A stretch of DNA of 64,000 bases. It comes from Thermococcus cleftensis (GTDB taxonomy: Archaea > Methanobacteriota_B > Thermococci > Thermococcales > Thermococcaceae). The notes beneath the pieces are model-generated. The model was not told the origin of the DNA. It saw nothing but the letters and a program-made list of their open reading frames with translations, and made no database searches. Below are positions 1 through 64,000 of this stretch, piece by piece (position 1 is the stretch's first letter; the number at the start of each line of letters is the position of its first letter). Position numbers and translations under genes: made by a program. The stretch lies in assembly GCF_000265525.1 (NCBI RefSeq), contig NC_018015.1:1524322-1588321 (forward strand), written 5' to 3'.

Positions 1-788
1 TACTCCGAAGCGATGAGGGCGATGGTCGAGCTGTCCAGCCCGCCGGAGAACAGGATCCCGGTTCTCTTCCCAACCCGGTGCCTGGTGGCGCAGGTAAGGG
101 CTCTGGCAACCGCTTCGACGGCCCTTTTTGGGTCGAGGGGCTTTCTCCTCAGCCGGGCTAGGGAAAAAACTGTCTCCCGCTTGATGGTATTTCTGTCGAT
201 GATGACCAGCTCCCCGGGCCTAACGGGAATCGCCTCCTCGCCTATCGACCATAGAACCTTCCTCTCGCTGGCGAAGAAACCCCTGGGCGAGAAGTATAGG
301 GGCCTTATCCCAATGGGGTCGCGGAAGAGGTATATCCTCTCCCCGTTGGAGAAGGCAACCGCGTAGTCCCCTTCAAGCATTCCCATCGCCCTTCCGACGG
401 CCTCAGAAACGCTCATTCCCCCATCGAGGAAGAACTCGATGAGCCTCAAAATAACCTCGCTGTCCACGTCGCTCTCGAAGGAGACGCCCTTTCCCTCCAG
501 CCAGGCCCTCAGCTCACGGTGGTTGTATATCTCGCCGTTGTGGACCAGGGCCAGCTCGTTCACGAAGGGCTGGGTAAACGCTTTGGAGCCGGTCATGGCA
601 AGCCTGCACTGGAGGAGACCTATCCTTCCGTCCGGAATCTCCGAGACTCTGGAGAAGTCGCCTGATTTGAACACTCCTCCGTCGGTCCAGACGCCGAAGC
701 TGTCTTCTCCCCTGTGCTTTCCTGCGAGTATCATCGTGACGAACCTTTCCCTCAGATTTGAACCCACTCCGCCGGCAATCAGGCACAT
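1..788 (-). CDS. asnB: Asparagine synthetase (glutamine-hydrolysing), 3' end outside window
   Basis: Glutamine-dependent asparagine synthetase: the N-terminal domain releases ammonia from glutamine and the C-terminal PP-loop domain adenylates aspartate. The protein begins MCLIAGG, so Cys2 is the N-terminal nucleophile of class II amidotransferases. The motif SGGLDSS near residue 248 is the ATP-binding PP-loop. The gene runs off the left edge, so most of the synthetase domain is missing from view. The start is ATG at 788 behind a GGTGGGAG ribosome site, with an A/T-rich promoter element about 25 bases further upstream. Family assignment is firm; a specialised amidotransferase with another acceptor cannot be excluded from the fragment. 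Confidence 0.88.
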   Translation of the reverse strand, partial: MCLIAGGVGSNLRERFVTMILAGKHRGEDSFGVWTDGGVFKSGDFSRVSEIPDGRIGLLQCRLAMTGSKAFTQPFVNELALVHNGEIYNHRELRAWLEGKGVSFESDVDSEVILRLIEFFLDGGMSVSEAVGRAMGMLEGDYAVAFSNGERIYLFRDPIGIRPLYFSPRGFFASERKVLWSIGEEAIPVRPGELVIIDRNTIKRETVFSLARLRRKPLDPKRAVEAVARALTCATRHRVGKRTGILFSGGLDSSTIALIASE

Positions 789-880
789 CTCTCCCACCGC
801 GTTAAATACACAGTCGCCGAGATAAGGCTTCCCGCTTTCGATGTGGTGTAGTGATGAAACGGAACCGGAAACGCTGAACG

Positions 881-904
881 TTCGTCCAGAAAAGGGACGA
901 AAAA
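881..904 (-). terminator. Hairpin with oligo-T tract after the GPN GTPase gene
   Basis: A perfect 7-bp stem (TTCGTCC at 881-887 and GGACGAA at 895-901) lies 13 bases beyond the stop of the GPN gene. On the minus strand it is entered through a run of T residues, and the loop is also T-rich. Archaeal termination depends mainly on oligo-T, so this is a plausible transcript end for the minD-GPN operon before the asnB promoter. Confidence 0.4.
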
Positions 905-916
905 CTGAACCTGGAA

Positions 917-1660
917 TTATGTGAGGTCGCCGCAGGTGCAGCGGTGCTCGTGGGCGAGGGTTTCAAGCTCGTCGAAGCCCTCCCCCGTTCTTGCCGAGAG
1001 GTAGACCACCCTCGTCGGCGGCGCCAGCTCCGGCAGGGCGGAGCACATCTTGTGAGCTAGAAGCCCCTGTGTCGAAGGTTCCAGCTTTAGCCTTGCGGTC
1101 AGGTACTCGATATCGTCTAGGAACTTTCTGTATCCCTCAAGGTCCTCCACGGTGTCCACCTTGCTGAGGGCCGGAACCGTCGTCGTGCCCAGGCGGAGGT
1201 CTATCATGAGGCTGAAGAACCGGACGAAGCAGAAGTCGTGGGGCTCCTTCAGTATCTCCGGGCCGAAGAGGTAGACCGCGAGCGGCTCCGGGAGGCTCTC
1301 CATCAGCCTCACGCCGAACTCGTGGAAGAGAAACGTCTCCATCTGCCCCGGCGTGTCCACCATGATGTAGTCCCTCTCCCCGTCCAGCCTGGCTATTCTG
1401 GAAGCGTACTCGTCCACCTCCGGCAGAAGTCTGTCGTAGCTCTCCACTATGGCCCCGTTCGGACCGAGGCCCTCCTCCATAAGCTCCCATGCGGTGACGC
1501 TCTCCCTCACGTCGACGTCCGGCCGGTAGGGGAGGCTCTTGACCCCGGTGTCCAGGTTCACGTACCCCACCGAGTATCCGTTCTCCTCTAGGTACCTTCC
1601 GAAGGCCGCGCTGAGGGTGGTCTTCCCGCTTCCAGCGGTGCCTATGAACACCAGTATCAT
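917..1660 (-). CDS. GPN-loop GTPase
   Basis: A 247-residue GTPase of the GPN family, close in type to the dimeric Pyrococcus PAB0955 protein. Seen in the sequence: P-loop GTAGSGKT at residues 7-14, the family-defining Gly-Pro-Asn triplet at 66-68, the DTPGQ switch motif at 102-106 and SKVD at 166-169. Eukaryotic relatives assist RNA polymerase assembly; the archaeal role is not settled. Its ATG overlaps the stop of the upstream minD gene (ATGA), with a GGTGATG ribosome site inside minD, so the two are translationally coupled. Confidence 0.93.
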   Translation of the reverse strand: MILVFIGTAGSGKTTLSAAFGRYLEENGYSVGYVNLDTGVKSLPYRPDVDVRESVTAWELMEEGLGPNGAIVESYDRLLPEVDEYASRIARLDGERDYIMVDTPGQMETFLFHEFGVRLMESLPEPLAVYLFGPEILKEPHDFCFVRFFSLMIDLRLGTTTVPALSKVDTVEDLEGYRKFLDDIEYLTARLKLEPSTQGLLAHKMCSALPELAPPTRVVYLSARTGEGFDELETLAHEHRCTCGDLT

Positions 1661-2394
1661 CGCATCACCCTCGCCTTGAACCCCGCTATCCTCGTTATCC
1701 TCTCGGCCAGCTCCATGAAGGCCTTTGCGCCCGGCGAGTTGGGCTTGTACTCTACCACAGGAACCCCCTCAAGCGTTGCCTCCCTGACCGGCGGATCCTC
1801 GGGAATAACCGCGAGGAGAGGAATCTCCATAACTTCCTCAGCGACGTCCGGAGGTATGTCGTTATCGCTCCTGCCGTAGCGGTTGAGGACGAAGCCAAGA
1901 ACAGCTAAGCCGGCTTTCCTGAGAACCATTCCGACCTTCATTGTATCGGTTAGGCAGGAAATCTCGGGATTGGTGACTAGGAGAACCTCCTCACCGCTCA
2001 GCATCGCGTTCATAGCGTCCATCTGGAGGCCGGCTGGAGAGTCGATTATAACGAAGTCGAACTTGCCCTTGAGGGGTTTTATGGTCTCGGGAAGCCTCCT
2101 CGGGTCGGCCCTTATGACGTGCTCCCAGTCGATGGCGGCCGGGATAACGTGAACGTTCTCGTAGGCGGTCGCGTATATTGCGTCGTTTATGTCCGCCCGT
2201 CCGGCGAGGACGTCGTGAATGGTCGTGTAGGCGTCGTCTATTCCCATCACGAGGCTCAGGTTGGCCATCGTCAGGTCTGCATCGACGGCGCACACCTTGT
2301 AACCCATCTTCCCGAGGGCTATGGAGAGGTTCGCGGCGGTGGTGGTCTTTCCGGTGCCCCCCTTGCCGCTCGCTATGGAGATGAGCCTTCCCAT
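1657..2394 (-). CDS. minD: MinD/ParA-family ATPase
   Basis: A 245-residue deviant Walker A ATPase of the MinD family (KGGTGKT at residues 11-17, DADLTMANLSLV switch region, DSPAG motif). Members dimerise on ATP and often position proteins at membranes or on DNA. No clear amphipathic C-terminal membrane helix is visible. I chose ATG 2394 because GGTGGG lies just upstream; an in-frame ATG at 2406 is possible. It is coupled to the GPN GTPase and divergent from the PIN-ATPase gene. A second minD lies at 25733-26512. Confidence 0.85.
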   Translation of the reverse strand: MGRLISIASGKGGTGKTTTAANLSIALGKMGYKVCAVDADLTMANLSLVMGIDDAYTTIHDVLAGRADINDAIYATAYENVHVIPAAIDWEHVIRADPRRLPETIKPLKGKFDFVIIDSPAGLQMDAMNAMLSGEEVLLVTNPEISCLTDTMKVGMVLRKAGLAVLGFVLNRYGRSDNDIPPDVAEEVMEIPLLAVIPEDPPVREATLEGVPVVEYKPNSPGAKAFMELAERITRIAGFKARVMR

Positions 2395-2415
2395 CTTCCC
2401 ACCCATTCTATTTCT

Positions 2416-2441
2416 GGCTAAACCTTTATGAACCTTTAGCC
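2416..2441. promoter_or_regulatory. Inverted repeat in the minD / PIN-ATPase divergent promoter
   Basis: A perfect 7-bp inverted repeat (GGCTAAA at 2416-2422, TTTAGCC at 2435-2441) encloses a T/A-rich core. The octamer AACCTTTA is also directly repeated at 2421 and 2431. The core lies about 30 bases from the minD start and about 45 from the start at 2475, so it can hold TATA elements for both directions. An operator role is inference. Confidence 0.45.
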
Positions 2442-2474
2442 ACACCGACGTTAAGAGGGAAAGAGGTGGGAGAG

Positions 2475-4283
2475 ATGAAGGTGTTCGTAGCTGATACGAG
2501 CGTTATCGTCGATGGGAGGCTCACGCAGTTCCTTTCAGCGTTCGACGAGAAGGTCAAGGTTGTGATTCCGGAGGCGGTCATAGCGGAGATAGAGCACCAG
2601 GCCAACGAGGGGAAGGCGATAGGCCACACCGGCCTGGAAGAGCTTAAAAAGCTCCGGGAGATGGCTGACAGAGACAGGATTCTCCTCGAGTTCCACGGGG
2701 AGAGGCCGGAGCTATGGCAGATAAGAACTGCCAAGTCGGGTGAGATAGACAACCTCGTCCGTGAGACGGCTCGGGTCCTTGGGGCGACCCTCATCACCGG
2801 CGACCAGGTGCAGAGGGACATCGCGATAGCCAAAGGCATCGACGTCATTTACCTGACCGCTAAGAAGGAGGTCAGGCACCGTCTCGAGGACTTCTTCGAC
2901 GAGACCACGATGAGCGTCCACCTGAAGGCTGGCCTCCGGCCCCTAGCGAAGAAAGGCCGCCCGGGAGAGTGGCGGCTCGTTCCCGTTAGGGACGAACCGC
3001 TCAGTGATGAGGAGCTCGAGGAGATTGCAGATGACATCGTCGAGCGCGCAAGGCGTGATCCGGAGAGCTTCATAGAGCTCGACGAGCCCGGAGCAACGGT
3101 GGTCCAGCTCAGGAACTACCGTATCGTCATAGCAAAGCCGCCCTTCGCCGACAGGATTGAGATTACCGCCGTAAGGCCCGTCAAGAAACTCGGTATAGAG
3201 GACTACGAGCTGAGTGAGAAGCTGTTGGAGAGGCTCAGGAACAAAGCGGCTGGCGTGCTCATTGCAGGAGCCCCCGGAGAGGGAAAGACAACTTTTGCTC
3301 AAGCCTTGGCCGAGTGGTACGCCGGAATGGGAAGGATCGTCAAGACGATGGAAAAGCCCCGCGACCTTCAGGTGGGTGAGGAGATAACGCAGTACACAGC
3401 TTTAAAAGGTAGAATGGAGCTGACCGGTGACATACTCCTCCTTGTGAGGCCGGACTACACGATATTCGACGAGATGAGGAAGACGAGCGACTTCAAGATT
3501 TACTCGGATTTAAGGCTTGCCGGCGTTGGAATGGTCGGTGTCGTGCACGCGACCAAGCCGATAGACGCGATACAGCGCTTCATCGGAAGGGTCGAGCTGG
3601 GGATGATACCCCAGATAGTTGACACGGTGATATTCATCAAGGCCGGAAGGGTTGCCAAAGTTCTGACGCTCGAGTACCTCGTCAAGGTGCCGAGCGGGAT
3701 GAAGGAGGAGGATTTAGCGAGGCCAGTCATAGAGGTCAGGGACTTCGAGACGGGCGAGCTTGAGTACGAGATATACACCTACGGCGAGGAGATAAGCGTC
3801 GTTCCGGTAAAGAAGGAGGAGAAGGCTCCGGCATTAAGGCTCGCCGAGAAGAGGCTCAAGCAGGAGATAAAGAAGTTCCTGCCAGATGTCTACGCCGAGG
3901 TCGAGATAGTCAGCCCGCACAAGGCGGTGATCTACGCGGACGAGTTCGACATTCCGGCCATAATCGGCAAGAAGGGCAAGCGCATAACCGAGCTGGAGAA
4001 GAGGATTGGCATAAGCATAGACGTCAAGAGCTTCGCCGAGAGGGAGGCGGAGAAACCCAAGGAAAAGATACCCGTCGAGGTCGAGGAGAAGAAGAAAACG
4101 ATAGTGCTCAGAGTTTCCCCTGACTACGCCAAAAAACCTCTCAAGTTCTACGGCGGCGAGCAGTACGTCTTCACGGCAACGCCGAGCAAGAAGGGCCTCG
4201 TCAAGGTCAGCAAGAGCACACCGATAGGCAAGGAACTCAAGAGGCTCATCGAGGCAGGGATACCCATCTGGGCAAGTGCTTGA
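2475..4283 (+). CDS. PIN domain - PilT-type ATPase - KH domain protein
   Basis: A 602-residue fusion conserved in archaea (COG1855 type). The N-terminal PIN nuclease-like domain has the catalytic-type Asp in VADTS (residue 7), with further acidic residues to about residue 130. The central ATPase has Walker A GAPGEGKT near 265-272 and Walker B YTIFDE near 328-333. A KH-like segment, IIGKKGKRI, lies near residue 500. Together these suggest ATP-driven RNA processing or quality control; substrate unknown. I prefer ATG 2475, with GAGGTGG six bases upstream, over the GTG at 2466. The gene is followed by a T-rich tract that also holds the promoter of the next gene. Confidence 0.88.
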   Translation: MKVFVADTSVIVDGRLTQFLSAFDEKVKVVIPEAVIAEIEHQANEGKAIGHTGLEELKKLREMADRDRILLEFHGERPELWQIRTAKSGEIDNLVRETARVLGATLITGDQVQRDIAIAKGIDVIYLTAKKEVRHRLEDFFDETTMSVHLKAGLRPLAKKGRPGEWRLVPVRDEPLSDEELEEIADDIVERARRDPESFIELDEPGATVVQLRNYRIVIAKPPFADRIEITAVRPVKKLGIEDYELSEKLLERLRNKAAGVLIAGAPGEGKTTFAQALAEWYAGMGRIVKTMEKPRDLQVGEEITQYTALKGRMELTGDILLLVRPDYTIFDEMRKTSDFKIYSDLRLAGVGMVGVVHATKPIDAIQRFIGRVELGMIPQIVDTVIFIKAGRVAKVLTLEYLVKVPSGMKEEDLARPVIEVRDFETGELEYEIYTYGEEISVVPVKKEEKAPALRLAEKRLKQEIKKFLPDVYAEVEIVSPHKAVIYADEFDIPAIIGKKGKRITELEKRIGISIDVKSFAEREAEKPKEKIPVEVEEKKKTIVLRVSPDYAKKPLKFYGGEQYVFTATPSKKGLVKVSKSTPIGKELKRLIEAGIPIWASA

Positions 4284-4316
4284 GAAAATCTTTTATAGTT
4301 TGTTTTCTTCTTTTCT

Positions 4317-4562
4317 ATGGTGGTAAGCTTGGGAGCGGCCGACGTCCTGGCCACCCTAGTGGCGGTGTTCTTCCTCGCCCTCATACTTGCCCCTTTCATT
4401 CCTGGCGGCCCAGCGCTGATGCTCCTCCTGCTCGGGCTCCTACCCCTTGCGATTCTGGTAGTCCTTCTAGTCAAAGTGTGGCAGCTCAGTGATGAGGTCG
4501 AGGTTTTGAGGAAGGAACTCGAGTCGCTCAGGAGGGAGAAAGAAGATGGAAAGCCGCTATGA
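4317..4562 (+). CDS. Small membrane protein with C-terminal coiled coil
   Basis: An 81-residue protein with two strongly hydrophobic segments (about residues 8-28 and 33-53), then a charged heptad-like helix from about residue 56. No family recognised. TTTTATAG at 4291-4298 is centred about 23 bases before the ATG, which predicts an almost leaderless mRNA. The gene overlaps the next small membrane gene by 17 bases, and a third overlaps that one; the three probably form an operon whose products may interact through their helical tails. Confidence 0.65.
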   Translation: MVVSLGAADVLATLVAVFFLALILAPFIPGGPALMLLLLGLLPLAILVVLLVKVWQLSDEVEVLRKELESLRREKEDGKPL

Positions 4563-4797
4563 CCCCATGGAAACCCTCGGGGCGATCCTGAGCGCCCTCG
4601 GGCTGGCGGGTATTATAGTAACCGAAGGACGTGTCCTGGGGTTTGGCCTCCTTGTGATTGCCTTTGGTATCGTCATCTGGAAGATGGGCGAGGTTCGGAG
4701 GGAGCTTAGAGGGGAAATCGAATCGCTTAGAAGGGAGATGGAGGCGTGTCCCGGAGAATCGGGGAGTGGTGAAGATGCCCGTGCTCTGGAGGGATAG
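4546..4797 (+). CDS. Small membrane protein with C-terminal coiled coil
   Basis: An 83-residue protein with two hydrophobic stretches (about residues 10-25 and 30-46), followed by a charged helix ending in an acidic tail. Its layout matches the preceding gene (two membrane spans, then a GEIESLRREME-type helix), so the two may be diverged duplicates. The start at ATG 4546 has a GGAGG-like site 10-15 bases upstream. It overlaps the gene on each side. Function unknown. Confidence 0.6.
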   Translation: MESRYDPMETLGAILSALGLAGIIVTEGRVLGFGLLVIAFGIVIWKMGEVRRELRGEIESLRREMEACPGESGSGEDARALEG

Positions 4798-4960
4798 ACT
4801 TTTCTGGAGTCTTGCCATCGGTGGCCTGCTGGCTCACCTCTCCGCGCTGTGGGTTGGAACGGAGGGCACGGTAGTTGGCAACTTCCTGTGGATCATGGCC
4901 TTTGTCTACCTTTTAATCTCGAGCATCAGGAGATTGCTTAATCCTCGCAACGTTTTTTAA
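4775..4960 (+). CDS. Small two-span membrane protein
   Basis: A 61-residue protein starting MPVLWRDRLFWSL, with hydrophobic segments at about residues 8-25 and 33-50 and a basic C-terminus. The start ATG at 4775 lies inside the end of the preceding gene behind a GTGGTGAAG ribosome site. An upstream in-frame ATG at 4658 would add 39 residues that look like out-of-frame translation of the previous gene, so I rejected it. Function unknown; third member of the 4317-4960 cluster. Confidence 0.55.
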   Translation: MPVLWRDRLFWSLAIGGLLAHLSALWVGTEGTVVGNFLWIMAFVYLLISSIRRLLNPRNVF

Positions 4961-4981
4961 CCCTCCACCGGAGCATTGACC

Positions 4982-5542
4982 ATGCTCGTGCTAGCTTCCG
5001 CCAGTCCACGGAGGAGGGAGATACTGTCGAGGTTCGTCCCTGAGTTCAAGGTGGTGCCAAGCAACGCCAGCGAGGAGTGCCGGCTCAGGGAGCCAGGAGA
5101 TTATTCCGTCGAACTCGCCAGGAGGAAGGCCAGGGAGGTTTACTCCAGGGTTGGCGGCACTGTCATCGGCGCCGACACCGTGGTGAGCGTGGACGGTCAG
5201 ATACTGGGAAAGCCGAGGGACGAGGGGCACGCGGTCAGAATGCTGAAACTGCTGAGCGGCAGGGTTCACCAGGTCACCACGGGATACTGCATAATCCACG
5301 GGGGGAAGGAGCTCTGCGGTGCCGTGACGACGGACGTGAAGTTCCGCGAGCTGGACGAGGAACTGATACGGGCGTACGTGGCAACGGGTGAACCGATGGA
5401 CAAGGCGGGGGCGTATGGAATTCAGGGACTGGGAGGGCTCCTGGTAGAGTGGATCAGGGGCGACTACTACAACGTCGTGGGCTTCCCCATAGAGATAATC
5501 TGGAAGCTCCGGGAGCTTGGATTTGAGGTCTTGTCGCGCTGA
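4982..5542 (+). CDS. maf: Maf-family nucleotide pyrophosphatase
   Basis: A 186-residue Maf protein. Maf enzymes hydrolyse non-canonical or modified nucleoside triphosphates to monophosphates, protecting nucleic acids from aberrant incorporation. The family's opening signature LASASPRRREIL, the GADTVVS motif, the GKPRD loop and the DKAGAYGIQG motif are all present. ATG 4982 is preferred over the TTG at 4976. A TTTTTTAA element about 26 bases upstream predicts a leaderless transcript. The length is normal for the family. Confidence 0.92.
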   Translation: MLVLASASPRRREILSRFVPEFKVVPSNASEECRLREPGDYSVELARRKAREVYSRVGGTVIGADTVVSVDGQILGKPRDEGHAVRMLKLLSGRVHQVTTGYCIIHGGKELCGAVTTDVKFRELDEELIRAYVATGEPMDKAGAYGIQGLGGLLVEWIRGDYYNVVGFPIEIIWKLRELGFEVLSR

Positions 5543-5571
5543 ACTGGCTCGGTTCTCTGGCCATGAGATGC

Positions 5572-5676
5572 TTAAATCTGGAAGGAAAACAAGGGCGTCC
5601 CGCGATTTTGGGCCTCTTTGTCCTTGGTGATCTCAAAATTGAACTCGGCCTCGGGGAGGGCTGAAATAACGAAAAC
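5572..5676 (-). pseudogene. In-frame coding-like tail after the PHP gene stop codon
   Basis: Immediately after the TAG stop of the PHP gene, the same frame stays open for 34 codons before TAA at 5572-5574. The translation (beginning VFVISALPEAEF, ending LFSFQI) has ordinary Thermococcus-like codon use. It may be the remnant of another gene's 3' end or a former C-terminal extension of the PHP protein. No start codon or ribosome site of its own was found. Confidence 0.3.
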
Positions 5677-6333
5677 CTACAGGAACTCTTCGAAGAGCAG
5701 GTCCTCCTTTCTCCCTCCCGCTTTCCTGAAGACCTTCTCGCTCCAGGAGACGCTCCCGACGGCGGGGGGATAATGGGCGTCGCTTGCGAAGGTGAGCTTT
5801 ATTCCCCGCCTTATGCACTCCCTCACGAACTCCAAATCGGGGACGCGGTAGCGGGAGCTTATCTCGAAGGCCTTTCCGTTGGCCTCGGCCAGCTCGAGAA
5901 CCTCCTCGAGCTCCTCCAGAGTTGGATATCCGATGTGGGGAAAGTTCGCCCCGAAGTGCCCTATAACCGTCACGTTCTCATCGATGAGGGCCAACTTCAC
6001 CAGCTCGATGTACTGGCTCGGGCTCTCCAGCCACTCGTGGACGCTGGCTATCACGTAGTCGAGCTTTCTGGCCATGAAATCCGGCACGTCCACGCCGTTA
6101 AAGGTTAAGTTCCCTTCGATTCCGGCCAGTACCGTTATCTCGGCCTCCCCTCCCCACCGCTTTATTTCCCTGACGTATCTGCTGAGGGTTCTCTCTGAGA
6201 GGTAGTGGACGTGGTCGGTTATTCCGAGCAGTCTAAGCCCCTTCTCTTCGGCGGCCGCTATGTTCTCGGCTATCCCCCCGATGCCGTCCGAGTAAACGGT
6301 GTGGGTGTGGGCGTCGTGTGCGAACTTGGGCAT
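5677..6333 (-). CDS. PHP-domain metal-dependent phosphoesterase
   Basis: A 218-residue PHP-superfamily protein. The metal-binding HDAHTHTVYSDG motif is at residues 6-17, GITDH at about 37-41, a conserved HEW near 98-100, GHFG near 124-127 and SDAHYPP near 187-193; these supply the His and Asp ligands of a trinuclear site. Relatives include histidinol-phosphatase and nucleotide/DNA phosphoesterases; the substrate cannot be told from sequence. It starts at ATG 6333 after a GGGAGGTTG site and is divergent from the methylmalonyl-CoA mutase subunit gene. Confidence 0.85.
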   Translation of the reverse strand: MPKFAHDAHTHTVYSDGIGGIAENIAAAEEKGLRLLGITDHVHYLSERTLSRYVREIKRWGGEAEITVLAGIEGNLTFNGVDVPDFMARKLDYVIASVHEWLESPSQYIELVKLALIDENVTVIGHFGANFPHIGYPTLEELEEVLELAEANGKAFEISSRYRVPDLEFVRECIRRGIKLTFASDAHYPPAVGSVSWSEKVFRKAGGRKEDLLFEEFL

Positions 6334-6455
6334 GGTTCAACCTCCCGGCGAGGGGTTAAAAACCCTTTCTGGACAAAATATCCAAAGTAAAGCCCAACCT
6401 TGAGTTTTGACAAACCTTTAAATACCGCAGGGGAGAAAAGGAAGCGGTGGTGAAG

Positions 6456-6887
6456 ATGGTCGAGCGCTCCAAGGTTAGGGTTCTCGTCGCCAAGCCCGGA
6501 CTTGACGGTCACGACAGGGGAGCTAAGGTCGTCGCCAGGGCCCTGCGCGATGCCGGTTTCGAGGTTATCTACACTGGAATCAGGCAGACGCCGGAGCAGA
6601 TAGTCGAGAGTGTTATCCAGGAGGACGTCGATGTCCTTGGGATAAGCATACTCTCCGGTGCCCACATGGTTCTCATTCCCAAGATACTCAAGCTCCTCGA
6701 GGAGAGGGGCCTCAGGGTGAACGAGGACGTGCTCGTCATAGCCGGCGGAATAATCCCGCCCGACGACGCGGAGGAGCTCGAGAAGATGGGCGTCGCCAAG
6801 GTTTTCGGCCCGGGAAGCCCCATCGGAGACATCATAGCCTTCATAGACGAGAACGTCCCCAAGCTCAGGAAGTTCAGGGAGGAGTGA
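6456..6887 (+). CDS. mcmA2: Methylmalonyl-CoA mutase, B12-binding small subunit
   Basis: A 143-residue cobalamin-binding domain protein, the separate small subunit of the archaeal two-subunit methylmalonyl-CoA mutase, which interconverts methylmalonyl-CoA and succinyl-CoA. The B12-binding signature [10 protein letters not shown] is at about residues 12-21, and the SGAHM and GGIIPP loops of the Rossmann-like domain follow. ATG 6456 follows GGTGGTGA; a TTTAAATA box lies at about 6415-6425. The large catalytic subunit is not in this window. The next two genes encode the mutase chaperone GTPase and the epimerase. Confidence 0.93.
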
Positions 6888-6932
6888 GCAAACTTTATAA
6901 TTTCTTTTGGATAATCTGTCCGAGTGGTGACG

Positions 6933-7892
6933 ATGCTAGAGGGCCTCATAGAGAGAATGCTCCGTGGGGACAAGCGGGCAACTGCCAGGCTCATAACCCT
7001 CGTTGAGAACGACGAGGAGAAAGCGAGGGAGATAATATCCAGGATTTACCCTCACACCGGCAACGCCTACATTGTCGGGATAACCGGGCCGCCGGGGGCG
7101 GGTAAGTCCACGCTCCTCGACAAGCTCATCAGGGTCGCCAGGGAGGAGGGGAAGGTTGTAGGCGTCATAGCCATCGACCCAACCTCCCCCTTCACTGGCG
7201 GAGCTTTGCTCGGTGACAGGATAAGAATGCAGCGTCACTCCACCGACCCTGGGGTTTTCATAAGGAGCATGGCCACGCGCGGCTCCCTCGGCGGTCTCGC
7301 CAAGGCCACAAACGACGCCATAAAGGTTCTCGACGCCTACGGCTGCGACGTTATCTTCGTCGAGACCGTCGGCGTTGGGCAGATAGAGATAGACATCGTC
7401 AAGACTGCTGACACCGTCGTCCTCGTCACGGTTCCTGGCCTGGGAGACGACATACAGGCCATAAAGGCTGGCCTGATGGAGATAGCGGACGTCTTCGTCA
7501 TAAACAAGGCGGACAAGGAGGGGGCGGACGCGACGTACTTCGAGCTCAACCTCATGCTCGACCTCGAGAAGGAGCGCTGGGAAAGGAGAGGCTGGAGGCC
7601 GCCGATAGTCGAGACCGTCGCCACGACGATGAAGGGAATCCGGGAGCTGTGGAAGGCCATCAACGACCACGGGAAGTTCCTCGTGGAGAGCGGCGAGATA
7701 GAGCGCAAGAGGCGCTTCCGGGCGGAGGAAGAGGTTAAGACCATAGTCTCCGGCAGAATATCCCGCATCGTCGGCGAGAAGCTCAACGAGGGGGAGGTAG
7801 CTTCCCTGATCGACGGAGTTGTGAGGCGTGAAATCGACCCCTACTCTGCCGCGGATAAGGTGTTGGAGAAAGCACTGGGGGTGAAGGTATGA
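6933..7892 (+). CDS. meaB: MeaB/ArgK-type GTPase for methylmalonyl-CoA mutase
   Basis: A G3E-family P-loop GTPase of 319 residues that protects methylmalonyl-CoA mutase and gates loading of adenosylcobalamin. Walker [10 protein letters not shown] lies near residue 50, followed by the [19 protein letters not shown] region typical of MeaB, ETVGVGQ (G3) and NKAD (G4). Older annotation calls this family ArgK (LAO/AO transport kinase), which is misleading here because the neighbours are mutase genes. The start ATG 6933 follows GTGGTGA. Its TGA overlaps the ATG of the epimerase gene. Confidence 0.93.
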
Positions 7893-8293
7893 TAAGGAAG
7901 ATAGACCACGTTGGTATAGCCGTCAAGAACCTGGAAGAGGCCATAAAGGTCTGGGAGGGCCTCGGTCTCAAGGTCGAGGAGATTGAAGAGGTACCGGACC
8001 AGAAGGTGAGAACCGCGATAATCCACGTCGGTGAGAGCAGGATTGAGCTCCTCGAGCCGACGGCGGAGGACTCACCGATAGCCAAGTTCATAGCGAAGAG
8101 GGGGGAGGGCATACACCACATAGCCCTCGGCGTCGATGACATCGAGACGCACCTAGAGAAGCTCAAGGAAGCCGGCTACAGGCTCATAGACGAGGAGCCA
8201 CGCATAGGTGCCGGCGGGGCCAAGATAGCCTTCGTGCACCCGAAGGCAGTGACCGGTGTTCTCCTCGAACTTTGCGAAAGGAAGACAGAATAG
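7889..8293 (+). CDS. mce: Methylmalonyl-CoA epimerase
   Basis: A 134-residue vicinal-oxygen-chelate fold protein that interconverts the (2R) and (2S) epimers of methylmalonyl-CoA. Characteristic features: [14 protein letters not shown] at the start with the first metal His, [17 protein letters not shown] with the second His, and a final GVLLELCE with the metal Glu. The length is typical. It is coupled to meaB by an ATGA overlap, completing a B12 subunit - chaperone - epimerase operon. A T-rich region follows the stop. Confidence 0.94.
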
Positions 8294-8475
8294 CCGGTTT
8301 AATTTCCATAAGTTTCCAACATTTTGTATTTCCTTTCAGTTTCATGTGGTATTTTTGGTATGTTGCTAATCTTCCAATTTTACACAGTAACACTTATAAA
8401 GTTGGATACGAAGTTGGGTTGGCGAGGAAACAGTTCAGTGCGTCCTCCAATCCAAATGGTGAAGAAGTGGTGGGT

Positions 8476-8901
8476 ATGATGTTGAGGATCCGACCCACGT
8501 ACGAGGGGTCGCGAGTGGTGGATTATAGGCGCCTCAATGAGCTCCTCCAAAGAAATAAGCGCCGAAGGAAGCTTCTCATAACCCGAAAGCCGCCGGTGGA
8601 ACTTGATAAGCATAACGTCCACCCGATATGGGTGACCAAGATCCCCCACCCCAACGCCGTTTCTCCCTCCAGGCTTCACGCCATCGAGCAGATGGTGTGG
8701 GAGCAGCTCCAGCAGGGTGAGGCGGACGTCATACTGGACGCCATCGAATACTTGATGATAGAGAACGGCGTCGAGCCAACGCTGAGGTTTGTCAGCAAGC
8801 TCCGGGACATGGCCCTTCTGGCGAACTCTGACTTCTACGTCACCATCAGCGACGGCATCGATGACAGGGTCAGGAACATACTCCGCAGGATAGTTGAGTG
8901 A
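8476..8901 (+). CDS. DUF835-like protein
   Basis: A 141-residue protein whose body (about residues 45-140) resembles the DUF835 domain found in Thermococcales and methanogens: a KLLITRKPP strand, WVTK, a SPSRLHAIEQ helix, and a DAIEYLMIENG motif followed by FVSKLRDMALL. DUF835 proteins often accompany signalling proteins, but function is unproven. I placed the start at ATG 8476 (or 8479) behind GGTGGGT; the longer upstream open frame is AT-rich with unlikely composition. ACTTATAA near 8391-8398 is the likely TATA box. Confidence 0.7.
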   Translation: MMLRIRPTYEGSRVVDYRRLNELLQRNKRRRKLLITRKPPVELDKHNVHPIWVTKIPHPNAVSPSRLHAIEQMVWEQLQQGEADVILDAIEYLMIENGVEPTLRFVSKLRDMALLANSDFYVTISDGIDDRVRNILRRIVE

Positions 8902-8955
8902 CACGGGTAAACTTATATAACCATCTTTGCCATTCCCCTGTTTAGGTGTAAGGGC

Positions 8956-11900
8956 ATGCCGTACATCGAGAAAATTGAAATGAAGGGCTTCAAATCCTAC
9001 GGTAACAGGAAGGTCGTCGTTCCCCTTTCTAAAGGCTTCACCGCCATCGTCGGTGCCAACGGTTCTGGGAAGAGCAACATTGGCGACGCCGTTCTCTTCG
9101 TCCTCGGCGGCCTGTCCGCCAAGGCCATGCGTGCCACGAGGATAAGCGACCTCATCTTCGCGGGCACTAAGACCGAGCCTCCGGCCAAGTACGCGGAAGT
9201 GGCGATGTACTTCAACAACGAGGACAGGGGTTTTCCGATAGACGAGGACGAGGTCGTGATAAAGAGAAGAGTTTACCCCGACGGCAGGAGCACCTACTGG
9301 CTCAACGGAAAGAGGACGAGCAGGAGCGACATACTTGACGTGCTCAGCGCGGCGATGATCTCGCCGGAGGGCTACAACCTCGTCCTCCAGGGGGACATCA
9401 CCAAGTTCATCAAGATGAGCCCTACCGAGAGGAGAATGCTAATCGATGAGATCTCCGGCATAGCCGAGTACGACGCAAAGAAGGAGAAGGCGTTGAAGGA
9501 ATTAAAGCAGGCCGAAGAGAACCTCGCTCGTGTTGATCTTCTCATCAGGGAAGTGAAGGCCCAGCTAGACAAGCTCGAGAAGGAGCGCAACGATGCCCTT
9601 CGCTACCTCGACCTCAAGGAGCGCGTTGAGAGGGCCAAAGTAACGCTTCTTTTGGGTGAGATAAGGAAGCTGGAAAGCCTGATAGAGGAAAGCAACCTGC
9701 GCGACAAGGAGATAGAGGCCGAGATAGCGGCGATGGGGGCCAGGCTCAAGGAGGTTGCCAGGGAGATAGTGGCGAAGGAGAGGGAACTGAACGCCATCGA
9801 GAAGGAGCTTGAGGAGAAGAGCGAGGACGGTATCCTGGAGGTCACGAGGAAGATAAGCGAGGTTCAGTCGAGGATAGAGATGGCCAGGAAGAACATAGAA
9901 CTGGCTCAAAAGGAGATAGAGGACAGCCAGCACCGTCTGATGAAGGCGAAAGAGGAGCTTAGAAAGGTTTCGGAGGAAATAGAGAAGGGGCGGAACGCAA
10001 TAAACCGCTGGAGCAAGAGACGTGAGAAGCTCATCGCCGAGATAAAGGAGAGGGAGGTTGTCAAGAACGAGTTGGTTGTCAAGCTCGGCGAGATAGACAG
10101 GGATTTTGCCATGGCCAAGCAGGACTTCGACAAGGTCGTTGACGAGCTGGAGGAGGCCAAGAAGGAGCTCTACATGAAGGAGAGCGATATTAAGAAGTTT
10201 GAAGAGGAGATAGAGAGGGCCAGGGCCAGGATAGCCCAGAACAACGCCAGAAGGATTTCCCTCAAGGCCCAGATCGAGGAGGCCAAAAAGTCCCTGGAGG
10301 CGAAGCGCTCCGAGCTCGGCGAAATCGACGGGAAGATGTCCAAGGCAGAGGCGAGGCTCAGGAAGGCCGAGAAGGAGATGGAGGAAAAGAGCAAGGCCCT
10401 CAGGAAGGTCGAGGGAGAGCTTGCAAAGGCCAGGGAGGAGCTGATAAAGGCCGAGGCCCAGCGCGAGGTTCGCGGGAACCGCGCGGTTGAGTTCCTCAAG
10501 GGCCAGAACATCCCCGGCCTCTACGGTCCCCTCGGGGAGCTGATAACGGTTGCGAGCGAGGACTACGCGCTGGCCATAGAGGTTGCCCTCGGCGGGAGCT
10601 ACGACCACGTCGTCGTCGAGGACGACAGGGTTGCGGAGAAGGCGATAAGGCTCCTCAAGGAGAAGAGGCTCGGAAGGCTCACATTCCTCCCGCTGAACAA
10701 GATAAAGCCCCGCTCGATGCGCGAGAAGCCTTCCCTCGGAATTCCCGCGATGGACGTCGTCCAGTACGACCCGCGCTTCAAGAACGCCGTAGCCTACGCC
10801 CTCGGGGACACGCTGATAGTGAGCGACATGGACGAGGCGAGAACGGTTGGAATAGGAAAGGTTCGCATGGTGACCCTCGGCGGCGAGCTTTTGGAGAGGA
10901 GCGGAGCGATAACCGGCGGCCACTACAGGCCGAGGGGGAAGCTCGGAGTAAACGTGGACGAGATAAGGAAAAGGGTGGAGAAGCTCGAACGTGAGAAGGA
11001 AGCTTTGGAATCTACCGTCAATGCCCTCAGGCTCGAGGTCAAGGGGCTGGAGAACGAGCTGTTCGAGCTCCGTATGAGGAAGAGCGAGCTGGCCAAGGAC
11101 CTGCAGGTGGTCCAGCGTGAGATGGATCGCCTCCTTGCGGAGGACAGGGCGCTCAAGGAGGAGATTGAGGAGAACGAGAGGCTCATCGAGGAGCTGGAAA
11201 AGAGGATTCACGAGGCTAAGGGCGAGATGGCAAAGCTCAGAGGAAGGATAGAGAGGCTGGAGAAGAAGAGGGAGAAGCTCAAGAGGGCCCTCGAGAACCC
11301 TGAGGCCCGGGAGCTGAACCAGCGCATACGGGAGGTCGAGGCAGAGATAAGCAAGCTCCGCGAGGAGCTGAGCAAGGTCGAGAGCAAGCTCGAGAACCTC
11401 GATGTGAGGATAAACGAGGAGCTGCTGCCGAGGAAGGCTGATCTGGAGGAGGAAATCGAGGGGCTGGTGAACAGGATAAACGCCCTCAAGGCAAACATCG
11501 AGGAGAATGAGAGCGCAATTAAGGAGTTCGAGGCTGAGCTTAATGAGCTCAGGAAGGCGGAGGAGAGCGTCAAGGACGAACTCAAGGAGCTACGCGAAAG
11601 GCGCGAAAAGGTCAGGAACGATATAATAGACCTCCGCGCCGAGAAGGACGAGCTGAACTCCAAGCTTCAGGAGCTTCGCATAGAGGCAAACACCCTCAAG
11701 ATAAAGCTCGCACAGTACGAGGCCGCGCTGAAGGAGAAGAGGGACGAGCTGAAGCACTTTGACCCCAAGCTCATAAAGAGCATCAAGGAAGTGCCGCTCG
11801 AGCTCGAGGCGCTCCGTGAGCAGATAGAGAAGATGGAGGAAGAGATACGCTCCCTCGAGCCCGTGAACATGAAGGCCATAGAGGACTTCGAAGTCGTCGA

Positions 11901-12522
11901 GAGACGCTACCTCGAGCTGAAGAGCAAGCGCGAGCAGGTTCTGGCTGAGAAGGAGAGCATAGAGGAGTTCATCGAGGAGATAGAGGGCCAGAAGAAGCAG
12001 GTCTTCCTCCAGACCCTCAACGAGATAGCCAGGAACTTCTCGGAGCTGTTCGCCAAGCTCTCGCCGGGAGGAAGCGCCAGGCTTATCCTCGAGAACCCCG
12101 ACGACCCCTTCGCCGGGGGTCTTGAGATAGAGGCCAAGCCCGCTGGAAAGGACGTCAAGAGGATAGAGGCCATGAGCGGCGGCGAGAAAGCTTTAACGGC
12201 TTTGGCCTTCGTCTTCGCCATACAGCGCTACAAGCCGGCTCCCTTCTACCTCTTCGACGAGATCGATGCACACCTCGACGACGCCAACGTCAAGCGCGTC
12301 GCCGACCTCATCAAGGAGGCCTCCCAGAACAGCCAGTTCATCGTGATTACACTCAGGGACGTCATGATGGCGAACGCGGACAAGATAATCGGGGTCAGCA
12401 TGAGGAACGGCGTCTCCCGCGTCGTTGCACTGAGCCTTGAGAAGGCCATGAAGATACTCGAAGAGGCCAGGAAGAGGAGCGAGGCCGAGCACGCCGAGAT
12501 GTTCGGCCACCTGGGCGGGTGA
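8956..12522 (+). CDS. smc: Chromosome segregation ATPase SMC
   Basis: A full-length 1188-residue SMC protein. Its dimers clamp and extrude DNA for chromosome organisation. Walker A GANGSGKS is at residues 33-40. Two long coiled coils flank a hinge at roughly 515-680 (start NIPGLYGPLGELI, end RSGAITGG). The ABC signature MSGGEKA is near 1072 and Walker B LFDEID near 1099. Start ATG 8956 follows a GGTGTAAGG site, with a TTATATAA box near 8911-8918. Its TGA overlaps the start region of scpA, so the condensin subunits are made together. Confidence 0.97.
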   Translation: MPYIEKIEMKGFKSYGNRKVVVPLSKGFTAIVGANGSGKSNIGDAVLFVLGGLSAKAMRATRISDLIFAGTKTEPPAKYAEVAMYFNNEDRGFPIDEDEVVIKRRVYPDGRSTYWLNGKRTSRSDILDVLSAAMISPEGYNLVLQGDITKFIKMSPTERRMLIDEISGIAEYDAKKEKALKELKQAEENLARVDLLIREVKAQLDKLEKERNDALRYLDLKERVERAKVTLLLGEIRKLESLIEESNLRDKEIEAEIAAMGARLKEVAREIVAKERELNAIEKELEEKSEDGILEVTRKISEVQSRIEMARKNIELAQKEIEDSQHRLMKAKEELRKVSEEIEKGRNAINRWSKRREKLIAEIKEREVVKNELVVKLGEIDRDFAMAKQDFDKVVDELEEAKKELYMKESDIKKFEEEIERARARIAQNNARRISLKAQIEEAKKSLEAKRSELGEIDGKMSKAEARLRKAEKEMEEKSKALRKVEGELAKAREELIKAEAQREVRGNRAVEFLKGQNIPGLYGPLGELITVASEDYALAIEVALGGSYDHVVVEDDRVAEKAIRLLKEKRLGRLTFLPLNKIKPRSMREKPSLGIPAMDVVQYDPRFKNAVAYALGDTLIVSDMDEARTVGIGKVRMVTLGGELLERSGAITGGHYRPRGKLGVNVDEIRKRVEKLEREKEALESTVNALRLEVKGLENELFELRMRKSELAKDLQVVQREMDRLLAEDRALKEEIEENERLIEELEKRIHEAKGEMAKLRGRIERLEKKREKLKRALENPEARELNQRIREVEAEISKLREELSKVESKLENLDVRINEELLPRKADLEEEIEGLVNRINALKANIEENESAIKEFEAELNELRKAEESVKDELKELRERREKVRNDIIDLRAEKDELNSKLQELRIEANTLKIKLAQYEAALKEKRDELKHFDPKLIKSIKEVPLELEALREQIEKMEEEIRSLEPVNMKAIEDFEVVERRYLELKSKREQVLAEKESIEEFIEEIEGQKKQVFLQTLNEIARNFSELFAKLSPGGSARLILENPDDPFAGGLEIEAKPAGKDVKRIEAMSGGEKALTALAFVFAIQRYKPAPFYLFDEIDAHLDDANVKRVADLIKEASQNSQFIVITLRDVMMANADKIIGVSMRNGVSRVVALSLEKAMKILEEARKRSEAEHAEMFGHLGG

Positions 12523-12527
12523 TGGTG

Positions 12528-13190
12528 ATGGAATCCCGTCGCGAGGAGGAGATAACGCCCGTTGACATTCTCCTCCAGCTCGTTCAGATGGGCAAGGTCG
12601 ATCCCTGGAACATCGACATCGTTGACCTGACCGAGAAGTACATCGAACGGCTCAGGGAGATGAAGGAGCTTGACCTCAGGGTTTCAGCCAGAGCAATCCT
12701 GGCTGCATCAATCCTCGTGAGAATGAAGAGTGAGGCTTTGCTCCACGCGGACGAGGAGGAAGAGGAGGAGCGGAAGGAGGAGAGGCTCCACGTCGAGGTC
12801 GAACCTTTGGCCCCGCCGCTCAGGAGAGTCGAGCGCTACTACACCTTCGACGACCTCTTAGATGCCCTTATGGACGCCCTCGAGGAGGCGGAGAAGAGAA
12901 AGCCCAGGAAGAAAAAGAAGGTCGAGATAGAGGAGGAGGTCTTCGTCGTCGATGACTTCCGCGTGGACATCGAGAAGCACGTCTACCGCCTCCACGAGAT
13001 AGTCGTGAACATGTACCGGGAAACACGGGAGCCAATAAACTTCTGGGATCTCGTCTTTGACCCGACGCCGAAGATAATAGCTAGAACCTTCCTCTACCTC
13101 CTCTTCCTCTCCAACATGGGGAAGGTGGACCTCATTCAGGAGGAGCCCTTTGGGGAGATACTGGTCGTGCCAGTAGGTGAGGAAGCTTAG
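12528..13190 (+). CDS. scpA: Segregation and condensation protein A
   Basis: About 220 residues. ScpA is the kleisin that bridges the SMC heads. The N-terminal [19 protein letters not shown] segment, the [10 protein letters not shown] helix and the acidic linker are characteristic. The C-terminal half resembles a winged helix that would contact the SMC head, ending in [11 protein letters not shown]. Possible starts are GTG 12519, ATG 12522 and ATG 12528; the last leaves GGTGAT as ribosome site. The gene overlaps smc's stop region and ends 4 bases into the convergent hypothetical gene. No ScpB is visible beside it. Confidence 0.92.
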
Positions 13191-13615
13191 CTCAGGTTTC
13201 TTTCTTCCCTCTTCGCTGGCCTTATCGTTATGACCAGCAGGGGCTCCTCGCTCCCGAGGTATAGACTTTTCTTTTCCTTGTTCAGGTAGAAGCAGTACGT
13301 CCCGTCGGGGATCTCCTCCAGGAATTTTCCGGGAGCTGTTTCCCTGGCGGTTCTCCCGTCGAAGAAAACGCACTCGTAGGCCCTGGAAATACCCGAAACC
13401 CTTTCTTTGATTTCTTCCAGGGAAAGCCTCTCGCATTCGAGCTTAGCACAGACCAGGCTCTTTCTCCCGTCTGTGAAGATTACGATCCTTTCGTTCACGT
13501 CAATCCTCCGCGAACGGTCGAGGAAGGCCCACAGCTCCGAGTAAATCCTCTCAAGCTTTCTTCTCTTTGCGAGCCTCTTGACGAGCCTCTCCCTGGCGTG
13601 CCTCGTGAGGAGCAT
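13187..13615 (-). CDS. Conserved hypothetical protein, leaderless
   Basis: About 142 residues, basic at the N-terminus ([20 protein letters not shown]) and then an alpha/beta pattern with a DGTYCFYL strand. The N-terminal [10 protein letters not shown] segment is reminiscent of small RNA- or DNA-binding proteins, but I do not recognise a family. The open frame reaches ATG 13633, but that codon touches the TATA box; ATG 13615 sits about 25 bases from it and is the better, leaderless start. The 3' end overlaps scpA by 4 bases. Confidence 0.6.
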
Positions 13616-13635
13616 GGCCTGAGTTGGTCTCATAA

Positions 13636-13643
13636 TTTATAAA
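13636..13643. promoter_or_regulatory. Palindromic TATA box shared by two divergent leaderless genes
   Basis: TTTATAAA reads the same on both strands. Its centre is about 25 bases from ATG 13665 of hef on the plus strand and about 25 bases from ATG 13615 of the minus-strand gene. That is the usual TATA-to-start-site distance in archaea, so one box can serve both directions and give leaderless mRNAs. Orientation would then depend on the flanking BRE. Confidence 0.6.
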
Positions 13644-13664
13644 CTTCGCCGAGGATATAGGCAT

Positions 13665-16022
13665 ATGTACCTTCGTCGCGATATAATCGAGCCTCGCGTT
13701 TACCAGGAGGTCATCTACGCCCGGTGCAAGGAAACCAACTGCCTTGTCGTTCTGCCGACTGGATTAGGAAAGACGCTCATAGCGATGCTCATAGCAGACT
13801 ACCGCCTCTCCAGGTACGGTGGAAAGGTCCTCTTCCTCGCCCCAACGAAGCCCCTAGCGCTCCAGCACGCCGAGAGCTTTAGAAAGATCTTCAACCTCCC
13901 GCCGGAGAAAATCAACGTCCTCACCGGCGAGCTTTCGCCCGAAAAGAGGGCTGAGGTGTGGAGGGAGAGCGTCGTGATAACCGCCACGCCCCAAACCGTC
14001 GAGAACGACGTATTGACGGGCAGAATTTCGCTCGAGGACGTCGTTCTGCTGGTTGTAGACGAGGCCCACCGCGCGGTTGGAAACTACGCCTACGTCTTCA
14101 TAGCGAAGGAGTACCTCAAAACTGCCAAACACCCGCTCGTTCTGGGATTGACTGCCTCCCCGGGGAGCGACGAGGAGAAGATACGCGAGATAGTGAGGAA
14201 CCTCGGGATAGGGCGCATAGAAGTTAGAACCGAGAACTCGCCTGACGTCAAGCCTTACGTCCAGAGGATAGCTTTCGAGTGGGTGAAGGTTGAACTCCCA
14301 GGTATCTACACGGAGGTTCGCTCGCTCCTCAGGGAGATGCTGAAGGAGAGTCTCAAGCCCCTGGCCCAGTTCAAGCTCGTCTCGACCTATTCCCCCGACA
14401 TCTCCAAGAGGGAAGTCCTCCAGGCGGGCTCTAAAATCAACCGCGAGGTTGCCATGGGCAACTACGAGCTGGGCCGGCTTAGAATGTACCAGGCGAAGGC
14501 GGTGAAGCTTCAGCACGCGATAGAACTCCTCGAAACCCAAGGGCTGACCGCGTTGAGGGCCTACCTGAAGAAGCTCCGCGAGGATAAGAGAACCAAGTCC
14601 AGCAGGGAGCTGATGGAAGACCCCCGTATGAGGAAGGTGATTTACCTCCTCGTTCAGGCGAAGGAGATGGGAATGGACCACCCCAAGATGGAGAAGCTCA
14701 AGGAGCTCATCAAAAAACAGCTAGAGAGAAAGCCCAACTCAAAAATAATCGTTTTCACCAACTACCGCGACACGGGAAGGAAAATCGTCGAGGAGCTTGG
14801 GGGACTTGGTATAAGCGCCGAGCGCTTCATCGGACAGGCCAGCAGGGGAAAGGATAAGGGAATGAGCCAGAGGAAGCAGAAGGAAACTCTTGAGCGCTTT
14901 TCCAGGGGTGAATTTAACGTTCTCGTCGCCACGAGCGTCGGCGAGGAGGGTCTAGACGTTCCCGAGGTTGATCTGGTGGTCTTCTATGAACCAGTGCCTT
15001 CGGCGATAAGGAGCATACAGCGTCGTGGTAGAACCGGCAGGCACAGGCCCGGGAAGGTAGTAATCCTTATGGCAAAGGGGACGCGCGATGAGGCCTACTA
15101 CTGGAGCTCCAGGAGGAAGGAGAGGGGAATGTTCGAAGCGGTAAGGAAGGTGGCGGGTGAGCTTGAGCGCGCACGTAACGGAGGAGATAAACCGGAAGGG
15201 CGGAAGGGGAGTGTTGAGATGTCCGCGAGGGGTAGGATAACTTCCCTCGACCAGTTTTTGAAGCCGAAGAGAGTTGAAAGGACCGATAAATCCGGACGTG
15301 AGCCAAAAGAGAAGTCGGAGAAACCGGCCGAGGAGCGGAAGGAACTCCCAATAAAGCCCGTTTTCGTGAGGAAACCCAAGGGGATAGTCGTTTACGTCGA
15401 TTCCCGCGAGTTGAGGAGCGGGGTTCCGAAGCTGTTGAAGGAACTCGGGGCGGAGGTTGAGGTCAGGACGCTCGACGTTGCCGACTACGTCGTCAGCGAG
15501 GAGGTCGGGATAGAGAGGAAGAGCGCCAACGACTTCATACAGTCAATCATAGACGGCAGGCTCTTTGACCAGGTGGAGAGGCTTAAGAGGGCCTACGAGA
15601 AGCCGGTGATAATCATCGAGGGCGAGCTTTACGGGGTAAGGAACGTTCACCCCAACGCCATTCGCGGTGCCATAGCCGCTGTGACCCTCGACTGGGGAGT
15701 GCCGATACTCTTCTCCTCGGGCAAGGAGGAAACCGCGAGCTTCATCTACCTCCTGGCCAAGCGCGAGCAGGAGGAGAGGAAGAAGGAGGTCCGCCTTAGG
15801 AGCGAGAAGAAGGCCCTAACCCTGGCGGAGAGGCAGAGGCTAATCGTTGAGGGCCTGCCAAACGTTTCAGCAACGCTCGCCAAGAGACTGCTGAGGCACT
15901 TCGGCAACGTGGAGAGGGTTTTCACCGCGACGGAGGAGGAACTCAAGGAGGTTGAAGGAATAGGCGAGAAGAAGGCGAGGGAGATTAGGAAGGTCATCAC
16001 GGCTCCTTATGTGGAGGAGTAG
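13665..16022 (+). CDS. hef: Hef: FANCM/XPF-like helicase-nuclease
   Basis: A 785-residue archaeal Hef, which processes stalled replication forks. The N-terminal superfamily 2 helicase has PTGLGKT at residues 31-37, a DEAH box near 131 and the arginine-finger motif QRRGRTGR near 458. After a charged linker (about 510-570) comes the XPF-type nuclease with the ERK...D signature near residue 616, then a tandem helix-hairpin-helix region near the C-terminus (EGLPNVSATLAKRLL and VEGIGEKKAREI). The length matches Pyrococcus Hef. Transcription is probably leaderless from the shared TATA box at 13636. Confidence 0.96.
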   Translation: MYLRRDIIEPRVYQEVIYARCKETNCLVVLPTGLGKTLIAMLIADYRLSRYGGKVLFLAPTKPLALQHAESFRKIFNLPPEKINVLTGELSPEKRAEVWRESVVITATPQTVENDVLTGRISLEDVVLLVVDEAHRAVGNYAYVFIAKEYLKTAKHPLVLGLTASPGSDEEKIREIVRNLGIGRIEVRTENSPDVKPYVQRIAFEWVKVELPGIYTEVRSLLREMLKESLKPLAQFKLVSTYSPDISKREVLQAGSKINREVAMGNYELGRLRMYQAKAVKLQHAIELLETQGLTALRAYLKKLREDKRTKSSRELMEDPRMRKVIYLLVQAKEMGMDHPKMEKLKELIKKQLERKPNSKIIVFTNYRDTGRKIVEELGGLGISAERFIGQASRGKDKGMSQRKQKETLERFSRGEFNVLVATSVGEEGLDVPEVDLVVFYEPVPSAIRSIQRRGRTGRHRPGKVVILMAKGTRDEAYYWSSRRKERGMFEAVRKVAGELERARNGGDKPEGRKGSVEMSARGRITSLDQFLKPKRVERTDKSGREPKEKSEKPAEERKELPIKPVFVRKPKGIVVYVDSRELRSGVPKLLKELGAEVEVRTLDVADYVVSEEVGIERKSANDFIQSIIDGRLFDQVERLKRAYEKPVIIIEGELYGVRNVHPNAIRGAIAAVTLDWGVPILFSSGKEETASFIYLLAKREQEERKKEVRLRSEKKALTLAERQRLIVEGLPNVSATLAKRLLRHFGNVERVFTATEEELKEVEGIGEKKAREIRKVITAPYVEE

Positions 16023-16717
16023 CCCATCAGCCGGTAGTCGTCCCCTGCCACGGTGACCTCAATGTCGAGCGAATCGGGTATACCGCTGGTCTCGAAGGCC
16101 AGAACCACATAGTTGTCCCTCTTTTTGTCGGGGAACCTCACGCGGAGCACGCTTCCGGGGGTAATCTCCCCGGTTCCCCCGTAGTACTCGAGCTTCCAGT
16201 CCGCGGGCACTGTGAGGCTGAGCCCCTCAACGCCGTTTCTTCCCCCGAGGTCGTAGAGGCTCACGAAGATGACGGCCCACCTGGGGGTCATTATCCCGGC
16301 CCCGTCTATCCTCTGGCTCATGTCCGGAGCCGGACTCTCGAACTCGAACTCCGAGGGCGTTTCGTTGGTGATGGCGAATCGGCCGTAGAGAAGGGTGTCG
16401 TTGGCGAAAACGTATGAAAGTCCGATGAACTTCTTTCTCCCAGGAACGTCACGGTACATCTCCTTGAAGAGCTCTAAGGGATAGTTAGGACTGCGCTGCT
16501 CGAGATAGGCCCTCTCCACCGCCCTGGCGGTTGCCTTCCCACCGGTGGTCGGGCTGGCCCTCACCAGGTATCCCATCAGGGTTTCGTGATTGACTACCGG
16601 ACAGGTGCGGATCCCGCCGGAGGTGTCATCGTGGACGGCGAGAGCGTAGGAGAAAACCGCTCCAATCGCCATTCCCACGAGAATCCCAACCACGAGCTCT
16701 CGGGAGATTCCTTTCAT
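16007..16717 (-). CDS. Membrane-anchored exported hypothetical protein
   Basis: A 236-residue protein with one N-terminal hydrophobic segment (ELVVGILVGMAIGAVFSYAL, about residues 6-25) and a long extracytoplasmic part rich in beta-strand patterns. It lacks a lipobox, so it is probably a signal-anchor protein on the outer face. No family recognised. The start ATG 16717 follows GGTGGC; the upstream codons to 16726 are less likely. It is convergent with hef and overlaps its 3' end by 16 bases. Confidence 0.65.
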   Translation of the reverse strand: MKGISRELVVGILVGMAIGAVFSYALAVHDDTSGGIRTCPVVNHETLMGYLVRASPTTGGKATARAVERAYLEQRSPNYPLELFKEMYRDVPGRKKFIGLSYVFANDTLLYGRFAITNETPSEFEFESPAPDMSQRIDGAGIMTPRWAVIFVSLYDLGGRNGVEGLSLTVPADWKLEYYGGTGEITPGSVLRVRFPDKKRDNYVVLAFETSGIPDSLDIEVTVAGDDYRLMGYSST

Positions 16718-16845
16718 CTGTGCCACCGATGAGTTTTACGCACTGAAGGTTTAAATATGTTTGGCCTGTGCGTTCTTTGGGAGAGTAAAACCTGGAAACA
16801 ACTTACCTGATAAGCATTTTTCTGTCTTAGAAAGCTTCGCTGGGA

Positions 16846-17083
16846 GTTTGTAGCTCTTCTCTATGTTGTAACCTGGAAATGTGGTTTCCAAACTTGAGGC
16901 TGATGTTTCAAGTGAGAACCACTTTGGGTTCCTGTTGAGGGGGTTTAACTCCAAAAGACGCCCGAAGGGCGTCAAAAGAAAGCAAACCCCTGTATTAGAG
17001 TATTCTGGAGTTGTTCTCCGTGTTAAACGCTCCAAAATGGGGAAACCACTTGGAGATGGGTACTTCAAGAAGGAGCTACAAAC
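16846..17083. repeat. Imperfect palindromic element, copy 1
   Basis: A 238-bp imperfect palindrome lying in the 699-bp gene-free stretch 16718-17416. The arms mirror around a perfect GACGCCC-GAA-GGGCGTC hairpin at 16957-16973. Matching blocks at equal distances from the centre are GTTTGTAGCTC (16846) with its complement ending at 17083, GTGGTTTCC (16881) with GGAAACCAC ending at 17049, GAGAAC (16914) with GTTCTC ending at 17018, and a GGGGTTT block beside the hairpin. The same layout appears at 17177-17416 and 40294-40591. No convincing gene or transposase lies inside. The bases before 16846 hold nothing I recognise. Confidence 0.75.
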
Positions 17084-17084
17084 C

Positions 17085-17176
17085 TTGGTCAAACTCTGCG
17101 GGACTGGCGTCCCTCGCGTCGAGCGAGGCTCGACGTCGCGCAGGCGAACAAACTTTGCTTTGCAAAGTTTGACCAA
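17085..17176. repeat. Nested GC-rich hairpin cluster between two palindromic elements
   Basis: An 11-bp perfect inverted repeat (TTGGTCAAACT at 17085-17095, its complement at 17166-17176) encloses three further hairpins. They are GGGAC-TGGC-GTCCC, an 8-bp stem CGTCGAGC with its complement around loop GAG (17117-17135), and a 9-bp stem AAACTTTGC with its complement around TTT (17150-17170). GC content here is far above the flanks. It could be a structured RNA or part of a composite repeat; no coding sense was found. Confidence 0.6.
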
Positions 17177-17416
17177 AAGGCTCTGACTGCATGCTAGGGA
17201 GAAGGTAGTTGCATGCCTCGTTAGTGGGCATTTTATCGAGGGTTTGTATTGATTAGAGACCTATTGAAGGGGTTTTATCTAAGAACAGCGCCCGAAGGGC
17301 GCTAAGGAGAAGAAAACCCCAACCAAAACAAGCGAGTTAATGACAAACCCCTAACTAACTTGCATGTTCTGATAAGGCATGCTAGCTTTGATGAAGCTTT
17401 CCGGTAGAAACGTTTC
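17177..17416. repeat. Imperfect palindromic element, copy 2, abutting tRNA-Leu
   Basis: A second palindrome centred on GCGCCC-GAA-GGGCGC at 17288-17302. Mirrored blocks: GGGGTTTT (17269) with AAAACCCC ending at 17320, GGGTTTGT (17240) with ACAAACCC ending at 17350, and GCATGC near 17211 with GCATGC near 17377. The right end is the palindrome GAAACGTTTC at 17407-17416, which touches the CCA of tRNA-Leu. Arm sequence is related to copies 1 and 3, but the hairpin stem differs by compensating bases (GCG/CGC instead of GACG/CGTC), as expected if pairing is conserved. Confidence 0.7.
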
Positions 17417-17504
17417 TGGTGCGGGGGCGGGGATTTGAACCCCGGAACCCCTACGGGACGGGACCCTCAATCCCGCGCCTTTGACCAGGCTCGGCAACCC
17501 CCGC
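17417..17504 (-). tRNA. tRNA-Leu (anticodon GAG)
   Basis: An 88-nt tRNA with encoded CCA. Acceptor GCGGGGG pairs with the 3' CCCCCGC, and the D-arm, a long class II variable arm and the TTCAAAT T-loop are present. The anticodon loop TTGAGGG gives anticodon GAG, reading CTC and CTT leucine codons. No intron. A TTTATAAA box lies about 30 bases upstream at 17532-17539 on the minus strand. The 3' end abuts the palindromic element at 17177-17416. Confidence 0.95.
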
Positions 17505-17615
17505 GTTGCCAAACTATAAGGCTCGGGGAGTCTTTATAAATTTTTCTATCCCCTCTCTGCCCCGGGGGAACCGAAAGATTTATAAAGCAACCTCCCGTCT
17601 ATGACTTCGGGTTGA

Positions 17616-17693
17616 GGGCCGGTAGCTCAGCATGGTTAGAGCGCGGGACTCTTAATCCCGTGGTCGGGGGTTCGAATCCCCCCCGGCCCGCCA
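17616..17693 (+). tRNA. tRNA-Lys (anticodon CTT)
   Basis: A 78-nt tRNA with encoded CCA. Acceptor GGGCCGG pairs with CCGGCCC, discriminator G. The anticodon loop CTCTTAA gives anticodon CTT for lysine AAG codons, and the T-loop TTCGAAT is intact. A TTTATAAA box at about 17579-17586 precedes it. It is divergent from tRNA-Leu, and the DEAD-box helicase gene starts 69 bases downstream with no separate strong TATA box, so read-through transcription is possible. Confidence 0.96.
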
Positions 17694-17762
17694 GACCGCG
17701 TTTCTTCTCGACGCGTTCCGTTTGAGAAGGGATGCGTTTGAGCAACGTAAGGAGTTAGGAAA

Positions 17763-18980
17763 ATGAGTTTTGAAAGCTTAGGCTTGTCCGAGGCCACGTT
17801 AGTGGCCGTCAGGCAGAAGGGTTTTGAGACCCCAACGGACATTCAGAGGGAGGTCATACCGCGTCTTCTATCGGGCGACGTCGATATAATCGGCCAGTCC
17901 CAGACAGGGACGGGGAAAACAGCGGCATTTGCGCTCCCCATAATCGAGGCCATCGACCCGAAGGTCAAGGCGGTTCAGGCGATAATCCTCACGCCCACGA
18001 GGGAGCTTGCCCTCCAGGTGGCCGATGAAATCAAGAGCCTCCGCGGGAGGAAGAGGGTTTACGTTTACGCGGTCTACGGTGGCCAGCCGATTGGTCCGCA
18101 GATAAGGGCCCTCGAGCGGGGCACCCATGTCGTAGTTGGAACCCCCGGAAGGGTTCTCGACCACATAAGGCGCGGAACCCTCGATCTCAGCTCCGTCAGG
18201 TTCTTCATACTGGACGAAGCTGACAGAATGCTCGACATGGGCTTCATAGACGACATAGAGGCGATCTTCCGTGAGACTCCGAGGAGGAAGAGGGTGCTGA
18301 TGTTCTCGGCCACGATGCCGCGGGAGATAAGAAGGCTCGCGAGGCGCTACATGGGGGACTACGAGGTCGTGAGCGTGAGCAGCGACGAGCTGGTCCCCGA
18401 AATGGTAGATCAGGAGTACGTTGAGGTCGTTCCCGCGAGGAAGTTCACCGTGCTGAAGAAGATACTCGATGGGGACTTCTACGGCATAATCTTCTGCGCC
18501 ACCAAGAGGGAAACCAGGGAGCTGAGTGAGAAACTCAGGAGGCAGGGCTACAGCGCCGAGGCCTTGAACGGCGACATGAGCCAGGCAGCGCGCGAGAGAA
18601 CCTTCTGGCGCTTCAAGACAAAGCGGACGAGAATTCTCGTCGCCACCGACGTCGCCGCGCGCGGCCTGGACGTTCAGGACGTGAGCCACATAGTGAACTA
18701 TTCACTGCCCATGACGGCTGAGGACTACGTACACAGGATAGGGAGAACGGGCAGAATGGGCAAGCGCGGAAGGGCGGTGACCTTCATAATGCCCGGTGAG
18801 TTCAAGAGGCTGCGCTACATCGCCCAGGTCGCAGGGGTGGAGATAAGGAAGTCTGAGCTGAGCGAGGAGATACCGAAGGAGTACAGGGAGAGGTATGAGC
18901 GCGAGGAACGTCCGAGGAACTACAGAAACAACAGAAAGGGAAGGAGAAACTATTCCCGCGGCTACTCGAGACGCTACTGA
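17763..18980 (+). CDS. deaD: DEAD-box ATP-dependent RNA helicase
   Basis: A 405-residue DEAD-box helicase that unwinds RNA duplexes. The Q-motif region is GFETPTDIQ (20-28), Walker A SQTGTGKT 46-53, PTREL near 86, DEAD near 151, SAT near 182, and HRIGRTGRMG near 322. A C-terminal tail rich in Arg, Asn and Tyr probably adds RNA affinity. The Thermococcus kodakarensis homologue is known to be induced by cold. Here the leader between tRNA-Lys and ATG 17763 has an AAGGAG site about 10 bases from the start. Confidence 0.95.
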   Translation: MSFESLGLSEATLVAVRQKGFETPTDIQREVIPRLLSGDVDIIGQSQTGTGKTAAFALPIIEAIDPKVKAVQAIILTPTRELALQVADEIKSLRGRKRVYVYAVYGGQPIGPQIRALERGTHVVVGTPGRVLDHIRRGTLDLSSVRFFILDEADRMLDMGFIDDIEAIFRETPRRKRVLMFSATMPREIRRLARRYMGDYEVVSVSSDELVPEMVDQEYVEVVPARKFTVLKKILDGDFYGIIFCATKRETRELSEKLRRQGYSAEALNGDMSQAARERTFWRFKTKRTRILVATDVAARGLDVQDVSHIVNYSLPMTAEDYVHRIGRTGRMGKRGRAVTFIMPGEFKRLRYIAQVAGVEIRKSELSEEIPKEYRERYEREERPRNYRNNRKGRRNYSRGYSRRY

Positions 18981-20140
18981 AGCTCCCCGAGGTAAACGGT
19001 GACGACGAGATCGTCACCCGCTATCCCAATTTCTACCCAAACCGTGTCGCTCTTTTTTAGGTAGCCTAAGAACCCTGAATCAGATAGCATTTCACCGGTA
19101 AGCCACTCCGCATACTGTTTGTGGAATATGGGGTGGTAGTAGTCGGCCAGGTGATAGTACGTGACTCCCCACGTCCAGCCCGCCTTGTAGCCTCCGGGAA
19201 GCTTTCCGTCCGAGAGACTGGTCAGGGATTCATCGGCTTTCAGGCCAAAATCGCCGTAGAAAACGTTCATCATTGAGTAGGCCAGGTTCCTGGCGTCAGC
19301 GTCAGTCATCGTGTAGTCCTGATTGAGGAACTCATACCCCCTGATCGTTCCCAGGTTTTTCACGTTCGCCTGATTTTCGCCGGGCGTTATCTCGTAGAGC
19401 GTGGCGTTGATTATCGTACTCCCCTGTCTCTCCCAGTAGCGGTAGTAGGCGCCAAGATCCATCGGGGGGAGGTGCTGGTCAAGGGCAAAGTACCAGCCGC
19501 CTATCTTCACCAGCGCCGTTGCATGCCCGAGGTCGGTGAGGTTTATCGCCATTGCATATACCGGCGAGTGGTTCATCGCGAGAAGGAGGGCATCGGTTAG
19601 GATCGTGTAGTCGGTGCACACTCCCTTTCTCCGCATTATCGTCTCGTAGGGGGTCTGAATGGTGTTGTTCTGCCCCTCAACGACCTCCTGCCTGCCGTCG
19701 GGGTATATTATGACCTTCGCAAAGGGCTGGCTGGCCTTTTCCCAGTCGTAGCTCAGCCACTCCCCCTCCCACTCCAGAACGTTCCAGGCGCTTTGTGGCA
19801 GGTTCTCACCCTTCAGTTGCTCTGCCAGGGGTGAAACCACATCGAGCTCCTTTCCGCTCAGCATGCATTCGAGGGCATCCTTCAGGAGATAGCGCCAGAG
19901 AATTCCCGGACAGTTGAGCTCGGCGTCCTGGCTTGGCAGGGATACCGTTGTGTTCTCCCATTTCACGAGGGGATTTGTCCAGGTTGCAGGGAGTGTCGTG
20001 TACGAAGGGGAAGAAGACGTGACTTCAGAAGTTTCCCACGAATGAGGGGTCTCGCTCTCACTAGTGTAATGTAACGGAGCAATGCACCCCGATGAGAACA
20101 CTATGAGCACCAGGAGGGTCGCTAAGATGGTTCTCCTCAT
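18974..20140 (-). CDS. Lipoprotein with transglutaminase-like domain
   Basis: A 388-residue exported protein. The signal peptide ends in the lipobox FSSGC, with Cys19 as the predicted lipid anchor, followed by a Ser/Thr-rich linker (about 25-60). A transglutaminase/protease-like core holds Cys175 in GVCTDYT, His206 in LGHATALV and Asp221 in FALDQ, the usual Cys-His-Asp triad. Such archaeal proteins may act as proteases or crosslinkers at the cell surface; the substrate is unknown. It converges on the DEAD helicase gene with a 7-base overlap. An H/ACA RNA gene lies 30 bases upstream on the same strand. Confidence 0.8.
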   Translation of the reverse strand: MRRTILATLLVLIVFSSGCIAPLHYTSESETPHSWETSEVTSSSPSYTTLPATWTNPLVKWENTTVSLPSQDAELNCPGILWRYLLKDALECMLSGKELDVVSPLAEQLKGENLPQSAWNVLEWEGEWLSYDWEKASQPFAKVIIYPDGRQEVVEGQNNTIQTPYETIMRRKGVCTDYTILTDALLLAMNHSPVYAMAINLTDLGHATALVKIGGWYFALDQHLPPMDLGAYYRYWERQGSTIINATLYEITPGENQANVKNLGTIRGYEFLNQDYTMTDADARNLAYSMMNVFYGDFGLKADESLTSLSDGKLPGGYKAGWTWGVTYYHLADYYHPIFHKQYAEWLTGEMLSDSGFLGYLKKSDTVWVEIGIAGDDLVVTVYLGELQ

Positions 20141-20170
20141 ACCTCAAAATAGAGCGTGGGTCTTATAAAC

Positions 20171-20238
20171 TGTGCCCCCGGGGAGCGAAGGGAAATCATC
20201 GCTCGCCGAGCGCTCATTCCCCGCGGTTTCCCGGGGGC
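20171..20238 (-). ncRNA. Box H/ACA guide RNA (rRNA pseudouridylation)
   Basis: A 68-nt single-hairpin RNA on the minus strand. A 9-bp lower stem (GCCCCCGGG at 20238-20230 with CCCGGGGGC at 20182-20174) is followed directly by ACA at 20173-20171. Above it, an internal loop (AAACCGC on the 5' side, TTCGCTC on the 3' side) forms the pseudouridylation pocket. The upper stem GGGAA/TTCCC leads into a K-turn (TGA on one strand, ATGAT on the other) capped by a GC-rich hairpin. Stem lengths and ACA placement match Pyrococcus H/ACA RNAs. A weak TATA-like element lies about 26 bases upstream. The target U is not assigned. Confidence 0.82.
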
Positions 20239-20270
20239 GTTACCTTTTAGTTAGCGTTGGACTTAAGCTT

Positions 20271-21113
20271 TTACCTCGTTACTATCGCGCTCACCCCGGC
20301 CGCCGCCAGGGTCAGCAGCTCGAAGACCTTGTAGGCTTCCTCAACGGTCTTCGCCTTGAACTCGACCGTCTTCCCGTCTATGCGATTCACGAACGGCAGC
20401 AGCTCGGCGGTGTCTGCCATATCGCTCCTCAGGAAGCGGACTTTTACGTGGACTGGCTCTCTGGTAACGAGGGGCTTTGTCTCTCCTCTCTTCAGCCGCT
20501 CGACGGCCTCTATCACGCCCTCCCGCAGCATGGTCTTTATTCTCCTCATTCTAGGGCTCTTGGCGGCGTAGCGTGAGGGAGACTCCTTGAAGGGAACGCC
20601 AACTACCCAGGGAGTGAATGTCTTAACGTCCGTTTCGAGGAGCCTTCTATCCCCTCCCACGAGGATCACGGGGATTCCCCAGCTTCCCAAAATGTAGGCG
20701 TTGAGCAGGAACTCGCTCACCTCAACCCCGTTTATCTCCAGCCTGTCTATGCTCGCCCCGCTGTAGGTGTGGTCGAAGGTGGCGTAGCTCGTGCCGGCCT
20801 TGGCGTGGTAGCCGAGGAAGAGCGCGGCGTCGCTTCCCCTGGCGAAGGCCACCATGCTGAGCGGCCTCGGAAAGCCCCTCACCAGCTCAACGTATTCGGG
20901 CATCTCTCCGGGAAGGATATTGACCATCGGACCATGGCTGTCGGCTATTATGACCTCCTCAAAGCCGAGTTCGTGGAGCGTCTCGGCGGTAACCTTCACC
21001 ACCTCGGTCGCTATCCTCCGGGCCTCCCCGTAGAGGGCGCCTTTCACGAAGAGGTGCTCCCTGCTGACGATGTACGGTAGGCCCTCAAGGTCAAGGGATA
21101 TGAATGCGCGCAT
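20271..21113 (-). CDS. M55-family D-aminopeptidase (DppA-like)
   Basis: A 280-residue protein of the DppA family, self-compartmentalising zinc peptidases that release N-terminal D-residues or act on small peptides. The first metal motif DLEG is at residues 8-11, then ADSHG near 65, a GYHAKAG segment with the active-site His near 115, and DHTYSG near 125. The length fits the family. Start ATG 21113 has GGTGATG upstream; the open frame to 21215 is not supported by a ribosome site. The downstream neighbour on the same strand is the H/ACA RNA. Confidence 0.88.
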   Translation of the reverse strand: MRAFISLDLEGLPYIVSREHLFVKGALYGEARRIATEVVKVTAETLHELGFEEVIIADSHGPMVNILPGEMPEYVELVRGFPRPLSMVAFARGSDAALFLGYHAKAGTSYATFDHTYSGASIDRLEINGVEVSEFLLNAYILGSWGIPVILVGGDRRLLETDVKTFTPWVVGVPFKESPSRYAAKSPRMRRIKTMLREGVIEAVERLKRGETKPLVTREPVHVKVRFLRSDMADTAELLPFVNRIDGKTVEFKAKTVEEAYKVFELLTLAAAGVSAIVTR

Positions 21114-21263
21114 CTGCATCACCGAGATAAAAATCGAAGCGATAAAAGATAAGTCTTGCGGAACTGGAATAACCCTCAGGAATATCGGTTCGGAAATTCG
21201 ATAATTCCCGCTCATGAAAATGGTTATATAGGCCTTTTTTCATAAAACAAAGCGGTGATAGGT

Positions 21264-21503
21264 ATGCAAATTGTCGAACTCGATATAAAATTGCCCTATG
21301 AAGGTAGGGGAAAAATTCTGGGCCGTTTGTTTGCCATGGTTAGGGGCAGGATTAGGGACATACACTTCTTCCCGCCCGACGCGGAGGGCTTCAGCGAGAT
21401 AAAGATGGAGGTAGTTGAGGACGACACCAGGGGGCTTCTCTCAGAACTCAGGAAGATAATCAAAAACGGTAAGGTCAGCCTCAGGGTCCTGTCCGAGGCT
21501 TAA
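21264..21503 (+). CDS. Small conserved hypothetical protein
   Basis: A 79-residue protein with a beta-alpha-beta-like pattern: MQIVELDIKLPYEG, a Gly/Arg-rich loop, IRDIHFFPPD, and an acidic segment before a basic C-terminal helix. It could be a small ferredoxin-like or ACT-like fold, but no family is recognised. ATG 21264 follows GGTGATAGG; GTTATATA at about 21223-21230 is the likely TATA box. Its stop overlaps that of the convergent GGGPS gene by 4 bases. Confidence 0.6.
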   Translation: MQIVELDIKLPYEGRGKILGRLFAMVRGRIRDIHFFPPDAEGFSEIKMEVVEDDTRGLLSELRKIIKNGKVSLRVLSEA

Positions 21504-22264
21504 TCCCGCCCCTTTATCCCCCTGTTCAGCTCACGGAGTTTTTTCCCTGCCTTTTCAAGCGAACCTGCCTTTTCTATTGCAGTCCCCGTCACTATTATGT
21601 CAGCCCCTGCCTTCACGGCCGCCCTCGCCTGCTCGGCCGTCCTTATGCCGCCGCCGACGATGAGGGGCACGTCTATGACGTGCTTGACGAGGGCTATCAT
21701 CTCCGGAGGAACCGGCTGGGACGCCCCGCTTCCGGCCTCAAGGTAGACGAGCCTCATGCCGAGGTACTGGCCGGCCAAAGCGTAGGCCGCCGCTATCTTG
21801 GGCTTGTGCCTGGGAATCGGCTTTGCATCGCCGACCCAGCCGACGGTCTCACCGGGCTCGATTATGAGGTAGGCCATCGGTATCGGCTCCAGCCCGTAGC
21901 GCTTGACCTGGAAGGCTCCTAAGGCCTGAGCCCCGGTTATGAAGAACGGGTTGGTCGAGTTGAGAAGGCTCATGAAGAATATCGCGTCGGCGTACTTGCT
22001 TATCCCGCCGTGGGAGCCCGGGAAGAGTATCGTGGGCAGGTCGGAGGATTCCTTTATCGCCCTCACCACGCCGTCGAGAACTTCCCCTTCTGCCCCCGTG
22101 GAGCCGCCTATCATAATCGCATCGACGCCGGTTTCCTCGCTCATCTCCGCTATTTTGGCCGCTTCCTCCGGCGTAACGTCGTCCGGGTCGAGAAGAACGA
22201 AGTGGAGCTTCTCCCTTTCGAGCTTCTCGTGAATGTAGCGCTCGACCTTTCCAATTTCCAGCAT
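21500..22264 (-). CDS. Geranylgeranylglyceryl phosphate synthase
   Basis: A 254-residue TIM-barrel prenyltransferase that makes the first ether bond of archaeal membrane lipids, joining geranylgeranyl diphosphate to sn-glycerol-1-phosphate. Family motifs: HFVLLDPDD near the N-terminus, IMIGGSTG, FPGSHGGIS, YLEAGSG near residue 175, and the phosphate-binding VGGGIRT and GTAIEK near the C-terminus. Start ATG 22264 is behind GGGTGTG. Its substrate is made by EgsA, encoded at 36805-37845. Confidence 0.95.
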   Translation of the reverse strand: MLEIGKVERYIHEKLEREKLHFVLLDPDDVTPEEAAKIAEMSEETGVDAIMIGGSTGAEGEVLDGVVRAIKESSDLPTILFPGSHGGISKYADAIFFMSLLNSTNPFFITGAQALGAFQVKRYGLEPIPMAYLIIEPGETVGWVGDAKPIPRHKPKIAAAYALAGQYLGMRLVYLEAGSGASQPVPPEMIALVKHVIDVPLIVGGGIRTAEQARAAVKAGADIIVTGTAIEKAGSLEKAGKKLRELNRGIKGRD

Positions 22265-22400
22265 CTTTCACACCCCCATAAAGCTTCTAATCTCCAAACT
22301 CTTGGTTGGCCAGGTTGATAGGAAAGTGGGCGGTGTCGCCTTTGAATCTAAAAACTGGGGGACGGCTAGCGGAACGGGGGGAACTGCACCGTTTGGGGCT

Positions 22401-22595
22401 TTACTGGACGCTCTGCCTAACATCTTCCAGCACTTCCTCCACGCTGACATCGACGGGAATCCCCTCAATCTCATCAAGCAGGTCCCAGATGGTCTCGCCA
22501 ACGATAATTCTGACCTTCGTCCCCTTTGGTATGTTCACTCGCCTGAGAGGTCTGAACGTCTCGCCGTCATAGACCGCCTCAATAATCGTCCCCAT
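22401..22595 (-). CDS. AF2212-like (DUF104) antitoxin without a toxin partner
   Basis: A 64-residue protein matching the DUF104/AF2212 antitoxin pattern: IEAVYDGETFRPL, then KGTKVRIIV, then an acidic C-terminus. These are normally followed by a PIN-domain VapC toxin. Here the 130 bases after the stop hold no PIN gene, only a short coding-like stretch ending at 22287 (its translation ends in NLANQEFGD). The antitoxin therefore looks orphaned. ATG 22595 follows GGTGGT and lies 2 bases after the stop of the DUF123 gene, so they form one transcript. Confidence 0.78.
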   Translation of the reverse strand: MGTIIEAVYDGETFRPLRRVNIPKGTKVRIIVGETIWDLLDEIEGIPVDVSVEEVLEDVRQSVQ

Positions 22596-22596
22596 A

Positions 22597-23034
22597 CTAC
22601 CACCGCATATCCTTTACGTCGGCCTCGCTTTTAACGATTTTCCAGTTGAGGCCGAGGTTCTCGAGGATTTCCGTCAAGGTTTCGTCCGGTTCTTCTTCAA
22701 AGCGGTAGAGGTTAGTCTTTACCCTCACGTCCCCCGCCCCGAACCCCGGCACCGGTTCGCCACGCCTGGCCACCTCCAGGGAGAGCCTCTCCTCCAGCCT
22801 CTCGTCGCTTGGAATGAGGTAGGCCCTCAGAAGCTCGGCTTCCTTCAGGAGAAAGTCGATGTGCCAGTGGAGCCTCTTTTCCCTTTTGAAGTGCCTCGCG
22901 ACCCGCTTTTCGAGGGAGTTCATGGCGGAGCCGACGTAGACGTAGTGGCCCGCCCTGAGCCGGAACGTTCTGCCCTTCGTTCGTATCTCCTTGTCCCCGT
23001 CCAGCCTGATAACCAGGAAGTAAGAGCCCCTCAT
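22597..23034 (-). CDS. DUF123 / GIY-YIG-related (Uri-type) protein
   Basis: A 145-residue protein of the DUF123 family, distant relatives of GIY-YIG nucleases and sometimes fused to endonuclease III. Seen: YFLVIRL at residues 5-11, AGHYVYVGSAMN near 28-39, where a GIY-YIG core would have GxYVGxA, then a basic RVARHFKREKRLHWHIDFLL segment in the place of the family's conserved RIxRH..HWHIDyLL. A nuclease role is inferred, not shown. ATG 23034. Operon with the orphan antitoxin. Confidence 0.82.
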   Translation of the reverse strand: MRGSYFLVIRLDGDKEIRTKGRTFRLRAGHYVYVGSAMNSLEKRVARHFKREKRLHWHIDFLLKEAELLRAYLIPSDERLEERLSLEVARRGEPVPGFGAGDVRVKTNLYRFEEEPDETLTEILENLGLNWKIVKSEADVKDMRW

Positions 23035-23094
23035 GATATCCGGTTCTGGTCACCATTTATAAACCCTTGATTCCAAATCCTTCCGGTGTGTGGA

Positions 23095-23475
23095 ATGGAC
23101 GAGCGGAAGAAGAAGCGCCCCGTGGACGACTTCGCCTGGCAGGAGTACGACAGGGAGGAGTTCGAGCAGACCTTCCCGGCCCTCGCCAGGGAGCTCGAGG
23201 GAGAGGGCATTTCGATAGAGGCCTACAGAACCAGCGAGGAGAGGGTGGAGGAGCCGACGGACTTCTCCGGCTACAACCCAACGGTGATAGACTTCCTCAG
23301 GCGGTGCGAGACGGACGATGAGGCGCTTGAGATAATAAACTGGCTCGAGGAGCGCGGTGAGATAACGCCCGAGATGGCCAAGGACCTGAGGATAACCCTC
23401 GTAAAGAAAGGCGTCAGGGCCTTCGGCCCCAAGAAGGAGTGGGGCTGGTACGAGAGACACGGGAAGCGCGGCTGA
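23095..23475 (+). CDS. DUF2095-like conserved archaeal protein
   Basis: A 126-residue acidic/basic mixed protein (MDERKKKRPVDDFAWQEYDR, later EYNPTVIDFLRRC-like and FGPKKEWGWYERHGKRG). It resembles the archaeal family DUF2095, of unknown function; this match is from memory of the C-terminal EWGWYER pattern and is moderately sure. ATG 23095 follows GGTGTG. The start is divergent from the DUF123 gene with a 60-base shared promoter containing ATTTATAAA (about 23054-23062). Confidence 0.65.
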   Translation: MDERKKKRPVDDFAWQEYDREEFEQTFPALARELEGEGISIEAYRTSEERVEEPTDFSGYNPTVIDFLRRCETDDEALEIINWLEERGEITPEMAKDLRITLVKKGVRAFGPKKEWGWYERHGKRG

Positions 23476-23512
23476 CTTCGGCTAACGAAAGGGAAAAGGG
23501 AAACGGAACCCT

Positions 23513-25024
23513 TCAGATGTTCCCGATTCGCTGGAGAACCATTCCCTCTATCCTTATCGGCTCTGCTCTGCGGGCGAACACTATGGCCTGGTCGAGCCTG
23601 GCCTCGCTCTCGGCGTGGATCGTGAAGAGCGGGTCTCCTTCTTTGACCTTCTCGCCGACCTTGACGTATAGCTCGAGTCCCGCACCCTTGTCCTCCGGCG
23701 CTCCCGCGGCCCTGGCTATGGCCGTTATCGCCCTGTTGTCTATGGCCGTTACGTAGCCGCTCGTCGGGGCGGTGAAGGTGTAGGTCTTGTCGCCGATTGG
23801 TATCTCCTCGGGTTTTATGTTTGGATCGCCGCCCTGCTCCTCGATTATCTCCTTCATCTTCTCCCAGGCCTTTCCGCTCTCGAGTATTTCCCTCGCCATC
23901 TTCTTGCCCATTCCGGCCGGGGCAACGCCGCCCATCTCGAGGAGTATTCCTGCCAGGCCGGTGGCCTTCTCTATGAGGCTTCCAGGGCCTTTGCCGGTCA
24001 TCAAAGCCGAAAGGGCCTCCCTTGCCTCAAGGGCCGGGCCGACGGTGTGTCCAATCGGCTGGCCGCCGTAGGTTATCGCTACCTCGACGTACTGGCCGAG
24101 CCTCTTGCCGAGCTCTATGAAGTCCCTGGCCAAGGCTCTCGCCTGATCGACCGTCTCGACCTTGACGCCCTTCCCAGTCGGAATGTCGATGAGCACGTAC
24201 TGGCTTCCCATGGCGTACTTCTTGGACATTATGCTCGCGAGCATAAGCCCGGTCGGATCGATGCTGAGCGCGCGCTCGGCCTTGATGGTTATGTCATCGG
24301 CCGGGGCGAGGTTCAGAGCTCCTCCCCACACCATACAGGCGCCGATCTTCTCAACTATGCGCTTTATCTCGTCCAGGGAGAAGCTGACCTCCGCGAAGAC
24401 CTCGACCACATCGGCGGTTCCAGCGGCGCTGGTTATTGCCCTTGAGCTGGTCTTGGGTATCGTCAGGCCGGCCGCGGCAACTATGGGCACGACGAGTATG
24501 TTGGTCTTGTTGCCCGGAACGCCGCCGATGCTGTGGACGTCCATTATGGGCTTCCTGTCGATGTCGAGCATGTCTCCGGTTTCAGCCATTGCAATGGTGA
24601 GGGCAGCTATTTCGTCCATGTCCAGGCCGTTTATCTCCAGTGAGGTGACGAAGGAGCTTATCTCGATGTCGCGGAGCTTTCTATCGACTATGTCCTTGAT
24701 TATCGTCTCTATCTCAACCTTCCTGAGCTTCTCTCCGTTCATCTTCTTCTTTATGTAGCGGACGCTCTCGGGGGTTCCGCTTGGGACGACCGTGACGGTC
24801 TCCCCCTCGGAGAAGCTGTGCAGCTGGAGAACGTCCCTGCTTACACCTATCTCGCCTTCCCCGACGAGGCTGCTTATAACAACGCTTCCGTAGACCGTCT
24901 TTTTGCCCGCCTCAATCTTGACGAGGTCGTCCGGGTGGAGCTTAGCCTTTTTGGCTTCGTTCTCGTTGATAAAAACCGAGTACCTCCCGCTGTACACGTC
25001 CAGTATCTTGACCCTTGCCTTCAT
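23513..25024 (-). CDS. deoA: AMP phosphorylase
   Basis: A 503-residue nucleoside phosphorylase-family enzyme. In Thermococcus it converts AMP (also CMP and UMP) plus phosphate to the base and ribose-1,5-bisphosphate, which feeds ribose-1,5-bisphosphate isomerase and type III RuBisCO. An N-terminal extension of about 85 residues marks it as the archaeal AMP type rather than bacterial thymidine phosphorylase. The catalytic [13 protein letters not shown] motif is near residue 168, and [15 protein letters not shown] near 200. ATG 25024 follows GGAGGGAT; a TTTAAGTA box lies upstream. Partners are not in the window. Confidence 0.94.
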
Positions 25025-25146
25025 CTCTGATCCCTCCGTGGATTTGGTTCACTCTATTGCGTCGAAGAATACTTAAACTTTTTTAACTGATGGGCTGGAA
25101 AAACCCTCTCCTCCGGGGCCGGCTCCTTGCAGAAAAGGTGTAAAAA

Positions 25147-25395
25147 TCAGCCGCTGAGGCCGTGAATGTACTGGGTTCCTGTCTGGTAGTCCATCTCGAG
25201 CCTCCCAGTTCTGAGGAGAACGTTCACCACGTCCCGGGCGACTTCCCTGATTGCGGGGGGGAGCAGTCCATCGCCCTTAAGATAGTAGCTCACGAGTTCG
25301 TTAAGGGGGGCACTCACGAGACGTCCCTTGAAGACGTAAACGGTTCTATCCTTAACCTCGACTATCCTGTCCGGATAGCCGAGTCGAATCTTCAT
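25147..25395 (-). CDS. Small hypothetical protein
   Basis: An 82-residue soluble protein with an N-terminal beta pattern (IRLGYPDRIVEVKDRTVYVF) and helical remainder; no family recognised. The start ATG 25395 has GGTGAGG upstream and CTTTATATG at about 25414-25422 as TATA box, so it is probably transcribed on its own. It lies between deoA and the minD operon. Confidence 0.55.
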   Translation of the reverse strand: MKIRLGYPDRIVEVKDRTVYVFKGRLVSAPLNELVSYYLKGDGLLPPAIREVARDVVNVLLRTGRLEMDYQTGTQYIHGLSG

Positions 25396-25484
25396 TATCC
25401 CTCACCCCCCATATAAAGTTGGCAGAAAAGGAGTTTTAAAATTTAACGCCCCAGAAATGTTTAATAACAAAAGGGTTGAAAAGC

Positions 25485-25736
25485 TCAGAGGTTCCTGACT
25501 TCCTCGTCTATGGACTCCTCGAGGGTCTTCTCCCACTCCTCGACGTCGAAGTCCACCAGCTCGCTCTCGAGATCCTCCTTGAGGCTGGAGACGCGCCTCT
25601 TGAGGGCGCTCTTGGTCTCCTCGTCATAGACGACGTAGTAGGGGTTGCTCTTGGCGGAGAAGTAGAGCATCAGCAGTATCACGTTGAGCAGTATCAGTAT
25701 GATCACTATTCCGTACACGAGGGCGTCGGCCATCAT
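25485..25736 (-). CDS. Small single-span membrane protein coupled to minD
   Basis: An 83-residue protein with one hydrophobic N-terminal segment (about residues 5-26) and a cytoplasmic acidic coiled-coil tail. Its ATG overlaps the stop of minD by 4 bases, so the two are translationally coupled. A membrane anchor or adaptor for MinD is a reasonable inference. T-rich sequence follows the stop. Confidence 0.65.
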   Translation of the reverse strand: MMADALVYGIVIILILLNVILLMLYFSAKSNPYYVVYDEETKSALKRRVSSLKEDLESELVDFDVEEWEKTLEESIDEEVRNL

Positions 25737-26512
25737 TTCTTCCCTCCGAAGAGCGCTTTGAAGACCCTCTTAATCGGGCTCTCCGGCTCGGGAGCCTGCC
25801 ACTTGATTCCTGCGAGCTTGGCCGCGAGCTGCTTGATGGCTATGGCCGCCGGACTGGTCGGGTTCTTGATGACGAGCGGCACACCGTAGGCGGAGGCGCG
25901 CTTGACCTCTGGGTCCTCCGGTATCATTGCCAAGACAGGAACCTCAAGGATCGCCTCAATCTCTTCCTGGGTGAGTTCGGTCTTCTCGTTGGTGACCCTG
26001 TTGAGTATCGCTCCGAGCGGCAGGGTCCCAAGCTTCTCTGCTATGAGCTTGGTCTTGAGGGAGTCCGTGATGGCAGATATCTCGGGGTTGGTGACGATTA
26101 TCAGTTCCTTACCGATGAGGAGGGCTGTAACAGATGTCATCTCAAGACCTGCGGGGGCGTCAATGAGAACGAAGTCAGCCATCTGGCCGATTTCCCTGAT
26201 GAGCTGCCTGAGCCTCTCGGGCTTGGCCTTCTTGATCTTCTCCAGGCTGAGTCCTCCCGGTATGACCTTGACTCCAGCGGGTCCCTCGTATATTGCGTCC
26301 TTGAGGTCTGCCTCGCCTGCCAGGACGTCGTGGAGGGTTATTGGAATGTCCTCCATTCCAAGGACGAGGCTCAGGTTGGCCATGGTTATATCCGCGTCCA
26401 GCAGTATTACCTCCTTCCCGAACTGGGCCAATGCGACACCCAGGTTTGCAACCGTCGTTGTTTTACCGGTTCCACCCTTTCCAGATGCAAAAACAATTGA
26501 ACGGCCTTCCAA
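25733..26512 (-). CDS. minD: MinD/ParA-family ATPase, second copy
   Basis: A 259-residue MinD-type ATPase: KGGTGKTT at residues 11-18, DADITMANLSLVLG at 39-52, DAPAGLE near 120. Unlike the copy at 1657-2394 it ends in a basic amphipathic stretch (PIKRVFKALFGGKK) that resembles a MinD membrane-targeting helix. The start codon is TTG at 26512, chosen because GGAGGTG lies 10 bases upstream and no ATG is available. A TTTTATAC box lies near 26571-26578. It is coupled to the single-span membrane protein gene. Confidence 0.88.
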   Translation of the reverse strand: MEGRSIVFASGKGGTGKTTTVANLGVALAQFGKEVILLDADITMANLSLVLGMEDIPITLHDVLAGEADLKDAIYEGPAGVKVIPGGLSLEKIKKAKPERLRQLIREIGQMADFVLIDAPAGLEMTSVTALLIGKELIIVTNPEISAITDSLKTKLIAEKLGTLPLGAILNRVTNEKTELTQEEIEAILEVPVLAMIPEDPEVKRASAYGVPLVIKNPTSPAAIAIKQLAAKLAGIKWQAPEPESPIKRVFKALFGGKK

Positions 26513-26682
26513 AGTTCACACCTCCAGCGTAAGCGGTACCGCCTTTTTGCAGTGATCTCCGCGGCCTTTCGATTTTATACGGAGTGTTCAATTTGCGTGT
26601 ATGAACTATGCAGGCAATGCTTTTATTTTTTGCGGTTCATCTAGTGACAGGAGAAAAAGGTAGAGAAAAGACCGTCTTCAGT

Positions 26683-27528
26683 TTACTCTTCCTGGGCCTT
26701 CCCTTCGCCCTTTGACTCTCCCTCCCCGAGCATTTCCTTCTCAAGCTTCTTCTTTGCCACCTCGGCAGTATCCGACAGGCTCTTGAACAGCTTCAGCATC
26801 TCCATCGGCAGGGGAAGGATTATCACGTTGCTCTTGTCGCTGGCGACGTCGCTGATCGTCTGGAGCGTCCTCAGCTGCAGCGCCATCGGGTGCTCGCTGA
26901 TTATCTCCGCCGCCTCGCGGAGCTTTTCAGCCGCCTGCCTCTCTGCCTCCGCCAGGGTTATCCTGGCCCTCCTCTCCCTCTCGGCCTCGGCCTGCCTGGC
27001 CATCGCCCTCTGCATTCCACTCGGCAGCTCAACGTCCTTTATCTCGACCGTGCTGACCTTTATGCCCCATGGGTCAGTTGCCTCGTCGATTATCTTCTGG
27101 AGCTGGAGGTTGAGCTTCTCCCTCTCGCTGAGCAGCTCGTCGAGGTGGGCCTGGCCTATGACGCTCCTCAGCGTGGTCTGAGCTATCTGGCTGGTGGCCA
27201 TTATGTAGTTCGCCACCTGCGTCACGGCCTTCACCGGATCGACGACGCGGAAGTAGACCACGGCGTTCACCCTGACGGGCACGTTGTCCTTGGTTATGGT
27301 CTCCTGAACGGGCACGTCGAGGACCCTGGTCCTGAGGTCCACTATGACGGCCTTCTCGAAGATCGGGATTATGAAGAACAGTCCAGGCCCTCTGGCTCCC
27401 ACGACCCTTCCAAGGCGGAAGATGACGGCCCTCTCGTACTCCTTGACTATCTTTATTGCCGTCGCCAGGATAATCAAAACAAACAACAAAACAATCGAAA
27501 TAACCACGGTACTTGCCGTTATGGCCAT
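26683..27528 (-). CDS. Slipin (stomatin/prohibitin-family membrane protein)
   Basis: A 281-residue SPFH protein: an N-terminal membrane segment (about residues 5-26), then the conserved [18 protein letters not shown] region, the PHB domain to about residue 190, and a coiled-coil plus acidic C-terminus. It is the counterpart of Pyrococcus p-stomatin (PH1511), a known substrate of the adjacent NfeD protease. Start ATG 27528 lies directly at the stop of nfeD. A role in organising membrane patches or protease access is inferred from the family. Confidence 0.93.
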
Positions 27529-28878
27529 TCATTCTCCCTCCTTCACTCCATCAACTTTTTCGACGATGAGGGTCAACCCCCTGACTTCAACAACTTTGAC
27601 CTTCTCCCCGACCGGGATTCTCCTCCCGTCCCTGCTCTCCGCCTTCCAGAGTTCCCCACGAAGCTTGACGACGCCCTCAGGGTCTACGTCTTCCACGACC
27701 TTTCCGACTTCCCCTATGAGCTCCTCTTTCCCGGCCTCGGGCTTTTTCCGGTGGGCTCTGACCACAGTGGCTGCACCGAAGAGGAAAAACAGCCCGAGCA
27801 GTATTGCCATGACCAGTATCGCTATACGCAGTACTGAGTACGTCTCACTCGTCACCAGGTACTCACCTCCGGCTCCGGTTCCGCTGAAGAGCAGAATGCC
27901 CCCTATGACGAAGGTCACAACCCCCGCGACTGTGAACAGGCCAAAGGTCGGCGTCAGGGCCTCGGCTATGAAGAATATCATCGCCAGCACTACCAGCAAC
28001 AGTCCTGCGCTCTCGTATCCAAAGTAGCCCAGGCCTAGGAGGCCAAGAACAAGCATTATCGCGCCCACCGTCTCGGGAACGTGCCAGCCCGGAGTTAGAA
28101 AACCGAAGATGAGGCCTATGAACCCCAGGTTCAGGAGGAGGTAGGCTATCGTGGGGTCTGTTATGTACTTGACGACCGTGTCTCTGAAGGACGGCTCGAT
28201 GTACATGAGCTCCGCGTCCCTGAGGTGAAGAGTCACCTTTCCCTTTCCAGCCACGGGGACTTTTGTCTCCATTCCGTCCGCCTTCTGGAGGAGCTCCTCA
28301 ACGTCGCTCGCAATGACCTCGATGACGCCGTACTTCAACGCCTCCTCGGGCGTTACGCTCCTGTCCTCGGTTATGAACTCTTCCGCCAGTGTTTCGTTCC
28401 TCCCGCTCACCCTCGCTAGCTCGCGAATGTAGGCGACGTAGAAGTTTGTTATCTTGGGAGGGGCTTCAACTATGCTCCCGTTGGTGGAGTAACCCAGTAT
28501 CGGCCTGCAGGCCCCTATGACAGTCCCGGGGGTCATCGCTATGAGGTGGGAGCTTAGTGCTATGTACGTCCCGGCGGAGGCGGCCATTCCCCCGGAGGGG
28601 TGGACGTAGATTATAACGGGAACCTTAGCGTTTTGAATCCTCGTGACGATCTCCTGCATAGCATCGCCCCTTCCGCCGGGTGTGTTCAGCTCTATGATTA
28701 TGGCGGAGGCGTTCGCCCTTTCGGCCTCGCTTATGTAGCGGTCGAACTGGTCCACCGTGTAGCCGGTTATCATGCCGTCCACTCTGGCGACGTAGACGAC
28801 GTTTTCCTTCCCGCTCACCCCCTGCTGGAGAATGAGCACAGCGAGTAGCAGAGCAATCAGCGCGAGCCTGGGCCTCAT
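27529..28878 (-). CDS. NfeD-type membrane serine protease
   Basis: A 449-residue protease equivalent to Pyrococcus PH1510. After a signal or anchor segment, a ClpP-like domain has the catalytic Ser in MAASAG (residue 101 from the chosen start) and a Lys 41 residues later (142), the same spacing as the Ser97/Lys138 dyad of PH1510. Four to five membrane helices (about 230-370) and a C-terminal NfeD OB-fold domain follow. ATG 28878 is behind GGTGG. It is transcribed with the slipin gene, its likely substrate. Confidence 0.93.
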   Translation of the reverse strand: MRPRLALIALLLAVLILQQGVSGKENVVYVARVDGMITGYTVDQFDRYISEAERANASAIIIELNTPGGRGDAMQEIVTRIQNAKVPVIIYVHPSGGMAASAGTYIALSSHLIAMTPGTVIGACRPILGYSTNGSIVEAPPKITNFYVAYIRELARVSGRNETLAEEFITEDRSVTPEEALKYGVIEVIASDVEELLQKADGMETKVPVAGKGKVTLHLRDAELMYIEPSFRDTVVKYITDPTIAYLLLNLGFIGLIFGFLTPGWHVPETVGAIMLVLGLLGLGYFGYESAGLLLVVLAMIFFIAEALTPTFGLFTVAGVVTFVIGGILLFSGTGAGGEYLVTSETYSVLRIAILVMAILLGLFFLFGAATVVRAHRKKPEAGKEELIGEVGKVVEDVDPEGVVKLRGELWKAESRDGRRIPVGEKVKVVEVRGLTLIVEKVDGVKEGE

Positions 28879-28968
28879 ATCCACCGCCAAATACTAATAC
28901 CACTCGAGGGTTTAAACCTTTTGCCTGCCGGCCAAAAGTGATTTATACTGTCCCGAGAACTCACCAAT

Positions 28969-29289
28969 ATGAGGCTGAAAACCCTTGCCAAGCTCTACCG
29001 GGTTGCTAAGGGTGAAGAAAAGGTCGCGAGGGCCTGGGAGCTCGTGAGGGAGGCAGTGAGATATTCCAGCCGCGAGCCTTACTGGGAGTTCCTCAGGCGG
29101 AGCTTCGACGTCCGCGCCGAGGACATCAAAGACGCCCTTCGCTTCCTCGAGGAGGCGGGCGAGGTTCAGATAAAGCGCTCCGTCGATGGGAAGAGGCTGT
29201 ACGTCTCGACCCTAAAGGATATAAGGGAAAACCCCGTTAGGCTCGACCGATGGCTGAGATCGATCTCGAAAAAACGGCCCGCGAGATGA
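28969..29289 (+). CDS. Hypothetical protein, winged-helix-like
   Basis: A 106-residue basic protein, mostly helical, with an RAEDIKDALRFLEEAGEV...SVDGKRLYVS stretch that looks like the recognition helix and wing of a winged helix fold. No family recognised. TTTATACT at 28942-28949 lies about 24 bases before the ATG, so the mRNA should be leaderless. Its 3' end overlaps the DNA glycosylase gene by 40 bases. Confidence 0.6.
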   Translation: MRLKTLAKLYRVAKGEEKVARAWELVREAVRYSSREPYWEFLRRSFDVRAEDIKDALRFLEEAGEVQIKRSVDGKRLYVSTLKDIRENPVRLDRWLRSISKKRPAR

Positions 29290-30110
29290 TACGCAACGGC
29301 ACGTGGGTATTTAAGGACGGGACGTTCTATCAGGCCATCTGGCTGAGCACCGGAAGGGTCGGAATCGTTGCCTACGACGGGGACTTCCACTTTCCCGGGG
29401 ATTGGGGGAGGAGGGAGCGAAAAGAAGCGAGGGATAGGCTGGCCTTTGTTCTCGGCCTCGATACGGACCTAGATTCATTCTACGCCGAGATAGGCGACTC
29501 CCCCTTTGCTTTTCTCATTGACGAGTTCTACGGCCTGACGGTTCCAGCAGCGCCGAGCCCGTACCAGGCCCTGGTTGAAGTGGTGGCCCAGCAGCAGGTC
29601 AGCTTCGAGTTCGCCCAGAGGACGATTAGAAACCTCGTCGAACTGGCGGGGGAGCCCGTTGGGGGCATCTACGCCTTTCCGCGCCCCGAGAGAATAGTGT
29701 CTCTGAGCGAAGAGGGGCTCAAAAAAGCGAAGCTCGGCTACCGCGCGGGCTACATAAAGGGCCTCACGAAGCTATACCTGAGCGGAAAGTTCGACCTTGA
29801 GCTCTGGGACTGGAGCGTTGATGACGCGGTAAAATACCTCACAAAGTTCCGCGGAATAGGGAAGTGGAGCGCCGAGCTTTTCCTCGCCTACGGCCTCAGG
29901 AAGAACGTCTATCCTGCGGGTGATTTAGGTCTAAGGAGGGGAATAGCAAAGATTTTCGGGAAGAGCGTTAAAGAGGTTAAGGAAAAGGATGTCCGCGAGG
30001 TCATTGAACCCTACGGGAAGTGGAAGGGACTTCTGGCGTTTTACGTTCTCTGCTACGACAGGAAAACCGAGCTGGAGAGGAAGTTTAAAATACAAAACCG
30101 CCGAAGTTAG
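29250..30110 (+). CDS. AlkA-type DNA glycosylase (HhH-GPD)
   Basis: A 286-residue 3-methyladenine DNA glycosylase II-like enzyme that removes alkylated bases. A divergent N-terminal domain is followed by the helix-hairpin-helix FRGIGKWSAELFL (about 205-217) and the catalytic Asp in YPAGDLGLRRG near residue 227. The absence of C-terminal Cys clusters separates it from endonuclease III and MutY. It begins at ATG 29250 inside the preceding gene, in a different frame. Confidence 0.9.
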   Translation: MAEIDLEKTAREMIRNGTWVFKDGTFYQAIWLSTGRVGIVAYDGDFHFPGDWGRRERKEARDRLAFVLGLDTDLDSFYAEIGDSPFAFLIDEFYGLTVPAAPSPYQALVEVVAQQQVSFEFAQRTIRNLVELAGEPVGGIYAFPRPERIVSLSEEGLKKAKLGYRAGYIKGLTKLYLSGKFDLELWDWSVDDAVKYLTKFRGIGKWSAELFLAYGLRKNVYPAGDLGLRRGIAKIFGKSVKEVKEKDVREVIEPYGKWKGLLAFYVLCYDRKTELERKFKIQNRRS

Positions 30111-30122
30111 GCCGGTGGTGGG

Positions 30123-30290
30123 ATGCTGGTGGACATGAAAACCCTCACACTCATAATGGAAACCCGAAGGAAGAGGGCCCCTAAGAAAGGCTCCGCCGGA
30201 AAGATGCTCGGGATACTCGAGGGAAAACTACCGGAGGGCATGACGAGCGTCGAGCTGATAAGGAAACTCAGGGAGGAGGGGTATGATTAG
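30123..30290 (+). CDS. VapB-like antitoxin, 55 residues
   Basis: A short basic protein (MLVDMKTLTLIMETRRKRAP, later MTSVELIRKLREEGYD). Its size, basic composition and 8-base overlap with a PIN-domain start identify it as the antitoxin of a VapBC pair. The start could be ATG 30123 or ATG 30135; both have GGTGG upstream. The partner toxin is truncated (next entry), so the antitoxin may be relic or act on a toxin elsewhere. Confidence 0.6.
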   Translation: MLVDMKTLTLIMETRRKRAPKKGSAGKMLGILEGKLPEGMTSVELIRKLREEGYD

Positions 30291-30408
30291 GGTGTACATC
30301 GACACGAACGTCCTCCTGAACGTCTGGTTCAAGGAGGAAGACCCAAAAACCGGGGCCAGGTTGTCCGAGGAATTCCTTGAATGGCTTTGGTCGCGTGAGG
30401 AACCATGA
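30283..30408 (+). pseudogene. Truncated VapC toxin (PIN domain N-terminus)
   Basis: Forty-one codons beginning MIRVYIDTNVLLNVWF, an exact PIN-domain opening with the first catalytic Asp (residue 7), then a stop at 30406-30408. A functional VapC needs about 130 residues and three to four acidic residues; the rest is missing and is not found in the following frames. The next gene starts within its stop, so a deletion may have joined the remnant to it. Confidence 0.7.
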
Positions 30409-30734
30409 GGCTGGAGATAACCCTGCCCAGGGATAAGTTCAAGTGCCTAAAGGGGAGAGACGTTGAGGCGCTCATCGAAGGACACCTCCCACGGGTTGAA
30501 GAAACGCTGAAGGCGGAGCGCGAGGAGTTCCTGAGGGAGAAGGTCTCCAAGCTTGAGGAGAAGCTCCGAGAGATGGAGGAGGAGATTGAAGAGCTTAAGG
30601 AGTTCTACGAGAAGGCTTTGAGGGACAGGGAGTTCATGACCGCCGAGCGCGACAGGCTGAGGAAGGAGAACGAGGAGCTGAGGAAGGCCGTTGAGGAGAG
30701 AAAGCGGGAGCTTAAGAAAGTTCACGGATCGTGA
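30405..30734 (+). CDS. Coiled-coil hypothetical protein
   Basis: A 109-residue protein: a short beta-like N-terminus (MRLEITLPRDKFKCLKG) followed by an almost uninterrupted coiled coil from about residue 30 to the end, rich in Glu, Lys and Arg. No family recognised. It has the same plan (short N-terminal domain plus coiled coil) as the gene at 31754-32152, so the two may be related. It starts inside the stop of the vapC remnant. Confidence 0.6.
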   Translation: MRLEITLPRDKFKCLKGRDVEALIEGHLPRVEETLKAEREEFLREKVSKLEEKLREMEEEIEELKEFYEKALRDREFMTAERDRLRKENEELRKAVEERKRELKKVHGS

Positions 30735-30793
30735 ACAAGCCGTTCATGGAGTGTGAACGAAAAGTTCATAAATCATGAACGAGAGCCGGTAAC

Positions 30794-31402
30794 ATGCATG
30801 AACTGGTATCAACCGAAGAGAGGATCAGGATCCTCGCCTACGCGCTTGAGCGCCATCGGGTGGGGGTCGAAGAAACCGCGAGGGCAACTGGTCTAAGTAA
30901 GGGCCTCGTCTCCAAAACCCTGCACCTTCTTGTGAAGTACGGCATGGCCAAGAAATCCGGCAGGGGATTCACTGTACTCAGCGTTCCGAGAACCCGGGAG
31001 CTCAAGAGGTTCATCAACTTTATGTGGCTCTCCAAAAAGCTGGAGCCCCTGAAGAGCGGGTGGGTCATTGCCCTCGGGGTGTACGGAAGCTTTGCAACCG
31101 GGGAAAATACGCCAGAAAGTGATCTCGACGTCTGGGTCTTCGTCGAGAGGCCGAGCATAGCTAGATCCGCCTCCCTGAAGAGGGAGATAGAAAAGTCCAC
31201 CGGCAGGGAGGTCAATCTCCTCGTTCTCACGCCCGAGAGGGTTAGAAAGCTCAGGACCAACGACCCGGTTTTCTACTACTCACTCGCCTACGGTTCGATG
31301 ATAATATGGGGGGAGAACCTTGAGCGGATTCGAGAGATGCCTCGAAAGGAACCTGTTGAGAAGGGTTCCACCGTCCCCGGAGAAGGGCTGGTTGAGCATT
31401 AA
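30794..31402 (+). CDS. HTH plus minimal nucleotidyltransferase (MNT) protein
   Basis: A 202-residue protein. A winged helix-turn-helix (ARATGLSKGLVSKTLHLLV, about 29-47) precedes a polymerase-beta-type nucleotidyltransferase core with GSF at 98-100 and the metal Asp pair D110 and D112 in SDLDVWV. In HEPN/MNT systems such proteins silence the HEPN toxin, in known cases by adding AMP to it. The next gene is a HEPN protein that overlaps this one by 83 bases, which supports the pairing; the HTH may allow self-regulation. Confidence 0.82.
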   Translation: MHELVSTEERIRILAYALERHRVGVEETARATGLSKGLVSKTLHLLVKYGMAKKSGRGFTVLSVPRTRELKRFINFMWLSKKLEPLKSGWVIALGVYGSFATGENTPESDLDVWVFVERPSIARSASLKREIEKSTGREVNLLVLTPERVRKLRTNDPVFYYSLAYGSMIIWGENLERIREMPRKEPVEKGSTVPGEGLVEH

Positions 31403-31757
31403 ACGCGCCGGGGACTGGCTCGAAGAGGCGAGGAGAAACCTCACCTACGGCTCGTACCGGACGTCCCTCATGGCATCTTATATGGCCATGTTCCACGCCG
31501 CCAGGGCGGTTCTTTTCCGCGACGGCTGGAGGGAGAAGAGCCACTACTGCATCGCCCGTTACCTTGAGGAATTCTACGTTAAACGCGGGAAGCTGGAGGG
31601 GACGTGGGTCGAACTCCTGGACAGAATGAGGGAGCTGAGGCACGAGGACCAGTACGACATAGTCTATGAACCCGACGCTGAGGAGGTCGAGGAGGCGATA
31701 AAAATAGCGGAGGAGTTCTTATCCCTCATGAAAAAACTCCTGGAGGAAAAAGTATGA
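31320..31757 (+). CDS. HEPN-domain protein, partner of the MNT gene
   Basis: A 145-residue helical protein of the archaeal HEPN family: SIKRAGDWLEEARRNL, then SYMAMFHAARAVLF, EKSHYCIARYLEEFY, and a MRELRHEDQYDI stretch carrying a spaced R...H pair like the HEPN RNase motif. The start is TTG 31320 after GGGGGAG; the extra N-terminal residues (NLLRRVPPSPEKG) match related Thermococcales proteins, which argues against the later TTG at 31392. The 83-base overlap with the MNT gene is unusually long. The ATG of the next gene overlaps its stop. Confidence 0.8.
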   Translation: MSGFERCLERNLLRRVPPSPEKGWLSIKRAGDWLEEARRNLTYGSYRTSLMASYMAMFHAARAVLFRDGWREKSHYCIARYLEEFYVKRGKLEGTWVELLDRMRELRHEDQYDIVYEPDAEEVEEAIKIAEEFLSLMKKLLEEKV

Positions 31758-32152
31758 GGCTCATCATCAGGCCCGAGAAGGGCTTCGGGAAAATCGAGGT
31801 TGAGCTCGATGAGAGCCTGTGGAAGAGTATCGAGGAGCTTGCCGAGCGCTACGGCGTTTCTCCCGAGAGGGTCGTTGAGATAGCTTTAACCGGCGAGTTC
31901 CGTGAGCCGAGGGGGAACCTTGAGGAGCTTGAGGAGAGGGTGAAGGAACTTGAGGAGAAAACGTGGGCGCTTGAGAAGGAGTACTCCTCCCTACGCTTCA
32001 AGGCCTACGGCCTGAGCGAGGACAACAAGATACTCGCCATCGAGCTTTCAGGTTTAATGGCCGAGAACAGCGGGCTTAAGAGGTTCCTGGGAAAGAAGCC
32101 CGAGCGCAACATCGAGCTGAGAAAGCTTATATCCTACTACCTGCAAGGTTGA
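31754..32152 (+). CDS. Hypothetical protein with coiled coil
   Basis: A 132-residue protein with an N-terminal beta-like segment and a ribbon-helix-helix-like stretch (SLWKSIEELAERYGVSPERVVEIAL, about 21-45, given only as a resemblance), then a coiled coil. It is coupled to the HEPN gene by an ATGA overlap, so it may belong to the same toxin-antitoxin-like module. Its 3' end carries the promoter of the C/D RNA that starts 8 bases after its stop. Confidence 0.6.
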   Translation: MRLIIRPEKGFGKIEVELDESLWKSIEELAERYGVSPERVVEIALTGEFREPRGNLEELEERVKELEEKTWALEKEYSSLRFKAYGLSEDNKILAIELSGLMAENSGLKRFLGKKPERNIELRKLISYYLQG

Positions 32153-32159
32153 ACCGCGG

Positions 32160-32207
32160 ATGATGACAGCGAATTGCACTGATGTTGATGACGAGGACTG
32201 GCCCTGA
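32160..32207 (+). ncRNA. Box C/D guide RNA (2'-O-methylation)
   Basis: All four boxes are exact and correctly spaced: C ATGATGA 32160-32166, 12-nt guide 32167-32178, D' CTGA 32179-32182, 3-nt spacer, C' TGATGA 32186-32191, 12-nt guide 32192-32203, D CTGA 32204-32207. Twelve-nt guides with a short D'-C' spacer are the archaeal norm. TTATAT at 32128-32133, inside the end of the preceding gene, is placed to start transcription near 32157, just before box C. Predicted methylation sites are the residues paired 5 nt from D and D'; targets not assigned. Confidence 0.9.
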
Positions 32208-32210
32208 CGC

Positions 32211-32294
32211 CGTCCCGGGCGGGCCGTGACGATTCCAAGACGGGCTGAGCCGAGGCGATGACGTACCCTATGAGCGCCGAGCCCGTCCGGGGCG
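32211..32294 (+). ncRNA. C/D-like RNA closed by a 14-bp GC-rich stem
   Basis: Directly after the C/D RNA, positions 32211-32224 pair with 32281-32294 in a continuous 14-bp helix with two G-U pairs. Just inside lie a C-like box GTGACGA (32226-32232), a 12-nt guide (32233-32244), an exact D' CTGA (32245-32248), a C'-like CGATGA (32256-32261) and a D-like CCGA (32277-32280). Each imperfect box differs from consensus by one T-to-C change. The D' guide fits 11 of 12 positions of the conserved 23S segment CCCGUCUUGAAA. It is either a real guide RNA with variant K-turns or a new structured RNA. Confidence 0.6.
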
Positions 32295-32372
32295 TTGAAT
32301 AAACCGCAAATTCTGGAAAAATTTATAAAGCAAATGCACGTTTCTTTACCTTAACGGCCGGAGGTGTGCACC

Positions 32373-33350
32373 ATGAGAAGGATAGGTGCCCTGGTAATCA
32401 TCTTGGTTGTGCTGGCGATGTTTTCAGCGGCCCCGGTGTCCTCCGCCGGGACTGACCTCAGCGGCTATACCATCTGCGTCGATGCGGGCCACGGCGGTAC
32501 CGACCCGGGAGCGGTTGCGAACGGCGTTGAGGAGAAGGACATCAACCTTGCCATAGCACTGAAGGTTGCGAAGCTGCTCGAGGCCGACGGGGCAAGGGTA
32601 GTCCTCACGAGGGACGGCGACTACTACGTTTCCCTCTCCGACAGGGTCAGCATAGCCAACTCCGCCGGTTGCGACATCTTCATCAGCATACACGCCAACG
32701 CCGCGAGCGACACCTCAGCGAGCGGCTTTGAGGTCTACCACTACTACGGTTCCACCAAAGGTAATCTCCTTGCGACATACGTCGATGAGGAGATTGCCAA
32801 GGTTATCCCCCTACAGAACAGGGGCGTTAAAGAGGCCGGCTTCTACGTCCTCAAGTACACCTCCATGCCCGCCATACTCATCGAGACGGGCTTTGTCACG
32901 AACACCTACGACGTGAGCATAATAACCGACGAGAGCTACCAGTGGCGCTATGCATACGCGATCCTCTACGGTGTCCAGCGCTACTTCGGTGTTCCCGTGC
33001 ATGACCCCGTCCCGACTGTCACGGGTATAAGATTCGCCCAGCACGACGGTTACTTCCGCGTCGTCCTCGACCTGAGCCAGCCGGTTGCTTACCACGTCTA
33101 CTACACCTCGTATTCGAGCGGTTATCACTTGGTCATCCAGCTCGACAACGCCCGGCTTTCAGACCTGGGCTGGCCGGTCTACGGCGACTGGCAGTACACA
33201 TACACCGGCTCCCCAACGGCTCCCTACATCTACGCCACCGAGAGTAACGGCTACGTCTTCATCGTCCTCGTTCTCAACACGCCGTACCTGCCCTACAACT
33301 CCTTCACGCTCAGCAACCCCGACAGAATAGTGGTCGACGTCTACGGCTGA
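32373..33350 (+). CDS. Secreted N-acetylmuramoyl-L-alanine amidase-like protein (Amidase_3 plus AMIN)
   Basis: A 325-residue exported protein with a signal peptide ending near SAAPVSSAG. The Amidase_3 domain keeps the zinc and catalytic residues: His40 in DAGHGG, Glu54 in VEEKD, His107 in ISIHAN and Glu171 in LIETGF. The C-terminal 110 residues are beta-rich and resemble an AMIN domain, which binds envelope polymers in bacteria. Thermococcales have no murein, so the substrate is unknown; family members were probably acquired from bacteria. ATG 32373 follows GGAGGTG, with TTTATAAA at 32322-32329. Confidence 0.88.
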
Positions 33351-33838
33351 CGCCTTCCCCGCTTTTTTCGTCTTTTCCTCGGTATCAGCCTCACCGGGCT
33401 GCCGCAGTCGGGACATATTCCGCCGGGCGGTTCCTCTTTAAAGCGCTTTCCGCAGCCGATGCAGACGTAGTTCCAGCGGATCACGCGCTTTATCCCGCCC
33501 TTGAGTGTTTTGAACTCTATCCCGAGCGTTTTCGCAATGTTCTGGAGGTTGTAGTCGTCGGTGAAGAGGACTCCTCCCAGCTCGTACGCCAGGGCAAGAA
33601 CCTCGATATCGGCCTCACTCAGCTCGCCGAGCTCGCCCGTTCTCTTTGCGGCTTCCCTAACGGCCTCAATGCTCCCCCTCGACGGCTGGAGAACCCTGAC
33701 CTTGCCCGCGCCAATCAGGCCCTCAAGGAAGAGCCTCGACTCGGGGTCCTTGACCTCATCGACGACCCTGGGCGTTGTAACCCCCTCAACGTCAGCCCCC
33801 TGAATGAATATCGCGGTGTCTATGACCTGGACCTTCAT
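33341..33838 (-). CDS. nob1: Nob1-like ribosomal RNA endonuclease (PIN plus zinc ribbon)
   Basis: A 165-residue PIN nuclease with a C-terminal zinc ribbon, the archaeal form of Nob1, which trims the 3' end of 16S rRNA. The PIN Asp is at residue 7 (VIDTAIF), with further acidic residues in EVKD and FTDDYN. The ribbon carries CIGC and CPDC near 130-150, followed by a very basic tail. ATG 33838. It converges on the amidase gene with a 10-base overlap. Confidence 0.9.
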
Positions 33839-33896
33839 GGCCTAAACTCGGGGAAACCCTTTTTTAGATTTCCGTCGAAATGACATCGGTGGGAGC

Positions 33897-34664
33897 ATGA
33901 AGGTCGATTTGAACTCCGACCTCGGCGAGAGCTTTGGGAGGTACAGGCTCGGCCTCGACGAGGAGGTCATGAACCACATCACGAGCGCGAACGTAGCGAC
34001 GGGCTGGCACGCCGGAGACCCGGTGGTTATGAGGAAGACGGTAAGGCTCGCGAGGGAGAAAGGCGTTGCCGTTGGGGCACACCCGGGTTATCCGGACCTG
34101 CTTGGTTTTGGAAGACGCTACATGAGGCTCACCCCGGAGGAAGCGAGGAACTACATTCTCTACCAGATTGGGGCGCTCTATGCGTTCACAAGGGCTGAAG
34201 GGATCGAGCTCCAGCACGTCAAGCCCCACGGGGCACTCTACAACGCCCTCGTCAAGGAGGAAGAGCTCGCGAGGGCCGTCATCGAGGGGATAGCGGACTT
34301 CGATAGGAACCTGATATTCGTTACCCTCTCCGGTTCAAGGCCGGCGGAGATGGCGGAGGAGATGGGGGTTAAGGTCGCCCACGAGGTCTTCGCCGATCGC
34401 GCGTACAACCCTGACGGCACTCTAGTTTCCCGGTTGAGGCCGGGAGCGGTCATACACGACAAGGAAGAGATAGCCGAGCGCGTCATCTCAATGGTCAAGG
34501 ACGGTGGCGTTAGGGCGATAAACGGGGAGTGGGTTGAGCTGAAAGCTGATACCATCTGCGTCCACGGCGACAACCCGGAGGCGGTGGAGATAGCGAGCCA
34601 TATCAGGAAGGTTCTCGAGGAGGAAGGAGTGAGAATAGTGCCAATGAAAGAGGTTGTCCGGTGA
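33897..34664 (+). CDS. pxpA: 5-oxoprolinase subunit A
   Basis: A 255-residue LamB/YcsF protein, the A subunit of ATP-dependent 5-oxoprolinase, which opens pyroglutamate to glutamate. Family pattern: [13 protein letters not shown] at the start, [22 protein letters not shown] and [10 protein letters not shown]. Start ATG 33897 behind GGTGGGAG. The three pxp genes are adjacent or overlapping on the same strand, which fits a single complex. Spontaneous glutamine cyclisation is rapid at high temperature, giving the pathway an obvious use here. Confidence 0.94.
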
Positions 34665-34668
34665 GAGC

Positions 34669-35349
34669 ATGAAGGTCAAACCCCTCGGCGATTCGGCCCT
34701 TCTGATTTCCTTTGGGGAAGTCATAAACGAGGGAATAAACGACCGCGTTCACGCCCTCGCGAGGGCGATAGAGAAAGCGGGTTTTGAGTGGCTCGTGGAG
34801 GTAGTTCCGGCCTACTCCTCCCTTGCGGTGATCTACGACCCGACCTTGATAGACTTCGAGGGCGTCAAGCGGGCCGTTGAAGGCGTTGAGGCCTCGGCTG
34901 AGAGCTTTGAGGGAGAGCTCGTGGAGATTCCGGTCGTTTACGGCGGTGAGTACGGCCCGGACCTGGAGTTCGTGGCGAAGCACAGCGGCCTGAGCGTCGA
35001 TGACGTCATAGAGATCCACTCCAAACCGGTTTACCGCGTCTACTTCCTCGGCTTTCTGCCGGGTTTCGCCTACCTCGGTGGAATGGACGAGAGGATAGCC
35101 GCGCCACGCCTCGAAAGACCGCGCTTAAAGGTTCCCGCCGGAAGCGTTGGGATAGCGGGAAAGCAGACCGGGATTTACCCCCTCGAAAGCCCCGGCGGCT
35201 GGCGGTTGATTGGAAGGACACCCCTCAGGCTCTTCAGCCCGGAGAGAAAACCGCCGACGCTCCTCCAGCCGGGGGACAGGGTCAAGTTCGTACCGATTGA
35301 TGAGGAAGAGTTTTTGAGGCTCTATCAGGAGGAATGGGGCAATGATTGA
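34669..35349 (+). CDS. pxpB: 5-oxoprolinase subunit B (KipI-like)
   Basis: A 226-residue cyclophilin-like-fold protein. MKVKPLGDSALLISFG opens the domain, VPAYSSLAVIYDP follows, and the signature YFLGFLPGFAYLGGMDE with GSVGIAGKQTGIYPLESPGGW lies near 125-180. In Bacillus the homologue also inhibits the KinA kinase, but with pxpA and pxpC adjacent the oxoprolinase role is the natural reading. ATG 34669 follows GGTGAG; the longer frame from 34654 is unsupported. Confidence 0.94.
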   Translation: MKVKPLGDSALLISFGEVINEGINDRVHALARAIEKAGFEWLVEVVPAYSSLAVIYDPTLIDFEGVKRAVEGVEASAESFEGELVEIPVVYGGEYGPDLEFVAKHSGLSVDDVIEIHSKPVYRVYFLGFLPGFAYLGGMDERIAAPRLERPRLKVPAGSVGIAGKQTGIYPLESPGGWRLIGRTPLRLFSPERKPPTLLQPGDRVKFVPIDEEEFLRLYQEEWGND

Positions 35350-36346
35350 GCTCCTCCGCGTTCCCTCCCTTCTAACCGTTCAGGACGCCGGGAGGAAAGG
35401 TTACAGAAAGCTCGGCGTTCCTGTATCTGGCTACATGGACGACTTCTCCGCCAGGATAGCCAACTACCTTGTTGGAAACCCCGGGGATGAGCCGCTCCTC
35501 GAGTTCCTCCTCGGCGGGCCGACGCTGAGGTTCAACGCCTCGGCGGTCTTTGCGGTTGCGGGAGACGTTGACTTAAGGCTCAACGGAGTCCCAATCGAAC
35601 CCTGGACTAGTTACTGGGCGAAGAGGGGCGACGTCCTTGAAGTTGGAACCCTCAACAATGGCCTCTACGGCTACATAGCATTCGCCGGGGGCGTGAAATG
35701 CGAGAAGCTCCTCGGGAGCTGCTCGACCTACGCGAGGGCAGGCCTCGGAAGGCCCTTGAAAGCAGGCGATAGGCTGAACCTCGGCCACGCGATCCTGACG
35801 GGGAAAGAGGGTAGGTACCTGCCCGAGGAACTGAGGCCTGACTACTCGGCTGAGGAGATAGCAGTTGGCGTCATTCCCGGTCCCGACCTGGATCACTTCA
35901 CGGAGGAAGGAATTAGGACTTTCCTCAGCGAGACCTACACCGTAACGCCCGAGTCCGATAGAATGGGCTACCGCCTCGACGGAAAGGAGATAGAGCACTC
36001 GGGAAAGGGTGCGGGGATAGTGACGGGCCCCCTAGTCCCGGGCACGGTGCAGGCTCCCGCCAGCGGGAGGCCCATCGTCATGATGAGGGACGCGCAGACG
36101 ACGGGTGGCTACGCGAGGATCGGCGTCGTTATCAGCGCCCACCTGTCCATGCTGGCCCAGCTGAGGCCCGGCTTCAGAGTCAGGTTCAGGGAGGTAAACG
36201 TTGAGGGGGCCAGAGAAGAGCTGTTGAGGCGGGAGAGAACGCTGAGGGCGATAAGGCTCTTCCTCGAGCGAAATATGAGGGCATACCGGGTTAGGATTGC
36301 GGGAGAAGAAATCGTAACGTTCGCAAAAGTGGAAAAAGAAGGTTAA
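35342..36346 (+). CDS. pxpC: 5-oxoprolinase subunit C (KipA-like)
   Basis: A 334-residue biotin-dependent-carboxyltransferase-like protein that forms the 5-oxoprolinase with PxpA and Pxp[20 protein letters not shown], the GGPTLRF motif near 60, [10 protein letters not shown] near 205, and the [20 protein letters not shown] stretch with TTGGYARIG are all family hallmarks. It overlaps pxpB by 8 bases and its stop overlaps the convergent UPF0179 gene by 4. Confidence 0.94.
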
Positions 36347-36777
36347 TCCTTCTTGCGCATTACCTTGACTACCTTGTAGGTCTTTCCGTCGCACTCGACT
36401 TCTCCGGTTACCTCGATTATTTTCACGTGGTCGCCCTCGAAGAGGCCCTCGGGCCTGAAGAGTTCGGCCTTCTCGGGATCGTTGCAGTTCTCGAACCTGA
36501 GCCTTATCACCGAGCCCGCCACAGCGAGCCTGGGCTCTATCGCCACCTCTATGCTCGGCTCGACGACTTCGACGACCCTTACTTTCCCCTCGTGGAGCGG
36601 ACATGAGTGGGAGGGCATACTCCTTACCCTTAGTATCTTGTAACGCCTTCCTTGCTCCAGGTTTCCGACGCAGACCCCGGCCAGTTTGCAGGTTCTGCAC
36701 GGCTCTGCAGGCCCGTAGAATATGAACTCAACCCCTGGTCTTGCCAGCTTTTCCCCAACTAACGTGATTATCGCCAT
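36343..36777 (-). CDS. UPF0179 family protein
   Basis: A 144-residue protein of the archaeal UPF0179 family, which has an unknown role. Conserved cysteines are visible in [13 protein letters not shown] and [12 protein letters not shown], which together could bind a metal. The N-terminus is [18 protein letters not shown] 36777 was chosen because GGAGGTG lies upstream; the ATG at 36792 is less likely. Located just downstream of egsA on the same strand, 27 bases away. Confidence 0.85.
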
Positions 36778-36804
36778 TCCAAACACCTCCATGAGTGATG
36801 ATAG

Positions 36805-37845
36805 TCAGATGACTCCCGTGATTTTAGCGGCCTTTTCAGCCGCTTCTCGCGTGAGGCCGTCCTTCCCGAGGATCGTGTAGCGCTCGGGCCTTATTGTGTG
36901 GGCTATGGTGAGTGCCTCAATGATCAGCTCGGGATCGATTCCCAGCTCGTATGCGTTAGTTGGCGCCCCCACCCTCTTTAAGGTTTCCCTAATCCTCTCC
37001 CACTTGAGGCCGTGGAGGTAGGCCATTATTATCGTCCCAACGCCCACCTGCTCGCCGTGGAGGGCTGGCTTTGGCGCTATTGCGTCAAGTGCGTGGCTGA
37101 AGAGATGCTCCGCCCCGCTGGCAGGTCTCGAAGAGCCCGCTATGCTCATCGCAACGCCGCAGGAGATGAGGCCCTTCACCACCTTCCTCACGCTCTCCTC
37201 GTTGCCCAACCTTATTATGTCCGCGTTCTTCATAACCATCTTGGCGCTCATCAGGCTGAGCGAGGCGGCGTACTCGCTGTAATACTCGCCCTTTATCCTG
37301 TGTGCCAGCTGCCAGTCCTTCACCGCCGTCAGGTTGCTTATCATGTCGCCCACGCCCGCCGCGAGGTAGCGGTAGGGGGCGGTCTTGATCACCTGGACGT
37401 CCGCTATGACAGCCACCGGCGGCACTGCTTTGACCGAGGTTTTGGTTCCGAGGTCTCTGATGGAGGCGTTGGCGCTAGCTATGCCGTCGTGGGAGGCCGT
37501 TGTCGGAAAGCTGATGAAGGGAACTCCCGCCTTGAAGGAGGCGAGCTTGGCGACGTCTATTATGCTCCCGCCGCCGACCGCTATGAGCCAGTCAAAGCTC
37601 CCGCTTCTGATTTTATTGAGGGCTCGGGTCACCTCCTCCATCGTGGCGCCCTTGACGGTGAGACCCTCCACCTCGTACTCCGCCGAGAGGTTCTCCTCGA
37701 CCTCCCTTCCCGCTATCTTTTTCGTGTGTTTTCCATAGAGCACGAGCGCTTTTCTCCCCAAACCGAGCCTCTTTGCAACGTTCACGACCTCCCCCTTGAG
37801 GTTCTCGCCGAGCAAAACCTCTCGCGGGAGCTGCATCAGGTGCAC
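36805..37845 (-). CDS. egsA: sn-Glycerol-1-phosphate dehydrogenase
   Basis: A 346-residue zinc or nickel-dependent dehydrogenase that makes the archaeal lipid backbone sn-glycerol-1-phosphate from dihydroxyacetone phosphate. The NAD-binding GGGSIIDVAK motif is near residue 85, TTASHDGIAS with a metal Asp near 115, and metal His residues in AEHLFSHALD and PALHGEQVG. The start is GTG 37845 behind GGTGGTGAG; the open frame to 37974 adds 43 residues not found in the family. It overlaps the UPF0179 promoter region and is divergent from the DUF63 gene. Confidence 0.94.
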   Translation of the reverse strand: MHLMQLPREVLLGENLKGEVVNVAKRLGLGRKALVLYGKHTKKIAGREVEENLSAEYEVEGLTVKGATMEEVTRALNKIRSGSFDWLIAVGGGSIIDVAKLASFKAGVPFISFPTTASHDGIASANASIRDLGTKTSVKAVPPVAVIADVQVIKTAPYRYLAAGVGDMISNLTAVKDWQLAHRIKGEYYSEYAASLSLMSAKMVMKNADIIRLGNEESVRKVVKGLISCGVAMSIAGSSRPASGAEHLFSHALDAIAPKPALHGEQVGVGTIIMAYLHGLKWERIRETLKRVGAPTNAYELGIDPELIIEALTIAHTIRPERYTILGKDGLTREAAEKAAKITGVI

Positions 37846-37853
37846 TTTTCTCA

Positions 37854-37874
37854 CCACCCTTAACCTTAAGGTGG
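37854..37874. promoter_or_regulatory. Inverted repeat between egsA and the DUF63 gene
   Basis: CCACC-C-TTAA at the left and TTAAGGTGG at the right form a near-perfect palindrome with one extra base, covering the egsA ribosome site. The gene pair is divergent, and a TTTAA element for the plus-strand gene lies just to the right near 37880. It could be an operator or an RNA hairpin that limits egsA translation; no regulator is identified. Confidence 0.35.
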
Positions 37875-37917
37875 GAAAAGCTTTAAGGCTATCGGAACAA
37901 CCGTCTATGGTGGTCGA

Positions 37918-38727
37918 ATGGGGCTTTACGAGTTTTTTTACGAGTACTTTGTGCTTCCCATCAAGGAGAATCAAGGCTACAATCCCGTGAACACTATTGC
38001 CTACGCGATAATCCTTGGCATAGCAGTACTCCTGCTGTACAGAATGCTCAAGCGAATGGAAATAAAGGTTGACGACCGCTTCTTCAGGGCCCTCATTCCG
38101 TACATAATCCTCGGCCCGCTGATGAGGAGCATGACGGACGTGGGAATACTGCCAAGGACCTATTTAACCGTCAGCCCCGGCGGCTACTTCGTCATAGCGG
38201 CCTTTGCTATAGCTTCCCTCTTTGCGGTCTGGAAGCACTGCCCCGGCGAGAGGCTCTATCCCCTCTACCGGGACTTCGGCTGGATACTCGTTGGTGGGCT
38301 GCTGTTCGTGCTCGTGATAAACCTCGACAACGTGAGCTTCAACCCCGCGGTGTTCAGGTACTTTATCCCCGCGTTACTGGTTTCCGAGGCCTTCATATGG
38401 CTTCTCTCAAGGAAGTTCGCCCTCGTCAGTGATAACTCGATCCTCTTCTACACGCACTTCTACGATGCCACGACCACTTTCGTTGGAATCCAGTTCCTCG
38501 GCTTCTGGGAGCAGCACGTCCTCGCGAGGTGGCTCATAGACGCCTTTGGGACCGCGGCGGTGATGTACCTCGAGAAGTTCCTTATCCTCCTCCCCGTAGT
38601 CTGGATACTCGACCGGGAGATGAAGGAAGAGGATCCCGATTTAATAAACTTTGTGAAGCTCACGATATTCATACTCGGCTTTGGGCCGGGAACGAGAAAC
38701 CTGCTGATAATGCTTATGGGTGGTTGA
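37918..38727 (+). CDS. DUF63 family multi-pass membrane protein
   Basis: A 269-residue membrane protein with about eight hydrophobic helices, matching the archaeal DUF63 family (function unknown). Diagnostic stretches are VRM-like GPLMRSMTDVGILPR near 66-80 and FYTHFYDATTTFVG near 178-191, both with conserved polar residues inside the membrane. ATG 37918 is preceded by GGTGGTCGA. The next gene starts 2 bases after its stop, so they are cotranscribed. Confidence 0.85.
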   Translation: MGLYEFFYEYFVLPIKENQGYNPVNTIAYAIILGIAVLLLYRMLKRMEIKVDDRFFRALIPYIILGPLMRSMTDVGILPRTYLTVSPGGYFVIAAFAIASLFAVWKHCPGERLYPLYRDFGWILVGGLLFVLVINLDNVSFNPAVFRYFIPALLVSEAFIWLLSRKFALVSDNSILFYTHFYDATTTFVGIQFLGFWEQHVLARWLIDAFGTAAVMYLEKFLILLPVVWILDREMKEEDPDLINFVKLTIFILGFGPGTRNLLIMLMGG

Positions 38728-38728
38728 T

Positions 38729-39499
38729 ATGGAGATTCCATGGAACGAGATTGCCCTCGAAACCGCGAGGGAGGTTGAGAAGGAAGTGATGCCCCTCTTC
38801 GGCACCCCCAGGGCGGGGGAGACCATAGGAGAAAACGTCAGCGGAGACGTTACGAAGTACGTTGACAGGGTCGCCGAGGATGTCGTCCTTGCCAGGCTCC
38901 AGCCTCTTGGGGTCAACATCGTCAGCGAGGAGATAGGCTTCATAGACAACGGGAGTGACTACACGGTCATCGTTGACCCGATAGACGGTTCCTACAACTT
39001 CGCCGCGGGGATACCAATATTCGCCTTTAGCTTCGCTGTGTTCAGGAAGAACAGGCCCGTTTACGGCGCGATATACGAGTTCGTTACGAGAACTTTCTAC
39101 GAGGCCCTTCCGGGAGGGGGTGCCTACATGAACGGAAGGCCGGTAAGGGTCAGAAAACCCGAGCGAGGGAAGGAGGCGCTGAGCTTCTACACGCGCGGCA
39201 GGTGTCTGGGATTAATAAGGAGGGTCAAACGGGTTCGCGTCCTGGGCGCGATAGCCGTGGAGCTGACGTACCTCGCCAAGGGTGCCCTCGACGGCGTCCT
39301 GGACATAAGGAACTACGTGAGGACGACGGACATAGCGGCGGGGGTGCTCATAGCCAGGGAAGCCGGAGCCATAGTTGCGGACGAGAGGGGGAAGGAGCTG
39401 GAGCTGAGGCTCGACGCCACGACCAAGACGAACGTCATAGCCGTTAACGACCGCTACCTGCTTGATATAATCCTGGAGGAGCTGGAAAATGAGCCTTGA
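38729..39499 (+). CDS. suhB: Bifunctional fructose-1,6-bisphosphatase / inositol monophosphatase
   Basis: A 256-residue inositol-monophosphatase-family enzyme, which in hyperthermophilic archaea also dephosphorylates fructose-1,6-bisphosphate. Metal residues lie in VSEEIGF near 70 and DPIDGSYNFAAG near 84-95, with a further Asp in TTDIAAG near 203. The length fits. Thermococcus uses a separate FBPase for gluconeogenesis, so this one may serve di-myo-inositol-phosphate synthesis; both are possible. ATG 38729 follows GGGTGGT. Confidence 0.9.
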   Translation: MEIPWNEIALETAREVEKEVMPLFGTPRAGETIGENVSGDVTKYVDRVAEDVVLARLQPLGVNIVSEEIGFIDNGSDYTVIVDPIDGSYNFAAGIPIFAFSFAVFRKNRPVYGAIYEFVTRTFYEALPGGGAYMNGRPVRVRKPERGKEALSFYTRGRCLGLIRRVKRVRVLGAIAVELTYLAKGALDGVLDIRNYVRTTDIAAGVLIAREAGAIVADERGKELELRLDATTKTNVIAVNDRYLLDIILEELENEP

Positions 39500-40100
39500 A
39501 GGCCTTACCCACCGCTACGGAAAGGCAACCTTCACACTCTTCCTGATAAACGTGGCCGTTTACATAGTCGAAGCAATCCTCAGCGGGAACCCATTCAGCA
39601 TAAGCATCGACGTCCTGGCGAGGCTCGGCCAGTGGAACTACGCGGTGCTCAGCTACGGCTGGTGGTGGCAGCTCGTCACGGCGATGTTCGTGCACGTGGG
39701 AATACTCCACATAGGCTTCAACATGTACTTCCTCCTTATGATGGGCAGGCAGCTTGAGGGAATCATCGGACCGAAGAGGCTCGTCATGGTCTATCTCGTC
39801 TCGGGTCTGGCCGGCAACCTGCTGACGCTCTTCCTGCTTCCGGCCAACTCGGTGAGCGCAGGCGCGAGCGGGGCCCTCTTCGGCATAGTTGGAACGCTGA
39901 TAATCATAACCGGCGTCGTTGGTGGCAACATGCAGGGGGCATTGATAAACGCCTTCGTCCTCTTCCTGATAAACAGCATCATGCCGAGCGTCAACGTCTA
40001 CGCCCACCTGGGGGGGCTTCTCGTAGGAATGGCGATAGGTTACTACTACGGAAAACGGATAAAGCGCCACCTGATGGTGCAGATGTATGGCTACTGGTAG
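39489..40100 (+). CDS. Rhomboid-family intramembrane serine protease
   Basis: A 203-residue membrane protease with six hydrophobic helices. The catalytic Ser lies in SAGASGALFG near residue 120 and the His in YAHLGGLLVG near 177, the standard rhomboid dyad. The conserved HVGILHIGFNMY block with its membrane-embedded Asn is near 75-86. It cleaves membrane-spanning substrates. ATG 39489 overlaps the end of the phosphatase gene. The gene is followed by 493 bases without genes (40101-40593). Confidence 0.92.
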   Translation: MSLEGLTHRYGKATFTLFLINVAVYIVEAILSGNPFSISIDVLARLGQWNYAVLSYGWWWQLVTAMFVHVGILHIGFNMYFLLMMGRQLEGIIGPKRLVMVYLVSGLAGNLLTLFLLPANSVSAGASGALFGIVGTLIIITGVVGGNMQGALINAFVLFLINSIMPSVNVYAHLGGLLVGMAIGYYYGKRIKRHLMVQMYGYW

Positions 40101-40293
40101 CCTTTTCTATGTTTTTGATTCCCGCTGGGAGGGGTTCTGAAACCATACTTGAAACTTGAATCCAAGGAGAAAATTCGTTATTGACGTTCGATGGAGCCGT
40201 TTTTAGAGTGAAGCACTCCCCAAGGGCAACTCGAGAATAAACCCGCGTTAAACGGAGACTCTTAGATAAGGCACCTGATCTTTCGCCAGCGCT

Positions 40294-40591
40294 GAAACTT
40301 TTGGAAAGGCTTCACCAAAAGCACGTAGCCCCTCTTTAAAAAGGTTCCAATGCGAGGATTTTTACCCCCAGTGCTCGTTTCTAAGAGAGAACACGTTGAG
40401 AATAAGCCTCAAAACGGGGTTACTCTCTCCTTGACGCCCTTCGGGCGTCGATTTAAAAGCAAACCCACACCCAAGAAATAAGTCAAAAAGTTCTCAACTC
40501 AAACGGCCGATTGGTAGGAAAATCACTTTAAAATTCGGCTTTCCAAAAAGAGCCACGAGCTTTGGTGGAACTTTTGTCTGTCAAAAGTTTC
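40294..40591. repeat. Imperfect palindromic element, copy 3, next to tRNA-Met
   Basis: A 298-bp palindrome in the gene-free stretch 40101-40593. It is centred on GACGCCC-TTC-GGGCGTC at 40433-40449. The termini are GAAACTTTTG at 40294-40303 and CAAAAGTTTC at 40582-40591, the latter 2 bases from the CCA of tRNA-Met. Internal mirrored blocks include CACCAAAAGC with GCTTTGGTGG, and GAGAAC with GTTCTC. The arms align with copies 1 and 2. The preceding 193 bases (40101-40293) hold no gene but include GTTAAACGGAGA, which resembles an arm of copy 1, so a decayed further copy is possible. Confidence 0.75.
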
Positions 40592-40593
40592 TG

Positions 40594-40701
40594 TGGTGCC
40601 GGGGCGGGGCTTTGAACCCCGGACCTCTCGGTTTCTCAGGCTCCCCCGAGGGGGAGCGGCCCTATGAGCCGAGCGCTCTGACCAGGCTAAGCTACCCCGG
40701 C
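40594..40701 (-). tRNA. Elongator tRNA-Met (anticodon CAT) with an intron
   Basis: A 108-nt gene including CCA. Acceptor GCCGGGG pairs with CCCCGGC; the T-loop is TTCAAAG. The anticodon arm CTCGG / CCGAG is interrupted by about 30 bases that fold into a strong hairpin (GCTCCCCC with GGGGGAGC). Removing them leaves the loop CTCATAA, so anticodon CAT, and the cut sites would form the bulge-helix-bulge recognised by the archaeal splicing endonuclease. The intron position after base 37 is canonical. A TTTAAAAA box lies near 40738 inside the end of the helicase gene. Confidence 0.93.
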
Positions 40702-40719
40702 ACTGCCCGAGCGCCCGAC

Positions 40720-42678
40720 CTATACCTCCCGCAGGGTCTTTTTAAATCTTTCGCCCCCTGACCAGAACCTCCTTAGGTAGAGCCTCATTCTGGCCAGATC
40801 GACGGGCCTCATCGTCTCGACGATCCAGTCGGGCAGGTCCTTTCTTATTCCCCTCCAGAGGACGCGGTAGTCGAGTATTATTATGCTCCCCTTCTCCTCT
40901 GCCGAGCGATGCACCCTCCCCGCGGCCTGGACGAGCTTCCGGTGGGCAGGCAAGTAATACCCGTAGTAGCGCCCCTTATCGGGGAACTTCCGCTCGAAGT
41001 ACCTTACCTGGGCCTGAACCCTAGGGGTCGGCCTCGCGTAGGGAATTCCAACGAGTATGACCCCATTCATCTCATCACCACTGTAGTCCTGCCCCTCGCT
41101 GTTCCTGCCGCCCATGACGCCGAGCAGAACCGCGCCGTTGCCCTTGGCGTGGGCCTTAAAGCTCGCCACCATCGCGTCGTTCTCCGCCGAGCTGGCTCCC
41201 TGCTTTTCGATGAACACGGCTTTTCCGGTTTCCTCAAGCCTGACTTGGAGGTTGGCCGAGAGCAGGCCCTGGAGGACCTCGTAAGATGCCGCGAAAACGC
41301 CGACGTTCCTGGGGATAAGCTTTGCCGCTTCGACTATGTAGTCCACCATCTTCCTGTAAACCTGAATGGAGCGCTCCTCACCGCGCGTTGAGACGTCTTT
41401 AGCCACCAAGACCTGAGCGTTCTCCCGCTTTACCATTCTCGGGAACTTCTTCAACCTTGCCCTCTCGATGCCCATCACGTCGCGGAAAGCTTCGAGCGGG
41501 GTGAGCGTTCCGGACATGAATATCGCGCTCTGAACTTCCCTCAGGAATCCCAGCGCCTTGGAGGGGTCCAGGGCCACAAGCTCGAGGCTCAGCCCCCGTT
41601 CCCTGCTGAGGAGGAAGAGGTAATCTTCCCTACCTATGAGCGAGAGCCACAGGAGGAGGAACTCTCCAACGCGGCCGATGTAGCTCCTTGGGGGCTTGCC
41701 CTTCTCTATCCTGTCCTCCCTTATCGCGTCGCCAACGGCCACCATGTCGTTGAGGGTCTTGACGAGCCACCTCGTGTCCAGGCCTAGCACATCTACGACG
41801 TGAGAGAAGACCAGCTCGGGCTGAACTGGTGTCTCCTGGACGTCCCTGCTCGCGAGCTTCTCCTGGAAGAGAATCTCAAGTCCCCTGCCAAAGATGCTGA
41901 GGAAGTTGGCTATCTCGTGCTCGTTGTACTCGTCGGCCTCCTTTATTGCCCTGTTCACGGTGTTGATGCTTATCCTGTCGCTAAGGGCGGAGATGGCCTG
42001 ATCCGGTAGGTTGTGGGCCTCGTCGAAGACCACTATGAGGTCAGAGTAATCGACGTCGAGCGAGCTTATGAAGTTCTCCCTTATCGAAGGACTGAGAAGG
42101 TAGAGGTAGCTGGCCACTATCACGTCGGCCTTCTCCGCCATTCTCTTGGTCAGATCGTAGGGGCACAGCTCGAGAGTTTCCGCGTAGCTCAGGATCTCCA
42201 CTGGGTGGCTCGGCTCGTCGAGGAAGAAGTTCACCAGCTCGTCGAACTCGGCCTTTTTCTTCTTCTCGTTCTCGTAGAACTCGCACTTCCCGAGCTTTTT
42301 GAGGTTCTTGCAGACGACCATGGCCGTGTAGGCGTCGCTCGTGAACTGGGTGAGGTAGGTGTGGAGGCACAACTCCTTCCTGCTCCTCAGCTCAACGCCG
42401 GAAACCTTGGCCTTCCGGTTTATGACCTTCAGCTCCTCTATAACTCTATCCATCTGCCTGTGGGTTCTCGCGAGGTAGAGAACCTTGTATCCCATCTCCT
42501 TCGCTTGGGGCAGTATTCCCGCCAGAACGCTTACTGTCTTTCCGAAGCCCGTGGGGGCTTCGATTATGGCGTTCTCTCCGTTCCTGACGGTTTCAGCTAC
42601 CAGCTCAATGAACTCGCGCTGGTTGGGCCTCAGGCTCTCGTAGGGAAAGTATTCGAACTGCTCGCTGGTATCACTCAT
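40720..42678 (-). CDS. XPD/Rad3-like iron-sulphur DNA helicase
   Basis: A 652-residue superfamily 2 helicase of the XPD family, moving 5' to 3' on DNA in repair. Walker A APTGFGKT is at residues 41-48, DEAH at 219-222, and the C-terminal QAAGRVHRS motif near 580. Four cysteines at 104, 123, 132 and 172 lie between motifs Ia and II, as required for the 4Fe-4S cluster. The length matches archaeal XPD. ATG 42678. The tRNA-Met promoter overlaps its 3' end. Confidence 0.92.
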   Translation of the reverse strand: MSDTSEQFEYFPYESLRPNQREFIELVAETVRNGENAIIEAPTGFGKTVSVLAGILPQAKEMGYKVLYLARTHRQMDRVIEELKVINRKAKVSGVELRSRKELCLHTYLTQFTSDAYTAMVVCKNLKKLGKCEFYENEKKKKAEFDELVNFFLDEPSHPVEILSYAETLELCPYDLTKRMAEKADVIVASYLYLLSPSIRENFISSLDVDYSDLIVVFDEAHNLPDQAISALSDRISINTVNRAIKEADEYNEHEIANFLSIFGRGLEILFQEKLASRDVQETPVQPELVFSHVVDVLGLDTRWLVKTLNDMVAVGDAIREDRIEKGKPPRSYIGRVGEFLLLWLSLIGREDYLFLLSRERGLSLELVALDPSKALGFLREVQSAIFMSGTLTPLEAFRDVMGIERARLKKFPRMVKRENAQVLVAKDVSTRGEERSIQVYRKMVDYIVEAAKLIPRNVGVFAASYEVLQGLLSANLQVRLEETGKAVFIEKQGASSAENDAMVASFKAHAKGNGAVLLGVMGGRNSEGQDYSGDEMNGVILVGIPYARPTPRVQAQVRYFERKFPDKGRYYGYYLPAHRKLVQAAGRVHRSAEEKGSIIILDYRVLWRGIRKDLPDWIVETMRPVDLARMRLYLRRFWSGGERFKKTLREV

Positions 42679-42728
42679 GAGAAAGAGTTTTAACGGGCCG
42701 CTTTTAACTTTTCCCCAGGTGAAGGGTA

Positions 42729-43019
42729 ATGGAAGAGAGAACTAGAAGACTCATCGAGTACACGGTCGAGGCGCTCCTGGTAGCCTGGCTGAGCTATCTA
42801 TTCTTCTACCAGAACTACCTGCTCTATCGCTGGCACCGCGGCTTGCCGCTCCCCTCCAAGTGGCCGTTCTTCCTCGCGGGCGTTCTCGTCGGGGCCCTGC
42901 TCTTCTGGTACGAGTGGAACAAGTTCCAGATGGAGGAGAAGAGTGTCGCCCCCGTGGAATCAGAAGAGCACGGGAGTGGGACAAGTGCTCCAGCAGAAGA
43001 AAGCGATTTCAGTCCCTGA
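42729..43019 (+). CDS. Small membrane protein, hypothetical
   Basis: A 96-residue protein with two hydrophobic segments (about residues 13-30 and 47-62) joined by an aromatic, basic loop, then an acidic low-complexity tail (SEEHGSGTSAPAEESDFSP). No family recognised. It is divergent from the XPD-like gene; both promoters lie in 50 bases with TTTTAA elements. The end overlaps the convergent gene by 11 bases. Confidence 0.6.
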   Translation: MEERTRRLIEYTVEALLVAWLSYLFFYQNYLLYRWHRGLPLPSKWPFFLAGVLVGALLFWYEWNKFQMEEKSVAPVESEEHGSGTSAPAEESDFSP

Positions 43020-43710
43020 CCTTCATGACGTACTCTCCCCTCGCGTCTATTCCCGCGAAGTCCCGCCCATCGACTTCCAGAATGCTCCTGCCGACCTCTA
43101 TTATGGAGCTTCCTGAGCTGGACTCGTATTCCACCTTCTCGACTATCCCGTCCTTCACCTTCACCGTGAACCTCTCGCTCCCGTTCTCCCCGGTGAGCGT
43201 GAAGCTTTTCATTCCCGTGTTTAGACGGACGTACCTTACCACGTGGGCAAGAAGGGACGGCTCGAAGTTCCTGATTATAAAGTCCCTGGGTGATCCGAAG
43301 GCCCTCGCCGCTATGATGCCGTGGCTCTCGGCCATCTTCGCCAAACTGAGCCCCGCCCCTTCGGCGAGGTAGGCCAGCTTCTTGCCCAGCATTCTCTCCC
43401 CTGGAACGTCGGCGGAAGCTCTGGCCACAAGTTTTCCTTCAAGGGCGGCGAAGGAGAGTATGAGGAGCCCCCTGCTTCCCTTCATAACGTAGGTGACGTG
43501 GGGCTCGTTAAAGGTGAACTCGAGGACGCCCTCGAACTCGAACTTGAACAGAAACTTCCTGACCGAGAGTCTGGCTATGACTTTCTCGCCCATTCTAACG
43601 ACCTTGGCCTCGTACGGAAACGTTGGAAACACTCCCTCCGGCCTCGAGGCCACTCCCACGAGCGCCTCCCACCCGGCCGAGAAGGGCACCTCTGCCGTCC
43701 TTGACTCCAT
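43009..43710 (-). CDS. Hypothetical protein, SRPBCC-like N-terminal part
   Basis: A 233-residue soluble protein. The first 110 residues show alternating beta-strands then a long helix, with FEGVLEFTFNEPHVTYV and GKLVARASADVPG, a pattern that recalls the SRPBCC (START-like) ligand-binding fold, as in CoxG; this is a weak guess. The remainder is alpha-beta and unrecognised. ATG 43710 follows GGGTGTG. A TTTAAAAA box is found near 43757-43764. Confidence 0.55.
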   Translation of the reverse strand: MESRTAEVPFSAGWEALVGVASRPEGVFPTFPYEAKVVRMGEKVIARLSVRKFLFKFEFEGVLEFTFNEPHVTYVMKGSRGLLILSFAALEGKLVARASADVPGERMLGKKLAYLAEGAGLSLAKMAESHGIIAARAFGSPRDFIIRNFEPSLLAHVVRYVRLNTGMKSFTLTGENGSERFTVKVKDGIVEKVEYESSSGSSIIEVGRSILEVDGRDFAGIDARGEYVMKVRD

Positions 43711-43799
43711 GGGGCACACCCTTGTGCACTCGTCCCCGGAATGTACTCAAGCAGGTTTTTAAATTTGGCGATGGAAAACGATGAAAAACGGAGAAGGGC

Positions 43800-44858
<1,059 letters not shown>

Positions 44859-44890
44859 TTAGACAGTCATCATAATGGGCTTTTAAGGGT

Positions 44891-45034
44891 TTAGGTGAGC
44901 AAAAGTTCCTCAATGGTCATGCAGTCGTCGCACTTCCGCCGGAAGCCCTTGGCGATTGGTTATCCCGTCATTCCTGTCGTAAACCTCATTATCCTCCAAC
45001 TGGTAGATTGCCCAGTTCTGGATAAAGGGTGACG
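44891..45034 (-). pseudogene. Frameshifted gene remnant
   Basis: Two adjacent frames look coding. One reads FIQNWAIYQLEDNEVYDRND and is followed by unlikely sequence. The next frame, from about 44950, reads IAKGFRRKCDDCMTIEELLLT and ends at TAA 44891-44893. Joining them by one frame change gives a plausible C-terminus with a CxxC pair. The 5' part is cut off by the sfsA promoter region and no start codon is present. The parent family is not recognised. Confidence 0.4.
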
Positions 45035-45072
45035 GCCAAGATTTATATTTCCCGCACCCATAGAACACCCCC

Positions 45073-45783
45073 ATGAGGGAGGTCCTGCTGAAACTGAACG
45101 TCGTTCCCTGCGTCTTCCTCGAGAGGCTCAACCGCTTCGTGGCGCTGGTTGAGGTCAATGGAGAAATCAGAAAAGCCCTCGTAACCAACACCGGTCGTCT
45201 GGAGGAGTTCATGGTTCCCGGAAGGAGGGCTTTCTGCCTCCCGAAGAGCGGGGGCAAGACCGATTTCGTCCTGCTCGCTTTCGAGGACCTGGACGGAAAG
45301 GGAGCGGTGATAGACACGAGGACTCAGGCGAAGGCCTTCGAGAGGGCCGTTGAGCTCAACCTTATCCCCTGGCTGAGGGACTGCTCAATAAAAAGGAGGG
45401 AAGTCCGCGTTGGCAACTCGCGCCTCGACTACCTCTTTGACTGCCCTGAGGGGGAGGTATACGCCGAGATGAAGAGTGCCGTTCTCAGGGGCGGTGAGAG
45501 GGGCGAGTACGCGATGTACCCCGACTGCCCAAGCGTCAGGGGCCAGAAGCACGTCAGGGAGCTGATGGAGCTTTCAAGGGCGGGGAAAAAGGCGATGATT
45601 TTCTTCGTCGGAGCGATGCCCGGTGTAGAAAAGTTCAGGCCCTACGAGGGGGGCGACCCTGAGATAGCGAGGCTTTTGAAGAAAGCCAGCAAAGCGGGCG
45701 TTGAAATCCGGGCGCTCAGCATCTCCCTCCTGCCCGATGGGCGGGTCGTTCTTGAGAGGCCGAGCCTTGAGATCGACCTCTAA
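45073..45783 (+). CDS. sfsA: SfsA family protein
   Basis: A 236-residue protein of the SfsA family, named after maltose metabolism in E. coli and now thought to have an N-terminal OB-like nucleic-acid-binding part and a nuclease-like domain. NTGRLEEFMVPGR near 40-52, DTRTQAK near 80, and the acidic SRLDYLF...EMKSAVLRG block near 117-142, which resembles a restriction-endonuclease-like core, are visible. TTTATATT at 45042-45049 lies about 27 bases before ATG 45073, so the mRNA is probably leaderless. Confidence 0.9.
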   Translation: MREVLLKLNVVPCVFLERLNRFVALVEVNGEIRKALVTNTGRLEEFMVPGRRAFCLPKSGGKTDFVLLAFEDLDGKGAVIDTRTQAKAFERAVELNLIPWLRDCSIKRREVRVGNSRLDYLFDCPEGEVYAEMKSAVLRGGERGEYAMYPDCPSVRGQKHVRELMELSRAGKKAMIFFVGAMPGVEKFRPYEGGDPEIARLLKKASKAGVEIRALSISLLPDGRVVLERPSLEIDL

Positions 45784-47018
45784 ACCGCCGTTCTAGGCGT
45801 CTTGTACCACACCTTCTTGGCCTTTCTCGCCTCCCACAGACCGGCGAGGGAGATTAATATCCACATCTGAGAGTATGTGTAGTACATGAGCGGTGCGAGG
45901 AGCCAGCAGCCGATGCTCCTTATCTTTCCGTCGTAGAGACCAGCGAAAATCTCCAGCAGGAACGAAAGGTACACAAAGCTCAGGATAAGTCCCGTGAACC
46001 ACGTAACGTTTCCTGAAGCCATCATTAGTGCCACGAAGGCCACGTCCGCAACTATGACGGCTATCGCCAGGAGGTAGTACACCATCAGCGTGAGGAGCAG
46101 GTCAAAGCGCAGGCCCCAGCCCTTTATCTCGCGGAACCTCTTTACGTGCTCCCTCACGGTGTAGACGTTTCCGGCCGCCCAGCGGGTCCGTTGCCTGAAC
46201 CACACGCGCCAGCTCTCCGGCTCCTGCTCCCAGGTGACCGCGAGTGGGTTGTAGGCTATCCTCTTTCCCAGGGCTATTACCCTGAAGGAAAGCTCCAGGT
46301 CCTCCGCGAGGGCATTCTCGTCCCAGCCGCCCAGCTCTTCGAGCAGGTCCCTCCTTATTACGAAGTTCGTCCCAGGAAGTATGGCGGTTTTGTACAGCTT
46401 GCTCTTTCCGCTCTGGCCGGCCAGCTGGAAGTAGAGGTACTCCATGCATATGAAGCGCGTGAGTACGTTCCGGTTCCAGTTTATTGTTCGGACTTTTCCG
46501 GTTACTGCAGGCGTCTCGTCGCTCAGCATAGCCACCAGGCCCTTGAGCGCCCCCGGCTCCGGCCTGTTGTCGGCGTCATAGACCGCTATGACTTCTCCCC
46601 TCGCCAGTTTAAGGCCGTAGTTCAGAACGTAGCTCTTCCCCCTTCCGCCGCCCTCAACGCGGATCACCCTGATGAATGGGTGCTCCCTCGCCACCTCCTC
46701 CGCTATCCTCACAGTCTCGTCCGTGGAACCGTCGTCGAGCAGGAGGACCTCCAGTTTGTCCCTGGGATAGTCGAGGTTTGCCATCGCCAGGAGCGTGTCC
46801 CTTATCACCACGCCCTCGTTTCTCGCTGGAATGAGAACCGTAACAGATGGGAGATCCTTTGGAACGTCTGGGGGGTTGAACTTCGAATTGTACCTGAGAC
46901 CCTCGAGTGTCAGAACGATGTAGTAAGTGAAGATGGGGTATATCACGATGACAGTGAGTACCCACACGATCTCCAGGATTCCAAGCAACGGCTCCACTAG
47001 CCACCCAGAGACCTGCAC
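45780..47018 (-). CDS. Membrane glycosyltransferase family 2
   Basis: A 412-residue processive-type GT2 enzyme. A membrane helix (about 15-38) is followed by the GT-A domain with LIPARNEG near 62-69, DDGSTDE near 97, DADNRPEPG near 150 and EDLELSFR near 244; the QRTRW motif near 277 is the signature of cellulose/hyaluronan-synthase-like enzymes. Four to five C-terminal helices would form the export channel. It probably builds an exopolysaccharide or surface glycan. The start is GTG 47018 or the later GTG 46997. The stop overlaps sfsA by 4 bases. Confidence 0.88.
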   Translation of the reverse strand: MQVSGWLVEPLLGILEIVWVLTVIVIYPIFTYYIVLTLEGLRYNSKFNPPDVPKDLPSVTVLIPARNEGVVIRDTLLAMANLDYPRDKLEVLLLDDGSTDETVRIAEEVAREHPFIRVIRVEGGGRGKSYVLNYGLKLARGEVIAVYDADNRPEPGALKGLVAMLSDETPAVTGKVRTINWNRNVLTRFICMEYLYFQLAGQSGKSKLYKTAILPGTNFVIRRDLLEELGGWDENALAEDLELSFRVIALGKRIAYNPLAVTWEQEPESWRVWFRQRTRWAAGNVYTVREHVKRFREIKGWGLRFDLLLTLMVYYLLAIAVIVADVAFVALMMASGNVTWFTGLILSFVYLSFLLEIFAGLYDGKIRSIGCWLLAPLMYYTYSQMWILISLAGLWEARKAKKVWYKTPRTAV

Positions 47019-47113
47019 CGTTCTCCCCTAATAGTATTTGGGAGTTTGATCTTATAAGCCTCCCGATGGGAACCGTTTTAAGGTCGAGATGGTGAGAGTT
47101 TACGGTGATGGGT

Positions 47114-47992
47114 ATGGCGATAGTCGATGTTAGAATCCTCGTGGAAGGTGCGAGCGACGTTGAGGTCGTAAGCAAGGCCCTCCAGGGGCTGGCCCTGGGG
47201 AGCGAGTACAACATCACGATCTCCGCGATAATCCCAACGACTAACGTGGAGATAGCAAAGAGCGCGGCCGCCGGAGCCGATTTGCTCATCATAGCAACCG
47301 ACGCGGATAGGGTTGGAAGGGACCTCGCCGAGAGGCTCTACGGCGAGCTGAGCGAGATGGTTGGCCATGTCGAGAGAATGAAGCTTCCCCTCGGCCACGA
47401 TCTGGAGCACGTTGATGTGGAGCTTGTGAAGAAGGAGCTCAAGAACACACTCGTCAGGGCGGGACTGAAGAGTCTTCAGGTACTCCCCGAGTACATGGCC
47501 CTCAGGAACCAGCTTCTTGACCTCAAGGGGCGCTATGATGGACTTGCCGAGGAGTACAGGAGGCTCAAGGAGGAGCACGAGAATCTGATTCAGACCAACG
47601 AGGAGCTGAGGGCCGAGAACGAGAGGCTCAGGGAGGAGAACGAGAGTCTTAAGGCCCTCCTGGAGAACAGCAGAAACGTCTACCGTATCGACGAGGCCTG
47701 GAAGTCCCTCTTCCCGGCCGAGCCGGTTCCAGACGAGGCATACATTGGAAGGGCCGTCGAGAAGCTCGGTCTGGCCGGCAAGGTCATAGTCGGCCAGGGG
47801 TACATCTTCGCCGAGGACAGAAACCTGGTGGACGAGCTCCTTAGGACGGTCTACCTTAGCCTCAGCATAGCGGAAGAGCCGGAGCCTCCAAGACCTGAAC
47901 AGCCGACGTCGGAGGTTGAGGAGGATCTGGAAGTCATTGAAAGTACTGAGGTCAAGCCCGAAGATCTGGAGAATCTCCTGAAGGGCCAGTAA
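47114..47992 (+). CDS. Toprim-domain protein with coiled coil
   Basis: A 292-residue protein. The N-terminal Toprim domain has the catalytic-type Glu in [10 protein letters not shown] (residues 8-17) and the Asp pair in [10 protein letters not shown] near 60-69. A coiled coil follows (about 145-190), then an alpha-beta segment and an acidic tail. Toprim domains occur in primases, topoisomerases and OLD nucleases; the coiled coil and lack of other domains leave its role open. ATG 47114 behind GGTGATGGG. xerA starts 1 base after its stop, so the two are cotranscribed. Confidence 0.8.
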
Positions 47993-47993
47993 A

Positions 47994-48836
47994 ATGGAAG
48001 CCCAGGAAATCATAGAGGAGTTCGAGACCTACCTGGACCTCGAGGGCAAGAGCCCTAACACGATTAGAATGTACTCCTATTACGTGCGGCGCTATCTCGA
48101 GTGGGGCGGGAGGCTAAACGCCCGCTCCGCCCTCCGTTTTCTGGCCAGGCTCAGGAGGGAGGGGTACTCTAGCAGGAGCCTAAACCTCGTCGTCCAGGCC
48201 CTCCGGTCCTACTTCCGCTTTGAGGGTTACGAAGAGGAGGCCGAGAAGCTCAAGCCGCCGAAGGTGCCGAAGAGTCTGCCGAAGGCCCTAACGCGTGAGG
48301 AGGTCAAGAGACTCCTCTCGGTGATTCCGCCGACGAGGAGACGTGACAGGCTTATCGTTCTCCTCCTCTACGGTGCCGGGCTGAGGGTAAGCGAGCTCTG
48401 CAACCTCAAAAAGGGCGATATCGACCTCGACAGGGGTCTCATAGTCGTCCGCGGCGGGAAGGGCGCTAAGGACAGGGTCGTCCCGATTCCCGAGTTCCTG
48501 GTCGGAGAGATAAGGGCATACATTGAAACCCGGGAAGACGACAGCGAGTACCTCCTGGTCGAGGAGAGGAGGAGGGAAAAGGACAGGCTCTCCCCCAAGA
48601 CCGTCTGGTACCTTCTTAAGAAGTACGGGGCGAGGGCCGGGATTGAGGTAACCCCCCACAAGCTTCGCCACAGCTTCGCCACCCACATGCTCGAGCGGGG
48701 TGTGGACATAAGGGCCATTCAAGAGTTACTCGGCCACTCCAACCTCTCGACAACCCAGATTTACACCAAGGTCACCGTGGAACACCTCAGGAGGGCCCAG
48801 GAGAAGGCTGGCCTCATGGAGGGATTGGTTGAGTAG
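47994..48836 (+). CDS. xerA: Tyrosine recombinase XerA
   Basis: A 280-residue site-specific recombinase. In Pyrococcus abyssi the homologue resolves chromosome dimers at dif. The catalytic set is complete: Arg131 (GAGLRVSEL), Lys156, His222 and Arg225 (HKLRH), His248 (LLGHS) and Tyr257 (QIYTKV). An N-terminal SAM-like core-binding domain fills residues 1-95. It is paired with the Toprim gene; with smc/scpA it makes up the chromosome segregation set. No phage genes are nearby. Confidence 0.95.
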
Positions 48837-48840
48837 AAAC

Positions 48841-48873
48841 GGTACACCATACCGTATTTGGTACGCTACACCG
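48841..48873. repeat. Tandem 14-base direct repeat downstream of xerA
   Basis: GGTACACCATACCG at 48841-48854 and GGTACGCTACACCG at 48860-48873 match at 11 of 14 positions. The first is itself an interrupted palindrome (CGGTA...TACCG counting the preceding base). They lie between the convergent xerA and pfkC stops. A transcription end structure or a protein-binding site is possible. Confidence 0.35.
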
Positions 48874-48907
48874 CACCAATCTCAACTGGAGAAACGGAGA
48901 AAAAACC

Positions 48908-50287
48908 TCAGAGCGCCTCCTTCTTCTTCAGCAGCGCTAGATAGCTCGTGAATGCCCCTGCGGAGATGGTATCGCCCAGACCGACCGTTGAGACCGGGTT
49001 CTTGACGAGCCTCGTGGGGATTATGACGACCTTGTACTCCCTCGTGCGGAGCCTCCTCTTCGCCTCCTCGAAGCGCAGTTTGACGTACTCCCCGCGCTCG
49101 TTGTACGGCACTTCAGTGCCCACCTTGAAGTCCTCGGGCGAGCGGATTTCCCCAAGGGAGGCCCTAGCGGCTGCTAGAGTGGTGGCGAGCTCAAGACTGT
49201 TCCTGAGTTCCTCCTCGCTCAGCGGGTTGTCCGCGTGGGTGATGTACATCAGGTAGTAGATCGTGTGTATTTGCAGAACCTCAAGGTTCATCTCGTCGAT
49301 GAGTATCTTCCCCCCGAGGACGGTGTCCTCGATGCGGTTGTAGGTGAATATCCGATCGGCGAGCTTGGAGTAGCCGAGGGCGTTGAGGACGTGGGCTATC
49401 TCGGCCTCGTCCATGCCAACGCTGTCAACCAGGGGGAAGAGGTTGTAGATGACCTTCTTCCTGAGCTCGCGGTTCTGTATCGAGGCAAACTCCAGGTGAA
49501 CCTTGACGTCCTTCTCCCGCTTGAGCAGGAGTATGTCCCTCTTCGCCTCCCTGAGGTAGTGGTTGGCGTCCTTGCCGTCCGAATAGCGGAGCTTTATGCC
49601 CTGGTAACCTGAAAGGATCGCCCCGTCAACCTGGAGGCCTATCTCCGGCAGGAACGGCTTCAGCTCGGGCTCGGTGTATATCCTTATGCTCTCGAACCTC
49701 GCCGAGACTATGAACCTGCCAGAGAAGGGAACCGTTATCGTCTCCTCTCCGAGTCTGAACCTCGTCCCGGCGCGGAATTCAAAAATGCGGTTCACCTTGA
49801 TAGGGTCGTTCTCGCGGTAGGCCTCGCGTGGGTGCCTGAAGGTCAGCCTCCCGTCCTCAACCACCGGATAGAGAAGGTTCGGCCCCTCCACGAACATCTC
49901 GGCCTGCTTCCTCGCGAGGTGGGGGGTGTAGACTATCACCCTCCTGAAATCTAGGCTGGCCAGGAGGTTCGCTATTATCCCCGCCTGGCCGCCCATTCTC
50001 TCGACGTCGTACTTGAAGTGGGAATCAAACCAGGAATGGAGCTCCTCGTTCACGAGCGGGACCGCCATCGGCTTACCAGTCTTCAGCGCGTGCACCAGCC
50101 TCGCCACGAAGTCGAGGGGCTCGTTTATCTCCCTCGGGTACTCCTCCATTCTCCTTCTCACGTTCTCGGCCCCGAGCTCGTCTATCAGCCCCTGCACCGT
50201 CTCTCCCGTCAGGTAGGTTATCGCGTCCACGTTCGTGTTGTAGGCGGTGTAGATTGAAAGCTTCCTCGCCTCCTCCAGGAGCCCCAT
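48908..50287 (-). CDS. pfkC: ADP-dependent phosphofructokinase
   Basis: A 459-residue ribokinase-fold kinase that uses ADP to phosphorylate fructose-6-phosphate in the modified Embden-Meyerhof pathway. The sequence closely follows Pyrococcus ADP-PFK: IYTAYNTNVDAI near the start, EYPREINEPLDFVARLVHAL, GGQAGI near 98, and the catalytic STVGLGDTISAGAF near the C-terminus with its Asp base. ATG 50287 follows GGGTGAT. A Thermococcales glycolytic motif covers the leader (next entry), so expression should follow sugar supply. Confidence 0.95.
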   Translation of the reverse strand: MGLLEEARKLSIYTAYNTNVDAITYLTGETVQGLIDELGAENVRRRMEEYPREINEPLDFVARLVHALKTGKPMAVPLVNEELHSWFDSHFKYDVERMGGQAGIIANLLASLDFRRVIVYTPHLARKQAEMFVEGPNLLYPVVEDGRLTFRHPREAYRENDPIKVNRIFEFRAGTRFRLGEETITVPFSGRFIVSARFESIRIYTEPELKPFLPEIGLQVDGAILSGYQGIKLRYSDGKDANHYLREAKRDILLLKREKDVKVHLEFASIQNRELRKKVIYNLFPLVDSVGMDEAEIAHVLNALGYSKLADRIFTYNRIEDTVLGGKILIDEMNLEVLQIHTIYYLMYITHADNPLSEEELRNSLELATTLAAARASLGEIRSPEDFKVGTEVPYNERGEYVKLRFEEAKRRLRTREYKVVIIPTRLVKNPVSTVGLGDTISAGAFTSYLALLKKKEAL

Positions 50288-50290
50288 ATG

Positions 50291-50307
50291 TATCACCCTC
50301 AGTGACT
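50291..50307. promoter_or_regulatory. Thermococcales glycolytic motif (TGM) in the pfkC leader
   Basis: TATCAC-N5-GTGACT matches 10 of 12 defined bases of TATCAC-N5-GTGATA, the site bound by Tgr / TrmBL1. It lies between a TTTTAAGA promoter element (minus strand, about 50331-50338) and the start codon, downstream of the predicted start site and over the ribosome site. In Thermococcus that placement goes with repression in the absence of sugar, as expected for a glycolytic gene. Confidence 0.65.
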
Positions 50308-50376
50308 AACACCCAAGAAATGAGCGGGGAGTCTTAAAAGGGTTTCGGAGGGCAAGGGCAGAAAAATGTTGAGGGA

Positions 50377-51090
50377 TCAGAACTCCGTGAAGAGCCGTCC
50401 GAGGTAGGGAATCTTCTCCATCACGTCCATCTGCCTCAGTGCGAGCCACAGCGAGGCCTGGTTGCTGGTAACGACCGGGACTCCTAGGTCCTCCTCCAGC
50501 GTTTCGATTATCTCGAAGGTCCTGAGGTTGGTGCAGCTTATGAAAACCGCGTCCGCCTCGTCGAGGAAGCTCGCCTTTGCCAGGCGGTATGCCTCGTAGG
50601 GCTCGAGCTTCCCTATAGCCTGGTTGTCCTCCAGGCCGAGCCCCCTTATGTCTAGGACCTCGAAGTCGTTGGCCTCGAGGAACTCCCTCTCCCTCTGGTT
50701 TATCTCGTCGGTGTAGGGCGTGACGACCAGAACCGACTGGGCGTCCAGTATCTTCAGCGCCTCCACGACGGCGGTGCTCGTGCTCACGACCGGGACGTTC
50801 ACCTCTTCCTCTATTTGCGCCTCCAGTTCTTTCTCGTAGTCCTTTCCGCCTATGAACGAACCGCTCGTGCAACCGTAGAGGATCAGCTCAACCCCCGCAT
50901 CGCGGAGGAGCTTGGCGCTCTCGACCGCCAGGGCGTTCATCTTTATAAGCTCCTCTTCGGTGACGTTCCTGAGAGGAACCCTCGCGGTGTGGAGCGAAAC
51001 GCCCTCGGGAAGGACTGAATGAAGTTCCATCTCCATGGTCGTGTTAGATGACGGGACGATAAGGCCAAGTCTTCCTCTCCAGCCGTACAT
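50377..51090 (-). CDS. Maleate isomerase / Asp-Glu racemase superfamily enzyme
   Basis: A 237-residue protein of the maleate cis-trans isomerase / arylmalonate decarboxylase group. Two cysteines in the expected places, Cys74 in YGCTSGS and Cys186 in ISCTNLRT, would be the catalytic pair. The N-terminal LGLIVPSSNTTME motif is typical. The exact substrate (maleate, hydantoin or others) is open. Start ATG 51090 behind GGTGA; a GTG at 51102 is an alternative. Confidence 0.82.
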   Translation of the reverse strand: MYGWRGRLGLIVPSSNTTMEMELHSVLPEGVSLHTARVPLRNVTEEELIKMNALAVESAKLLRDAGVELILYGCTSGSFIGGKDYEKELEAQIEEEVNVPVVSTSTAVVEALKILDAQSVLVVTPYTDEINQREREFLEANDFEVLDIRGLGLEDNQAIGKLEPYEAYRLAKASFLDEADAVFISCTNLRTFEIIETLEEDLGVPVVTSNQASLWLALRQMDVMEKIPYLGRLFTEF

Positions 51091-51188
51091 GCAAACTTTC
51101 ACCTTTCCCCTTTACTCGGCCGTTCTCTTAAACCTTTGGTTCCGGAAAGGTTGATTAAGGTCCTCGGGAATCCTAAGTGGGTGGTAGC

Positions 51189-51797
51189 GTGGAGCTGAAG
51201 GAGGCGATAAGGCTAAGAACATCGGTGAGGTACTTCGAGGATATGGACGTTCCCGAGGAGCACGTGAAGGCCCTAATAGAGGCTGCCATAAGGGCGCCAA
51301 CGGCCAGCGGCCTGGAGAACTGGCTCTTCGTGGTCTTCCGGAGCGAAGGGGCGAGGGAAAGGCTCTACTCCCTGATAGCTGAGGGAATGGAAGCCTACTA
51401 CAGGGCGGTGAAGCTTTCCGAGGAGAAGATAGAGAAGCTCAGGCGGAGAATGTACGAGGAGGGAATGTACAGGGCGCCGGTTTACATCGCGGTGTTCATC
51501 GACAGGGGGACCCGCTTCCTTCCCGGGAAGGAGTTCGACGAGCTCGAGTTCATATGGAGCGTTGAGAGCGCCGCGATGGCCATTCAGAACCTCATGCTCA
51601 AGGCCGTTGAGCTGGGCCTCGGGACTGTCTACATCGGGGTAACAAACTTCCGGGGGATAGAGGAGAAGGTTAGAGAGCTCGCAGGCCTCGACGAGAACCA
51701 CTACCTCGTTGGCCTCGTTCCTGTGGGCTATCCAAGGGGTGAGGTGCGACCCAGGAAGAGGAGGAAAAAGCTGGGGGACGTCGTTAAGTTTGTCTGA
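51189..51797 (+). CDS. Nitroreductase-family flavoprotein
   Basis: A 202-residue FMN-binding oxidoreductase: RTSVRYFEDMDVP with the FMN-phosphate Arg residues near 9-20, AAIRAPTASGLENWLFVV near 34-51, SAAMAIQNLMLKAVELGLGT near 121-140, and a KRRKKLGDVV tail with basic residues. NAD(P)H-dependent reduction of quinones, nitro compounds or flavins is the family activity; substrate unknown. The start is GTG 51189 after GGGTGGT rather than the ATG-less frame at 51177. Confidence 0.88.
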   Translation: MELKEAIRLRTSVRYFEDMDVPEEHVKALIEAAIRAPTASGLENWLFVVFRSEGARERLYSLIAEGMEAYYRAVKLSEEKIEKLRRRMYEEGMYRAPVYIAVFIDRGTRFLPGKEFDELEFIWSVESAAMAIQNLMLKAVELGLGTVYIGVTNFRGIEEKVRELAGLDENHYLVGLVPVGYPRGEVRPRKRRKKLGDVVKFV

Positions 51798-51841
51798 GTT
51801 ACCTTTTTATTACCCTGCCACCACTGACCTTTGGTGGGAAG

Positions 51842-52168
51842 ATGATAGAGTTCGTTATCCTGCTCGGTGTCATCGGCGGCTGGATAATAGTCGCCTCCAC
51901 GCTCTTCATGATGCTTGCTCTGGGTCAGACTTGGGGCCTGGTTGGAGTGGCCCTGCTCGTAGGATTCATACTAATTAACCACTCCCTCAAGAGAAAGTAC
52001 ATGCGAACCATAGTGGACGCAACGCCCCGAGCAAAGGCCATAGCGGCCCACATATTCGAGATGAACGAGCTTATTCTCCTCTCCTCCTATCTGGTTTCCC
52101 TGATCCTTTACGAGGGAATCCAGAAGTACGTGGAGATAATAATCAAGTTCCCGCATGCTCTGGGGTGA
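51842..52168 (+). CDS. Small membrane protein, hypothetical
   Basis: A 108-residue protein with three hydrophobic segments (about residues 4-22, 28-44 and 77-95) and a cytoplasmic basic loop (SLKRKYMRTIVDATPRAKA). No family recognised. ATG 51842 follows GGTGGGAAG. The ThiI gene starts 5 bases after its stop and could be read from the same mRNA. Confidence 0.6.
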   Translation: MIEFVILLGVIGGWIIVASTLFMMLALGQTWGLVGVALLVGFILINHSLKRKYMRTIVDATPRAKAIAAHIFEMNELILLSSYLVSLILYEGIQKYVEIIIKFPHALG

Positions 52169-52172
52169 TTCC

Positions 52173-53315
52173 ATGAACGTGATCATAGTCCGCTACGGCG
52201 AGATTGGAACCAAGTCAAGGCAGACGAGGAGATGGTTCGAGAACATACTCATGAACAACATACGCGAAGCTTTAGTCAGTGAGGGGGTAGAGTTCAAGAA
52301 GGTTGAGGCCAAGCACGGGCGCGTTCTCGTGAGGACGAACAAAGCCAAAGAAGCCGTCGAGGTTCTCACGCGCGTCTTCGGCATAGTTTCGCTCTCGCCG
52401 GCGATGGAGGTCGATGCGAACCTCGATAAGATCAACAGAACAGCTTTAAAGCTCTTCAGGAGGAAGAAGCGCGAGCTGGGCCTTGAGAGGCCCCGCTTTA
52501 GGGTCACCGCCAGGAGAATAACCAAGGAGTTCCCGCTCAAGAGCCCCGAGATACAGGCCAAGGTCGGCGAGTACATTCTTGAAAACGAGGAGAGCGAGGT
52601 TAATCTGCACGACTACGACATCGAGGTCGGCGTCGAGCTGATGGAGGGAAAAGCCTACGTCTTCGTGGACAAGGTTAAAGCCTGGGGAGGACTGCCGATA
52701 GGGACGCAGGGCAAAGTGGTGGCTCTGCTTAGCGGCGGTATAGACTCGCCGGTTGCGGCATTTCTCATGATGAAACGCGGCGTCGAGGTTATTCCGGTTC
52801 ACATCTACATGGGCGAGAAGACCCTTGAGAAGGTCCGGAGGATATGGAATCAGCTCAAGAAGTACCACTATGGAGGAAAGGGTGAGCTGATAGTTGTGAA
52901 GCCCAAGGAGCGCGAGAGAATCATCGAGAAGCTCCGCGAGCTTGGAAAGGAGAAGTACACCTGCGTCTTCTGCAAGTTCATGATGGTTAGGCACGCCGAT
53001 AAAATAGCGAAGGACTTCGGAGCTAAAGGCATCGTCATGGGCGACTCCCTCGGGCAGGTGGCTTCGCAGACCCTCGAGAACATGTACATTGTCAGCCAGG
53101 CGAGCGATTTGCCGATTTACCGCCCGCTCGTTGGCCTTGACAAGGAGGAGATAGTGAGCATAGCCAAGAGAATCGGCACCTTCGAGCTCTCAACCCTGCC
53201 TGAGGACGAGATACCCTTCATTCCAAAGCACCCGATAATCCGCGGTTCGTGGGAGGAGTTCAGGAAGATTTACAGAGCCATCTTTGGTGAAGACCCGGGG
53301 AAGGGGGAGTGCTGA
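52173..53315 (+). CDS. thiI: tRNA sulfurtransferase ThiI (4-thiouridine synthesis)
   Basis: A 380-residue ThiI without a rhodanese domain, as in other archaea. An N-terminal ferredoxin-like and THUMP region (about 1-165) binds tRNA, and the PP-loop SGGIDSP at 187-193 activates U8 with ATP. The CxxC pair Cys264/Cys267 (TCVFC) fits a catalytic disulphide or iron-sulphur ligand. It may also supply sulphur for thiamine. ATG 52173 behind GGGGTGATT. A separate minimal PP-loop homologue lies at 53916-54506. Confidence 0.93.
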   Translation: MNVIIVRYGEIGTKSRQTRRWFENILMNNIREALVSEGVEFKKVEAKHGRVLVRTNKAKEAVEVLTRVFGIVSLSPAMEVDANLDKINRTALKLFRRKKRELGLERPRFRVTARRITKEFPLKSPEIQAKVGEYILENEESEVNLHDYDIEVGVELMEGKAYVFVDKVKAWGGLPIGTQGKVVALLSGGIDSPVAAFLMMKRGVEVIPVHIYMGEKTLEKVRRIWNQLKKYHYGGKGELIVVKPKERERIIEKLRELGKEKYTCVFCKFMMVRHADKIAKDFGAKGIVMGDSLGQVASQTLENMYIVSQASDLPIYRPLVGLDKEEIVSIAKRIGTFELSTLPEDEIPFIPKHPIIRGSWEEFRKIYRAIFGEDPGKGEC

Positions 53316-53325
53316 GGGGGTTGTG

Positions 53326-53874
53326 ATGGAGGCTGAGCGGGTCGCTTCTTATATAGCCCTTTCGCTTCCCGTTCTCTTCCTCGTGGGCTTAGCGGTGAAC
53401 GTCCACGCCAACCCCTGGTTCTCCTTCACGGACAACGCGCTGAGCGACATGGGTTCCCTTAAAAACCCGAACCGCTGGCTCTTCAACGGCTTCCTCATGC
53501 TCTTCGCAACGGTTGCGATGATACCGTCGGTTGTTGCCTTCAGGAACGGTCTCTCTTACCTCATGCCCCTCGCGATGGTCTTTCTCTTCCTCGTCGGCGT
53601 CTTCCCGGAGGAGCTACCCTACCACTCCCCTTCGGCTGTCCTCTTCTACGTCCTGGCCTTAGCTGACATAGCGATAATAGGGATAAAGCTCGGGCAGAAG
53701 AACCCCATCAACTACGTCTGGAGCGTTTTAGCCGTTCTCGTCTTCTTCACCATGCTCTACCTGATTAAGGCGAGAGTCTTCAAGGGGCTGGCGATTCCGG
53801 AGCTCATAGGGGCGTTCTTTATCCTGTCGTGGTTCGTTTACCTCGGTTTCCTCCTCAAAGGTTTGAAACCCTGA
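53326..53874 (+). CDS. DUF998 family membrane protein
   Basis: A 182-residue protein with about six hydrophobic helices and the DUF998 pattern (SFTDNALSDMGSLKNPNRWLFN near 30-50, then a HSPSA motif near 100). Function unknown. The start ATG 53326 is favoured over the ORF start at 53284, which overlaps the thiI stop and has no ribosome site. It lies between the two ThiI-type genes, and all three appear cotranscribed. Confidence 0.8.
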   Translation: MEAERVASYIALSLPVLFLVGLAVNVHANPWFSFTDNALSDMGSLKNPNRWLFNGFLMLFATVAMIPSVVAFRNGLSYLMPLAMVFLFLVGVFPEELPYHSPSAVLFYVLALADIAIIGIKLGQKNPINYVWSVLAVLVFFTMLYLIKARVFKGLAIPELIGAFFILSWFVYLGFLLKGLKP

Positions 53875-53915
53875 GTTGAGGAAAGCCTCATAAAAGCTCC
53901 CTCCAAGTCCAAGAC

Positions 53916-54506
53916 ATGAAGGCAGTTGCCCTACTAAGCTCGGGCATAGACTCGCCGGTGGCGATTTACCTGATGCTCAGGAAAGGCTTTGAGATAACCC
54001 CCGTTCACTTCCGGCAGAGCGGTACGAAGGAGTCCAAGGTCCTTGAGCTCTGCGAGGTTCTCGGAAAGTACGGAAAGCTGAATGAGCCGGTTATAGTAGA
54101 TGCCTACGAGGAACAGGCTCCGGTTTTTTCGAAGCTCGCTGAGATTGGAAAGGCCAAGTGGACGTGCCTCTTCTGTAAATACACGATGCTCAGGAAGGCG
54201 TGCAGGGTGGGACACGAAATCGGGGCAAGCGCTATAGTTACGGGCGACTCCCTAGGGCAGGTGGCATCGCAGACCCTCGACAACCTTCTCATCATAAGCA
54301 CCGCGAGCGACCTGCCTATTTTGAGGCCCCTCATCGGCCTCGACAAGGAGGAGATAGTCAAAATAGCAAAGGAGATAGGGACGTTTGCGATAAGCATCGA
54401 GCGGGAGGAGCCGTGCCCCTTCGTGCCGAGGCACCCGATAGTGAGGGGTTCACTCGGTGAGTTTGAGAGGATAAAGGAAAGGCTCGTGAGGGAAGGGGCG
54501 CTCTGA
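53916..54506 (+). CDS. Minimal ThiI-like PP-loop protein (no THUMP domain)
   Basis: A 196-residue protein equivalent to only the catalytic half of ThiI: SSGIDSP at residues 8-14 (the usual first Gly is Ser), a CxxC Cys84/Cys87 in TCLFC, GDSLGQVASQTLDNL near 112-126 and ASDLPILRPLIGLDKEEIV. The N-terminal RNA-binding region is absent, so it must find its substrate with a partner or act on a small molecule. It lies 600 bases after thiI. Confidence 0.85.
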   Translation: MKAVALLSSGIDSPVAIYLMLRKGFEITPVHFRQSGTKESKVLELCEVLGKYGKLNEPVIVDAYEEQAPVFSKLAEIGKAKWTCLFCKYTMLRKACRVGHEIGASAIVTGDSLGQVASQTLDNLLIISTASDLPILRPLIGLDKEEIVKIAKEIGTFAISIEREEPCPFVPRHPIVRGSLGEFERIKERLVREGAL

Positions 54507-54584
54507 TTACCCAATTTTGTCCACAACTGTTCGTTTTAGGAAAGTTTTTAAAGCCCTTCTCTCACCCGTTTTCGGTGATGGCAA

Positions 54585-55485
54585 ATGAACGTGTTTAACA
54601 GCACCCTCGAACTGTTCGAGAAGTACAAGCCGACCCCCCTGGTCAAACTCTCGGCGGAGAGGGGGGATGTATTTTGCCAAGCTGGAGTTCTTTAACCCCT
54701 TCAGCAGGAGCATCAAGGACAGGGCCGTTTTTAACATGCTTATGAAGGCCATCGAGCGCGGGGACATCAACGGCACGGCCCTTTTTGAGGCCACCTCCGG
54801 CAACGTCGGGATTTCTCTTGCGGCGCTCAGCAACGTTCTGGGAATAGAGTTCAGGGCATACCTGCCGAAGCCAACACCAAAGGCTACCCAGGTTCTGCTC
54901 AGGGTCCTCGGTGCAGAGGTCGTTATGACGGACTTCGAGACGATAGACCCGACGATGGTGCGCTTTGTGCAGGAAGAAGCCAGAAAAGCCGGTGCGATGA
55001 ACCTCAACCAGTTCGAGAACGACGACAACTTCGACGCCCACTACCGCTTTACCGCGGGGGAGATAGACGAGCAGCTGAAGAGCATCGGCAAAAAGCCTGA
55101 CGTCCTGATAGCAGGCATAGGCACTTCGGGCCACATAGCCGGTCTGGCACAGTACTTCAAGGAGCGCTACGACACAAGGATCATCGGCGTTGTCCCCGCC
55201 AAAGGAGAGAAGATCCCTGGAATAAAGCGCCTCGAGACGAAGCCCAAGTGGTACTTCCAGGTGGACATAGACAGGGTCGTGGAGATAACCCGGAACGAAG
55301 CTATTGAAGGCGCCTTCAGCGTGGCACGCAGGGACGGTCTCTTGATAGGACTCAGTTCTGGAGCGGTTGTCAAGGCGTACGAGAAAATCTCCAACGAATT
55401 CGGTGAGAAAACCTACGTCCTCATCTTCCCCGACGATGGGTTTAAGTACGTGGAGATATTTGAAGGTTATCTGGGGGTAACATGA
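54585..55485 (+). pseudogene. Cysteine-synthase-family PLP enzyme, frameshifted at a G run
   Basis: A fold type II PLP enzyme (cysteine/cysteate/O-phosphoserine sulfhydrylase group) of about 300 residues in two frames. From ATG 54585 it reads MNVFNSTLELFEKYKPTPLV and hits a stop near 54693. The rest runs in another frame from 54667, with the PLP Lys in SIKDRA and the phosphate-binding SGNVG and GTSGH motifs. Removing one G from the run of six at 54661-54666 restores one open frame. It is either a real lesion, slippage-prone phase variation, or an assembly error. The upstream GGTGATG site and TTTTTAAA box are intact. Confidence 0.8.
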
Positions 55486-55826
55486 AACGGCTAACCCTTG
55501 CCACTCTCCTTCTTTCCATCAACGGGGTACTGCTCCTCTACTATGCCTACGCATGGGGTTCGTTCGTTTACCTCTCCTTCGCGCTCCTGAGCCTGTCCCT
55601 GGCCTACGGGGTCGGGCGGGAGAACAGGACTGCCATCAAGGTTGCCCTAATCTACGCTGGGATAAGCTTCTTCTTCGCCCTGCTCTTCCTCATAGCCGGG
55701 AACCTCCTCTCCGCGGTTGATACGGCCATAAACTTCTTCATACTCCACGACATACTGGGCTACGTCCAGGAAGTTTACCGCGAGGAGAGTGAGTCCCGGA
55801 AAGAGGAAGAAGAAAAGGCGGATTGA
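55482..55826 (+). CDS. Small membrane protein, hypothetical
   Basis: A 114-residue protein with three hydrophobic segments (about residues 5-22, 27-44 and 55-75) and a charged C-terminal coiled tail (EESESRKEEEEKAD). No family recognised. ATG 55482 overlaps the stop of the PLP enzyme gene, so expression is probably coupled. It ends 1 base before the convergent ACD beta gene. Confidence 0.6.
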   Translation: MKRLTLATLLLSINGVLLLYYAYAWGSFVYLSFALLSLSLAYGVGRENRTAIKVALIYAGISFFFALLFLIAGNLLSAVDTAINFFILHDILGYVQEVYREESESRKEEEEKAD

Positions 55827-56588
55827 TCAGGCGCACCTCTCCCTGTACTCGCTGCTTATCTCCTCTTTCTTCTCGGTAGGCTCCTTGACGATTATCCTGG
55901 CGTCAACCACCACGGCACCCTTGCCCTTCTCGTAGACGAAAACCGGGTTGAGGTCCATCTCCTTGATGTAAGCGTCGAGGTCGTTCACGAGTTCGCTGAC
56001 CTTGAGGAGCAGCTCGACTATTGCATCGATGTCGGCCGGCTCCTCACCGCGCGCCCCGGCGAGGATTGGATAGCTCTTGATCTCGGTTATCATCTTCCTG
56101 GCGTCGCGCTCGGTTATGGGTATTATGCGGAAGGTCACGTCCTTGAGCACCTCGACGAAGATTCCACCGAGGCCGAACATGAGGGCGTGACCGAACTGCG
56201 GGTCCTCGGTAACGCCGATGATTATCTCCCTGCCGGGCCTTAGCATTGGAGCTATGAGAACGCCGAGTATCTCTGCATCGGGCCTGTACTTCCTAGCGTT
56301 CTCGTGGATAACCTCCCACTTCTCCTTCAGCTCCTCCGGGCTCTTGATGTTGAGAAGGACGACCTTGGCGTCGCTCTTGTGGAGAATCTGTGGCGACATG
56401 AGTTTCATGGCAACCGGGTAGCCGATTTCCTCGGCGTACTTGAGAGCCTCGTCCAGTGTCTTGGCTAGCTTTTCCTCCGGAACCGGGAGACCGTAGGCTT
56501 TGAGAACCTGCTTTGCCTCGTACTCGACGAGGGCGGTCCTGCCCGAGGCGAGGACCTCCTTAATAACCTTAAGGGCTTCCTCCTTCAT
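55827..56588 (-). CDS. acdB: ADP-forming acyl-CoA synthetase, beta subunit
   Basis: A 253-residue ATP-grasp protein, the beta subunit of the archaeal ADP-forming acetate (acyl)-CoA ligase, which makes ATP from acyl-CoA in peptide and sugar fermentation. YEAKQVLKAYGLPVPEE near the start, MKLMSPQILHKSDAKVV near 55, and the FGLGGIFVEVLKDVTFRI metal-phosphate region near 143 are typical. ATG 56588 follows GGTGGTAG. It is downstream of the alpha gene by 26 bases. Confidence 0.93.
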   Translation of the reverse strand: MKEEALKVIKEVLASGRTALVEYEAKQVLKAYGLPVPEEKLAKTLDEALKYAEEIGYPVAMKLMSPQILHKSDAKVVLLNIKSPEELKEKWEVIHENARKYRPDAEILGVLIAPMLRPGREIIIGVTEDPQFGHALMFGLGGIFVEVLKDVTFRIIPITERDARKMITEIKSYPILAGARGEEPADIDAIVELLLKVSELVNDLDAYIKEMDLNPVFVYEKGKGAVVVDARIIVKEPTEKKEEISSEYRERCA

Positions 56589-56614
56589 ACTACCACCACC
56601 GAAAGGTCTGGGGG

Positions 56615-58033
56615 TCAAACCCCCTTCCTAAGGTATTCGGCGTACTTGACAAGGCCCGCCATGGCCCTGACTCCCCTCTCGGGGGTCGGATAAACGGGAA
56701 CTCCCTTCTCCTCAAGGATTCTGGCGTAGTGATCGGTCTTCTTACCACCCATGGCAACGGCAACGATGGGCTTGTCGCTCTTCTTCTGGTACTCGGAGAG
56801 AATGTCGATTATCTTCTCCTCCTCGAGGAGCGGAACCTGGAACAGGACGATTACCACTATTGCATCGACGTTCGGGTCGTTCACGAAGCCCTCGATGGCT
56901 ATCCTGTAGCGCTCCGCGTCGGTGTCCCCAACCACGTCGGTGGGGTTGCCCGGAACCGCGTGCGGCGGGAAGTTCTCCCTCAGGAACTTTACCGTCTCCT
57001 CGCTCAGCTCGGCCATCTTGAGGCCGAACTTGGCAACGGCATCGCTGGCCATAACGCCGGCTCCACCGCCGTCGGTGATTATTCCTATCCTGTCGCCCTT
57101 CGGGAGCTTGTCCTTGAGCGCGGCAAAGGCCTTCGCCAGGTCGAACATGTGCTCGAAGTCCTCGGCACGGATTATTCCGGTCTGCTTGAAGACCGCATCG
57201 TAAATCGTGTCCGCTCCGGCGAGTGAACCGGTGTGGGAAGAGGCGGCCTTGGCCCCGTACTCGGTCCTTCCGCTCTTGAGAGCTATGACGGGCTTAACCC
57301 TGGTTATCCTCTTGGCGCTCTCCATGAACTTCCTGCCGTCCTTGACTCCCTCGATGTAGAAGGTAACGACGTTTATGGTATCGTCGTGAATGAAGTAGTC
57401 CATCAGGTCCGCATCATCGACGTCGAGCTTGTTCCCGTAGCTGACCATCTTGCCTATGCCTATACCCGCCATCGCGGCCCAGTCGAGCATCGCAGCGGCG
57501 AAGGCACCGCTCTGGCTGACGAAAGCGATGGGCCCGCTCTTCGGCCTGTCCATCTTGCTCTCCGGCAGGAAGACCGTGTCAACGCCGGTGTCTGGAACGT
57601 AAACGCCAACGCAGTTCGGGCCGATGACCCTTATTCCGTTCTCCCTGGCTATCTCAAGAATCTCGCGCTCCAGCTTCTTACCTTCCTCGCCGAGCTCACC
57701 GAAGCCGCCTGTGATGATGATGACGGACTTTATCCCCTTCTTTGCTATCTCTCTCATTGTATCTGGAACGAACGGGGCCGGAATTGAGATAACCGCCAGA
57801 TCTGTGTCATCGGGAAGCTCATCAATGGTCTTGTAGACCTTGTATCCATCAATCTCATCGAGCTTCGGGTTCACCGGGTAGATGTTGCCCTTGAAGATTC
57901 CGCGCTCCTTGTTCATCTTGAAGTTCTCGAATATGACGTTTCCAACCTTACCCTTCTTGTTGGTTGCACCGATGATAGCGACCGCCTTCGGGTCGAAGAA
58001 GGGCCTCATTTCCTCAACTATCTTTTCCGCCAT
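56615..58033 (-). CDS. acdA: ADP-forming acyl-CoA synthetase, alpha subunit
   Basis: A 472-residue alpha subunit with CoA-binding and succinyl-CoA-ligase-like domains. VAIIGATNKKGKVGNVI near 17-33 binds CoA. The phosphorylated His lies in ASSHTGSLAG near residue 263, and GNPTDVVGD is near 360. With the beta subunit it forms the ATP-yielding end step of fermentation. Substrate range (acetate versus branched or aryl acids) cannot be read. The start ATG 58033 has GGAGGG upstream; the longer frame to 58129 includes the promoter (GTATAAAA, about 58083-58090). Confidence 0.93.
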   Translation of the reverse strand: MAEKIVEEMRPFFDPKAVAIIGATNKKGKVGNVIFENFKMNKERGIFKGNIYPVNPKLDEIDGYKVYKTIDELPDDTDLAVISIPAPFVPDTMREIAKKGIKSVIIITGGFGELGEEGKKLEREILEIARENGIRVIGPNCVGVYVPDTGVDTVFLPESKMDRPKSGPIAFVSQSGAFAAAMLDWAAMAGIGIGKMVSYGNKLDVDDADLMDYFIHDDTINVVTFYIEGVKDGRKFMESAKRITRVKPVIALKSGRTEYGAKAASSHTGSLAGADTIYDAVFKQTGIIRAEDFEHMFDLAKAFAALKDKLPKGDRIGIITDGGGAGVMASDAVAKFGLKMAELSEETVKFLRENFPPHAVPGNPTDVVGDTDAERYRIAIEGFVNDPNVDAIVVIVLFQVPLLEEEKIIDILSEYQKKSDKPIVAVAMGGKKTDHYARILEEKGVPVYPTPERGVRAMAGLVKYAEYLRKGV

Positions 58034-58136
58034 TGCTATCCCTCCGCCAGAAACTTCTCCTCGGGGAAACTTCAGTTTGAATGTATAAAAGAGTTGCGTT
58101 TTGTAAAATCTGAACCCTAGTGAACTCAAAAGTCCA

Positions 58137-58904
58137 TCAATGCAGGTTTTTCAGGAATTCGAGGCCTTTTCTGGCGGATTGCAGGTTCCCTACTTCGAGG
58201 GCCCAGGTGGTGTCTGGAAGTCTCGGAACCAGGGTCTCCCAGGGTACCGTTCCTTCTCCAGGTGCTAGGTGCTCGTCGCTCTTTCCGGAGTTGTCGTGGA
58301 GGTGCAGGTGGATTATCCTGGTGCCGAACCTTTCGAGGAAGCCGGAGAAGTTGCCGGTTGTCGTGTTTAGGTGGCCAACGTCGAAGGTGATCCCGATTTC
58401 AACGTCCCCGATGACCTCCGCCAGCCTCTCGCACGTCTGTGCATCGAGAATTGGAAAGCGCGGCATGTTTTCAACGCCGATCCTGACCCCGTATTCCTCC
58501 CCCCACCTCGCTATTCTCCGCAGGGACTCCCTGTGTATCTCCAGGTACTTCCTCCTGTTCCTCACGCTCACCGGCGAGCAGTGGCCGGGGTGGATTGTAA
58601 CGACGAGGGCGTCAAGCTCAGCCGCCAGCACTAAGGTTTCACGGATTATGCCGAGCGAGGCCTCTCGTATCCTTTCGTTGAAGGAGGCGAGGTTGAGGTC
58701 GCTGAAAGGAGCGTGGAGGGTAACCTTTAACCTGTGGGCTGAGAAGGCCTCCTTGAAGGTGGGGAGGGTCTCTTTCGTTAGGTAATGTGGCCACTCGCTT
58801 ACGAGCTCGACGAAGTCGAAGCCAAGGGCCTCAACCTGTTCCAGCCACTCGTCGAAACCCTTCAGCGTTTTCTCCCGGTAAGCGGTCATCGAAAGGCCGA
58901 TCAT
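58137..58904 (-). CDS. Xylose-isomerase-like TIM-barrel protein
   Basis: A 255-residue protein of the sugar phosphate isomerase / AP endonuclease family 2 barrel. Metal-ligand candidates are His in VTLHAPFS, Glu in IGVENMPR, Asp-His in TFDVGHLN and His in HLHLHDN, plus a final Glu in ALEVGN. The pattern is shared by endonuclease IV and hydroxypyruvate or xylulose isomerases; nothing decides between them. ATG 58904 overlaps the mgtE-like stop, so it belongs to the same operon. Confidence 0.82.
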   Translation of the reverse strand: MIGLSMTAYREKTLKGFDEWLEQVEALGFDFVELVSEWPHYLTKETLPTFKEAFSAHRLKVTLHAPFSDLNLASFNERIREASLGIIRETLVLAAELDALVVTIHPGHCSPVSVRNRRKYLEIHRESLRRIARWGEEYGVRIGVENMPRFPILDAQTCERLAEVIGDVEIGITFDVGHLNTTTGNFSGFLERFGTRIIHLHLHDNSGKSDEHLAPGEGTVPWETLVPRLPDTTWALEVGNLQSARKGLEFLKNLH

Positions 58905-60094
58905 GCTCCCACCATCAGCTTGGCCATCAGCACGACGTATATCGTCCCGAATATGTCGCTGTTGTTGGAGATGAGCGGAATGGCCACGTGGTCCGGGTCG
59001 ATGTTCTTCTGGAACAGGAAGTAGGAGATCGCGTAGGAGTAGAGCATTATGAAGAGCGCCATGAAGGGGTAGGTGAGCACTATCCAGTAGACCGTCCGGG
59101 GAACGCTCGCCCCGGTCGTGAGAGCCATCAGCGCACCGCCTATGAGGACCTTGGTGAGTCCTATCACCGGGGCGGTGGTGAAGAGGGCCAGTATGTCGGT
59201 GAAGGCCTTCGGACAGAGGAAGCCCTCTATCTCACCGAGGTGGAGCTTAGTTGAGGTCTTGGCGGCTATTATTGAACCGTAGTTGCCGAAGGAGCTCAGC
59301 AGTGCTGGATAGATAAAGCTCAGTATCACCGAGGCCTGTATCACACCGCTGAACTTCGCCAGGAGCGAGCCAGAGACGGTGGAGAGCAGTGCAAGGCCGG
59401 TTATAGTCAGGAACACCTGCTTCAGTTCGAGGAACTCCGCCTTTCTGACTCTGCTCACCGCGGCGACGACGGCGAAGAGGACTATCATGGAGTAGTTGAA
59501 GAGCCTGAAGGCTTCGGGGGATTTCTCTATGAGGAGTATGAAGAGCACTAAAGAGGGAACGGTTAGAAAGTCGCCCATCGAGGCGACGAGCGGAGCGGCT
59601 ACGCTGTCAGGGTCGGTGCCGCGCCTGAAGGCGAAGATGGTGACGAATGAGGTGAAGTATCCGAGGATGAAGGAGACCAGTATCGTCGAGGTGACGACTA
59701 TGAGGAGGACGTCGAAGGCGTTCTTCTTTATTCCGGTGGCGACGCCTATGGCCCACAGAAGGAAGATCGGAATGAGCGAGATGAGCATTCTGAGCACTAT
59801 CTCCTTGAGAACCTTCCTGTCACGAAGGGAAGGCTCAAGGTCACCGAGGTAGAGCATCGTGGAGAAGCGGGAAGCCATCGAGCCGAAGACGTTGCCGCGA
59901 AGGCCCATCATTCCTGGCAGAACCACAAGAAGGCCGGGAAACTGGGTTCTTATGGTCTCAAAGTACTTGCCCAGGAATGTACCGCCGAATAGGCCGAATA
60001 TCTGGGAGGTGAACAGGGACGGCAGCGTGACCCTGTAGGCTTCCTTGACCTTCTCCCTCAGCTCCTCCCTGACCTCCCCGCCGATCACTGCCAT
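58901..60094 (-). CDS. MgtE-like divalent cation transporter (duplicated core)
   Basis: A 397-residue membrane protein with two MgtE-type halves. The motif PGMMGLRGN in the first half is echoed by SSFGNYGSI in the second, and DPDSVAAPLVASMGDF by DPDHVAIPLISNNSDI. About ten helices. There is no CBS or cytosolic N domain, unlike bacterial MgtE, so gating must differ. Expected substrates are Mg2+ or similar ions. It is divergent from a pair of PhoU/TrkA-C genes, which may sense ions or nucleotides. Confidence 0.85.
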   Translation of the reverse strand: MAVIGGEVREELREKVKEAYRVTLPSLFTSQIFGLFGGTFLGKYFETIRTQFPGLLVVLPGMMGLRGNVFGSMASRFSTMLYLGDLEPSLRDRKVLKEIVLRMLISLIPIFLLWAIGVATGIKKNAFDVLLIVVTSTILVSFILGYFTSFVTIFAFRRGTDPDSVAAPLVASMGDFLTVPSLVLFILLIEKSPEAFRLFNYSMIVLFAVVAAVSRVRKAEFLELKQVFLTITGLALLSTVSGSLLAKFSGVIQASVILSFIYPALLSSFGNYGSIIAAKTSTKLHLGEIEGFLCPKAFTDILALFTTAPVIGLTKVLIGGALMALTTGASVPRTVYWIVLTYPFMALFIMLYSYAISYFLFQKNIDPDHVAIPLISNNSDIFGTIYVVLMAKLMVGA

Positions 60095-60203
60095 CACTCT
60101 CCATTGCCCTCACCCCGTGGACGTTGGCCCTTGCGGGTATTAAACTTTTCGAAGGCGAAAACTAAATAAGATTTCCCTCCCTCCCCACATCGGTGAGAGC
60201 CGG

Positions 60204-60812
60204 GTGGAAGAGTGGGACGAAATCGAGGTTCCAAGGAACGTTAAGGACATTTTCATCGAGATGAAGAACACCGCCGAGCTGATGGTTGACCTGGCCTACT
60301 CCTCGATACTCTTCAACGAGGAGGAGATGGCCGAAGAGGTGCTTGAGCTTGAGGAGTACCTCGACCTGCTCAACTACCACCTCATGGTTCACGCAGTTTT
60401 GGCGGCTAGAAGCCCCAAGGAGGCCGAGCAGATAACGTCCATTCTCCACATGGCCCACGCCATAGATGACATGTCCAACGCCGCCGCGGACCTGGCGAAG
60501 ATGGTTCTTGAAGGTGTTGAACTTCACCCAGTCATAACCGAAGCAATACTCGGCAGCGAGGAGATAATAGGCAAAATCTACGTTTCGGCCGATTCGATAC
60601 TGGTGGGCAAAACCCTGGAGGAGCTGGATTTGGCCACGAACACCGGAGTATGGATAGTCGCGGTGAGAAGGGGCAAGCGCTGGATTTTCGACCCCGACGG
60701 GGACTTCAAGATATTCCCGGGGGACATACTCATAGGAAGGGGAACGAACACCTCCATAGACTACCTCAAGGAGATAGCCAGGGGCAACATCAAGGTGATG
60801 GGCAATGAGTGA
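60204..60812 (+). CDS. PhoU plus TrkA-C domain protein, first copy
   Basis: A 202-residue protein: an N-terminal helical PhoU-like bundle (about 10-105, with NTAELMVDLAYSSI and the MAHAIDDMSNAAADLAKM motif) and a C-terminal TrkA-C/RCK_C domain (about 125-195, with SILVGKTLEELDLATNTG and FPGDILIGRG). Such proteins regulate cation or anion transport. The start is GTG 60204 behind GGTGAG. The next gene overlaps by 8 bases and has the same build, so the two likely form a heteromer. Confidence 0.85.
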   Translation: MEEWDEIEVPRNVKDIFIEMKNTAELMVDLAYSSILFNEEEMAEEVLELEEYLDLLNYHLMVHAVLAARSPKEAEQITSILHMAHAIDDMSNAAADLAKMVLEGVELHPVITEAILGSEEIIGKIYVSADSILVGKTLEELDLATNTGVWIVAVRRGKRWIFDPDGDFKIFPGDILIGRGTNTSIDYLKEIARGNIKVMGNE

Positions 60813-61383
60813 GCTTGAAGAGATTAGGAACTGCCTCATAGAGATGAAGGACCTCTCATCGCTCATGGTTGATCTGGCCTTTTCCTCGGTGATGTACAAC
60901 AGCGAGGACATAGCGGAGGAGGTTTACCTGCTTGAGGAGCGCATGGACGAGCTGACCCTCAAGGTCAAGAAGCTCGCTCTGATGCTTGCCAAGAGGGAGG
61001 AAGACCCGCTCAAGCTTCTCAGCGTCATAGATATGGCCGAGATAAACGAGCAGATAAGCGATGCCGCCTACAAAATATCCGACCTCGTGCTCCGCGACGT
61101 TGAGCCGCACCCGATAATCCGGAAGATAATGGAAGAGAGTGAGGAGGAACTCGGCAGGGTGACGGTTCACAGGGGCTCTGTTCTTCACGGCAAGACCCTC
61201 GAACAGCTCAAGCTTCCCAGCAAGATAGGAACCAGGATTCTGGCCATAAAGCGCGGGAGCAGGTACATCTACAACCCGGGACGGAACGACGTCATAAAGG
61301 AAGGCGACGTGCTCATAGCCGTTGGCTCCGACCTTGACAGGCTGAGGAAGCTGGCCGGCGAGGAAGTGGAAGAGGAGGAGTGA
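60805..61383 (+). CDS. PhoU plus TrkA-C domain protein, second copy
   Basis: A 192-residue protein with the same plan: PhoU-like bundle (LIEMKDLSSLMVDLAFSSV, later DMAEINEQISDAAYKISDLV) and TrkA-C domain (SVLHGKTLEQLKLPSKIG, EGDVLIAVG). A parallel with the upstream gene indicates tandem duplication. Being next to the MgtE-like transporter suggests that the pair binds a ligand and controls ion transport. ATG 60805 overlaps the first gene. The C-terminus is acidic. Confidence 0.85.
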   Translation: MSELEEIRNCLIEMKDLSSLMVDLAFSSVMYNSEDIAEEVYLLEERMDELTLKVKKLALMLAKREEDPLKLLSVIDMAEINEQISDAAYKISDLVLRDVEPHPIIRKIMEESEEELGRVTVHRGSVLHGKTLEQLKLPSKIGTRILAIKRGSRYIYNPGRNDVIKEGDVLIAVGSDLDRLRKLAGEEVEEEE

Positions 61384-61417
61384 AAGGCTTTTATATCCCC
61401 CTTCCATAATTTCCTCC

Positions 61418-62142
61418 ATGCGGGTTGGAAGAAGGCACGTCCTTTCGATGGTTCTGATTCTCCTAACGGCGGTCGTCGCTTACGCCCTCCACTGGCTCCA
61501 CCTCAACCCCGTCGCATATCAGGGCGGTGGGGAGGAGTTCCACCTCCAGGGCGAAGTCCTGGTCATCAACGCCTCGACCTTCCCTGCGAGAATCGACAGG
61601 TGGGCGCTGATAGGGGCACTGAGGACTTCCTGCGTCGAGACCGACGTCAGGGTTTGCCTGGGAATCAGGCTCTCCGGGCGTAGGAACGTCGCTGGCACTC
61701 AGGTCCGCATCTCGGCCCCGGTGACCGTCGAGGCCTTGCCCCTCAACTCCTCTGTCCAGGTCACACGGGCGGAGGTTAAGGTACTGGCGTCTGGCAACAC
61801 CTGGCTCGACGACGTGGTTCCCGACGACTTCGTGGGGTTTCCCGTTTTCAAGCCCCTCGACGGGCCGTTCCTGGTGGAGGCGAGGCCCTGCGGCGACCCC
61901 AACGAGGCCGGTTGCATCGTCGCCATACCAACGGAACCAGCATGGGGAAAAGGCTGCTCTTCGAGGCGTGGCCAGACTTCACGGTGAACGGGAATCCACC
62001 TGCGTACTCCGGGAATGTTACCTTCGTGGTCACGGTTGAGTACGAGGTCAGGAAGGGCCGTTTCACCGCGGAGAAAAGGGAGGTGGGGCTGGAGTTCCCC
62101 CTGAGGTTCGAGCTTCACGACGTCGGCACGGGCACTACCTGA
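61418..62142 (+). pseudogene. Exported protein gene with a frameshift
   Basis: The first frame (61418-61987) starts with a signal-anchor-like segment (HVLSMVLILLTAVVAYALHW) and a beta-rich domain. After AGCIVAIPT, near 61930, its reading becomes implausible. The frame 61912-62142 continues with a beta-rich segment (LLFEAWPDFTVNG, later NVTFVVTVEYEV) that extends the same kind of domain. One missing base in CCAACGGAACC would explain the break. TTTTATAT near 61389-61396 precedes the leaderless ATG 61418. Function unknown; either a lesion or a sequence error. Confidence 0.7.
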
Positions 62143-62851
62143 TGTCCCCGTTCCCCACTAATCCCTTCGCGTAAGGGCAGAGTTCTTTTAGCGGACACTC
62201 GCCGCACTTTGGCCTTATGGGGTTGCATATGTTCTTTCCGTGGTCCACCATCGCGTGGTTCACGTAAATCCACTTCTCCCTGGGGATTAGTTCTCTCAGG
62301 TACTCCTCGACCTTCTCAGGAGGAACCCTCGGTGGAGCCAAACCGAGGCGCTTGCTTATCCTGTTCACGTGGGTATCAACTGGGATAGCCTGCTTTCCGA
62401 AGCCGTAAGCTAAAACGATGTTGGCGCACTTCCTTCCTATGCCCGGCAATTTCATGAGCTCATGAATGTCATCGGGCACCTTCCCGCCGTACTCTTCGAG
62501 GATTATCCGCGAGGCCTTAACTATCCACTCACCCTTTGTCTTCCAGAGGCCGACGCCACGCTCCCTCAGAAAGCGCTGCATCTCCTCGACCGGCGTGTTT
62601 GCTATAGTCTCGATGTCGCGGTACCTCTCGAACAGCTCCCCCCAGACGCGGTAGGTAACCTCATCGCGCATGCGCTGGGAGATAATGCAGTGAACCAGCG
62701 TTCGGTAGGGGTCGCCGATGAGGAGCCTCTCCCTCGGGTAGGTTTTCATCAAAACCTCGACGATTCTCCCGGCTCTTTTCCTCTTCTCCTCCCAGGTTTC
62801 ATCGAAGGTGAAGCCCTCAAGGCTTAACGAGCCTGATTTTGTTCCCGTCAT
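62135..62851 (-). CDS. nth: Endonuclease III
   Basis: A 238-residue bifunctional DNA glycosylase/AP lyase for oxidised pyrimidines. The helix-hairpin-helix LPGIGRKCANIV (about 134-145) is followed by the catalytic Asp in PVDTHVNR near 158; the active Lys is Lys139 or the nearby one of the HhH loop. The iron-sulphur cysteines C-X6-C-X2-C-X5-C (C211, C218, C221, C227) are intact. ATG 62851 behind GGTGATAA. It overlaps the neighbouring genes at both ends. Confidence 0.95.
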   Translation of the reverse strand: MTGTKSGSLSLEGFTFDETWEEKRKRAGRIVEVLMKTYPRERLLIGDPYRTLVHCIISQRMRDEVTYRVWGELFERYRDIETIANTPVEEMQRFLRERGVGLWKTKGEWIVKASRIILEEYGGKVPDDIHELMKLPGIGRKCANIVLAYGFGKQAIPVDTHVNRISKRLGLAPPRVPPEKVEEYLRELIPREKWIYVNHAMVDHGKNICNPIRPKCGECPLKELCPYAKGLVGNGDIR

Positions 62852-63248
62852 GGATTATCACCACTGTTCCTTTGGAGACCCTAACTCCGTTAAGTTCTTC
62901 GAACTCGTCGCTATAAATCTTTTGCCCGGTGTGGTTCAGAATTAGAACCTTTCTGCCGAGCACAACGACAAAGCCGCCGTCGAAGGGAACAACTTCCTTC
63001 ACAGCTTCGTCGAACTCGAAGTCCAGAACCTCCACGTCCCCCCGCGAAAGCTCTATCTTCGTCCCCCTGCCAACCTTTAGAGGGCTCGGCTCGGCAAGGA
63101 GAACCTTGAAGGGCAGTGGCTTTCCAAGGAGTTCAACCTCGACCTCTTCTCCAGTCCTTAGCTCCCTTCCCATTAGCTTGTCCTTTAATATCTCCTCGAA
63201 ACCAGGGGGTAGCTCGGCGTCGAAGAGGGGCTTCATGACGACCCTCAT
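62817..63248 (-). CDS. Conserved hypothetical protein
   Basis: A 143-residue protein. The first 65 residues (LRTGEEVEVELLGKPLPFKVLLAEPSPL... shape) resemble the substrate-recognition double-psi or beta-clam parts of CDC48-like N domains, by pattern only; the rest is beta-rich (VVVLGRKVLILNHTGQKI). No family recognised. ATG 63248 behind GGGTGATGG. The nth start lies 34 bases inside its 3' end, so the two are cotranscribed. Confidence 0.6.
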   Translation of the reverse strand: MRVVMKPLFDAELPPGFEEILKDKLMGRELRTGEEVEVELLGKPLPFKVLLAEPSPLKVGRGTKIELSRGDVEVLDFEFDEAVKEVVPFDGGFVVVLGRKVLILNHTGQKIYSDEFEELNGVRVSKGTVVIIHDGNKIRLVKP

Positions 63249-63300
63249 CACCATCACCCCGCGATGGACTTCTGGTGGTAATAACGTTATCGCCCAAAGC

Positions 63301-63331
63301 TTTATAAACCAATGTATCTAGCGATATATCG
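63301..63331 (+). promoter_or_regulatory. padR: Promoter and operator-like palindromes of the padR gene
   Basis: TTTATAAA at 63301-63308 is followed by TATC-TAGC-GATA (63315-63326) and the perfect 10-bp palindrome CGATATATCG (63322-63331), which lie between the TATA box and the start. PadR regulators commonly bind such AT-rich palindromes in their own promoters, so self-repression is likely. Confidence 0.5.
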
Positions 63332-63340
63332 GTGAAAGCA

Positions 63341-63805
63341 ATGGAGAGACCTAACTTCAGGGGATACATGAAGATACTTATCCTTGACCTCCTCCGGGAG
63401 CCGATGCACGGCTACGGGATAATGGCGGAGCTGGAAGGAAGATACGGCATGAAGCTGAGCGCCGGAACTGTGTACCCTATCCTCGCCTCCCTGCGGAGAA
63501 GCGGCCTGATTGAGGTGACCAGCAGGGGTGAGAGGGAGAAAAAGACCTACGTGATCACCGAGAAGGGGCTGGACTACCTCGCGGAGCACGCTGATGATCT
63601 CGCCGAGGCAAAGCGCAGAATGCGCGCCTACAAGGCGTTCCTTGAGCTGGGAGGCGACGAGCTGAGGGCGGCCTTCAAGGAGCTCTTTGAGTCCGTGGAC
63701 GAACTGACGGACGAGCAGAGGGCGAGGATCAGGGAGCTTTTTACCGGCTGCGCTAGGGAGCTGAGGCTGGTTCTTCTTGGAGGTGGAAGTTATGAAGGCG
63801 ATTGA
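63341..63805 (+). CDS. PadR-family transcriptional regulator
   Basis: A 154-residue PadR protein: FRGYMKILILDLLREPMHGYGI, GMKLSAGTVYPILASLRRSGLI (recognition helix) and the wing VTSRGEREKKTYVITEKGLDYL, followed by a dimerising helix. PadR proteins typically repress an adjacent exporter and are released by its substrate. Start ATG 63341 or GTG 63332. The ABC ATPase gene begins 14 bases inside its end, so the regulator and exporter are coupled. Confidence 0.92.
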   Translation: MERPNFRGYMKILILDLLREPMHGYGIMAELEGRYGMKLSAGTVYPILASLRRSGLIEVTSRGEREKKTYVITEKGLDYLAEHADDLAEAKRRMRAYKAFLELGGDELRAAFKELFESVDELTDEQRARIRELFTGCARELRLVLLGGGSYEGD

Positions 63806-64000
63806 GGTTGAAAACCTCGTTAAGAAGTACGGCGACTTTGAGGCCGTCAAGGGTATTTCGTTCGATGTAAAGCAGGGGGAGATATTTGCCTTCCTTGGCC
63901 CGAACGGGGCAGGAAAGACCACAACCGTCCACGTCCTCACGACGTTGCTGAAGCCAACGGCCGGGAAGGCCATAGTCGCCGGCCACGACGTTGTCAGGGA
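63792..64000 (+). CDS. ABC transporter ATP-binding protein, 3' end outside window
   Basis: Only the first 69 residues are visible: MKAIEVENLVKKYGDFEAVKG, then Walker A GPNGAGKTT near residue 38-46, then KPTAGKA typical of the DrrA/CcmA drug-export type ATPases. A membrane permease gene would be expected to follow beyond the window. The ATG has GGAGGTGG upstream and lies in the padR reading frame overlap, suggesting that the PadR regulator controls this exporter. Confidence 0.88.
   Translation, partial: MKAIEVENLVKKYGDFEAVKGISFDVKQGEIFAFLGPNGAGKTTTVHVLTTLLKPTAGKAIVAGHDVVR

Follow-up and report, generated by a model that had tools for sequence, protein, structure and literature searches.

Palindromic, probably mobile repeats docked at tRNA 3' ends in Thermococcus

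The archaeal elements closest to the repeats described here are the PATEs and SMRs of Haloquadratum, which carry no transposase and undergo core deletions that leave terminal pieces behind (PMC3119063). PATEs have near-terminal palindromes and generate no target duplication, and SMR-A repeats insert into these palindromes, placing a secondary hairpin repeat inside a terminal one (PMC3119063). Casposons, which encode cas1 and polB and are flanked by target-site duplications, set a precedent among archaea for elements lying next to tRNA 3' ends; five euryarchaeal casposons have targets that overlap the final 4-7 nt of a tRNA gene, and these casposons sit beside the intact gene (PMC4046053). In Thermococcales, tRNA 3' ends also serve as integration sites for plasmids and viruses that use tyrosine integrases and whose insertion re-creates a copy of the tRNA 3' end (PMC8371274, PMC6972569). 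Finally, REPs are dispersed small palindromes of 20-40 bp, thought to be non-autonomous and mobilized by RAYT transposases that are present in many hosts (PMC3733652).

Here, we analyzed a 64,000-nt stretch of the Thermococcus cleftensis genome (NC_018015.1, positions 1,524,322-1,588,321; hereafter, the window), in which a first-pass annotation had pointed out two tandem imperfect palindromes of about 240 bp beside a tRNA pair. The arms, the cores, the intervening hairpin cluster, and the neighboring tRNA-Leu/tRNA-Lys pair were all located (Table 1), and the folds are more stable than those of shuffled sequences. Across 16780-17416, the folding z score was -12.2 on the minus strand and -8.2 for the whole region on the plus strand, each against only 20 shuffles. 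These palindromes are two tandem copies of a Thermococcus-specific, non-coding, transposase-less family of probably mobile repeats that sits at tRNA 3' ends.

Table 1. Coordinates of the repeat units and neighboring genes in the window.
Feature	Position	Strand	Remarks
Small gene, other flank of the two units	16007-16726	-	
Copy 1, palindromic arms	16846-17083	-	Inverted ends GTTTGTAGCTC...GAGCTACAAAC; fold z -6.2 (0 of 200 shuffles as stable); R2 match, E 1.1e-10
Copy 1, core hairpin	16957-16973		GACGCCC-GAA-GGGCGTC
Copy 1, H1 enlarged by nested insert	17090-17149	-	
Two-hairpin insert in copy 1 H1	17096-17136	-	41 nt
Copy 2, distal hairpin H2	17149-17171	-	CAAACTTTGC...GCAAAGTTTG; linker reaches 17179
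Copy 2, palindromic arms and linker	17177-17392	-	ATCAAAG on tRNA side; fold z -3.3 (1 of 200 shuffles as stable); R2 match, E 4.7e-10
Copy 2, core hairpin	17287-17303		AGCGCCC-GAA-GGGCGCT
Copy 2, terminal hairpin H1	17393-17416	-	GAAACGTTTCTACCGGAAAGCTTC on tRNA strand; immediately 3' of tRNA-Leu CCA; R1 match at genome 1541694-1541738, E 2.1e-10
tRNA-Leu(GAG), docking gene	17417-17504	-	CCA at 17417-17419
tRNA-Lys	17616-17693		Second member of the tRNA pair
Third family copy	40293-40592	-	Core at 40433-40449
Intron-containing tRNA beside third copy	40594-40701	-	CAT anticodon visible; CCA ends 1-2 nt before H1

The units share one plan and are 240-300 bp in length. Starting from the tRNA, this plan comprises a terminal hairpin with a 10-bp stem (H1), a SATCAAAG linker, a GTAGCTC inverted end, arms surrounding a GC-rich core hairpin (for example, GACGCCC-GAA-GGGCGTC), the matching GAGCTAC end, a SACCAAAAG linker (read as its reverse complement), and a distal hairpin (H2). 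No ORF was found in the unit, in keeping with the first-pass view that the palindromes hold no gene. Its account, in which the arms mirror each other for over 100 bp with only a base or two out of place, was overstated, however: in 50 family members, complementarity between the arms is typically 53-68%, and bulges and side hairpins interrupt the pairing. A BLAST search of the region against the own genome, a single contig of 1,950,313 bases, returned many partial copies. Two covariance models were used: R1, for the tRNA-side H1 end (the 10-bp hairpin plus SATCAAAGTTnGTAGCTC), and R2, for the core. In the own genome, R1 gave 23 matches at E < 1e-4, and R2 gave 17 cores at E < 1e-3; strong H1 ends number about 20. 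One of these copies is the third unit in the window, whose intron-containing neighbor is probably a tRNA-Met; this tRNA is absent from the default ARAGORN output, and ARAGORN run with introns reports a poor tRNA-Ser. Elsewhere in the window, the minus strand at 20171-20238 carries the Rfam Pab160 H/ACA guide RNA.

The hairpin cluster between the two palindromes (17085-17176) had been noted as a further nested structure. It is present, and resolves into the H2 of copy 2 adjoining the H1 of copy 1, the latter enlarged by the 41-nt insert. The same enlarged H1 form was found at other tRNAs in other species (genome G001 at 316099, 502977, and 1418424; genome G012 at 676700). At G001 316099 the insert is present, whereas it is absent from the orthologue at G012 368819, the distal parts of the two being 95.9% identical. 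A secondary hairpin repeat sits inside a terminal palindrome, as with SMR-A repeats in PATEs (PMC3119063).

Further copies proved abundant throughout the genus. At a cutoff of E 1e-6, R1 matched 58 of 61 Thermococcus genomes, with a maximum of 37 matches per genome; none were found in G003, G018, or the incomplete G066, and G007 had only three strong matches. Beyond the genus, R1 had no match in 16 genomes drawn from other families within its class, and an exact-pattern scan of a collection of genomes from 84,980 species matched only Thermococcus and Thermococcaceae MAGs. No family match was found in the plasmid and phage collections searched. The palindromes are therefore not an isolated pair whose covariation ends at the central hairpin, since copies are many and the terminal H1 covaries strongly. 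Searches of the open-licence full-text literature returned no account of a tRNA-associated palindrome family in Thermococcales, and in that literature the family appears previously undescribed.

The main feature of the family, missed by the first-pass annotation, is its precise docking at tRNA 3' ends. With the tRNA maps of the own genome and three relatives, 56 of the 57 tRNA-adjacent R1 ends in these four genomes are oriented toward the tRNA 3' end, and the outer edge of nearly all 3'-facing ends lies 2-8 nt past the last base of the tRNA model. Because the Rfam tRNA match stops before the CCA, the distance from the encoded CCA to the start of H1 is 0-7 nt. Several R1 ends first scored as non-tRNA (L158, L159, L162, L164, L167, and L169) abut intron-containing or otherwise missed tRNAs, leaving true exceptions such as 205905, 1146646, and 550947, the last apparently directly 3' of a stop codon. 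Across five tandem tRNA pairs from three genomes, a manual count placed an H1 end at 0 of 15 internal tRNAs versus about 10 of 15 last ones, and the tRNAs immediately upstream of apparent operon genes (544145-550118) are empty in three of three genomes. This distribution fits insertions being tolerated only if the tRNA has no co-transcribed gene downstream.

Other repeat classes were also observed in tRNA 3' flanks. A second class (CAGCCCTTTGC...GCAAAGCGCTGGCGGAAG) starts directly after the tRNA CCA in the 3' flanks at 356549, 405516, and 1324716 of G000 and is often located after the H2 of the first class; the tRNA-Leu flanks of G008 and G009 contain a similar core hairpin. A third class (CGAAAGACAAGGGGGCTCCGCCCCC...CTCTGTACTCTCAAACCCCCG) starts a few nucleotides after the CCA at G000 492499, at G001 1685107, and at 1798668 and 2002788 of G012.

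The first-pass annotation had also proposed that pairing is conserved where sequence is not, on the grounds that the stem differs on both sides between the two copies. The cores do differ in this manner (Table 1), and across the family the proposal holds strongly for H1 and is also borne out in the core, but not in the outer arms. Among 129 distinct H1 ends, 97.0% of cells are paired versus 87.1 in shuffles, with a covariation score of 0.243 versus 0.086 and slid controls 31-57% paired; the R1 alignment was fitted to the model and is thus biased toward this pairing. The two-sided changes are direct, with 103 such cells versus 31.1 +/- 3.7 in shuffles, including G-C to C-G in 49 sequences and U-A to C-G in 18. 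Two-sided cells number 34 versus 14.3 +/- 4.7 in the core hairpin and 13 versus 6.8 +/- 2.2 in the GGGTTT/AAACCC blocks. Across classes, the outer arms pair slightly better with their own partner than with a foreign one; within a class, no copy-specific covariation was detected when own partners were compared with those of other copies (z 0.18 and -0.03). The arms therefore look like an inherited palindrome rather than pairing maintained copy by copy.

Comparison among species revealed that occupancy is patchy, with tRNA-Leu loci occupied, reduced to a relic, or empty. Orthologous tRNA-Leu(GAG) loci hold a unit, a unit of another class, an H1 relic, or nothing, and the distance from this tRNA to the next gene is 115 bp in G010 versus about 690 in the own genome. 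A seemingly clean empty site at tRNA-Ser (264095/688602/734002) was discarded, as a decayed copy lies there. Between G001 and the related G012, some units were inherited (98% identity over 301 nt, with flanks at 91-97%), whereas elsewhere the units at orthologous tRNAs differ considerably; an apparent contrast between a 98% conserved element and an unalignable flank was a short-flank artefact, given this flank identity. Relics are common, and loss keeps the CCA-proximal piece: G012 1097306 retains CCATAAGAAACTTTTGCCAAG, versus a full unit at G000 1937184, and several tRNA-Leu relics retain AAAC[G/T]TT(T)TCT immediately 3' of the CCA.

Most paralogues are only about 70-80% alike; thus, recent transposition is not seen. 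Judging from sequence identity, the clear recent copies link tRNAs of the same amino acid: two tRNA-Leu loci of G001 (1418424/502977) are 98% identical over 378 nt, with identity stopping at the unit's distal end; two of G000 (1409856/1541741) are 95.6% identical over 135 nt; and G012 1797744/722403 represents a recent copy between Val-type tRNAs. These few could be the product of gene conversion alone. Three chimeras were also detected, each with a switch point within about 13 nt of the core hairpin. In the G000 pair, the match stops 3-4 nt beyond the core; in the G012 pair, 100% identity begins at the core; and between a G001 copy and copy 1 of the window, 95% identity sets in about 12 nt beyond the core and extends across the distal half and the flank, the proximal half belonging to a different class.

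The search for a mobilizing system covered several candidates. The Y1 transposase of IS200/IS605 elements (PF01797) occurs in 4 of the 22 genomes searched and was not found in the own genome; its absence from most carriers led us to reject IS200/IS605 mobilization in present genomes. No target-site duplication was detected above control, the longest word shared by tRNA end and distal flank being 5.9 versus 6.1 for other tRNAs. Casposase-like insertion and descent from a casposon were rejected because no duplication overlaps the tRNA end; moreover, the units lack the genes of casposons. A survey of ORFs by eye, at loci with ends away from listed tRNAs, revealed no autonomous partner inside the unit between paired ends, and the units do not qualify as MITEs given this result and the lack of duplication above control. 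Both the size of the unit and the absence of Y1_Tnp from the own genome and most carriers set it apart from REPs and BIMEs mobilized by a RAYT, which it resembles in being a dispersed small palindrome. Neither an integrase nor a regenerated copy of the tRNA 3' end was seen, in contrast to integrated plasmids and viruses. With PATEs, the units share palindromes near both termini (H1 and H2), a lack of target duplication, and a size too small for a transposase; they differ in their inverted ends (GTTTGTAGCTC/GAGCTACAAAC), PATEs being defined by the absence of terminal inverted repeats. PATEs also have ends akin to those of IS605-type transposons. Further differences from PATEs and SMRs are a body that itself forms one long palindrome, the docking at tRNA 3' ends, and the failure to find an IS605-type partner.

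The best reading is that the units are old, non-autonomous, PATE/SMR-like mobile repeats whose mobilizer has been lost or is unrecognized. Of the three explanations offered in the first-pass annotation (a non-autonomous mobile element, a structured RNA, or a chromosome-architecture site), the mobile element fits best, as the units are multicopy, gene-free, patchy at orthologous sites, modular, and host to a nested insert. The ends located away from tRNAs, the lack of a linked transposase and of target-site duplications, and the absence from plasmids and phages count against it. Copies would have arrived by transposition, through an enzyme, now lost or unrecognized, whose substrate was probably either single-stranded hairpin ends or the 3' ends of tRNAs. 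H1 has a T-rich 5' arm (AAACTTTTCT) that may act as a tRNA terminator, and this would make the tRNA 3' site a safe haven; the motif retained in tRNA-Leu relics is consistent with such use. Once in place, copies pass on by vertical descent, disappear through deletions that often spare the CCA-proximal H1 piece, and recombine with one another, with tRNA genes for the same amino acid as anchors. The chimeric switches near the core, few as three cases are, suggest that the hairpin tip may be cut in a cruciform or hairpin by an Mre11-Rad50-type activity and the break repaired from another copy.

The strongest rival, though a rather unlikely one, dispenses with transposition altogether. Here, homology in the 3' half of tRNAs would let gene conversion or template switching copy the sequence after one CCA behind another tRNA, and any sequence behind one tRNA would tend to colonize others. 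The recent copies do join isoacceptor-like tRNAs (Leu/Leu twice and one Val-type pair), spacers between CCA and H1 are common to unrelated tRNAs (CCATAA, CCAGTTA, and CCACA), and unrelated repeat classes likewise begin directly after the CCA. However, the copies away from tRNAs are at odds with this account, as is the G001 Leu/Leu identity, which stops at the distal end of the element rather than at random, although a shared distal motif could supply the anchor.

A host-domesticated function, with the units selected as tRNA terminators, insulators, or chromosome-organizing sites, would explain the exact position after the CCA, the strong covariation of H1, and the outlasting of the rest by its T-rich piece at several tRNA-Leu loci. 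We consider it improbable in view of the patchiness at orthologous tRNAs, the many tRNAs that lack an element, the near absence from G003 and G018 with three strong matches in G007, and the lack of copy-specific covariation in the outer arms. Last, it seems highly improbable that the elements give rise to a family of structured non-coding RNAs. Folds are stable, and in 35 of 50 copies the tRNA-sense strand folds more stably than its complement; however, the Rfam search returned no family above the gathering threshold, the outer arms show no within-class covariation, and H1 opens with a T-rich stretch likely to terminate transcription. Arm mismatches favor G-T over A-C (387 versus 219), but in copies with this excess the G-T to A-C ratio (250:59) equals that of keto to amino transversions (163:38), so the excess reflects strand keto composition rather than RNA wobble pairs. 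The structured RNA was accordingly rejected as the main reading. Family members of G000, G001, G012, and others are clearly skewed toward keto bases (G+T), mostly on the strand with the tRNA sense, at 0.57 versus 0.46 in an oppositely biased group, some of which is reversed.

Yeast and Dictyostelium harbor retroelements that target tRNA genes. If the mobile-repeat reading is right, the Thermococcus units would be comparable to these in strategy, but archaeal and non-coding, and would form a natural record of small DNA elements that encode no enzyme yet home in on tRNA genes almost to the base. A bolder version, put forward tentatively, is that these genus-wide elements find tRNA genes by the 3' (CCA) end, possibly via an unrecognized enzyme or a tRNA-guided single-strand mechanism, with copies kept alike by breakage and repair at the central hairpin; they would then be the first archaeal palindromic repeat family specific to tRNA ends. 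The chimeric junctions at the core would also make hairpin-tip breakage in hyperthermophiles testable. In practical terms, the family would explain the highly variable tRNA 3' flanks of Thermococcus genomes.
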